Virus record (IMG/VR): IMGVR_UViG_3300012917_000030
Coordinates: 1 to 34,962 of that record
From: a virus
Strand: one strand, 5' to 3'
DNA: 34,962 bases
This document shows positions 1 to 34,962 of this stretch, piece by piece. Numbering within the stretch: the first letter of the stretch is position 1; each line of letters starts with the position of its first letter. The notes under the pieces are model-generated. The model was not told the origin of the DNA, searched no databases, and saw only the letters and a list, made by a program, of their open reading frames with translations. Made by a program: the position numbers and the translations under genes.

Positions 1-65
1 AGTAGAACTGCGATTATGCCCGGACCGATTACTTTCCAACCAATACCGTTTCCATCGAGAGGCAT
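1..65 (-). CDS. Truncated ORF at window edge, N-terminus only (possible membrane or lysis protein)
   Basis: Only about 21 codons lie inside the window. The ATG at 65 follows an AAAGGG ribosome-binding site about six bases upstream, and sits 17 bases after the stop codon of the holin-like gene. The visible start (MPLDGNGIGWKVIGPGIIAV) becomes hydrophobic from about residue 12, which would fit a membrane segment. Its place directly after a holin-like gene suggests a second lysis-region protein, but that is inference. The product cannot be named from this fragment. Confidence 0.5.
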   Translation of the reverse strand, partial: MPLDGNGIGWKVIGPGIIAVL

Positions 66-81
66 TTGCGCCCTTTAAAAG

Positions 82-300
82 TTACACCGTCTTTGCCTGC
101 GTTGGCGCGGGTGCGTTGCTGACGTTATGGTCCTTGGCGGTAAGTCCGGTCCAACCGGCGCCGATCGCCGCCAGCGCTATGCTGATATTCGTCGGGTCCA
201 TAGGCGCGTGTCCCGTGAGCATGTTACCGATGGTCACAGCACCGCCAAGAAGTCCGAGAAGTCCGCCGATAGTCGTCTTCCAGCTCGTGATTCCAAACAT
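82..300 (-). CDS. Small membrane protein, putative holin
   Basis: This is a 72-residue protein. The start at 300 is chosen because an excellent AGGAGG site lies nine bases upstream; the longer in-frame version would begin inside the preceding terminator. After a short head (MFGITSWKTTIGG), residues about 11-30 form a Gly/Leu-rich hydrophobic segment. A second, weaker apolar segment (about 42-55, SIALAAIGAGWTGL) is followed by a polar tail. One or two short membrane spans, small size and location near the endolysin gene fit a holin, which would permeabilise the inner membrane to release endolysin. No family-specific motif is visible, so another small phage membrane protein is possible. A terminator separates it from the upstream operon, so it may have its own promoter or depend on read-through. 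Confidence 0.55.
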   Translation of the reverse strand: MFGITSWKTTIGGLLGLLGGAVTIGNMLTGHAPMDPTNISIALAAIGAGWTGLTAKDHNVSNAPAPTQAKTV

Positions 301-327
301 ATTCGTCACCTCCTGTCGGCTATTATG

Positions 328-361
328 ACAAAAAAAGGGCGCCGCACAAGACGGCGCCCTA
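328..361 (-). terminator. Rho-independent terminator after the outer-membrane protein gene
   Basis: Read on the minus strand, a perfect GC-rich stem (GGGCGCCG / CGGCGCCC, extended by one A-T pair; arms 352-360 and 336-344) with a seven-base loop is followed at once by seven T residues (330-336). It lies 31 bases beyond the stop codon of the barrel gene at 392. This is a textbook intrinsic terminator in the direction of the late genes. Confidence 0.9.
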
Positions 362-391
362 ATCTTCGTCATTCATACACTTCAAGGCGGA

Positions 392-1135
392 TTAGAACGA
401 GTAGTTCAGCTTCATCCGGGCCACGTCGAACCGGTTGGCCGGATTGAACGTGATCGTGGTTGTACTGTCAGGCGTCATTTCCAGACTGGACTTCCCGAAG
501 TCGTAACGCTTCCACTCAGCCCCGAGCTTCCAATGCTGGTCGAGCGCAAATTCCAAGCCGAACCCCCAGGCCGGTCCTGTCTTGGTCCCGCTCGTGGTTA
601 CCGAGCATTGACCGGTGCAGGGTTCTCCTGTGTTGGTGAAATTGCTCAGCGTGAACGTATGCGTAGGGTCACCGAATGCCAGACCGCCAAACCCATAGGC
701 AAATAAATTTTGGAATGGGGTGATGCCGAAGCGGGCGCCGACTGACCCGAACCAATTCAGTTCACTTCTTCCGGTGATGAATCCTGGCGCCGCAGCCGAA
801 CCCTTGAGGGCACCGCCATTGACATCCGCCTCCAGGCCGGCAACGAACATTGATCCGAGGCGGAAGTTGTAGCCACCCTGGATGCCTCCCGTGAACCCTT
901 GCGGAGCTGTAGCAAGCTCAGCGTCGCTGAAGAACGGCGGCTGACTAGCCGTCAATCCAGAAAGGTCAAAACCATAACCACCGTTGATGCCGAGATAGAA
1001 ACCGTTCCATGGATCGTAGACGGGCGCGAGTACCGGAGCCTTGTAGGCCGCGTGCGGTTGCAGGTCGGCTGCGTCGCCTTGAGCGCACCAGCCAAACATC
1101 AGACCGGCGGCCAAACCCCAAGCAAAATTTTTCAT
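392..1135 (-). CDS. Phage-encoded outer-membrane beta-barrel protein (Omp25/Omp31-like)
   Basis: The 247-residue product has a Sec-type signal peptide (Lys at position 3, apolar core about 5-18, likely cleavage after Ala22, GDA/ADLQ). The mature N-terminus, with KAPVLAPVYDPWNGFYLGINGGYGF, is typical of the outer-membrane proteins of Brucella, Bradyrhizobium and relatives. Alternating strands follow (GGIQGGYNF, WFGSVGARFG, WKLGAEWKRYDFG), and the chain ends in an aromatic residue (NYSF), the usual signal for outer-membrane insertion. At 247 residues it has the normal family length and appears intact. An AAGGGGG ribosome-binding site lies about eight bases upstream of the ATG. It is the last gene before the strong terminator, next to the lysis genes. 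The role is unknown. By analogy with lambda Lom it could alter the lysogen surface, block superinfection or aid adhesion; it could also be acquired host DNA. Confidence 0.85.
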   Translation of the reverse strand: MKNFAWGLAAGLMFGWCAQGDAADLQPHAAYKAPVLAPVYDPWNGFYLGINGGYGFDLSGLTASQPPFFSDAELATAPQGFTGGIQGGYNFRLGSMFVAGLEADVNGGALKGSAAAPGFITGRSELNWFGSVGARFGITPFQNLFAYGFGGLAFGDPTHTFTLSNFTNTGEPCTGQCSVTTSGTKTGPAWGFGLEFALDQHWKLGAEWKRYDFGKSSLEMTPDSTTTITFNPANRFDVARMKLNYSF

Positions 1136-1173
1136 GCGTCTTTCCCCCTTTGTGGGTTAACAGATTAACGCTT

Positions 1174-1198
1174 CACCCTACGGAGCGCGCGTAGGGTG
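1174..1198 (-). other. Perfect stem-loop in the 108-base spacer between endolysin and barrel genes
   Basis: In the only sizeable spacer inside the left block (1136-1243), the minus strand carries a perfect nine-base inverted repeat (CACCCTACG / CGTAGGGTG; arms 1190-1198 and 1174-1182) with a seven-base loop. No T-run follows, so it is not a standard intrinsic terminator. It lies about 40 bases upstream of the barrel start codon and could affect mRNA stability, processing or translation. The part of the spacer nearest the endolysin gene is AT-rich, but I see no convincing -35/-10 pair. Confidence 0.5.
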
Positions 1199-1243
1199 GG
1201 CAACCTCACATCTAGAAGATTTTCTAATTATGTAGCAAACGGG

Positions 1244-1816
1244 TTACACTTTTGTGCCCTGCTCGATCTCGAACAGCGCCTTCATCAAGGCCGCGCACCC
1301 GATCTGCATATCCCAAGCTGCCGCACTATACTTACCATCGGCCACGTACTTGCCGCGCTCTTCGTGATTGGTGGCACCCCAATTATAGGGCGAGTTCTCG
1401 TGATGGTACTGCTCGTAGGCGAATCCGTTGAAAGCCTCGGTCGCCGTCAGTGCCCCGCCCATCGACCAATCCGTCCAACGTGCAGTGAACGGCGGGCACT
1501 TGACAAGCGCATCAATCGCCGCCTCGCGCCAATTGTGAAAGGGACCGCGGCCGCGCGGGACATGAGTTGAAACCCTATCCCAGCGGTCGCCCTGCGCAAT
1601 CGATCTCGAGAAGCTCAGATCAGCCTCTCGATAGTGGATGATGCCGACAACCCACCATGGGACCGCGGTGTCCTGGTGAATTTCATCGTATCGAGCTTTC
1701 GCGGCCCAGATTTGGCGCCCGATCGACATGACTGCCGGCTTGCGCTCCGGAACGATCTCGCAGGTCACCCACAGCGAGCCATTTGCCAGCGTAAGAGCGG
1801 CGAGATCGACCGACAT
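1244..1816 (-). CDS. Endolysin, lysozyme-like peptidoglycan hydrolase
   Basis: This is a 190-residue protein. The start at 1816 is chosen because an AGGAGC site lies seven bases upstream and the gene then begins just after the stop of the tail-collar gene; a longer frame reaching 1942 lies inside that gene. The core (residues about 52-105) reads PWWVVGIIHYREAD, then SIAQGDRWD, THVPRGRGPF and NWREAAIDAL. This is the pattern of lysozyme-fold endolysins from alphaproteobacterial phages and prophages, with an Ile-His-x-Arg-Glu motif whose Glu64 is the likely catalytic acid. There is no signal peptide, so release would depend on a holin, consistent with the small membrane protein at 82. It follows the tail fibre gene, a common place for lysis genes. 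The family assignment is from motif memory. Confidence 0.72.
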   Translation of the reverse strand: MSVDLAALTLANGSLWVTCEIVPERKPAVMSIGRQIWAAKARYDEIHQDTAVPWWVVGIIHYREADLSFSRSIAQGDRWDRVSTHVPRGRGPFHNWREAAIDALVKCPPFTARWTDWSMGGALTATEAFNGFAYEQYHHENSPYNWGATNHEERGKYVADGKYSAAAWDMQIGCAALMKALFEIEQGTKV

Positions 1817-1817
1817 T

Positions 1818-2798
1818 TTAAGCTCCTGAAAATATGATCTTATTGGTGATGGCGGTTGGCTGCAGCCATGCCATCGCGGATGGTGCCGCTGAGTTGTTGA
1901 TGGTGATGCCGGTGGATGAGGCGCCAGTCGTACCGGCGCCATTTATGGCACCGGCATTTCCGCCATTGTACGAGGAGATGCCTCCGGTATTGGGGTTCAC
2001 ATAGGAGTGCGTATGTTGCGGATCAGTGATGCCATGGCTGTGCTGACCAACCTCGCCGGTAGCCTGGGTGTGGGTCGAGCTGCCGCCGACTGAGCCAAGC
2101 GCCGTGCCGGTGATCGTACCGCTATCGGTAACGACGACGCCGATACGGTTGGCGGCCGAGCCGCCCATGTCGTCTTTGCCGGCCGTGAGCCGGCCGCGGT
2201 AGTCCGGCATGGTGAAGTGGGTGCCGTCGACCGCGCCATAGGTCGTGCCGATTGCATTGAAGAGCGCCGGATATTGCGCGCGCAGCAGCGACTGGCCGAA
2301 GCATAGGAGCCAGCCGGGAGGCGCCGACGAACCGGCAAAATCGGCTACCACGCCCGCCGGGATACCAAAGGCATCATTGGCGTACCAAACGTCCTTGGCG
2401 TCGCTGTAGAGCAGCGAGCGGGCGCCCTGCGGAATAGTGACACCGGCACCGGCACCACTAGCCAGAGTCGATACTGAGATCGAGAAGTTGCCAGACGTTG
2501 CGTTCCAGACGACGAACTCGCCGCCAACAGCTGGCGTGCCACCCGACGCGTTAATGCTCAGCGGCAGAAACAGCGTAAGGTTCGCAACCAGCGTGCCGGT
2601 GATCTTGAAGGCCTTATTCTGCCACTGCACCATCGACAAGCTGACGTTTGCATTCGTCATCACCACCGACTGGGTGCTGCCCAAGATGTTGTCGAGCGGC
2701 GTCGTGGCGTTATTGCTAAAGTCGTCGCCCCATGTTCCGCTGTTCGAGCCGGTGACCTGAATTACTAGCTTGTAATTATTGGTGAAACTGTCGGCCAT
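1818..2798 (-). CDS. Tail fibre protein with phage tail-collar domain
   Basis: The 326-residue protein starts with a beta-rich N-terminal half (about 1-145) that probably attaches to the virion. A tail-collar domain follows at about 147-205, recognised by VADFAGSSAPPGWLLCFGQS, a Tyr-rich middle and the hallmark FTMPDYRGRLTAGKDDMGG. The C-terminal part (about 210-326) is Gly/Ser/Thr-rich and carries HSH and HTH pairs near residues 253-264. His-x-His pairs of this kind coordinate metal ions in trimeric fibre tips such as T4 gp37, so this is likely the receptor-contacting tip. Its gene lies between the pyrophosphatase-domain gene and the endolysin gene. Tail-collar domains also occur in host microcystin-dependent proteins, but the context here is clearly viral. 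Confidence 0.85.
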   Translation of the reverse strand: MADSFTNNYKLVIQVTGSNSGTWGDDFSNNATTPLDNILGSTQSVVMTNANVSLSMVQWQNKAFKITGTLVANLTLFLPLSINASGGTPAVGGEFVVWNATSGNFSISVSTLASGAGAGVTIPQGARSLLYSDAKDVWYANDAFGIPAGVVADFAGSSAPPGWLLCFGQSLLRAQYPALFNAIGTTYGAVDGTHFTMPDYRGRLTAGKDDMGGSAANRIGVVVTDSGTITGTALGSVGGSSTHTQATGEVGQHSHGITDPQHTHSYVNPNTGGISSYNGGNAGAINGAGTTGASSTGITINNSAAPSAMAWLQPTAITNKIIFSGA

Positions 2799-2799
2799 A

Positions 2800-3759
2800 T
2801 CAGGCTGCCTTCGCTACCGGCTTGGACGTGTCGCCATTCTTTAGCCAGTGCTTGAACTCGTCGACACTCATTTTTCGTATCGACCCGATGCGGCGATGCC
2901 CCTTGCCATCAGAAAAGGCAGCGGCGTAAACGCGACGAACCTGCGCCTCTGAAGCGAAACCGAGAAAGCATTTGTGCTCATCCCACCGCTTTGAATCAGC
3001 GTCGACTTGATCGACTACCCAAACGTTAGGCGATTTGATGTGAGGTCCAATGTAGCAGTCGACGTGGTCACCGTCAGCACCTTCGCTACGCCGAAAATAT
3101 CCGTAGGACGCCGGCATCTTGACGGACCACTTTTTGCCGTCTTTCCCGGTTCCGGACCGGGTCGATCCTCTCTCGTTTTCGATCGAGATGTCGAGACCAT
3201 GAACGGTGATATGGCGCTTCTTGTAGTTGCCCGCCTTCTTCTGGCCGTCGGTCGGTTCGACCGCGCCGCCATGCTTGTATGGCCTCGGACCGCCGCCAGA
3301 GAACAATGATCCCATCATCCCCTCCATACCGGAGGTCGGACCAATCTGAGGGGGCGTTTGACCGGGCCCGGGCTGTGTTGGCGACCCGACCATTGGTCCG
3401 GCGTCATTTACCATCAGTCCCGCATCACCCGACATTCCGGTCCCACTAAGCGCACCGAGACCGGCCGACGGATTAGGCGAAGGCATGATGCTGGGAGGCA
3501 TCCCAAGTCCAGCTGGAGGATTAGGCGGGGGCTGGATCGCTCCGGCCGGCGGGTTCGGAGGTGGTTGTCCACCCATGGCCGGAGGATTTGGGGGCGGCTG
3601 ATTCATTCCAGCCATCAAGTTGGATCTCATGTTTCCGAACTGCTGGCCGCTGCGGTTCATCAGCTGCGACATCATGTTGCCCGGCGCGCTGCCCTGGCGG
3701 GACCGCATCATGTTCTGAAACCAGGGCATCCGCGAGATGCCGTCCCACGGCGTAGGCAT
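2800..3759 (-). CDS. Virion-associated protein with polyvalent-type inorganic pyrophosphatase domain
   Basis: The 319-residue protein has two parts. Residues 1-165 are low-complexity: Met/Asn-rich, then three Pro-rich 11-residue repeats, then Gly/Pro-rich, ending in a YKHGGAV motif. Residues about 176-307 form a compact domain: GNYKKRHITVHGLDISIEN, KWSVKMPASYGYF, EGADGDHVDCYIGP, VWVVDQVD, EHKCFLGF and MSVDEFKHWL. This matches the inorganic pyrophosphatase domain described in large polyvalent proteins of phages and conjugative elements. The acidic DGDxxD signature of soluble pyrophosphatases is kept (Asp229, Asp231, Asp234). The likely role is hydrolysis of pyrophosphate from nucleic-acid synthesis after entry into the host, but delivery by the virion is inferred from the neighbouring ejection-type genes. 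It begins directly at the end of the 1762-residue gene, suggesting co-translation. Confidence 0.75.
   Translation of the reverse strand: MPTPWDGISRMPWFQNMMRSRQGSAPGNMMSQLMNRSGQQFGNMRSNLMAGMNQPPPNPPAMGGQPPPNPPAGAIQPPPNPPAGLGMPPSIMPSPNPSAGLGALSGTGMSGDAGLMVNDAGPMVGSPTQPGPGQTPPQIGPTSGMEGMMGSLFSGGGPRPYKHGGAVEPTDGQKKAGNYKKRHITVHGLDISIENERGSTRSGTGKDGKKWSVKMPASYGYFRRSEGADGDHVDCYIGPHIKSPNVWVVDQVDADSKRWDEHKCFLGFASEAQVRRVYAAAFSDGKGHRRIGSIRKMSVDEFKHWLKNGDTSKPVAKAA
3502..3600 (-). repeat. Three tandem 33-base units encoding QPPPNPPA repeats
   Basis: Within the pyrophosphatase-domain gene, residues 54-86 are three consecutive 11-residue units: QPPPNPPAMGG, QPPPNPPAGAI and QPPPNPPAGLG. A degenerate fourth copy (SPNPSAGLG) follows at about 94-102. 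The exact 33-base period points to slippage or unequal recombination. The product would be an extended, polyproline-like spacer before the enzymatic domain. Confidence 0.9.
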
Positions 3760-6700
3760 CTATTTTCCTTCCCGGCCGGTCTGCCGCGGCACGAACGAGA
3801 AGCCGCTCTTGAACTGAGTTGATGAGGCAGACGGTTCCATGCTCTCCGCAGTCAGCGCGTGATTGCCGCCGAAGGAGAAACCGGACTCAATCGTCGGAGA
3901 CTTTGGTTGCGCCATCGGCTGTTGGCTGTTCCACTGCCACTCCGGCATTGGAGCGATCCCGGCCCCGGGACCGCCGGCAAGGCTAGGGAAGCCCGGTATG
4001 ACGGAGTTAATGGGACCGCCGGCATCGCGGTGCGGGCGACCGACATCATGCACGCCGATGTCCTCCGAAAGTTTCCCAGATTGTCGCTTAATGTGATGTG
4101 ATTCTGGCGTGTAAAAATCCCTACCCGGCGCCCACGGATACATTAACCTGCCGAGCTGACCCATCCGCTGAAGATGCGCCAGCATGTGATCATAGCCACT
4201 CTGGGGTTCGTTGCGACGGTCCTCAACCAAACCCTCTGCTTCCGGCAAGCGCTCGTGAAAATCCTGGCTCAGGCTGTAGGGTGGATTGTCCGCCATCGGC
4301 GTCGGATCTAATAGCGACCCACCATCGGCGCGCCGCTTACGGGTCGCCTCCCAGATATCGCACTTGCCCATCTTGGCGATAAAGCCACCCACCGCGGTAC
4401 AGCCGTGCGGCTTACGGAACATCGAACAGTTCGAGCAGTGCTCAGCCTTGGTACCTCGATCGTGTGCATAGCTATACTTCTTGCGCGTGCTCATGGGCGA
4501 TTTGACAGCACCGCCGGACGCGAACTGAGGTAGGCCTTTGACGAAGGCACTTTCCCGCAGGCGAGGGGTGATGTCGACAGTATGAGCGCGTTCCTTGATG
4601 TCCGGCATATTTTTGGCTGGTTGCGCCAAGTGAACATCGCCTTGACTGACCCTCGCTCCGAACTTTTTGACCAGCTTATTGACCGTTGCCGGCAATATCT
4701 GGTCGTAGAAGCCCTTCATGCCCTCGCCGCCGACTTTGAGATCGAGGCCGGAAAGCATATGAGCGCCCCGAGTACCCTTTTCGGTTGGATTGTTCAGCAG
4801 CTTGTCGGCAGCCTCTTTGCCGATGTAGTCAGGTAATTCTTCCGGCTTGACCCCGTCCTTATCCAGAATTCGATTGCCTTTGTTACTGGCAATCAATGTG
4901 CCTTCTTTTGGGTCGTAAATTATTTGATCGATGTGCTTGCTGAGATCGTATCTTGCCGCCTGCGTTTCTCCTGTTGTCCACGCGACCTTGTCGTAGCCGT
5001 TCTCTGCCGCATAGCGGATCATCCGCTTCATGGCGAGTTCCGGCCATGTGGTCTTGAAGGGGGCGTCAGGAACCTCTCCTTTCGCGTTCTCTATGGCGTT
5101 GTCAATTTCATCAACACGCTCTGCCACCGTTTGACCACTCGGAAGTTTTTCGCCTCTGATACGGTTTTCGAGAGATGCACGCTCCGTTTTTAACGCCTTC
5201 ATCGCGGCATCATCAGTATAGCCACCTTTCTTCCCCTTCTTATGCCAGTCGCTCTGCACTTCCTCGACGAACAGCGTCTTCTTGCCGTCTATGGTTCTAT
5301 CGTTGAAGCGGACGTGGGCGAGGATGTTGGGTTCGTCGAAGTGGGAGGATTTGAAGCTTTGAGGTCCGCGATGGGCAGCGTCCAATTGCTCGTCCAACGC
5401 CGCCATTTGCTGGTTGAATGGGCCGCTCTCGATCCGACCTTCTCTCAGATCGCGTTCTAACGCGCGCTGTTGCTGCTGGATGCCGGAAATGCGGTCAACA
5501 CTTTTGTCCGGCAGCGTCAGCAGCAGCTCGCGGTAGTTCTCGCCGCCGGGGAGCTGGTAGGAGGCGAATTTTGGTTCTCCTAGAATAAAACCACCCTCTA
5601 ATGGTTGGCCTTCTGCCTTGTGAACCTCCCTCACCTCAATCTGATTAGCCCGCACATAATCGGCAAGCTGCTGCTTGGTGACCGGGCCTTTCTGGTCTTT
5701 CAGCCAATCCTCAAGCCCCAGCCATTGCATCTCTTCTCGCCCCACGCCCGGCGCATTTTTGATGGTAGCGAGCCATTGTTGGGGTGGTGCTTTGGTCGTC
5801 TTGGCTGCATTCACGGCTTGCTCGACGCCCGAGTAGAACGTCGGGCCGCGGGAACGCTCAAAGCCGGCCTGAAGGATTTGGTTCTCGGTTCCGGTTGGGA
5901 TAGGCGCAGTCTTAGTCGGTCGACCGGAACGTCCGCGCTCGGTCACATCCCGGGCAAGGGCTTGTCGTTCCAACGCAGAATTATCGATCACCACCACGGC
6001 CGGAAAGCTGGTCTTGCCGATGTGCTGAAGCGCGTCGAAGCGATTGGAGCCCTCCAGGATGTAGGGCCCTTTCTCATCGACGGCGACAATTAGTGGGTTA
6101 ATCTCGCCGCTATTCTTGATGGCATCGCCTAGTGCCGTTGTTCGCGGCGTCGGCTTGGCCAGCCCCGTAAACATCGAGAACGGCACCTCGCGAATGCCCG
6201 GCAACTCTTGATAGTTGCCCTCATTTCCTAGTTCCGCGCCGATCGAGGCGGTGTTCGGGACATCCTTGCGGACCTTGAGCCCATCCACGGTGTCGCTAGC
6301 GCGCGGGTAGGAAGTATCGGCGTCGACCCTCTCGCCTGATTGAGTTGGAAGACGAAGTCCCGGCTCCTGCTTCACTTCTTCTTCGGCGGAAGGTTTGGCG
6401 GCTTCAGACGCTTCCAGTTTTGGTCCAGCGGTTTCTGAAACCTCTCCTCGGCCGGATAATTCTGCAGCTTGACGGGCGGCTTGCCCGGCCCTGACTGTGT
6501 CATCGTGTGCCCTTAGTTCTGCAACAGATTTTTCCCAGATGCTGGGCTCTTTGGTGATATCGCCACTGGTGATATAGCGCACCGCGGTACGGTAGGCCTT
6601 TTCGATCGGACTACCCGGTTTGGCGTTCTTGGCCTGCTCATAGAGATAGTTGAGCGCCTGGGTTTTGTCTTCCCCGAAAGAGTAAATTGCCTGTCGGGCG

Positions 6701-9048
6701 AGCGCGCGCGGCGCCGCGGCGTCAACGAGGCGCTCACCCATCCCCGTTTGCTTCAGGGCTGACGTGATCACCTCCGGCCTTGCCGCGGCGATCCCGGTGG
6801 CAGCGATCCCCTTTAGGAAGTCACGCCGCTTCATGTCACCGAACGACATCGCCTGACGCTCGGGAGGAGGCCGCTCACCCGGTGCTGGGCCTTCCTCAAC
6901 CTTGCGCGCCCCGCGCTCCAGGATTTCATTCTCAGTCCCGATCGGCAGCGGCGTACGCTTGATGGGCCGTCCGGAACGGCCGCGCTCGAGAACCTGCGGG
7001 ACCAGCGGCTGGCGCCCGACAGGCCCGGCGAGGCCTCCTGGACCCTCTTCGGCGCGCCGCGTGAGTTCGCGCATGATAGCGTCGCGCTCGGGCCCTACCG
7101 TCGAATAGATGCGCCCAGCCTCCTCGGCGATGCGTTGAGATCGCCTCGCGGCCCCCGCGTCCATGCGGTTGCCAACATACTCAAGGCCCTTCTTTGCTAA
7201 CGAACCGACACGCAACGTAGCAACATCTGCCACCGTGCCAGCGACCTTCGCCGCCTTCTCAAGCGGGCCGGTTTCCGGCGGCGCCCAAAACGCCTTGTAG
7301 CTCTCCCGCGGCGCGGTCTCCGAGTTTCCAATAATCCTTGGAATCGCCTGCCTCATGCGTTTTTCTTGTTCGAACGACTGGAACAATTGCTCTGCCCCGT
7401 CGTCACCAAGCATGGCGCGAATTTTGAGCTGATTGTCGGGGGAGTTGATGACGCTCTCGACATTCGCCATACGGCGTCCCGGCGTGCCTTTCTTGCCCAT
7501 CTGGCGGTCCAGCATGTCACGCAGGCCGATGCGAACACCCTCTCTGTTGGAGGGGGACATCTCTCCCCACAGGGCCTCGAACTCCTCCGGATTAACAGCG
7601 TCAGTCAGAACCTTGCGGCCGAAATCCTTGGCCTTGAGAACGCCTGTCGGTCCAGCCCACACATCGCGCGCAGACTTCCAGACGCCGGCCACCTGCGGGT
7701 CGGAGTGATTGTCGATCGCATTGACAAGGTCGTTCTTCAACTCCACGAGACGCCGCCGGGCGCCGGCCTTCTTGGAGCCGGAGATATCATCGTCGAGCGC
7801 CTCCTTGGCATATTGAAACGCCTCGGCAGTCGGGATGCGCTCCTGTTCCGTTGGAGTGCGCATGCTGTTACCGCCACCAGTCTCCTCAGTCAGCTCCGGG
7901 AACCCGCGCGTCGCCGGCTTTCCCTCCATCGCCAGGAACCGGTTCGCCTCGGTCAGCGCGCCAGCTGCCCGCAATCGCGGGATGATGGCCTCGATCTCTG
8001 GGGTGGGGGTGATCCTGGTGCTCTCAAACTTCTCCCACAGCGGATCGGCGGCTGCCTTGCGCCGCCGCTTGATATCCGCTTCCCACTCTCGAACGTTGGT
8101 GCTGTCGCCAAAAGCGTCATTGATGTAGCCGGTCGCACGCTCTGGGTATCTGGCATCGCGATCACGCAATGTATTAGCGATTTCCGTTCGCTGTTGCCCC
8201 ACCGATGATTGTAGGCCCCCCATATGTCCCCGGAGGTCTTCGTTCGCTTCACCGAAGGTCTCCTCAGGGTGAAGCCCTTCGATGACATCCTCGATGGAGT
8301 GGCGGGTATAGCCGGAAGGCTCGAAGGACCGCTGCACCATCTCCTGGGCTTCGGGAGAGGCGGCTTCAAGCGCGTTGGTGCCGCCGGCGGCGCCGACTGA
8401 GCGCTGACCCGCCGGGCGCGGCGAAGGTGCGGGCTGTGGCGGTTCCGGTCCAGTCGCTGGTGGGAATGTCGGAGCGGCAGGCGGCCCCTCGGTCAGAACG
8501 CCCCCAGGTGTCTCGCCAGAAGCCTCCTGAGCGATCTTTTGCAGGACCCTGGCCGTCTCCCTGGGCGCGGCGGAAGGTGCATGGGCGGCAATAGCACCTT
8601 GGCCGCGGCCACCGCCAACGCCCTCGCTCTCCATCACGCCGGCCGCCGTGCGGCCAAGCTCCTTCATGGGGCGCAGGCCGGCCTTGGCGAGTAGCGGGTC
8701 AACCTTCGGTCCAAGCGACTCCGCGCCGGCAGCCACTCCAGCCTGGACCGATTCAAATGGCCGACTAATGGCCGCTTCAGCTCCGCCCTTTAGAAGATCA
8801 ACCGGGATATTACCGGTCTTTTCTACCTCGGAAGGCTGGAAAAAGCGCGATGCGGCTGCCTTAGCTGCACGCACACCGGCAACAATGGCATCGCTCATGC
8901 CTTCCGATTCGACGCCACCGCCCTTAGGAAGACCAGCGAAAGTTTTCTCCGGAGCGGCGGCAAAAGGATCGTGCTCTACAGGCGAGAAGCTTGGTCCCGC
9001 GCTGCCTTCAAACGGATCATGATCGACAGGAACCAATTCAGGCATCAT
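3760..9048 (-). CDS. Giant polyvalent internal virion protein (1762 residues)
   Basis: The gene starts in an ATGA overlap with the upstream lysozyme-protein gene. Residues 1-90 carry two VDHDPF/VEHDPF repeats and a GGG motif. About 230-680 is a long charged helical region. Residues 688-713 hold the linker ERGRSGRP...GTENEIL, repeated at 1037-1062. At 739 an internal Tat-like sequence (MKRRDFLKGIAATGIAAA) occurs. Residues about 950-1025 resemble a ParB/sulfiredoxin-like nuclease domain (REVPFSMF, INPLIVAV, YILEGSNRFDAL). About 1160-1475 is a domain seen in large polyvalent proteins (NYRELLLTLP, SSHFDEPNILAHVRFNDR, FVEEVQSDWHKKG, TTWPELAMKRMIRYAAENGYD, WTTGETQAARYDL). A four-Cys motif lies at 1538-1563. 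The C-terminus is disordered. With neighbours encoding a virion lysozyme and a pyrophosphatase domain, the best reading is a multidomain protein ejected with the DNA to act early in the host. The exact activities are inferred. Confidence 0.75.
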   Translation of the reverse strand: MMPELVPVDHDPFEGSAGPSFSPVEHDPFAAAPEKTFAGLPKGGGVESEGMSDAIVAGVRAAKAAASRFFQPSEVEKTGNIPVDLLKGGAEAAISRPFESVQAGVAAGAESLGPKVDPLLAKAGLRPMKELGRTAAGVMESEGVGGGRGQGAIAAHAPSAAPRETARVLQKIAQEASGETPGGVLTEGPPAAPTFPPATGPEPPQPAPSPRPAGQRSVGAAGGTNALEAASPEAQEMVQRSFEPSGYTRHSIEDVIEGLHPEETFGEANEDLRGHMGGLQSSVGQQRTEIANTLRDRDARYPERATGYINDAFGDSTNVREWEADIKRRRKAAADPLWEKFESTRITPTPEIEAIIPRLRAAGALTEANRFLAMEGKPATRGFPELTEETGGGNSMRTPTEQERIPTAEAFQYAKEALDDDISGSKKAGARRRLVELKNDLVNAIDNHSDPQVAGVWKSARDVWAGPTGVLKAKDFGRKVLTDAVNPEEFEALWGEMSPSNREGVRIGLRDMLDRQMGKKGTPGRRMANVESVINSPDNQLKIRAMLGDDGAEQLFQSFEQEKRMRQAIPRIIGNSETAPRESYKAFWAPPETGPLEKAAKVAGTVADVATLRVGSLAKKGLEYVGNRMDAGAARRSQRIAEEAGRIYSTVGPERDAIMRELTRRAEEGPGGLAGPVGRQPLVPQVLERGRSGRPIKRTPLPIGTENEILERGARKVEEGPAPGERPPPERQAMSFGDMKRRDFLKGIAATGIAAARPEVITSALKQTGMGERLVDAAAPRALARQAIYSFGEDKTQALNYLYEQAKNAKPGSPIEKAYRTAVRYITSGDITKEPSIWEKSVAELRAHDDTVRAGQAARQAAELSGRGEVSETAGPKLEASEAAKPSAEEEVKQEPGLRLPTQSGERVDADTSYPRASDTVDGLKVRKDVPNTASIGAELGNEGNYQELPGIREVPFSMFTGLAKPTPRTTALGDAIKNSGEINPLIVAVDEKGPYILEGSNRFDALQHIGKTSFPAVVVIDNSALERQALARDVTERGRSGRPTKTAPIPTGTENQILQAGFERSRGPTFYSGVEQAVNAAKTTKAPPQQWLATIKNAPGVGREEMQWLGLEDWLKDQKGPVTKQQLADYVRANQIEVREVHKAEGQPLEGGFILGEPKFASYQLPGGENYRELLLTLPDKSVDRISGIQQQQRALERDLREGRIESGPFNQQMAALDEQLDAAHRGPQSFKSSHFDEPNILAHVRFNDRTIDGKKTLFVEEVQSDWHKKGKKGGYTDDAAMKALKTERASLENRIRGEKLPSGQTVAERVDEIDNAIENAKGEVPDAPFKTTWPELAMKRMIRYAAENGYDKVAWTTGETQAARYDLSKHIDQIIYDPKEGTLIASNKGNRILDKDGVKPEELPDYIGKEAADKLLNNPTEKGTRGAHMLSGLDLKVGGEGMKGFYDQILPATVNKLVKKFGARVSQGDVHLAQPAKNMPDIKERAHTVDITPRLRESAFVKGLPQFASGGAVKSPMSTRKKYSYAHDRGTKAEHCSNCSMFRKPHGCTAVGGFIAKMGKCDIWEATRKRRADGGSLLDPTPMADNPPYSLSQDFHERLPEAEGLVEDRRNEPQSGYDHMLAHLQRMGQLGRLMYPWAPGRDFYTPESHHIKRQSGKLSEDIGVHDVGRPHRDAGGPINSVIPGFPSLAGGPGAGIAPMPEWQWNSQQPMAQPKSPTIESGFSFGGNHALTAESMEPSASSTQFKSGFSFVPRQTGREGK

Positions 9049-12000
9049 TGCACCTGGAGATATTTACCGGGTCGTTCTGGGTCAGAGACGTACCATTTCC
9101 CGTCCGGCGCTTTCCTGGCGTTGGCTACCGGAGGCGTTTCCGTTCCTGCTCCACCACCACCGCCTCCGCCACCAGCGCCACCACCCAACGGAACAGGCTC
9201 AAGCGATGCCTCGCCATGGTTCTTGCGGTAGAACTCGCGCATCTTCTCCGGCGAATTGATCGCCATGTCGATTTCGCTATTCATAGTCTCGATCACCCGA
9301 CGCATGACGTTCGGGCTAGTCGCCGAGTTGAGCAATTCGTGCGCACGATTACGTGCCGAATCGGTCACCACATTGGAACCGCGCGACATCACCGCCGCAT
9401 AGGTATTCTCGATACCCTGGAGGCGCGTCATCAGCTCGTACTGATCTTCCGACTGGGTGCCCTTCTGGTAGAGTTCGATCAGCTTGTTGAGCGGCAGGAT
9501 GTTGGTTCGCGTGGACTCCATCTTCTTGATGATCGGCTCAGCGAGCGCGATCGCGCCCTTCGCCTCGAAGCCGGCCATGCCCATCTTGGACTCGGAGGTC
9601 GATAGCGTGCGCTGTGCCGCGGCGTCACCCTTGAAGCGGTTCCAGGCATCGGCTTGCTGCTGCGGGGTGACGCCGTTCTCAACGCGCTGACGCGCCGCTG
9701 CCTTGTGAATTGCCATAAGGGCGGCGCTGCCTTGCGTACCACGACCGACATTGGTCAAAGCCTGAGGACCAACGATATTGTACATCGCCGCCATCTGCTC
9801 GACTTGGTTGTCATCCAAGCCGGTCTGCGAGCGCGTCGCTTCAGATTTTGCCTGCGCTATTGCGGCTGCCTTGTTGCCAGCTTGCTCGGCCGACTCTTTG
9901 CCGCCGGGGATAGCCTCCTGCCCTCGCGAAGGGTCGGGAACGCCAGTGTCGGGATTGATTTTCCACCTGAAACCAGGAGAGAGGACGCCGAATTTCTCGT
10001 CTTTCTGACGTTTTTCCTCGAGGTCGGAAGCTCGCTTCTGTTCCCTGTCGGACTTCTCCCGCGCCAGCCTTTCCCGCTCCTGTTGATACTCGCGCTGATC
10101 CTGGAAATGGGCGGCGCGCTCGGCTGCCTGAGAATTTGCCAAGTCTAGCCTCTGACCCTGAAGCTCGAACCCCTTGTCGATCTTGTCGATCTGCGCCTGC
10201 TTGAAACGGGCATCGAGCTTGAACTTGCGATCCTCCTGGAGCTGCTTGGCGCCATAGCGCTCCTGCTCGGCGCTGGCCCCCAGTGTGGCAAGCCCGGCCT
10301 GACCAATCGCGTTGCCGATGTAGGGCGTCGGATTGGCCAGCATAGCCAGCCCGAACCGCAGGGCATTGTCCGCCGTGAATAGACGCCCTATCCCACCAGA
10401 CCCCGGCGTCGTGCGAGTCTCACCATTTCCTTCGCCATCTGAAGTTGACCGCAGCGTGACCCCGCCACTGGTCGGAGTAGCTCTGGCGGGCAGCCGGTCA
10501 TCTCCAGCAGAACCTGCCGTGCTCGCTCCAGTGTATCCGTGAAGAGGGTCAGAGGACCGGTCGATATTGGCTTCGCGCTGATCGAGATATTCCTTCTTAG
10601 GGGCGAGCCATCGAGCATAGACCTTAGCCGCTTCCTGCCATGTCGGTGCTTCATTCATTCTCCTCCAGACATCGGGGTTGGTGCGTCGAAGGTTCTCGAT
10701 CTCATACGCCGTCTGGGTCTTCGGGTCTCTCCAGTCTAAACCATTCTGCTGGGCATAGCGATCGAGACCGGTCCATTGATTACCGCCATGCTGGTACATG
10801 CCGTGCGCGTAGTGCGCCTCGCCGGTAAACCGCGGCTGATCTGGATGGCGCAGTTCAGACCTAAACTCGCTCTCGGCATTGACGTTATAGAGTACACCCT
10901 TGACGGCGTTCTCTTTGGCGCCGGCCTCGCGCCACTGATCCGCCACCTGACCGGCCATGCCGGGATAGGTTGGCGTCCGCGATGAGGCTGCGTTTGGCGT
11001 CCAATCTCCAGCAATGCCGCCAGGGGCACCGCTCGCGGTTTCTTCCCAGTTGCGCACCGGCCGGTTCGGGCCCGCCTGTGGAACAGCCTCAGGAGCCCCT
11101 ACGGCGCCCGCCCAGGAGGGTCTTGCGAGACCGGTGGGGCTTGATAGGGGGGCGGCCGCCATGGGCGCAAGGCCAGCCCCCGTAGGAGCGTCTGGAGGGG
11201 GTGTGGATGATGTGGGGATATCATCGGGGAAATCCGAGTAATCTTGGGGGTCGTCCCGGCTTGGAATAAAATCCCCGCCGCCCCCAGCCCTATGTAGACG
11301 ATGCAAGCCGTGGATACCTCCACCTCGCCTCATGCCAGGGGGAACATTGATGCCACCGCCATCTTTGAGGGCAAATAGGGCAAATAGGGCACTAAGGTCC
11401 ATGCCCCCCATCGCCGCCCCGGCACCAGCTGCAGCCTCGCCCCCACCGGCGACCGCCGCGTCGCCCGCCCCGGACGCCAGAAGGTCGGTCCCGCCGGCAG
11501 TGAAACCAAGTTCCCCGGCCGACATTCCACTCTCGGCGCCAGCTTGGGTAACTTCGTCAAGTCCGGGCTCGCCGGTCCCCATCAAATCTGGGATGCCGCC
11601 CTGCGTCGAGGGATTGAACATCTTCCCCAGGCCCTTGCCCATCGGGCTCTGGCCCATCTTCATGATGTCGCCGAAGGGGTCCTGTCCCTTTTGCTGGTGC
11701 CCTGCTGCCGGTTTCGGTGGACCCGAACCGTGGGTGATGCTGATGCCGGGGATGTACGACGACGCTCCAGCGTAAGGATATCCCCCGAGGCCACCGCCTT
11801 CATCGTAGCCCGGCCGCTTGATGCCACCACCGCGGTTCCAGAACTGATACCAAGGCTTCGGCGGGGTCGTGGTCGACGTGGACTGCCCGCCCATATTCGA
11901 CCCGACGCCGGTGCCGATCCCGGCCAGCCAGGACAGCTGCTGATAGGGGTAGGCCTGCTGTTGCTGGAACTGCTGGTAGGGAACGTTCAGATATTGCTGG

Positions 12001-12641
12001 GCAAGCTGCTGCTCAGCTGTACCGGCACCGTACTGCGCCTGGAAGCCCTGGAGGATGTCCGCAAGGTTCGCGGTGCCGAGCCCGGCCTCCGAGCTGGCAG
12101 CTCCCAGTTGACGGTTCTTCTCTGCCTGGGCGGCGGTAAGCGCCTGGGAATAGCCGGACGCGTTGAGCCCGGCGATCGTCGGTGCTTCCGCCGTAGCCTG
12201 CTGCTTGGCAAGCTGCGCCTGAGCCACCCCGAGACGGTCGTTGAATAGACCGCCCTGGCCCATGAGGTTGCCCTCGAGGCCGGTCTGCTGTTCCTGATTG
12301 AGCTGACCGAGATTGGCCAGCGTCGCCTGGACGACCTGCTGCTGGTAGGGGTTCTGGAACCGATTGATGTCGTACGCACTGGTCGGCGCTGCGCCGAGCG
12401 ACAGATAATCCTGAGCCTGATTGAAATAGGGCTGCGCGATGCCTTGCGCGTTGTTGATGCCGGCGATGCCGCTGAGCTGCTCCTGCGACATCGGGGCGAC
12501 CATCTGGCCGCCATATTGCTGGTAGGGCTGCGAGCCAACGACGTTGGCCCGATTGATGATGTTTTCGTACTCCTGCATCACCTCCGGCGGAGGCGAATTA
12601 TTGGAGACGTTAGTAGTTGCGCCTTTGGAACTGGAGCCCAT
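9045..12641 (-). CDS. Large internal/ejection protein with tail-lysozyme domain
   Basis: About 1198 residues from the ATG at 12641; an in-frame GTG at 12656 would add five, and neither has a clear ribosome-binding site. Residues about 1-265 are Gln/Tyr/Ala-rich (QQYGGQMVAPMSQEQ, NPYQQQVVQATLANL, QGGLFNDRLGVAQAQLAKQ), a pattern I associate with phage virion proteins. A Gly-rich stretch with RGGGIHGLHRLHRAGGG follows. Residues about 555-700 resemble the phage tail lysozyme fold (NAVKGVLYNVNAESEF, AHYAHGMYQHGGNQWTGLD, YEIENLRRTN, TWQEAAKVYARWL), with a Glu in NAESEF as a candidate catalytic residue. About 788-880 is a highly charged coiled coil, then a helical domain. The chain ends in an eight-plus Gly run and a KAPDGKWYVSDP motif. 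This combines functions that T7 divides among gp14-gp16: wall digestion plus forming a DNA conduit. That role is inferred. Confidence 0.75.
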   Translation of the reverse strand: MGSSSKGATTNVSNNSPPPEVMQEYENIINRANVVGSQPYQQYGGQMVAPMSQEQLSGIAGINNAQGIAQPYFNQAQDYLSLGAAPTSAYDINRFQNPYQQQVVQATLANLGQLNQEQQTGLEGNLMGQGGLFNDRLGVAQAQLAKQQATAEAPTIAGLNASGYSQALTAAQAEKNRQLGAASSEAGLGTANLADILQGFQAQYGAGTAEQQLAQQYLNVPYQQFQQQQAYPYQQLSWLAGIGTGVGSNMGGQSTSTTTPPKPWYQFWNRGGGIKRPGYDEGGGLGGYPYAGASSYIPGISITHGSGPPKPAAGHQQKGQDPFGDIMKMGQSPMGKGLGKMFNPSTQGGIPDLMGTGEPGLDEVTQAGAESGMSAGELGFTAGGTDLLASGAGDAAVAGGGEAAAGAGAAMGGMDLSALFALFALKDGGGINVPPGMRRGGGIHGLHRLHRAGGGGDFIPSRDDPQDYSDFPDDIPTSSTPPPDAPTGAGLAPMAAAPLSSPTGLARPSWAGAVGAPEAVPQAGPNRPVRNWEETASGAPGGIAGDWTPNAASSRTPTYPGMAGQVADQWREAGAKENAVKGVLYNVNAESEFRSELRHPDQPRFTGEAHYAHGMYQHGGNQWTGLDRYAQQNGLDWRDPKTQTAYEIENLRRTNPDVWRRMNEAPTWQEAAKVYARWLAPKKEYLDQREANIDRSSDPLHGYTGASTAGSAGDDRLPARATPTSGGVTLRSTSDGEGNGETRTTPGSGGIGRLFTADNALRFGLAMLANPTPYIGNAIGQAGLATLGASAEQERYGAKQLQEDRKFKLDARFKQAQIDKIDKGFELQGQRLDLANSQAAERAAHFQDQREYQQERERLAREKSDREQKRASDLEEKRQKDEKFGVLSPGFRWKINPDTGVPDPSRGQEAIPGGKESAEQAGNKAAAIAQAKSEATRSQTGLDDNQVEQMAAMYNIVGPQALTNVGRGTQGSAALMAIHKAAARQRVENGVTPQQQADAWNRFKGDAAAQRTLSTSESKMGMAGFEAKGAIALAEPIIKKMESTRTNILPLNKLIELYQKGTQSEDQYELMTRLQGIENTYAAVMSRGSNVVTDSARNRAHELLNSATSPNVMRRVIETMNSEIDMAINSPEKMREFYRKNHGEASLEPVPLGGGAGGGGGGGGAGTETPPVANARKAPDGKWYVSDPERPGKYLQVQ

Positions 12642-12700
12642 GGACCGCGCCGCCACACAGAGTTAATGCGGCGAAGCGCTCGTCGCAGGATAGCGCCAGA

Positions 12701-13183
12701 TTATACGACCCTACTGAAATCGCCAAATAGCTCTGCCGCCTTCGCGGCATAGGCTGCGTGAGCCGCTTCTGCGGTGGCAAAGGAACCAAGACCATGCAAT
12801 TTTCCATTGACCCGAATATGAGAAGTCCATCCCGCCGTCGGATGACGATAGGCCCCCTTCAGTCCAGAAAAGTTGTTGCGCCGAACACGTTGATTGCCGC
12901 AATTCTGAGAGCGCGTCGCCGCGCGTAAGTTCGACCAGCGATTGTCGTTCTTGATAAGATTGATGTGGTCAACATCGTGTTCTGGCCATTCTCCGGTCAT
13001 GTAAAGCCATGCCAAACGATGCGCAAAATAAGCACGTTGATTGATTTTTATAACCAGACGGCCATAATTGAGGTAGCCGGCAATGCTGCCATTTCGGCGA
13101 AATGTTCCGGATAAGGGATCGTAATTGAGGATTGCCCTTAATTTTTCAGCAGACAGTCCTGTCAATTTATCAGTGTGCTGCAT
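12701..13183 (-). CDS. HNH homing-type endonuclease with AP2 DNA-binding domain
   Basis: In this 160-residue protein, residues 51-90 form an HNH motif: FAHRLAWLYMTGEWP, then VDHINLIKNDNRWSNLR, with Asp72-His73, Asn81 and Asn85 at the expected spacing. Residues about 103-157 are an AP2-like DNA-binding domain (NNFSGLKGAYRHPTAGWTSHIRVNGK...GSFATAEAAHAAY). This HNH-AP2 arrangement is typical of free-standing homing endonucleases that spread between phage genomes by cutting alleles that lack them. The ORF is full length with both domains intact, and overlaps the end of the GNAT-like gene by 14 bases. Base composition looks somewhat more AT-rich than the flanking structural genes, consistent with acquisition. 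Confidence 0.9.
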   Translation of the reverse strand: MQHTDKLTGLSAEKLRAILNYDPLSGTFRRNGSIAGYLNYGRLVIKINQRAYFAHRLAWLYMTGEWPEHDVDHINLIKNDNRWSNLRAATRSQNCGNQRVRRNNFSGLKGAYRHPTAGWTSHIRVNGKLHGLGSFATAEAAHAAYAAKAAELFGDFSRVV

Positions 13184-13826
13184 CTGTCATTGACCTTGGT
13201 TTGTAAACGAAATAACACCCAGCGCATCCGCTCGACGCCAGAATATGATCTATATCGATGACGAGACGCTTGCCTTCAGCACTGTACAATCTGTCGGGCG
13301 GCCTGCCCCCGATGAGCAATTTTTCACCGAATACCCGGCGGTAAAGCCGCAGCTTGGCAGCAAGTTTGAACTCGGTGGTAACACCGATCCAAAGAACTTT
13401 CTTCATATTCTCGGAGGCGTCACGCTCCCAAACCAACAATGCTTGAGCGTGCCGCGACTTGCGGAAATCAGGCAGTACATAATTGAACCACTCCGAAATA
13501 TGCCAGTCATCGCTCCAGGCAAATTGCTCGATTGAAACGTAGGCTGCCGCCTCGATGGCTCCCTTTCGGCCGATCACCGGAACCATCGCCAGCTGCTTGT
13601 TGAAAGCGCGCCGCAGATTTGCCCGGACCCTAGCCTCGCTGAGTGCAAAATACTTACTACCGTTCTCGGCATGGAGCTGCGTACAAATCTTAACGAGGTC
13701 TTCCTCTTCGTCGGCCTCGGCGATCCTGATGCGGGAGAACTCCCGATTGTCTCTGCCGTTGTAGTCGGCCTTGTGGGCAGATGATGGCGCGTACTTGAGT
13801 TCCGTGACGGTGACATCGACTTTCAT
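13170..13826 (-). CDS. GNAT-like acetyltransferase-fold protein
   Basis: This is a 218-residue product. The start at 13826 is preferred to the longer frame at 13895 because the ATG forms an ATGA overlap with the preceding 53-residue ORF. The fold pattern suggests GNAT: a first strand plus helix at about 31-54 (FSRIRIAEADEEEDLVKICTQLH), a GAIEAAAYVSIEQF strand pair at about 89-102, a WFNYVLPDFRKSRHAQALLVW segment at about 113-133 in the place of the acetyl-CoA motif, and a final helix-strand with LRLYRRVFGEKL. The usual R/Q-x-x-G-x-G/A pyrophosphate loop is degenerate (Arg122-Lys-Ser-Arg-His-Ala), so activity is uncertain. GNAT-like proteins occur in other podovirus late regions. It sits in a cassette bounded by two Cys or HNH nuclease-type genes. 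Confidence 0.6.
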   Translation of the reverse strand: MKVDVTVTELKYAPSSAHKADYNGRDNREFSRIRIAEADEEEDLVKICTQLHAENGSKYFALSEARVRANLRRAFNKQLAMVPVIGRKGAIEAAAYVSIEQFAWSDDWHISEWFNYVLPDFRKSRHAQALLVWERDASENMKKVLWIGVTTEFKLAAKLRLYRRVFGEKLLIGGRPPDRLYSAEGKRLVIDIDHILASSGCAGCYFVYKPRSMTDAAH

Positions 13827-13984
13827 GCTCTCGCCGGGTCCTGACACCCGTCCCTCAGACAGCGGCGCGGCTCTGGGCATTGAGAGCGCGCACAATGAGC
13901 GTGAGGTTTCTCACGCGGATCGTGGATATGCGTGCGGCCTGGAATAAGCGGAGCAGTGGGATAGACCTTGTTTTCATCGGTCAT
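13823..13984 (-). CDS. 53-residue protein with four-Cys, possibly zinc-binding motif
   Basis: This small ORF is too short for routine calling. It is supported by ATGA overlaps at both ends: its ATG at 13984 overlaps the stop of the upstream Cys-motif gene, and its stop overlaps the ATG of the GNAT-like gene. The protein has a polar N-terminal half and a C-terminal half with cysteines at 31, 36, 42 and 47 (C-x4-C-x5-C-x4-C) amid Arg and Pro. Four regularly spaced Cys suggest a small zinc knuckle or a structural metal site. No family is recognised. Coding status rests on exact coupling and an uninterrupted frame. Confidence 0.6.
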   Translation of the reverse strand: MTDENKVYPTAPLIPGRTHIHDPREKPHAHCARSQCPEPRRCLRDGCQDPARA

Positions 13985-14235
13985 AGGAGACCCCAATAGT
14001 AGTCTCTGCCGTATTTTTTAGCGTACTCAAGATTGGCATGATACCAAGCACGCGCACGCTGATTGGCGTACCTCTTGTTTTTGGCATGCCAGATCTTCGC
14101 ACGCTCCGCCATACACTGGCAGCAATCGGTGTTTGAGACAACTCTTTTGGTAATATGCCCTTTTGGGCAGGGCTTACCGGTGAAATATTGTTTGAGCCCT
14201 TTTGCGATGGCTGACCGTCTAGAAATTTTCCTCAT
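13981..14235 (-). CDS. Small Cys-motif protein resembling the N-terminus of endonuclease VII/HNH-type phage nucleases
   Basis: The 84-residue protein starts in an ATGA overlap with the DUF6496-like gene. It opens RRSAIAKGLKQYFTGKPCPKGHITKRVVSNTDCCQCM. The Y-x-TG-x-PC-x-x-GH ... R ... N-x-x-C-x-x-C pattern is common at the N-terminus of phage endonuclease VII-like and related nucleases, where the Cys pairs bind zinc. A basic aromatic helix follows (RARAWYHANLEYAKKYGRDYYW). The usual C-terminal catalytic part is missing. It could be a truncated nuclease or an independent small DNA-binding protein. The gene is AT-richer than its neighbours, which suggests mobility. Confidence 0.6.
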   Translation of the reverse strand: MRKISRRSAIAKGLKQYFTGKPCPKGHITKRVVSNTDCCQCMAERAKIWHAKNKRYANQRARAWYHANLEYAKKYGRDYYWGLL

Positions 14236-14999
14236 TTAGACGGTCCTGGAAGCTTCTTGAGAGCATCAATATGCTTCTTTTTGGTCTGCTCAACCCACGC
14301 ATCCAGTATCTCGTGGCCCGTATCGAGAGCGTGCTCGGAACCAATATTCTTAGCCTTCTCACCGTACTGGTCTTCTAGAGCCGCGCGGCCTAGAGACTCA
14401 CAGAACTCAGGCGGCAGCACGTACTCGCCAGACGCCGCCATGATCTTGACGCCCTTATCGCCGCCACCAGTCACACCGCCCTGATGGAAGATGCCGAACG
14501 TCTTGGCCGTATGCATGCCGGGCGGCGCATTGTTGTGAGACGCAAGCGAGGGGGCGTGCGCGCTCGGAGGGCCACGACCATGATGGACTGACGGCGTCTT
14601 GCCACCACCGAACGGCGACGGACCAAGCGCGTGGTCGATAGCGTCGAAACCGGCCGCTGTATTATTCTGGCCGATGTGCGAAACGTGGCTCGCCGGCAGC
14701 ACGTAGCTACCGTTGGGCACGATCAGGGGCACATGATCCGTGCGACCTGGAATAGACCCATGGATGGCTCCGGTGTGCATGGACTTGACCGACTGGCGCA
14801 TGACCGCGTCGTCGATCCCACCGAGACCTCCACCAGCGGCCTTGCCCTTGCGTCGAGCGACGCTGAGTGCAATGGCAATGGCTTGGGCTCTACTCTTTGC
14901 AAGGTGCCCATATTTATCAGGCCCACTGTGGAGTTGACCTCGCTTAAAGCGCCCCATTTCTTCGTGAATAATTTCCTTAGGAGTTCCTTCTACGGGCAT
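14232..14999 (-). CDS. DUF6496-like phage protein
   Basis: In this 255-residue protein, residues about 1-53 read MPVEGTPKEIIHEEMGRFKR, then GQLHSG...KYGHLAKSRAQAIAIALS, matching the short DUF6496 module in phage proteins (a Met-x-x-Phe-Lys-x-Gly-x-Leu-His-Ser-Gly stretch followed by KSR-x-QAIAIALS). The middle is rich in Gly, His and Pro with an IVPNGSYVLPASHV segment and a matching MAASGEYVLPPEFC segment, an internal SGxYVLP duplication. A HQGGVTGGGDK motif echoes GG motifs in other virion proteins here. The C-terminus is helical and charged. Its function is unknown. It lies between the second tailspike's partner and the accessory cassette, so a virion role is plausible. Confidence 0.65.
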   Translation of the reverse strand: MPVEGTPKEIIHEEMGRFKRGQLHSGPDKYGHLAKSRAQAIAIALSVARRKGKAAGGGLGGIDDAVMRQSVKSMHTGAIHGSIPGRTDHVPLIVPNGSYVLPASHVSHIGQNNTAAGFDAIDHALGPSPFGGGKTPSVHHGRGPPSAHAPSLASHNNAPPGMHTAKTFGIFHQGGVTGGGDKGVKIMAASGEYVLPPEFCESLGRAALEDQYGEKAKNIGSEHALDTGHEILDAWVEQTKKKHIDALKKLPGPSK

Positions 15000-15008
15000 G
15001 ACATCACC

Positions 15009-15161
15009 TCAGGGAAGCCGTGGAGGCCACGAAGGTGTAGCATTTGTCACGACCTGGGTCAGCCCATTGATCGCCGTCACGACATTCTGCATGGCCGTGA
15101 TCAGAGCCGAATTGGCCTGCTCATCGGTCGCGCTGCTACTCGGTACGGAATTGTCAGCCAT
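15009..15161 (-). CDS. 50-residue tailspike-associated small protein
   Basis: The start at 15161 overlaps the stop codon of the upstream tailspike gene (TGATG), so the two are probably co-translated; a longer frame to 15203 would run back into that gene. The sequence contains ALITAMQNVVTAINGLTQVV, which resembles the tailspike's own N-terminus (LLTIVQNAVLAINGLAQQF). The shared amphipathic helix suggests a common virion-attachment or oligomerisation element. The last residues are Pro/Arg-rich. It may be a cap or connector peptide, or the remnant of a duplicated spike. No family is recognised. Confidence 0.6.
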   Translation of the reverse strand: MADNSVPSSSATDEQANSALITAMQNVVTAINGLTQVVTNATPSWPPRLP

Positions 15162-16615
15162 CAATGAACGCTCCTCACGTAAGTCGGCGCGGTAGTGGCC
15201 CACGTCGTGATGTAGCTTTCATTTGGACCAAGCTGGATCGTGATCGGGTCGTTGGCAAGCGCCGCCGTCGCTATGGTCTGACCGCCAATCGTGATCGAAC
15301 TGATGGTTCCGGCACTTCTGACATAGTGTGTCTCAGGAGACGAGCCTGCCGCATAAGTAAACGGAGATGTGCCCATCGTGTTGGTCGTCACACCGACCGG
15401 GTTGTAGCCTGGATTATTGGCGATGTAATTGCTTACCGCGTTGGACGAATTTAACAGCGCCGTCGTGTTACCTGCAAGCAGATTCCCCGTGACTGATACG
15501 TTGGGAGCATTCGCTTGTAGCCATATTCCTGTGTTGAAGGCATCGACAAGGTTGTCGCTGATCGTCCCTATTCCGCCGGTCCCGCCAATCACAATCCCAT
15601 TCGTGGTAGTCGGGTCGGATGACTGGATGACGTTCCCCGTTATCGTAAAAAAAGTAACTGGCCCGAGATTGAAAGCATTGCTGTTGGCTCGCGATATGAC
15701 GAGATTATTTGCGATTAAGACGTCACCGACGACCGTGCCCAAAACGATGGCATTCGTCGGAACATTAAATTGACAATTGGTGACGTTGAGTTGCAGCAGC
15801 TGTCCTGTTTGCCCTCCAGGACCGAAAATTCCGTTACAGGTTCCATTGTTGGACGTGAAGTTGCATTGATCGACCGTGACCCCTTGAATGTACGACCCGT
15901 ACTGAATCCCGGTGAGATTGTTGAAAGTCGATTTGGCAATATTGTAGACAACCCCATAAGTGGCTCCGCCCGGATTGCCGATAAGAGTGATGCCGGTACC
16001 GTTTGGGGTCGCCGGACCTAAGGCGGTCAAATTCTCAATCTGGATATTCGAGACGTTAGTGACGTTGACGCCGATCGTCCAATAATTCGCAAAGACGGCA
16101 TATGCATCACTGCCGCGGATCGTGACACGATAGATATCGCTGATTGCAGTGAGGGCCGGATTGGCGTCAGCGAAACTGCTTTGGATCAGAAGCGCATTGC
16201 CACCGTTCGTGGCCCCAGTCGTTAGGGTGAGGTCGCGAACGTGGATAGACGAGCCGATGCCGGAAAGAGTGAAGGTCAGGCCGCCTGAAGCGTTCGGCCA
16301 GAATAGAACCGTGCTGTCGGCGCCACTCCCGACGATGCTGACGGAAAACGTGCCGGTCGGATAATTGAACGGGGCATTGGCGCTGAACAGATACGTTCCC
16401 GGTGGGAAAAAGATCGACCCACCCGTCCCGGAAAGAAAGGCGACCGCCCTGAGATAGGCCGCAAGATTGTCTGTCTTGCCATCTCCGACACCGCCGAAAT
16501 CGGTAATCGAGATGATAATTTTAGTCTTGAAAAACTTCTGGAATTGCTGGGCAAGTCCATTGATGGCCAGTACGGCATTTTGGACTATCGTCAGCAACGA
16601 TGGCGACGACATCAT
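15161..16615 (-). CDS. Tailspike, pectate-lyase-like right-handed beta-helix protein
   Basis: This is a 484-residue protein. Residues 1-30 form a short helical attachment segment (LLTIVQNAVLAINGLAQQF). Residues 34-77 have the classic pectate_lyase_3 entry: ITDFGGVGDGKTDNLAAYLRAV...GTGGSIFFPPGTYLFS. Many short beta-helix coils follow (NIQIENLTAL, VTVDQCNF, LLQLNVTNCQFN, VLIANNLVISR, FFTITGNVI, VSVTGNLLAG). The last 70 residues form a separate C-terminal domain. Phage spikes of this fold bind and often cleave capsule, O-antigen or exopolysaccharide; catalytic residues cannot be assigned by eye. It starts in an ATGA overlap with the tail nozzle gene, which fits mounting on the tail. Confidence 0.82.
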   Translation of the reverse strand: MMSSPSLLTIVQNAVLAINGLAQQFQKFFKTKIIISITDFGGVGDGKTDNLAAYLRAVAFLSGTGGSIFFPPGTYLFSANAPFNYPTGTFSVSIVGSGADSTVLFWPNASGGLTFTLSGIGSSIHVRDLTLTTGATNGGNALLIQSSFADANPALTAISDIYRVTIRGSDAYAVFANYWTIGVNVTNVSNIQIENLTALGPATPNGTGITLIGNPGGATYGVVYNIAKSTFNNLTGIQYGSYIQGVTVDQCNFTSNNGTCNGIFGPGGQTGQLLQLNVTNCQFNVPTNAIVLGTVVGDVLIANNLVISRANSNAFNLGPVTFFTITGNVIQSSDPTTTNGIVIGGTGGIGTISDNLVDAFNTGIWLQANAPNVSVTGNLLAGNTTALLNSSNAVSNYIANNPGYNPVGVTTNTMGTSPFTYAAGSSPETHYVRSAGTISSITIGGQTIATAALANDPITIQLGPNESYITTWATTAPTYVRSVH

Positions 16616-18993
16616 AGCGAGTTCGTTCCATCAGGCGCGATGCGCGCGCGAAACAACCCCATGCGCCACCATGTACCGAGGTCCTGGCTCTGTACCAGCA
16701 TCTGCATCAGACGGCCGCGATTGTGTGGCTCGATGAATTGCGACAGCTGGCTCACCGGGAATGGCCCGGCCACCACCGGTGTGTCATTGGGAAAGCTGCG
16801 GAAGAACAGGGTGATCAGTAGCGCTGCGTTCTGCGATTGGCCATTGTAGCCGTATTGCGCATCAGGGATTAGATAATCCATGAAGCCAAATTGCTTGCCA
16901 CGCTCGATCACATAGTGACCGGTGAGAATGAACGGCATCATCGCCACGCCGTCGGCATCCGGCGAAGTCTCGTGCTGGTAGAGCAGCCCTCCGATGGTGG
17001 TGCCGATCGGCGACCCGAGGATTGATTGATCGATCCAAGCTGACCGTCCGACCGGACCGTAATCCCAAAGATTATTGATGATATCGAACTTGATATATTC
17101 GGTACACTCGCCGGAGCCGCCGCCAGCTGCCACCGAGACCGGAAAGTACCATCCGATCTCGTTGAAATTCGAGTTGGCGAAGAACCTCACGTTCTGCAGG
17201 TTGGTCTTGTCGATGCGCTGGAATACCTTGTCCCATACCGTCGATGGCATCGCCTGTGGAACGCCACCAACCGACATTTGAAACAGCTGCGTCTGCGACA
17301 TCCAATAGATCGTCGTGTTGGCAACGCCGAGCGCCTTGCGGCCAACCAGCCCACAACCTTCCATCACCTCATTGATGGCAAACACCAGCGGCAAACCGAC
17401 GTACATGCCTGACCACACGCCGACATCAGTATGTACCGTAAATTGGTTCGGCCCCTGCACACACGCCACGATCCTCGATCCCCGCGAGATCGTGAAGCCG
17501 CCGGCAAAGTTGGTCGATGACGGTATCCAGCTCAGAAAGTTGCCGGCATCCGACCACACGATGCGCATCGGAGAGAAGACGCCGTTGAACGAGGCACCCC
17601 ACGCCAGAACAATCTGCTGCGGCTGGGTGATGATGAAACCGTCGGATGTCGTTGGTCCCGGGCCCAGCATGCTGGCAACAATGCCGGCGATCGACGACCC
17701 GCTCTCAGGGCTCCACTGAAAGAGTGGTTGCCCCGCCGGGTTGGCGAGCAGAACATCGCCAAAGTTGTTGAGCGACCAGTCGGTCGCGGTGATCGGCGTG
17801 CCCGATCCTGATGCCGGCGGCAGGCCGATACCCCAGGTTCCTCCACCCCAATTACCAATGCCCCATCCTGACGAAGTCGGTTGCGGCCCCAGATTGATGA
17901 AGTAGAGGATCGTCAGATTTCCGGAGTTCTGGAAGCCGTTCAGCGTTGCCGTCGCAAGAGTATTCGCCGAGATGAAGTATGAATTTGCAGTGATCGGAGA
18001 TTGAACGATGTAATTTCCCTGGATCAGGATGGCGCCGATCCCGGTGCTGTCAATGAAATTCGTTGTCTGACCGGCAACAAGACCATGACTTTTAAGATCA
18101 ACTTCAACCTGGGCGCTGCCATTGGTGGTCTTGAAGAACGGTAACGACCCGCCAGTCGAATTGACGATAGGCATTGAACCGAACGAACCAAAGCCTGCTG
18201 CGGGCTCGGTGAAATTTACTCCGAGCAGAACCGGCGTTGCTGTCACCAGAACTTCGAACCCGGAAAGATTGGCGGCGTAGACGTTGTAGGCGGTAGCGGT
18301 ACCAGATGCCGCCGGTGAAGTGATCACAAGCAAATTGTTGGCGGAAACCGCAAAGCTGGCCTCGGCCCCCGGAACAGTCTCGCCAGACGGGTTGACGTAG
18401 GTAAGTTTAACGAAATAGGTCTGCGCCCCCAGTGCGCCGCCCGCAGTCTGGCTAAGCGTCGGCGCGGCTGGCGGAGAGACAAAGGCTGACGTGAAGAGTG
18501 CGTTCGATGCTGCCTGGATGGTGTAGGAGGTCGACGAGAGAACGGTGATGATCTGATAGATGCCGAAGATAATGATGCCGCCGACGTACACCTGATCCTT
18601 GATGAAGACGAAGCTACCGGCAGTCGGATTTACGATATTGGCATCGACGATGGTGACAATGCTGGAGCCAACCGTGGTCGAGAAATTCGTCCCGCCGGAA
18701 GTAAGGGTTTCCTGCGGTGTGATGTCGGTCAGCAATCCGGCTGACAGCACTTTGAGTGCGGTGGTGCCGCCGATCGCCAGCCTCAGATTGTTGTTAAGGT
18801 CTTGCCATGGGTGCAGCGCGCGCGGAACGCCGACGTTGACCGAGGAGGGATAAAACCTCGACCAGCCACCAAGCTTCTCAGGCATGCCCTCCTTCCAGCG
18901 CACCAGGGCACCGTCGACGATGCCGGCCTGATTCGCGCTTGGCGTCCGCTCGATGTCGAAGCCCGGGATGAGGCGAAATTCTTCGAAGGCCAT
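16612..18993 (-). CDS. Tail nozzle protein (T7 gp12 / P22 gp10-type)
   Basis: This is a 793-residue protein, close to the usual size of podovirus nozzle proteins. The N-terminus has the family opening GIVDGALVRWKEGMPEKLGGW, followed by PRALHPWQDLNNNLRLAIGG. Residues about 175-280 look like an inserted fibronectin/Ig-type domain (TYFVKLTYVNPSGETVPG). A SHGLVAGQTTNFIDSTG segment and a Trp/Gly-rich stretch (GWGIGNWGGGTWGIG) follow. The C-terminal half resembles a beta-propeller with NFAGGFTISRGSRIVACVQGPNQF and VWSGMYVG. Such proteins form the hexameric tube closing the short tail and mediate DNA exit. It follows the adaptor genes, as expected, and is flanked by tightly overlapping genes. Confidence 0.8.
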   Translation of the reverse strand: MAFEEFRLIPGFDIERTPSANQAGIVDGALVRWKEGMPEKLGGWSRFYPSSVNVGVPRALHPWQDLNNNLRLAIGGTTALKVLSAGLLTDITPQETLTSGGTNFSTTVGSSIVTIVDANIVNPTAGSFVFIKDQVYVGGIIIFGIYQIITVLSSTSYTIQAASNALFTSAFVSPPAAPTLSQTAGGALGAQTYFVKLTYVNPSGETVPGAEASFAVSANNLLVITSPAASGTATAYNVYAANLSGFEVLVTATPVLLGVNFTEPAAGFGSFGSMPIVNSTGGSLPFFKTTNGSAQVEVDLKSHGLVAGQTTNFIDSTGIGAILIQGNYIVQSPITANSYFISANTLATATLNGFQNSGNLTILYFINLGPQPTSSGWGIGNWGGGTWGIGLPPASGSGTPITATDWSLNNFGDVLLANPAGQPLFQWSPESGSSIAGIVASMLGPGPTTSDGFIITQPQQIVLAWGASFNGVFSPMRIVWSDAGNFLSWIPSSTNFAGGFTISRGSRIVACVQGPNQFTVHTDVGVWSGMYVGLPLVFAINEVMEGCGLVGRKALGVANTTIYWMSQTQLFQMSVGGVPQAMPSTVWDKVFQRIDKTNLQNVRFFANSNFNEIGWYFPVSVAAGGGSGECTEYIKFDIINNLWDYGPVGRSAWIDQSILGSPIGTTIGGLLYQHETSPDADGVAMMPFILTGHYVIERGKQFGFMDYLIPDAQYGYNGQSQNAALLITLFFRSFPNDTPVVAGPFPVSQLSQFIEPHNRGRLMQMLVQSQDLGTWWRMGLFRARIAPDGTNSL

Positions 18994-19169
18994 CAGTTCA
19001 TTTCCGGATGAGGATTGGTCCCGTAAGAATCACCGCACTTTGGGCAGCACCAGAATTGCCCACGCTTCTTAAGCCGCGGCTCGTGTCTGATATTGCCTTC
19101 CCACCATTGGCATTCGAATTTGATGCACGTAGCGGTCGGCCCACACGCCTGATCTTCGCAATCGCTCAT
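18993..19169 (-). CDS. 58-residue zinc-ribbon-like small protein
   Basis: This small ORF starts in an ATGA overlap with the second adaptor gene and ends in a TGATG overlap with the nozzle gene, strong evidence of real, coupled translation. The protein has Cys at 4, 9, 15, 20, 41, 42 and 45: KFECQWW lies upstream of a FWCCPKCGDSYGTNPHPEMN tail. C-x4-C and C-x2-C spaced by about 20 residues suggest a zinc ribbon. Arrangement and composition resemble the N-terminal part of the 178-residue zinc-ribbon protein nearby. Its function is unknown; it may be a small tail or assembly factor. Confidence 0.7.
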   Translation of the reverse strand: MSDCEDQACGPTATCIKFECQWWEGNIRHEPRLKKRGQFWCCPKCGDSYGTNPHPEMN

Positions 19170-19888
19170 TGTTTCGCAGCCCCCGCAGCCACCGGCTGCT
19201 TGGCTGTCCCCGGTATCGGCAAGATCGAGGTTCCGGCGTGGCGCTTGCGCAACTCCTCTGCGTCGGCGCTGGCGAGAAGCTTGGTGTAGAGACCTTCCCA
19301 GCTCGCCGACATCCGCGGGTCATCGGACTGGGCGCCGAAGTTCTTCATCTGCCCGGAGAAGTGGATCATCGTTGCTGCCTCCCAAAGGTCCGGCAAATTG
19401 AGTGTAAGGAACGTCGTAGTATTGCCAGACGACAACGGTGCCGGGCGCTGGGTACCGACCGTCTCGAAGAAGTATGGCACGTCAGCAGTCGGTCCGATCG
19501 CGTAGGTATTCTGATTGATGTAAGCGCAGACCTGGGGCGGGCCCCCGAGCGCCGCGGTGGGCGGATAAGCCCAGCTGATGTAGTCCAGCGACACCTTTTC
19601 GATCACCTGCTTGGTGCCGACCAGAGGATTGCTATTGCCGGCTGGCAGCAGAAGATAGATCGAATTAACCACCACGAACGCGCTAGGGACCGTGATCGAG
19701 CGCGCGCCGGGGGTGCATGTGGTCGTATCGTCAACGGTGATGGTCGAGATCAGGTCGAGATCGCGATAGATGCGCTGCTCGGCGTAATCGATCGCCGCCG
19801 GCACCTCGGTCAGAAATGCCGCGCTGGTACCGGCAACACCGCAGAGAACCGCGACCTGCTGCTGCCATGTGGTGTAGTTGGTCGACAT
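19166..19888 (-). CDS. Second neck/adaptor-like protein (gp11/gp4-type)
   Basis: This is a 240-residue protein. The N-terminal helices (TEVPAAIDYAEQRIYRDLDLI) match the opening of podovirus head-tail adaptors, where an alpha-helical head contacts the portal. A beta-rich centre follows (ITVDDTTTCTPGARSITVP, FVVVNSIYLL) with VIEKVSLDYISWAYPP, then LTLNLPDLWEAATMIHFSGQMKNFG, and a C-terminal helix ending in an Ala/Lys/Gln tail. It lies just upstream of the nozzle gene, and a second adaptor-like gene lies about 1.5 kb upstream. The pair may be a portal-proximal adaptor plus a stopper. The assignment is by pattern and order. Confidence 0.65.
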   Translation of the reverse strand: MSTNYTTWQQQVAVLCGVAGTSAAFLTEVPAAIDYAEQRIYRDLDLISTITVDDTTTCTPGARSITVPSAFVVVNSIYLLLPAGNSNPLVGTKQVIEKVSLDYISWAYPPTAALGGPPQVCAYINQNTYAIGPTADVPYFFETVGTQRPAPLSSGNTTTFLTLNLPDLWEAATMIHFSGQMKNFGAQSDDPRMSASWEGLYTKLLASADAEELRKRHAGTSILPIPGTAKQPVAAGAAKQ

Positions 19889-19889
19889 C

Positions 19890-20426
19890 TCAGGCGCTCA
19901 TCGGTGGACCGATGGTGGTCATGTTGGTCGAAGCAACGGTCTGCTTCGGCGTAACTGCATAGGTGCCCGTACCACCAGGAGGATTGGCACCACTAAGCTG
20001 ATCTCCGACAACGCTACCTACGGCGACATTAGTGCCCTGTAGCTGGCCACCCGTCGGCACCGGCCCGGTCGTCACCAGGGTAACCGTCATGATACATTGA
20101 ACATCTGGAAATTGCTGGTTCGTGCCGGGTGCAATTGAGGCTGTAAAGGCCGCTACCAGGCCCTCGTCGATCGCATATTGCTCGGGACGAGCGTTGTAGA
20201 CGGGGTCCGGGTCGGGCGGGATGATGATCGCGCGCAGCTGTGGCTGGGGCTCGTCGAGGCAGTAGGGGCACTTGAGCAAGTGCTTGTTGATCATCGTGAA
20301 GCCGGCCCACTCGTACTGCCAGCCTAGTTTGGGGAGATTCCACTGGAAGCCACACGAATCACAGCGGGTCCATGGCCCGTCGTGAGGGTCAGACGTCGCG
20401 TTTCTTGGGTGGGGTCGCCAACTCAT
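19890..20426 (-). CDS. Zinc-ribbon virion or assembly protein
   Basis: This is a 178-residue protein. Residues about 1-65 hold a clear zinc ribbon: TRCDSCGFQWNLPKLGWQYEW, then MINKHLLKCPYCLDEPQP, giving two C-x2-C pairs about 30 residues apart. A Pro-rich linker (IIIPPDPDPVYNARPEQYAIDEGLVAAF) leads to a Gly/Thr-rich beta domain (TVTLVTTGPVPTGGQLQGTNVAVGSVVG) ending in GTYAVTPKQTVAST, a pattern seen in many phage structural proteins. Its ATG overlaps the stop of the preceding 71-residue ORF. It sits between the two adaptor genes, so a neck or tail role is likely but not shown. Confidence 0.6.
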   Translation of the reverse strand: MSWRPHPRNATSDPHDGPWTRCDSCGFQWNLPKLGWQYEWAGFTMINKHLLKCPYCLDEPQPQLRAIIIPPDPDPVYNARPEQYAIDEGLVAAFTASIAPGTNQQFPDVQCIMTVTLVTTGPVPTGGQLQGTNVAVGSVVGDQLSGANPPGGTGTYAVTPKQTVASTNMTTIGPPMSA

Positions 20427-20638
20427 GGACCGATATTACAGCCTTTGCCCTCCATTCGGAAATCCTCAATGGCCGAGGTGTCGAAGGACGGGGCGGGCGT
20501 TGGGTCATTGATAGTTATGATCTCGGCCGAACGTAGAAGCCCATCGCGATGGCGCCGCAATAGTGCGCCAACAAGCATCCCTAGATCAACAGGACCATCC
20601 TTCGTGTCCATCATGTTGGGTCGCGGATGTGCGCTCAT
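20423..20638 (-). CDS. 71-residue hypothetical protein in the adaptor block
   Basis: The start at 20638 is chosen because its ATG forms an ATGA overlap with the end of the first adaptor gene; its stop overlaps the start of the zinc-ribbon gene in the same way. The protein begins MSAHPRPNMMDTKDGPVDLG, continues with a helix containing MLVGALLRRHRDGLL and an acidic, Pro-containing C-terminus. No known family is recognised. The conserved-looking double overlap and clean frame argue that it is real. Confidence 0.65.
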   Translation of the reverse strand: MSAHPRPNMMDTKDGPVDLGMLVGALLRRHRDGLLRSAEIITINDPTPAPSFDTSAIEDFRMEGKGCNIGP

Positions 20639-21387
20639 AATCGGTAGTACCCCGTGAAATCTGGCGTCAGATTGAGCGGCCGCTGGTTGGTGTCGGCCTT
20701 GGTCGCAGCGTACCAAGCCAGCTCAGCCTCGCCGGCGAGCCCCTGACCGGGTATCCCCGCCCACGGATTACCGGGCGTCCCCACCCGTTCCGGCGCGTAA
20801 TGAATGGCCACCCGCTTGGCAAGACCCGCCACGAAGGCGTCAAGAAACCGATACGGGGAATCAATCGTGACGCCGCCAGGGCCAACCACATCCTGAATTT
20901 GAGTAAAGGCGAAGCAGAACGCCGTATAGGGCCCGCCATTGTCAGGAACGGGCCACAGGTTCATCACCGGACTGATCTGACGATCGTACCACCAACTGGT
21001 CGGCGGCCCCTGCTGAAGCTTGTTGGAAATCGACTTGTACTCGGTCGCCGAGAGCGGCCCCATCACGATGTCAGTCTGCCCGGTAACCCCGGGTTGGGTC
21101 TCGCGCCACGCCATCGACACCATCAGCGTCGTCGCTGGCAACGCATATTGAAAAATGCCTTGGGTCAATGTGGTCGAGGCCGGGAACTGGATGGTCTCCT
21201 GCTTCCACAAGTTGTAGCCACGGTTGGCCCATTCGACGTTGAGCAGGTTCGCCTCGCGTGCCGCCGTATTGAGGTGCTCGACGGTAAGCACGTTGCCCCG
21301 CAACTCGGGACGCGCGCACCGGCTGAATGCTGTGCGTATCAGGTCCGCGGCGGATGGATTGAAGACCGTGGTTCCGCTCGATGTCAT
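20635..21387 (-). CDS. Neck/adaptor protein (tail tubular gp11 / P22 gp4-like)
   Basis: This is a 250-residue protein. The start at 21387 is preferred because a GGGAGAG site lies about eight bases upstream and the frame then begins just after the repeat-protein gene; the longer frame overlaps that gene. The N-terminus reads SAADLIRTAFSRCA, then EHLNTAAREANLLNVEWANRGYNLWKQE, the typical adaptor pattern of a helix that ends with 'W-x-N-x-G-x-NLW'. A beta-rich middle follows (IFQYALPATTLMVSMAW), then SPYRFLDAFVAGLAKRVAIHYAPER, a long C-terminal helix. Such proteins bind below the portal to connect head and tail. The later nozzle gene supports the reading. Confidence 0.72.
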   Translation of the reverse strand: MTSSGTTVFNPSAADLIRTAFSRCARPELRGNVLTVEHLNTAAREANLLNVEWANRGYNLWKQETIQFPASTTLTQGIFQYALPATTLMVSMAWRETQPGVTGQTDIVMGPLSATEYKSISNKLQQGPPTSWWYDRQISPVMNLWPVPDNGGPYTAFCFAFTQIQDVVGPGGVTIDSPYRFLDAFVAGLAKRVAIHYAPERVGTPGNPWAGIPGQGLAGEAELAWYAATKADTNQRPLNLTPDFTGYYRL

Positions 21388-21403
21388 GTGATGGTCTCTC
21401 CCG

Positions 21404-22411
21404 TCAGGTGTAAATATACACGCGCGGCCGGCTGGTGACCACGGGAGCAACAGAGCTGAAATCCTGCGCCGTTCCGCGCGTTAGGGATACCTGGAGGTCC
21501 CAACGTGACGGCCAGACACGCGGGATGAAGTGGACATTCGTCTCAACAGCCGACGAGCTGAAATCAGCCGCAATATTCCGGCCGAGAGCCCGGTTCAGAT
21601 CCCACCGCAATGGCAGCTGCTTCGATATAAAATAGGATAGCGTATCGACAACTGCCGGAACGTCCGTAGCAGGATTTTGCCGCAACGACAGTTGTGAGTA
21701 CCACTGTGAGGCCCATACCCCCAGCTGCCATGACGTAGGGGTGTCAGAAGTTACAACAACCGCAGGAACATCGGCCGCCGCGTTTTGCCGCAAGGGTTGC
21801 TGAGGTTGCCATTGCCCCGGATAGGTTCGACCTGTCCATTGCGGATTGGTCTCGATTGCAGGTGAGGTGAGGTCGTTCGCCGTCCCACCCACAAGGGAAA
21901 GATTGAGGACCCATTGCCAGGGAAGCTGGCCTGGGACGAAATAAGTCGGCGTATCCGGCTGAGCCGCGACAGCTGGGGCGTCCGTCGCCGGGTTCTGCCA
22001 CAGCGCTTTATATGCCAGCCATTGCAGGGGCCACGCATGCGGGATGAAGTAGACATTCGTCTCGACGGCGGAAGAGCTGAAATCGTTGGCCGTAGTCTGG
22101 TCTAGCAGCGGATTGGTGATCCACTGAACGGACCACGTCTTACCTCGCCAGTGAGGATTCGTCTCAACCGCCGAGGCACTGAAATCCTGAGCAGTATTTT
22201 GTTTGAGCCGAAGATCGACACTCCATTGAACAGGCCATACCTTACCCGCCCAATGGGGGTTGGTCTCGACCGCCGACGAGCTAAAGTCCTGCGCTATGTT
22301 CTGCCGCAAGGCTCCGGCCGGTACCCATTGCGTAGACCAAGTATGCGGGATGAAATGAGTGTTCGTCTCAAAAGAGCTTAAATCGACGGCTGTCGCATTA
22401 TTGTTGAACCG
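21404..22411 (-). repeat. Array of about ten in-frame repeats of 99-108 bases
   Basis: The repeats in the 401-residue gene have unit lengths of 34, 34, 34, 34, 36, 34, 36, 33 and 34 residues from residue 67 on. At DNA level copies are divergent but recurrent words are visible, for example the segment encoding SSAVETN (around 21550, 22065, 22165 and 22275) and that encoding FIP. The two subtypes are interspersed rather than clustered, which argues for old duplications followed by divergence or gene conversion. Confidence 0.85.
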
Positions 22412-22609
22412 GGAGAACTGCGGCTGAGTAAATCGGCCTATGAAATTCTGACTCGGTACGACCGCAGGATTGGAAGTGTCTGGAACAAGGGAATTGTAAT
22501 TTGTTCGAGTGAATACTGACGGCGTGAAGGATCGGCAAACGAAATGCGGATTGGCCTCGACGACCGCGCCGGTCGTTTCCCACAGCGATCGTGAATTGAG
22601 AAGCGCCAC
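21404..22609 (-). CDS. Tandem-repeat virion protein built of 33-36-residue W-x-x-QW repeats
   Basis: This is a 401-residue protein of unrecognised family, made almost entirely of repeats. Clear units begin at residues 67, 101, 135, 169, 203, 239, 273, 309 and 342, with a partial unit at 376. More divergent copies occupy residues 1-66. The common unit is L-x-QN-x-A-x-DFSSSAVETN, then P-H-W or HFIP, then a W-P-x-QW element. A second subtype has D-x-PAV and DTPTYFVPGQLPWQW in the same positions. There is no signal peptide or membrane span. Regular aromatic-rich repeats suggest a closed propeller or elongated solenoid. The gene lies between structural genes and the neck adaptor, so a fibre or whisker-like virion role is plausible but inferred. 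A host-surface or carbohydrate-binding role is an alternative. Confidence 0.75.
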   Translation of the reverse strand: MALLNSRSLWETTGAVVEANPHFVCRSFTPSVFTRTNYNSLVPDTSNPAVVPSQNFIGRFTQPQFSRFNNNATAVDLSSFETNTHFIPHTWSTQWVPAGALRQNIAQDFSSSAVETNPHWAGKVWPVQWSVDLRLKQNTAQDFSASAVETNPHWRGKTWSVQWITNPLLDQTTANDFSSSAVETNVYFIPHAWPLQWLAYKALWQNPATDAPAVAAQPDTPTYFVPGQLPWQWVLNLSLVGGTANDLTSPAIETNPQWTGRTYPGQWQPQQPLRQNAAADVPAVVVTSDTPTSWQLGVWASQWYSQLSLRQNPATDVPAVVDTLSYFISKQLPLRWDLNRALGRNIAADFSSSAVETNVHFIPRVWPSRWDLQVSLTRGTAQDFSSVAPVVTSRPRVYIYT

Positions 22610-22632
22610 AAGGGATTATCCTGCTCCCGGAG

Positions 22633-23019
22633 TTAGGCATTCGCGAGCATGTTCCATGCGTTGGCCACAGCGTTATTAATATCGGTATCCGTGGCCCCAG
22701 TAATCGTTGGCGTCGCCGTCGTCACCGCCGCGGCAACCACGGCGGCCGTCGTCGCGGGCGTAAAATTGGTCACGTTGGCCGTTACCACATCGTTCGCCAA
22801 GGTCTGATTTGACGCAGCCGCCCAAACAAAGTCAGGTATAGAAGCGTTCGGATCGTTGAGCACCTGATTGGCGTAGTTCTTTCTTCGATCATGATTTACG
22901 ACGCCGGTCTCAGCGTTGATCGTTTGAATGGCGTACTGATAGACCGCGGCCTGGACACGACCTTTAAAGGTCACGTCGGCCGCGATCAGCGCCATGTCAA
23001 GAAGAGTTGCAGTAGCCAC
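22633..23019 (-). CDS. Small structural-type protein, 128 residues
   Basis: The protein begins MATATLLDMALIAADVTFKG with helices rich in Ala and Asn (RVQAAVYQYAIQTINAE, HDRRKNYANQVLNDP). It continues with SIPDFVWAAASNQTLANDV and ends in an Ala/Thr-rich low-complexity stretch with ITGATDTDINNAVANAWNML. No catalytic or membrane feature is seen. Helical N-terminus, disordered linker and terminal helix could suit a head-tail or decoration protein. It lies between the repeat protein and a beta-rich structural protein. No family is recognised. Confidence 0.6.
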   Translation of the reverse strand: MATATLLDMALIAADVTFKGRVQAAVYQYAIQTINAETGVVNHDRRKNYANQVLNDPNASIPDFVWAAASNQTLANDVVTANVTNFTPATTAAVVAAAVTTATPTITGATDTDINNAVANAWNMLANA

Positions 23020-23022
23020 GGT

Positions 23023-23802
23023 TTAGCGCTCCCACCATCCAAATTCCGGCGCATAGGTTGCGGCGACGTTGGTAGCACCGACGTTCTGCCACAGATATAG
23101 AAGTGCACATTGATTTGGACCGAGAGCGATTGCGGGCATCGGCACCGGAATGAAATTGGCATTCGCGATGGTGATCGACCCATTTAGCATACCTTCGACC
23201 GCACCGAAGTTGACCCACTTAGTCTCGCCAACAACATCCAGAACCGTGCCGGATACGGCTGGTCGAATGACACGAAGCGGGGAAATGGCACGAACTGCGC
23301 CAGTGGCAGCGGCGGCCGTGATGTTGCCGAAATAAACGTTCGCGATCGAATTGGATGGCGTGTCGCCGTTCGGATTGACGATATTGCCGGTGATATTTGT
23401 GCCGCCCGATGTGTAGCGATTGCCATTGTCAAGATAGAGCGCAGCCTGAAGATTAACCAAGCCTGAAGCTGCCGAACCAACGACGGTCGTCACCAAATTC
23501 AAGAAATCGAGATAGATGCGTTTCGCGGCTGGATTTCCCGGGCTATCGTTGTTGTAGACGATCGCGGCTGGTGTAGTGGCAACCCATCCGGTCGCGGACG
23601 AACTTATGATACCGGTCTGAGAGTTGTTGTTCGTTATCCGGTACACGCCTTCGTCCAGCAGAACATGCTGCTTACGGACGATGCTTTCAACCATTGCGGA
23701 ACCGTAGCGCCCAAGACGATCTTCGCGATAAGTCAGGTCCGGCGCCGGCTGCGGCAACCCGCGGCTGACGATGCCTGTTGCAGTACCGAGAGGTCCGGCC
23801 AT
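23023..23802 (-). CDS. Beta-rich structural protein, 259 residues
   Basis: The sequence starts MAGPLGTATGIVSRGLPQPA, followed by DLTYREDRLGRYGSAMVESIVRKQHVLLDEGVYRITNN. It then becomes a Gly/Asn/Thr-rich beta domain with repeated short strands (AIVYNNDSPGNPAAKRIYLDFL, GSITIANANFIPVPMPAI) and ends GWWER. Surface-exposed, Asn-rich composition without membrane or enzyme motifs fits a virion decoration or fibre-base protein. Gene order places it among structural genes between two similar proteins. No named family could be assigned. Confidence 0.6.
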   Translation of the reverse strand: MAGPLGTATGIVSRGLPQPAPDLTYREDRLGRYGSAMVESIVRKQHVLLDEGVYRITNNNSQTGIISSSATGWVATTPAAIVYNNDSPGNPAAKRIYLDFLNLVTTVVGSAASGLVNLQAALYLDNGNRYTSGGTNITGNIVNPNGDTPSNSIANVYFGNITAAAATGAVRAISPLRVIRPAVSGTVLDVVGETKWVNFGAVEGMLNGSITIANANFIPVPMPAIALGPNQCALLYLWQNVGATNVAATYAPEFGWWER

Positions 23803-23814
23803 TTGCTGATCTCC

Positions 23815-24639
23815 TTATCTAGCTCTGTTTTGGGCGAACAGTACCCAGATGCGAATGTCCGTCACGGCCGACGACACCGTAGCCGTCCAGACCTGACCAG
23901 GATTTGATTGATACGCTAGCACACTTCCAAGGGCGAGACCTCTGGTATCTCCAGCCGGCAAATAGAACGGCATGACGCCTATCTTGCTCACCAGATTGGT
24001 CACTGTGGAAAGCTGATCGCGGATGTCTACGCGCACCGCCGTGGCCGAGGTGTTGCACAGAATGATCGCCAGCAGGTCATTGTACGTGTTCGCATCATTG
24101 GCGGCCTGAATCGTCGTCTCGGTTCCCGCCGTGATCGTCGTTTCGGTGGCGGTCTGCATGTCACGAGTGCCGACCGGAACAGTAATCTGCCGGCCCCATG
24201 GGTCGGCAATATTCGGCAACGGTACTGATGGCGATAATAACGCCGGACTTTGGAGTGTTACTCTCGGCAAAGACTGAGCAACAGGAGCGGACGCCATGGC
24301 CCCCATAAACCCTTGCCCCATCATGCTGTTGAGCACCGTGTCGATGTCCGCCAGCACCGAATAGAGGTCTCTCATGTCGGGCTGACCGGGCGTCAGTCGG
24401 ACCGATAGCCCGTAGTCTTGCCCGCTCGGCCCCTGTACGCCGGTAACGCTGGCGACACCCCGCGGGTCGTTCGGATCGGAGGTGACTATCCGCTCGCGGT
24501 AATAATAGGCTGGCGCCGCAAGAACTGTCTGGGTTCCATCGCTATTGGTGATGACGCTTCCGGCCGGAACCGTGACAACATCATTGTCCAGCTGCTTGCC
24601 AATTCCATCGGCGGCAATCTGAACGAAACCTTCAGCCAT
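23815..24639 (-). CDS. Structural protein, 274 residues, likely fibre or neck component
   Basis: The protein begins MAEGFVQIAADGIGKQLDN, continues with YYYRERIVTSDPNDPRGVASVTG and a central helix (DMRDLYSVLADIDTVLNSMMGQGFMGAM). After a Pro/Ser-rich linker it has a C-terminal beta domain with PNIADPWGRQITVPVG, ILCNTSATAVRVDIRD, FYLPAGDTRGLALGS and WTATVSSAVTDIRIWVLFAQ. The final domain resembles the jelly-roll-like folds of fibre-associated proteins. It is encoded next to two other beta-rich proteins and the tailspike candidate. The function is inferred from composition and context only. Confidence 0.6.
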   Translation of the reverse strand: MAEGFVQIAADGIGKQLDNDVVTVPAGSVITNSDGTQTVLAAPAYYYRERIVTSDPNDPRGVASVTGVQGPSGQDYGLSVRLTPGQPDMRDLYSVLADIDTVLNSMMGQGFMGAMASAPVAQSLPRVTLQSPALLSPSVPLPNIADPWGRQITVPVGTRDMQTATETTITAGTETTIQAANDANTYNDLLAIILCNTSATAVRVDIRDQLSTVTNLVSKIGVMPFYLPAGDTRGLALGSVLAYQSNPGQVWTATVSSAVTDIRIWVLFAQNRAR

Positions 24640-24650
24640 TATCCGGCTCC

Positions 24651-25424
24651 TTAAGCAGCCCTACGGCCCGGAACGATGAGCTTATTCCGAATCTGAACCA
24701 AACGCTTCCTCGGCGATATCAGGCATTGATGCGGCATTGCAAAAATTCTCTTGTGATGCCCGACACCCATCATAGGCAAATTTCCACCTGACGTCGCTGC
24801 CGCGGCAGCGACCTTGAACGAACCGGCGGCAATAGACCACGGGGCGGCACCGCCACCCTGCGTCCATGACATTGTCGTGCCACTGGCGCCAGATGGTTGT
24901 GAAGAACTCGCGGCCTCGTTATTCGGCGCCGTGAGCGGCCCCCAACGCAAGGTCTGAGAACCACCCTGCGTCTCGCTGTCATTCTGATCGTTGCCAACGA
25001 CATCGATAACCAATTCAGTGGTAACGGTAGTCGCGACCGATATGCTTGGCGTAGTGCTGCTTCCGCCTCCAGCATTTGTGTTACTGAAAACAGTCGTTGT
25101 ATCTGAGCCGGTAACCGTGATGGAGCCGCCTATAAAAAACGCACCCGTATTAGCGAATGTGACTGTGACCGTTTGCGCCCCTGCCGGCGGATTAGCTAAC
25201 CCCCATAATTGCGCAGTGCTGCCATTCGCTACAGTCGTGCCGGTTGCAAATAATGTTAAAGAGACGCCCCCATACGTGATGCCATTGATCGCCGCACCAG
25301 GGTAATTGAATAGCGTAACGCCTACTGCTGTAGGTGTTTCCACAGGCGTGTGCATCCACGATAGCGTCGTGGCACCATTGTTTGTTACGCTAGAACTGGC
25401 AACTGCATCGAAGGTGACAGACAC
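24651..25424 (-). CDS. Ig-like beta-sandwich surface protein
   Basis: In this 257-residue protein, residues 1-190 consist of short Thr/Val/Gly-rich strands: GVTLFNYPGAAINGITYGG, LWGLANPPAGAQTVTVTFAN and FIGGSITVTGSDTTT, followed by SIAAGSFKV. This is typical of Ig-like or carbohydrate-binding-like beta sandwiches seen on phage virions and in host extracellular proteins. The last ~45 residues are unexpectedly basic and hydrophobic (RIFAMPHQCLISPRKRLVQI), which may anchor the protein. The start abuts the end of the 740-residue spike gene with no spacer, suggesting the two are made and perhaps assembled together. Confidence 0.6.
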   Translation of the reverse strand: MSVTFDAVASSSVTNNGATTLSWMHTPVETPTAVGVTLFNYPGAAINGITYGGVSLTLFATGTTVANGSTAQLWGLANPPAGAQTVTVTFANTGAFFIGGSITVTGSDTTTVFSNTNAGGGSSTTPSISVATTVTTELVIDVVGNDQNDSETQGGSQTLRWGPLTAPNNEAASSSQPSGASGTTMSWTQGGGAAPWSIAAGSFKVAAAAATSGGNLPMMGVGHHKRIFAMPHQCLISPRKRLVQIRNKLIVPGRRAA

Positions 25425-27647
25425 TTAATTGCCCACGTTGTTACCGGGAGGGATTGGCCCTGATATCGGATTTGTTGGCGTTGCAGCCAAAAGAGCCGCT
25501 AGCCTTGCCTTTGCAAGAAGCGTGTGAACAGTTCCGGTAGATGGATCGAGCCAAGGCCATGGATTAGCGCCCCAAAACGCAGGAGGATTCCCCCCCGGAA
25601 GATATAAGGAATTTGGAAGCGCTAACGGAGGCCCCGTACTGGTCGTTCCAGTGTCGCCGATATTAGCGTAGAAGATTTGGCTTCCCGTGAACCAATCCCA
25701 ATTTCCCTGACGCAATAAAGTCAGATAAGTATTCGTATGCTGGATGTTTACGCCGCCCTGCTGATTATTACCGCCCCTCCACATGACCGTATCGCTGCCA
25801 CCGGAAGCGCCCGTCCAATCTTCATAATGAAATGGACCGCCCGTCCATGTTCCACCCGCATCGTGCCATGAGATAGGAACCTGCCCTGAATACCCCAGCA
25901 CATTGCCAACAAAACTATGTGTTAACAGATATGCCTGTAAGTCAACAGCAGAGCGCCCGCTATAATCAAGATCGCGATAAGGCTGCGCATTCAACGGTCC
26001 AATGCCAGGAGTGGCGGTAAGAGTCTTCAGAGGTCCACCAGCAGCACGCAAACCGGATAACCAATTTCTGAGCAATACGATTTTGAACGAGTTCCCCCAG
26101 AATGTATCCCCTTTATACATAAAACAGTAATTACCTTCAAACAGCGCAAAATGCGAACCCACGTAATGAGCAGCATTAAGTCCGGCCTCTGGCCCAGAGG
26201 GATATTGGGTGCCAAAGGCATCATCCATGCAATTATAGGCAATGACGTTGCCAGGACCCGCCCCCTGCATAACCATGACTTTGTTGCCAAACCACACCAC
26301 ATTATTTTCAATAAGGCAATCTGTGGCCCCGGCCGCAAATCCAGTTTTATAACCACCACCTCCAGGGTTTACATCTGGGGATTCATGCAGAACCGAATCT
26401 CTTATTTCGCAGCGATAACAGGTCGTAATTCCATCGGCCCCCCTGCCCCAACCAGAATCAACGTTCTTTATCCAACTGTAAGCGCAGCCGCCAAAGTTGA
26501 TGTTGCCGTGCTCACCATCAAATAACATCATGTCTTCGATGCCGACACCGTAGACAAATGGTGTACTAGCCGATACCCGAGAAATCTTCGCACTGAGCGC
26601 CACCCTGTAATCGCCCCGTATGGGCATCACAGACGTTATGATTTTGTTCACGGCATCGATCGCGGCGACCTCGATCAATGCCACTCTTGCACAGTATGGA
26701 TTACAAACAAACCAACCCCATTCCGGATTACTCGGAAATGGGCCGGGCACAAAGTTCAGACCCCAAACTGCTTCAGGATCGGTGTCGAACCAAGCATACG
26801 ATCCGATCGGCATGTCTCGTATGGTGGGCTTGCTCAGCGTGACCGTTGTCCCCGTAAATGAATTGACGACGGTGCCTTCGGGAAAGATGTAGTTCGTGCC
26901 GTCGTTGCTATAGGCATTCAACCCAACTGTAACTCCCGCCGGTACCGAAGGCAGAGTTATAGTGCTGCTCCCATTTGGATTGTCTACAGTGGTGGTCGCC
27001 GAGAAAGCGAGCGTCGTATGATCGAGAATGACGATGTCGCCAACGGCGAGGCCGGACGGAATGCTGGCGAGATGAATCTGGTTCGACCCGTGCGTCGCAT
27101 CAGCAACTAATAAAGTTTGATCTAAAATAGTAGCGGGAAGAGTTTGATTTCCTGCTGAAATTATATTTGTTCCACTCCCTGCGGTCCCTATTATCTGAGT
27201 AGCCGTCGCATCAACAGTGAAAGCGCCGTGCGATGGTCCAGGAACTCCGTTGATGCCAAAACTGAGATTCGCACCAGAGCCGGAGCCACGAAGGGTAATG
27301 TCCTTGTTGATCGTCAAGCCCTGGGTATGAAAAACTCCAAGGCTAAGCTTTACAAATTGACCTGACGGGCAAGCATTTATTGCATTCTGAATATTAGTAA
27401 AATCAGTTGCGCCCGTAAGATCACCGGATGGTGTGATCGTAGAACCAGATTGTGTGTTTCTTACAGGGATTCCAGACGATCCGTGGCCAGCCAATGATGT
27501 TAGCCCAGCATATGTGTTGTAAGTGACACCAGGCTGCCACGTCGTTGAGCGATCGGCAGGAAGCTGGAATAACGGCAGTCCACTAACTGGAGCCGAGCCA
27601 CCGGACCTCTGATAGCCAAAAGACCACGGTTGCCCAAACTGTCGCAT
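25425..27647 (-). CDS. Large beta-helix tailspike/depolymerase candidate, 740 residues
   Basis: After an N-terminal region (1-75) the protein shows a pectin-lyase-type entry (ATDFTNIQNAINACPSGQFVKLSLGVF, then LTINKDITLRGSGSG). A long parallel beta-helix follows, with coils such as GVGIEDMMLFDGEHGNINFGG, CEIRDSVLHE, DCLIENNVVWFGN and NVIAYNCMDDAF. A Trp/Gly-rich C-terminal part (WFTGSQIFYANIG, NPPAFWGANPWPWLDPSTG) probably trimerises or binds sugar. This architecture fits polysaccharide-degrading spikes; active-site residues cannot be assigned. Parts of the gene (for example 26,101-26,160 and 27,121-27,180) have only about 37% GC, well below the neighbouring genes, which suggests recent acquisition. 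It is unrelated at sequence level to the 484-residue spike. Confidence 0.72.
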   Translation of the reverse strand: MRQFGQPWSFGYQRSGGSAPVSGLPLFQLPADRSTTWQPGVTYNTYAGLTSLAGHGSSGIPVRNTQSGSTITPSGDLTGATDFTNIQNAINACPSGQFVKLSLGVFHTQGLTINKDITLRGSGSGANLSFGINGVPGPSHGAFTVDATATQIIGTAGSGTNIISAGNQTLPATILDQTLLVADATHGSNQIHLASIPSGLAVGDIVILDHTTLAFSATTTVDNPNGSSTITLPSVPAGVTVGLNAYSNDGTNYIFPEGTVVNSFTGTTVTLSKPTIRDMPIGSYAWFDTDPEAVWGLNFVPGPFPSNPEWGWFVCNPYCARVALIEVAAIDAVNKIITSVMPIRGDYRVALSAKISRVSASTPFVYGVGIEDMMLFDGEHGNINFGGCAYSWIKNVDSGWGRGADGITTCYRCEIRDSVLHESPDVNPGGGGYKTGFAAGATDCLIENNVVWFGNKVMVMQGAGPGNVIAYNCMDDAFGTQYPSGPEAGLNAAHYVGSHFALFEGNYCFMYKGDTFWGNSFKIVLLRNWLSGLRAAGGPLKTLTATPGIGPLNAQPYRDLDYSGRSAVDLQAYLLTHSFVGNVLGYSGQVPISWHDAGGTWTGGPFHYEDWTGASGGSDTVMWRGGNNQQGGVNIQHTNTYLTLLRQGNWDWFTGSQIFYANIGDTGTTSTGPPLALPNSLYLPGGNPPAFWGANPWPWLDPSTGTVHTLLAKARLAALLAATPTNPISGPIPPGNNVGN

Positions 27648-27932
27648 TCATGTTCCTGGCACCTGAATCGCATCAGGCGGCGCGCCGTGCTCGTTGAAGC
27701 ATTGCTGGCACTGGTAATAGACGTGCGGACAGTCGGGCGGCACCGCCATTTCCGGCTTGCCGCACATCGCACAGAACACTGTGTCCCATCCTTGCCCAAT
27801 GTGAGGCAAGAAAACGCGATGCTTGTCGCGCTCAAGAAAGCTCACCCGGCAGTCGGGGAGGGTATAGGGGCCGTTCTTTTCGAACCCTCGCTCCCAACTG
27901 CCATTGCGCGGATCGTTTCCTACGACAGGCAT
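27648..27932 (-). CDS. Small zinc-ribbon protein, 94 residues
   Basis: The start is supported by a strong AAGGAGG site just upstream. The protein has a polar N-terminus (MPVVGNDPRNGSWERGF) and a C-terminal metal-binding-like region with FCAMCGKPEMAVPPDCPHVYYQCQQCF, giving C-x2-C, a central C-x-H and C-x2-C. This looks like a treble zinc-binding ribbon. It ends one base before the tailspike gene starts. A role in virion assembly or nucleic-acid binding is possible; nothing more specific can be said. Confidence 0.65.
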   Translation of the reverse strand: MPVVGNDPRNGSWERGFEKNGPYTLPDCRVSFLERDKHRVFLPHIGQGWDTVFCAMCGKPEMAVPPDCPHVYYQCQQCFNEHGAPPDAIQVPGT

Positions 27933-28087
27933 TCCGCCTCCTTAAAAAATTTCACCATCTCCCTGGCCTCAGCTTTGGCCAAGTCAATGTCTTCCTGAGT
28001 CCACCAGCCCGGCCGTCGCGCCTTCTTTGCCTTGCGCTCTAACTCATCAAGCGTCTGGTGTTGGCGATGCTCGTCTATGACAGACAC
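27920..28087 (-). CDS. 55-residue charged helical protein, GTG start
   Basis: The ORF begins with GTG at 28087 inside the end of the preceding gene and ends 13 bases inside the next. A GAGG ribosome-binding site lies about nine bases upstream of the GTG. The product is highly charged and helical: VIDEHRQHQTLDELERKAKK, a short RRPGWW turn, then TQEDIDLAKAEAREMVKFF. The composition is typical of real protein rather than a chance frame, and it exactly fills what would otherwise be a 142-base gap. No family is recognised; a small chaperone or regulatory peptide is possible. Confidence 0.6.
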   Translation of the reverse strand: MSVIDEHRQHQTLDELERKAKKARRPGWWTQEDIDLAKAEAREMVKFFKEAECLS

Positions 28088-28347
28088 GACCCGGGCACCT
28101 CGATCCAGTCGACCTTGTTCCCCTGGACCGGCTTCCCAGTAAGTTGATCGAATTTAGGATCGTTGGGGCCGTACACGAAAAACGGCTCATCCAAGTCGAC
28201 AATGTGAATGATGTCGTCCTTGGCGAGATCAGTATATGCCCTGACCCTGCCCGTCTTGCCGGTGTGATCGTCTCCGCTTCCGGCCACAGGAACCGAACTC
28301 TTGGCGGTGACCGTCACTTTCTTACCGATCGGAAACAATGTTCCCAT
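28075..28347 (-). CDS. Small SH3-like/KOW-like domain protein, 90 residues
   Basis: The start at 28347 lies just after the stop of the upstream gene; a longer frame to 28425 would overlap it by 77 bases and is rejected. The sequence reads MGTLFPIGKKVTVTAKSSVP, GKTGRVRAYTDLAKDDIIHIV, then DLDEPFFVYGPNDPKF. The G-K-x-G-R-V followed by alternating strands resembles a small five-strand SH3/KOW barrel. It may bind nucleic acid or protein within the virion or an assembly complex. The fold suggestion is from pattern only. Confidence 0.6.
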   Translation of the reverse strand: MGTLFPIGKKVTVTAKSSVPVAGSGDDHTGKTGRVRAYTDLAKDDIIHIVDLDEPFFVYGPNDPKFDQLTGKPVQGNKVDWIEVPGSCLS

Positions 28348-28348
28348 T

Positions 28349-28837
28349 TTACAGACCCTCACCAATTTCGAGTGTTTGTTCGAACGCGACAGCAGAGGTG
28401 ACCCCGTTCGACACGAACTCGACATCGACCGGATTTGGCGTGGTGCCGCCCTCTATCTGGATGGCCGCCTGCGGCGTAATCGGCTGCAAGCCGCCAGTTC
28501 CACCTGTCTGCGCCATGCCAACTGCGTTGCGCACCAGAAGCGTCGTGCCGGGCGTGATAGCCGTGCCGCCATTGACCCATGTGCTCTGTGCTACTGGGGC
28601 GCGAGGTTCCTTCTGGGTTGGCGTCTGTGCCGTGCCTCCTGAAAAGACCGTACCGCCCGCAGTGTTGGTCTTAGTCTGGACCGTCATGCCACCGGCAGTA
28701 AGCGAGCGTGCTGCGCAGATCAGCCCGTAAATCCCAAGCACCGCCCCGGCAGCGACTTGTTTGCCAGCCATCTGCGTCTGTGGCGTGCCAGCCGTAGTCT
28801 GCGTCGCCGCGAACTCAAGATCGTAAAAGTAAGGCAT
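28349..28837 (-). CDS. Beta-rich structural protein, 162 residues
   Basis: The protein begins MPYFYDLEFAATQTTAGTPQ. It contains Gly/Thr/Gln-rich strands (GAVLGIYGLICAARSLTAGG, GGTAITPGTTLLVRNAVGMA) and ends with VAFEQTLEIGEGL. No signal peptide or enzyme motif is seen. The composition and its position in a run of small beta-rich genes fit a decoration or fibre-base protein. No family could be recognised. Confidence 0.55.
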   Translation of the reverse strand: MPYFYDLEFAATQTTAGTPQTQMAGKQVAAGAVLGIYGLICAARSLTAGGMTVQTKTNTAGGTVFSGGTAQTPTQKEPRAPVAQSTWVNGGTAITPGTTLLVRNAVGMAQTGGTGGLQPITPQAAIQIEGGTTPNPVDVEFVSNGVTSAVAFEQTLEIGEGL

Positions 28838-28850
28838 CGACTTCTAGCTC

Positions 28851-29252
28851 CTACTTGAAAACCGCCAATGAGACCGTGATCTGCTGGGGCCCCGCTACCG
28901 AATTAAGAATGAACCGCAAGACGGTTCCTGCGATAAGCGAGCGAAACCATCCTGGCAGCGTTGTGTCCTGCCCTTTCGTCGATCCTGAAATCGTCGGCGG
29001 ACTGCCGGCGGTAATGCTGTCTCCGGCTGTTGGATGTGTCGCTCCACCATCGAATTGCGGGAACGTACATACCTCGATATCGACTACAGCCGACCCGCTT
29101 TGATCCCCGACCGCCGTCCAATGTGCGATCGAGCAGTTCCACGGCACTTCGACATCCGCATAGACGCCGGGTGACAAGGCCTGTCCCTTGGCACCGATGA
29201 TCGCCTCGATCGCGCTGGGCGTCGCAGTGTTGGTTCCGGTCGGGTCCGCCAT
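28851..29252 (-). CDS. Tail-associated beta-sandwich protein sharing the DPTGTN start motif
   Basis: The protein has 133 residues from the ATG at 29252, which has a GGAG site about eight bases upstream; a TTG two codons earlier is rejected. It begins MADPTGTNTATPSAIEAIIG, then LSPGVYADVEVPWNCSIAHW, followed by TAVGDQSGSAVVDIEVCTFP. The 'W-x-x-x-x-DQSGS-x-x-x-DI' strand pair is one I associate with phage receptor-binding or decoration proteins. Its N-terminal motif is shared with two nearby proteins. A fibre-related role is likely. Confidence 0.6.
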   Translation of the reverse strand: MADPTGTNTATPSAIEAIIGAKGQALSPGVYADVEVPWNCSIAHWTAVGDQSGSAVVDIEVCTFPQFDGGATHPTAGDSITAGSPPTISGSTKGQDTTLPGWFRSLIAGTVLRFILNSVAGPQQITVSLAVFK

Positions 29253-29254
29253 CC

Positions 29255-29875
29255 TCAAACTCCGAAGACATGACCATCGGCCTCCTTGATGGCGGCGACC
29301 AACCTATCACGAGCAGCAAGAACCCGATCGCGCCGCCGATTGACGGTCTGGCGGTCGGCCTCGATCTGCTCTTTCTCGATGTTGGCCGTAGATAGGGTCT
29401 GAGCCGCCGTAGCGCGGTCCGCGGTCGCCGCATCCATCAGCGCCTGTGCTTGGTCCTTGATCGCCTGGGCCTCTCCTACAATGCGGTCATGCTCGCTCTG
29501 CGCGTTGAGCTTGATTTGCTCGGCTTCGGCTTTGGTGCGCTCGGCGATTTTGCTGGCATCTGCCACAAGCCGAACCGCTTGAGCATTCGCTTCATTGATC
29601 TTGGTGGCCGCTTTGTCGGTAGCATCGGCGAGTCCCTTGGCTGCAGCGGCGTGGACTTTCTCGACATCGGCCTTGATCTGATGGGCATGCAAGTAGGCAT
29701 CGCGCGCCGCCTTGCCGAGAGCGAGATCACCGAACGCCTTCTCATGGGCGGCAGTTCGCTCGCTCAGCTGCTCCATGCGATCTATGAACGTCGGACCGCC
29801 CTGCATGACGGCCGCGAGGTCGGCGCCAACATGTGAACCGCCTCCAAGTCCTGACGTGCCAGTCGGGTCGCTCAT
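29255..29875 (-). CDS. Long coiled-coil structural protein, 206 residues
   Basis: The start at 29875 is preferred to an upstream GTG because its ATG forms an ATGA overlap with the preceding 55-residue ORF. The protein opens MSDPTGTSGLGGGSHVGADL, then an uninterrupted helix from about residue 30 to 195: ERTAAHEKAFGDLALG, KADVEKVHAAAAKGLADATD, KAEAEQIKLNAQSEHDRI and EKEQIEADRQTVNRRRDRV. Heptad-rich Ala/Lys/Glu composition indicates a rod-like oligomer. A fibre shaft, scaffold or connecting rod are all possible. No enzyme motif is seen. Confidence 0.65.
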   Translation of the reverse strand: MSDPTGTSGLGGGSHVGADLAAVMQGGPTFIDRMEQLSERTAAHEKAFGDLALGKAARDAYLHAHQIKADVEKVHAAAAKGLADATDKAATKINEANAQAVRLVADASKIAERTKAEAEQIKLNAQSEHDRIVGEAQAIKDQAQALMDAATADRATAAQTLSTANIEKEQIEADRQTVNRRRDRVLAARDRLVAAIKEADGHVFGV

Positions 29876-30039
29876 GTGTAAACCCACTCGTCGCCAAAGG
29901 ATGGAATGATGGTGCCGCCTTCGACCAAATCTACCATGGACGTGCCGTCATATTTCCACACACAGGAAACGATGCCATCACGCCATTCATCACCCTTGCG
30001 CCTGCACCTAATTTTGCATCCTTCTTTAGGATCGCTCAT
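29872..30039 (-). CDS. 55-residue SH3-like small protein, coupled at both ends
   Basis: The ATG at 30039 overlaps the stop of the upstream gene (ATGA), and its stop overlaps the ATG of the coiled-coil gene (ATGA). This double coupling leaves no gap, so coding is very likely despite the length. The protein reads MSDPKEGCKIRCRRKGDEWR, then DGIVSCVWKYDGTSMVDLVE, and ends FGDEWVYT. Alternating basic and beta-prone residues suggest a minimal SH3-like barrel, akin in style to the 90-residue protein nearby. No family is recognised. Confidence 0.7.
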   Translation of the reverse strand: MSDPKEGCKIRCRRKGDEWRDGIVSCVWKYDGTSMVDLVEGGTIIPSFGDEWVYT

Positions 30040-30320
30040 TGCTGCACCCATGCCGTGCCGTTGCAGTAGACCCCTTGATGAGTCGCGCCGGAGCCGGTCA
30101 CCGCGCCGTTGTAGGCCACCGCAGTCGCTTGATCAGACACACCCCAGGTCAGCCCCTCATTGCCCGTATTACACGTCGGCAGGTTCGCCACGACCGTGAC
30201 GGGTACCTTGTTCGGCGCGGTGTTCGTGCCGGTCGGTTGCGCCATGGCAAGCCATACGCCGCCAAATAAAAGCGTCCCGATAGCGAACCATGCGAGAAGT
30301 TTCGACAAGAGATCGTTCAT
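30036..30320 (-). CDS. Signal-anchored small beta protein with DPTGTN-like motif
   Basis: The 94-residue product begins with a strong hydrophobic N-terminal segment (LLSKLLAWFAIGTLLFGGVW), followed by AMAQPTGTN, a plausible signal-peptidase site after Ala-Met-Ala. The rest is a small domain: TCNTGNEGLTWGVSDQATAV, AYNGAVTGSGATHQGVYCNG and a terminal TAWVQQ, a short 'VYC-x-G-x-W' motif I associate with phage surface proteins. An exported signal on a small phage structural-type protein is unusual. An internal ATG at the Met of AMAQPTG could give a soluble form, but it lacks a clear ribosome-binding site. Confidence 0.6.
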   Translation of the reverse strand: MNDLLSKLLAWFAIGTLLFGGVWLAMAQPTGTNTAPNKVPVTVVANLPTCNTGNEGLTWGVSDQATAVAYNGAVTGSGATHQGVYCNGTAWVQQ

Positions 30321-31210
30321 TGTCCGCTGATCCCCGCTTCCATCCAGGCCCCGCGTACGGACCCGGTATTCGTCGCTGCGGAGATTATCACCAACCGGAT
30401 TGCCGCGACAGGGTCGTTGATCGAGCCGTCCTGAGACACCGTGATGTTGTTCAGCGTCGGGTGGTTGAAGGGTTGCGGGAACAGAACGCCGGCCGGCAGA
30501 TTGTTCGGGTCATCGTAGGTGTACTGCCAGCCCCAAGTAAGCGTTCCCGTCACGACCCCAGCCAACTCAATATTGAACGGCTCGGCATGCCAGTTAACGC
30601 CGAGCCAGGGCGTCGCAGCGACGACAATGCCGGCAGAAAAGTTCGTCGTCGTGCCGATGGTGATCGTGCTTGCCACCGACCCGGTGTGGGTGACGCTAGT
30701 GATCGTCTTGAAATCCAGGTTCGACAGGGCGCTGACGGCGCCGCCCGCGAAGGTGTCGCTGATCGGCACGCCGTTGTCGCCAGCACCGTTGATCGTGAAG
30801 GTGATGCCGGCGTCGCTCGCTCCCGAAGTGATGAGGATTCGGCGCTGGGTATCAAGAGTGGCAACACCACCAATCACGATGGTATCGCCGCTGCCCACGC
30901 CCGCCCCGCCCACGGGCTGGCTAAGAATGACCTTGCTGTTCGTCGCGTCGACCCCAAGCACCGTCGTACCGGACGGAATCACAGCCGCAGTGCTGTCGGT
31001 AATGGCCGACCCGGCGACGATGCCGGTCACCGTAGTCAGCGCCAGGACCAAACTCCCCGCCGCAGCAATAGCGGTGGTCGTAGTCGACACGCGATTGGAG
31101 GTGGTGCCGTTCAGGATAATCGCACCGCCGGCCGGCGACTGCGACAAGGCGATGTTGTTGGCCGCGCCCGCCGTCAGTGGGCCTTTGGTGACTGAATGCG
31201 GAATGCCCAT
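30317..31210 (-). CDS. Structural protein sharing a domain with the 414-residue protein
   Basis: This is a 297-residue protein. Residues about 1-120 form a low-complexity Thr/Val/Ala-rich beta region. Residues 122-190 (QRRILITSGASDAGITFTIN, then GVPISDTFAGG and FKTITSVTHTG) align with residues 239-320 of the large structural protein encoded upstream (ARNIQLTGVAS, GVPMSETITVG, FKYL). The C-terminal part ends with AAIRLVIISAATNTGSVRGA. The shared domain suggests both coat or decorate the same capsid lattice. The ATG overlaps the following gene's end region by four bases. Confidence 0.62.
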   Translation of the reverse strand: MGIPHSVTKGPLTAGAANNIALSQSPAGGAIILNGTTSNRVSTTTTAIAAAGSLVLALTTVTGIVAGSAITDSTAAVIPSGTTVLGVDATNSKVILSQPVGGAGVGSGDTIVIGGVATLDTQRRILITSGASDAGITFTINGAGDNGVPISDTFAGGAVSALSNLDFKTITSVTHTGSVASTITIGTTTNFSAGIVVAATPWLGVNWHAEPFNIELAGVVTGTLTWGWQYTYDDPNNLPAGVLFPQPFNHPTLNNITVSQDGSINDPVAAIRLVIISAATNTGSVRGAWMEAGISGQ

Positions 31211-31468
31211 CTAATGGTGCCCCTTGATGCCGCCGCGGTGTCGGCGATCGAGCCGGTGCCGGAGGGCCTTACCCTCAACGACAGCTCCGCCCTTCTTTAC
31301 GCTCATGCCGGGGAATTTGCGACGCGCCTTGGCCCTGAGCCTGGACATCAGCCCGGTGTCGCCCGGATGGTGCATCTTCGCGAAGCCGAGCGCACTGGTG
31401 ACGTGCTGCCGATCCATCATCGGATACGGCTCTTTGCTCTTGCGCTGGGACATTGGCGGTAGGCGCAT
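31211..31468 (-). CDS. Small basic His/Gly protein, paralogue of the His-rich protein
   Basis: An AAGGGG site about eight bases before the ATG supports the start. The 85-residue protein is very basic (MRLPPMSQRKSKEPYPMMDR, LMSRLRAKARRKFPGMS). It ends with KKGGAVVEGKALRHRLDRRH followed by RGGIKGHH, which aligns with the tail of the 127-residue His-rich protein just upstream. The pair probably arose by duplication. Strong positive charge suggests binding of DNA or of acidic virion surfaces. No family is recognised. Confidence 0.6.
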   Translation of the reverse strand: MRLPPMSQRKSKEPYPMMDRQHVTSALGFAKMHHPGDTGLMSRLRAKARRKFPGMSVKKGGAVVEGKALRHRLDRRHRGGIKGHH

Positions 31469-31545
31469 GGTCGTACCCCTTGGTCAGGTGACGGCCATGG
31501 CTCCGTGCGCGATCCTGGACCGCCTATCGAAGGCCTGGAGGGCCT

Positions 31546-31929
31546 TTAGACCGGACTCATCCCGCCCTGCTGGTGCTTGGGCTGTTTGCCAGCATGATCA
31601 GAGGCGTGGTGCGCAGACGAAAGTGGAGAATGATCTGAGCCTACGCGGCCGCCAGCCTTGCGGTGGTGCCGGTCCATCTTGTGCTTGCTATGCTTGCCCT
31701 CGACGTGGCCGCCATGCTTGCGCTTGTGGCGATGAACCTTGCCGCCGTGCTTCGCGCCGATCGTCCCGCTCTTCTCTTCGGCCTCTTTCTCGACCTCGGG
31801 ATTGCCGCCAGCTTCCATGATCTCGCCGCCGCCGGCCTTATGGTGCTTATGGTGAGCCTTGCCACCATGCTTGCGGTGATCGCGCGGATGGTGCGCGGCA
31901 CCCCGGTGCTCGTGAGTCCTGCCTCGCAT
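31546..31929 (-). CDS. His/Lys/Gly-rich low-complexity protein, 127 residues
   Basis: About two dozen of 127 residues are His, with many Lys and Gly. Motifs recur: KHGGKAHHKHHK, KHGGKVHRHKRKHGGHVEGK, DRHHRKAGGRV. A short acidic segment (NPEVEKEAEEKSGTIG) interrupts. A CGGAGGG site lies about eight bases upstream of the ATG. Such composition would bind metal ions, nucleic acid or membranes; a packaged DNA-condensing protein is one possibility. The reverse strand also holds an open frame here, but the ribosome-binding site, operon direction and paralogy to the next gene favour this frame. Confidence 0.65.
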   Translation of the reverse strand: MRGRTHEHRGAAHHPRDHRKHGGKAHHKHHKAGGGEIMEAGGNPEVEKEAEEKSGTIGAKHGGKVHRHKRKHGGHVEGKHSKHKMDRHHRKAGGRVGSDHSPLSSAHHASDHAGKQPKHQQGGMSPV

Positions 31930-31944
31930 AGCGATGGCCCTCCG

Positions 31945-33189
31945 TTACTGGTTAAACTGCGGCTGTCCGAACAGCGGCACGGCATTCAGTGGTGTGCCTG
32001 ATATATCATCGATCAGGCGGATCGTCATAGCCAGCGTTATGCGCTTGGTGCCATCCAAGGCAGCACCGATTGTGGCCAAGGTGCCGGCATTGACGGTCCC
32101 GCGCACGTCACCAGTCGTCGCGGTAGCGGGATTTGTGGTGTCGGCAGTAAGCCAGCCAGTGCTCGTGACCGCAAAACCGCCATTGTAGAAAATCTGCATA
32201 TACTCCCAGAATAGAGAGCGCAGATTGATGCCAACTACGTTGCCCGGTCCGGCACTGTAATTGTGAGCATCAGCGAATTGCGGAACAATGCCGCCGGTAG
32301 CGTTGGTGTTGCCGGTCGCCAGATACTTGAAAGCCTTCTTGCCCTGGACTGTATTGACGCCAGCTCCGACCGTGATCGTTTCGGACATCGGGACACCATA
32401 GATGTCCCAACCGCGCACAATGAAAGCACCGCCGGTACCAGACGCAACACCGGTCAGCTGGATATTTCGCGCGAGGCCTTCGTTCGGGTTGAAGAGGCGC
32501 GCAAGCCCGGCGGTGAGATAAGGATCGACGCCGCTCGGAGAGATGTTGGGCTCGGAATAACCTCCGGCAGTCAGATTGGTGGAACCGATCGGCGCGGCCG
32601 TCAAAGTCGCAAGTGATACCGGCAAGACTGTGATCGATGTCGCGGACGCGATGGTCTTGACCTGCGTAAACAGGCTGGCAGTCTTGCCGGAGTTGCCTGC
32701 ACCACCGATACAAATCCATTGTCCGGGCTGGAAGATGGTCGCATCGGAGATGTTGCTGACGGTGCCTGAGCCGGCGGTGATGTTGCCGGTCGTAAAGCCA
32801 AAGTCGAGCGCTAGGGCGCTCACTACCGCCGTGGCACTCTTCTGGAAAGGCACCAGAGACACTGGGGCGAGGGACGGCACGTTTTGCGCCGACCCGCCAG
32901 GAGCGACGGTGGTCAGCGTCATCGGTGTACCGTTGACCGCATTCGCTAGGGCGGCGATCGAAGCGGTGGCCGAGCTGGATGGAATAGTGTCGACCGTCAC
33001 CACGAACGGCGAGTTCAGGAACGCCGCTACACGTCCCGGCGCCTTGCCGTCCTTGTTGGTCGGGAACCAGCGAATATCAGGAAATGCATTGGCCTGATAT
33101 TCAAGACCCGGACCATCCTCGCCCTCGACACGCGCATCCAACAGAGAGCCGGCCGAGTATGCGGGGCCACGAAAAGCAGTTTGTGACAT
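31945..33189 (-). CDS. Large capsid-associated structural protein, 414 residues
   Basis: A GGAG site eight bases before the ATG supports the start. The N-terminus reads SQTAFRGPAYSAGSLLDARV, followed by a Thr/Ala-rich beta region. Residues 239-320 hold the domain shared with the 297-residue protein (LARNIQLTGVAS, FIVRGWDIYGVPMSETITVG, FKYL, then AGPGNVVGINLRSLFWEYM). The C-terminus ends with ITLAMTIRLIDDISGTPLN. No enzyme motif is seen. Directly following the capsid gene, it is most likely a decoration or accessory head protein, though a head fibre is possible. Confidence 0.65.
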   Translation of the reverse strand: MSQTAFRGPAYSAGSLLDARVEGEDGPGLEYQANAFPDIRWFPTNKDGKAPGRVAAFLNSPFVVTVDTIPSSSATASIAALANAVNGTPMTLTTVAPGGSAQNVPSLAPVSLVPFQKSATAVVSALALDFGFTTGNITAGSGTVSNISDATIFQPGQWICIGGAGNSGKTASLFTQVKTIASATSITVLPVSLATLTAAPIGSTNLTAGGYSEPNISPSGVDPYLTAGLARLFNPNEGLARNIQLTGVASGTGGAFIVRGWDIYGVPMSETITVGAGVNTVQGKKAFKYLATGNTNATGGIVPQFADAHNYSAGPGNVVGINLRSLFWEYMQIFYNGGFAVTSTGWLTADTTNPATATTGDVRGTVNAGTLATIGAALDGTKRITLAMTIRLIDDISGTPLNAVPLFGQPQFNQ

Positions 33190-33218
33190 TACGGCGCTCC
33201 GAATTTAGACATGTTTAT

Positions 33219-33245
33219 CCCGACGACTAAATTTAGTTGGTCGGG
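33219..33245 (-). other. Stem-loop overlapping the end of the capsid gene
   Basis: On the minus strand, CCCGAC and GTCGGG arms (33240-33245 and 33219-33224) flank a central CTAAATTTAG palindrome that contains the capsid gene's TAA stop codon (33233-33235). No T-run follows. Structures after major capsid genes often stabilise or attenuate the abundant mRNA; that role here is inferred. Confidence 0.5.
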
Positions 33246-34147
33246 AACGAGCAGTACAAGCACCGCGGGTCATTATACGCGAATGTATACCTCTCATACC
33301 CCTTGACAAGGAGATTGTCGGTCACGTTGTCCACCCACATATCCATTTCGAAGGGTATACGAAGGATATGTATTAGACCTTCGATATTGGTCTTGAGGAA
33401 CCACGCAAACGGCGAGGTCAGGAAGTCGAGAGCGATGTAGCCTTCCGGCAACCCTCCCGCAGTCGACAGGATGGCATTGACATCATTATCGGCCGTTCCG
33501 GGCCGTAGCTCCGTCTTCAGAAGCCTAATAGCCACGGGCTCAAGTGCGGGCGGCACGATGAGCTGCCGAGCACGCGCCAGTATCTTGACGTTGCGCTCAT
33601 TGACGAAGGTAGTGCGGACGTTGACCTGCCCCTGCAGCAGCGACGCCTCGTTGAGCGAGAGGTCGACGGAGAAGCGGTTTGCCCAGGTCGCGCCATCCAC
33701 CGGATGGACGGTCGATGCGAGTGGTACACCATCGCCGCCCAATCCGGCGATAACCACAGTCGCAGTATTGAGGACGTTCGCGCCTTGAATTTCTTTAAAT
33801 TGCGCGAAAACTTCCTGCATTTTGAGGTTGGTCGGGTTGAACTGGGCCCGATACAAGTTGTCGTCGATGGCTTTTCTGGTCATCGCATAACCGAGCGCGA
33901 CCTCAAAAGCTTCGATGTTCCAGTTCCAGCGCTCACCAGCCTCGTTGTCGAACTGGGTGGCCGCGCCTTCGGTCTTGAGGAACGGCAAGCCCAGGAAGGC
34001 CATCTGCGTCGAGCGCTCGACGGCCATGTTGGACTTGCGTGTCTTGTAAATCTTGTCCCACTGCCGTGGGATCATGTCGTACGAACCGCGGACATCGAAG
34101 AGGCCCGGGAGCAGTTCGTTGCGGAGAGCGCCTAATGCGATGGGCAT
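33233..34147 (-). CDS. Putative major capsid protein
   Basis: The 304-residue protein has the patterns of an HK97-type coat protein of the Mu gpT-related kind. QRTA-like openings are replaced by RQWDKIYKTRKSNMAVERST; then comes AATQFDNEAGERWNWNIEAFE followed by VALGYAMTRKAIDDNLYRAQF, the E-loop/spine-helix style segment. Next comes QFKEIQGANVLNTATVVIAG, VHPVDGATWANRF and RARQLIVPPALEPVAIRLL, and the C-terminus has DFLTSPFAWFLKTNIEGLIHI. Size and position at the head of the structural operon fit. No protease or scaffold domain is fused to it; a separate scaffold is presumably upstream of the window. The identification is by fold pattern, not a search. Confidence 0.75.
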   Translation of the reverse strand: MPIALGALRNELLPGLFDVRGSYDMIPRQWDKIYKTRKSNMAVERSTQMAFLGLPFLKTEGAATQFDNEAGERWNWNIEAFEVALGYAMTRKAIDDNLYRAQFNPTNLKMQEVFAQFKEIQGANVLNTATVVIAGLGGDGVPLASTVHPVDGATWANRFSVDLSLNEASLLQGQVNVRTTFVNERNVKILARARQLIVPPALEPVAIRLLKTELRPGTADNDVNAILSTAGGLPEGYIALDFLTSPFAWFLKTNIEGLIHILRIPFEMDMWVDNVTDNLLVKGYERYTFAYNDPRCLYCSFPTN

Positions 34148-34161
34148 GTGTCAGCGCTCCC

Positions 34162-34815
34162 TTACAAGCTGGTCAGCTGTTTGAACGACACGCTGTTAAA
34201 CGTGACGATCGCCCAGTTGAAATTGGTGGAATTGTCGGCGCCGTTCGGGCTTGTCGCGCCCAAGACTGGCGCGTTAGGGACCACATCGTCCGAGTAGAGT
34301 TTGTAGATGCGGAACGGCAGCGTCGCCGTTGTGGTGATGCTGCTTGACTTCAGCAGCGCACCGCTCAGCTGCGCGATGGTGTTACCCTGCCCCGTCGTGG
34401 GCGTTGCGCTGCCTCCTGTCGCGATGGTGAAATCGATGTTGCGGTCAACGTTCGCCAGCACGATCGGCGAACCATCGCAGGCTGCCAGGAACATCGCACC
34501 GACCGTGTCGATGACGAAAGCATCGACGTCGAACTGCGCGTCCGAGCCCGGCCAATAGTTGGACCGAACCTTTTTCTGCTGCGAGACGGAGAAGTACTCG
34601 CAATGAGAAAAGACCCCGCTGAAGAGGCCGGAGGCTGGGGTCGTGATGCCCTGCTGGATGTACCCAGTCGTGGCGACGTCCTGGATCGGGTCGCCGTGGA
34701 AAACGGGATTGGTATTGCCGAGGGCGATCTTACGGCGCCGCAACCCGTAGGTCGGGGCAGCACCTTCGACATATCCGACATGGCGGAAGCCGAAAGCTAC
34801 GGCGATATTTGCCAT
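34162..34815 (-). CDS. Beta-rich virion protein preceding the capsid gene
   Basis: This is a 217-residue protein with an AAGGGAG ribosome-binding site about ten bases upstream. The sequence has LRRRKIALGNTNPVFHGDPI, GVFSHCEYFSVSQQKKVRSN, YWPGSDAQFDVDAFVIDTVG and AMFLAACDGSPIVLANVDRN. The pattern 'G-V-F-x-x-x-x-Y ... YW-x-G ... A-x-V-x-D-x-x-x-x-F' resembles structural proteins that accompany capsid proteins in podoviruses. It may decorate the capsid. No membrane span or catalytic motif is present. It is the first complete gene of the window in transcription order and is followed 14 bases later by the capsid gene. Confidence 0.6.
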   Translation of the reverse strand: MANIAVAFGFRHVGYVEGAAPTYGLRRRKIALGNTNPVFHGDPIQDVATTGYIQQGITTPASGLFSGVFSHCEYFSVSQQKKVRSNYWPGSDAQFDVDAFVIDTVGAMFLAACDGSPIVLANVDRNIDFTIATGGSATPTTGQGNTIAQLSGALLKSSSITTTATLPFRIYKLYSDDVVPNAPVLGATSPNGADNSTNFNWAIVTFNSVSFKQLTSL

Positions 34816-34891
34816 AAGGGCAAATCTCCCTTCTGAGGTGGAGATCAGGTACCCTTAGGCAAGCGCTGCGGTCGGACGAACCTGGGGTTCT

Positions 34892-34927
34892 CGAATTGCG
34901 GCGGAGGCGCTCCTGCTCGGCAATTCG
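34892..34927 (-). promoter_or_regulatory. Stem-loop in the leader of the capsid operon
   Basis: The 147-base spacer 34,816-34,962 holds an eight-base inverted repeat (CGAATTGC / GCAATTCG; arms 34,892-34,899 and 34,920-34,927). Inside the loop is a smaller hairpin (GGAG-GCG-CTCC). It lies about 77 bases upstream of the first start codon and has no T-run, so it may be a leader RNA structure or protein-binding site. No convincing -35/-10 promoter pair was found in the spacer. Confidence 0.4.
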
Positions 34928-34939
34928 CTGTAATTGCTA

Positions 34940-34962
34940 TTGGTATGAGAAAAAAGGGCCGG
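34940..34962 (-). terminator. Probable downstream half of an intrinsic terminator at the window edge
   Basis: On the minus strand the window opens CCGGCCC followed by six T residues. This looks like the closing arm and T-run of a Rho-independent terminator whose first arm lies beyond the edge, much like the complete terminator at 328-361. If so, the capsid operon would need its own promoter downstream of it. Confidence 0.4.

Follow-up and report, generated by a model that had tools for sequence, protein, structure and literature searches.

A new family of 34-residue repeats as a candidate variable-length appendage module of an uncultured short-tailed phage

HTVC023P-type pelagiphages carry curli modules (PMC9599517). 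In mycobacteriophage Douge, Ig-like domains of the capsid and tail bind host surface glycans (PMC13033339), which illustrates a general principle and not the repeat array described here; the literature on tandem-repeat fibres offered nothing on point. The phage analysed here (IMG/VR record IMGVR_UViG_3300012917_000030, whose 34,962 nucleotides are hereafter called the window) is related to HTVC023P, DSL-LC04 and MW202675 through its major capsid and stabilization proteins. On its minus strand, a gene with a GTG start at position 22609 and a stop at 21404 encodes a 401-residue protein of tandem 34-residue repeats. This repeat is a new family, found within an already known kind of gene cassette.

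Under BLOSUM scoring, the autocorrelation of the protein is strongest at an offset of 34 residues (z = 14 relative to shuffles). A unit profile trained solely on the units of other phages (contigs L002, L003 and L004, see below) was then run on the window protein, which reached 417 bits in total. Nine units were recovered between residues 73 and 375 at 29-64 bits each, followed by the start of a cap at residues 376-388 (13.6 bits), while the top single-unit score among 500 shuffles of the same composition was 6.6 bits. An earlier note, made from the sequence alone, had described the protein as consisting almost wholly of 33-36-residue repeats in two interspersed subtypes. The tandem units, their length of 33-36 residues and both subtypes were confirmed by these analyses, but clear repeat covers about 84% of the chain only, residues 1-65 being degenerate and matching the unit profile once, weakly, over residues 15-29 (10.6 bits). 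The layout is that of a degenerate N-terminal stretch, nine recognizable units and a C-terminal cap.

Subtype A follows the pattern D-F-S-S-S-A-V-E-T-N-x-H-F/W and subtype B the pattern D-A/V-P-x-V-x(n)-D-x-P-x-Y/S-F/W, in the order AAAABABBA in the window. Both share a core which, over 37 units from four phages, comprises one invariant tryptophan (37/37), an aspartate (36/37), an alanine (35/37), an acidic position occupied by D or E (37/37) and an aromatic position (36/37). A rule that two B units are never adjacent was not significant (P = 0.18), and the absence of B from both array ends is a weak signal (P = 0.04). At the DNA level, Tandem Repeats Finder detected no array at 21404-22609, the units having diverged, which indicates that the duplications are old.

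Read from the N-terminus, with all features on the minus strand, the degenerate repeat-like stretch (22415-22609) is followed by four type A units: unit 1, partly degenerate (22310-22414), unit 2 (22208-22309, 64 bits), unit 3 (22106-22207, 63 bits) and unit 4 (22004-22105, 54 bits). Unit 5 (21896-22003, 49 bits) is of type B and carries DTPTYFVPGQLPWQW, unit 6 (21794-21895, 47 bits) is of type A, and unit 7 (21686-21793) is an extra type B unit absent from this place in L002 and L003. A further type B unit, unit 8 (21587-21685, 42 bits), and a last type A unit, unit 9 (21485-21586, 61 bits), lead to a C-terminal half-unit and cap (21404-21484), where all four phages share the motif SRPRVYIY unchanged.

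The earlier note had recognised no family for these repeats, and the searches agree with it. No credible match was obtained among Pfam, PHROGs or NCBIfam profiles at E values up to 10, the best PDB match (E 0.43, to antibody chains) is a chance one, and no relative of the repeats was found in INPHARED phages, in PLSDB or in GTDB sampled at one genome per species. Scans of IMG/VR with different conserved stretches returned the array in no contigs beyond L002, L003 and L004, and the family is a small one of four examples in all, the window included. The array is missing from MW202675 and from those more distant relatives in IMG/VR that were searched. Curli-like amyloid repeats, as in the distantly related HTVC023P-type pelagiphages, would fit the QNxA motif of the units and the presence of curli modules in relatives of this phage group (PMC9599517), but the conserved tryptophans and the 34-residue period make this reading extremely improbable. 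It was rejected: the window gave no Curlin_rpt match, nor did the four members in a Pfam scan at E up to 10, and control genomes did give matches with the curlin profile.

The arrays vary in length as well as in sequence. By the same segmentation, full units number 9 in the window, 10 in L002, 11 in L003 and 7 in L004, in line with the earlier suggestion that copy number could vary between related phages. Compared with the L003/L005 contig, identity is 97% for the adaptor and 86% for the gene upstream, and falls to 51% for the repeat protein, whose final 60 residues are nevertheless 92% identical. Nucleotide identity of the array to L003/L005 amounts to 84% along its last 293 bases and to about 70% beyond, and this drop coincides with the extra type B unit of the window. 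A passive structural part with no host-binding role of its own (a neck whisker, a head fibre or a shaft spacer, for example) would account for the position of the array between head-protein and adaptor genes, for its long regular repeats, suited to a spacer, and for the fact that conservation is highest at the C-terminal end, where an attachment site would be expected to show it; we nonetheless consider it unlikely, since a divergence exceeding that of the neighbouring genes, together with changing cassette content, is more typical of parts in contact with the host. That the number of units and the neighbouring genes both vary between phages is what would be expected of a host-touching part.

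The relatives differ from the window in how the array is attached. In L003 (680 amino acids) and L004 (509 amino acids), the array forms the C-terminal part of a protein that begins with a domain of about 210 amino acids. The N-terminal domain of L004 matches the 'minor tail protein' families phrog_553 (1.7e-8) and phrog_9784 (1.3e-6), and that of L003 is related to a domain which the window encodes separately, in a gene of its own at 24651-25424 on the minus strand that also has minor-tail-protein PHROG matches. The L002 array is probably fused to an N-terminal domain as well, because its frame, cut off upstream, stays open up to the contig edge and its linker is the same as in L003. A minor-tail-protein domain on the same polypeptide as the repeats is thus found in L004 and not in the 401-residue protein of the window taken alone. 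In the more distant L024, the domain lies at the same locus upstream of an adaptor homologue, with a short tail and no repeats. Given fusion in L003 and L004, a separate gene in the window and the repeat-free L024, the array behaves as a detachable C-terminal module. Judging from its sequence and from the annotation of its matches, the N-terminal domain may adopt a beta-sandwich fold of the Ig-like or lectin-like kind.

The unfused array and degenerate N-terminus of the window protein count against a role in an appendage, as they could reflect a different mode of action or decay. The window gene would then be the remnant of a fused adhesion gene, deprived of its N-terminal domain and with its first units decaying, as the fusions in L003 and L004 and a GTG start lying within the degenerate stretch and preceded, three codons before it, by an in-frame stop would suggest. 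Such a remnant seems quite improbable to us, for 336 residues are still open and well conserved, the cap is intact and the N-terminal domain persists as a complete gene.

Genes around the array point to a virion setting. Directly downstream lies a gene of the SU10-adaptor type (20635-21387, minus strand, a borderline Pfam match) and directly upstream a small gene (22633-23019, minus strand), while a spike-like gene, pectin-lyase-like by eye and without a profile match, occupies 25425-27647 on the minus strand. In each of the four phages an SU10-type adaptor gene lies downstream of the array; the downstream adaptor-type proteins match SU10_adaptor, one of them just at the cut-off. The order in the window is spike, lone domain, repeats and adaptor, and that in L003 is domain fused to repeats, spike and adaptor, the L003 homologue of the spike-like gene being flanked by the repeat gene and the adaptor. 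This variable cassette, bounded by small head-region genes on one side and by the adaptor on the other, is reshuffled while its flanking genes are up to 97% identical. The virion-gene setting proposed in the earlier note is therefore upheld by the fused minor-tail domain of the relatives and by the adjoining neck genes of SU10-adaptor type and spike-like genes.

Several other features of these genomes were noted. A transposase-like ORF (IS1-like by eye) at 9477-10397 of L003, on the minus strand, breaks up the stretch from the adaptor to the next structural gene. Related HNH-type endonuclease genes occur in the window (12701-13183), in L004 (3853-4356) and in L013 (near 4296-4685); their different placement beside adaptor and spike genes across phages indicates that they are mobile around the appendage cassette. 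The pectate-lyase-like gene at 15161-16615 of the window starts with LLTIVQNAVLAINGL, which in L002 (3361-6084) lies inside a fused C-terminal extension of the stabilization protein; these positions suggest that a shared linker has been a site of gene fusion and fission. The genes at 25425-27647 of the window and at 833-2305 and 5304-7970 of L003 resemble one another in an N-terminal stretch (W...RSGGS), which may represent a virion-attachment motif common to cassette appendage genes. Elsewhere in the window, the 1762-aa protein encoded at 3760-9048 weakly resembles ParB-N over residues 973-1031 (E 0.006, short of the cut-off) and also matches phrog_5880 and an endolysin PHROG, and the 1203-aa protein encoded at 9045-12656 combines an N-terminal DNA-ejection-protein match with a mid-chain phage tail lysozyme domain.

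Structure prediction with AlphaFold2 gave models of unusably low confidence, with a pLDDT of 26 for the whole chain (4 alignment rows) and of 41 for three units in phase (10 alignment rows); the scarcity of homologous chains, of which there are four, is the most likely cause. The propeller or solenoid fold suggested in the earlier note finds no support in these models, and the usual propeller blade is longer than 34 residues. Models of such low confidence do not predict an irregular architecture either, and with no match to a known family, neither of the outcomes that the note had named as refuting was obtained. Tentatively, and with somewhat more doubt than confidence, the 34-residue unit could be an unseen repeat fold, forming an adhesion rod of adjustable length that phages would extend, shorten or re-tip by recombining A and B units behind an invariant cap.

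From the fused domain, the genes that share the cassette and the pattern of variability, we infer that the array is probably a C-terminal module of variable length that serves a virion appendage of a short-tailed phage in adhesion or as a shaft. It would constitute the C-terminal, probably distal, module of an appendage protein, in which the 34-residue units would stack on one another into an elongated rod, longer or shorter according to copy number. Each unit would contribute two tryptophan or aromatic positions together with conserved acidic and polar residues, and the capped end and the side faces would contact the cell envelope. Recombination would gain, lose and swap units, changing length and surface while the C-terminal cap stays constant; in the window, the array is a polypeptide of its own, unlike the fused arrays of the relatives. 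Its use as a tunable ligand, as the earlier note suggested, is plausible. The four natural arrays, with 7 to 11 full units, provide material for asking whether repeat number is a means by which phages adjust their contact with the host, and they enlarge the appendage repertoire of an uncultured short-tailed phage group by a repeat family that has no known relatives. Should the fold prove new, it would be a compact repeat in which the caps and the limits of each unit are clear.

Among known systems, curlin repeats (PF07012), of about 22 residues, are likewise arranged in tandem with a QNxA-like motif, but the 34-residue units are tryptophan-rich, have a different period and do not match the curlin profile. 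The pectin-lyase-like tailspikes of the same genome (e.g., 15161-16615) are likewise appendage-type genes near the same adaptor genes; they match the pectate-lyase-like profile PF12708, whereas the 34-residue unit matches no such profile. Minor tail proteins of L-cluster mycobacteriophages, such as Nicholasp3 gp24, share homology with L004 in their N-terminal domain (34% identity, E 1e-4) and have a long C-terminal region with a periodicity of its own, at lags of 20, 80 and 100 residues; those repeats are unrelated to the 34-residue unit in sequence and length, and the virion type differs. The podovirus group defined by SU10-adaptor and stabilization proteins (HTVC023P, DSL-LC04, MW202675) has major capsid, adaptor and stabilization proteins homologous to those of the window.
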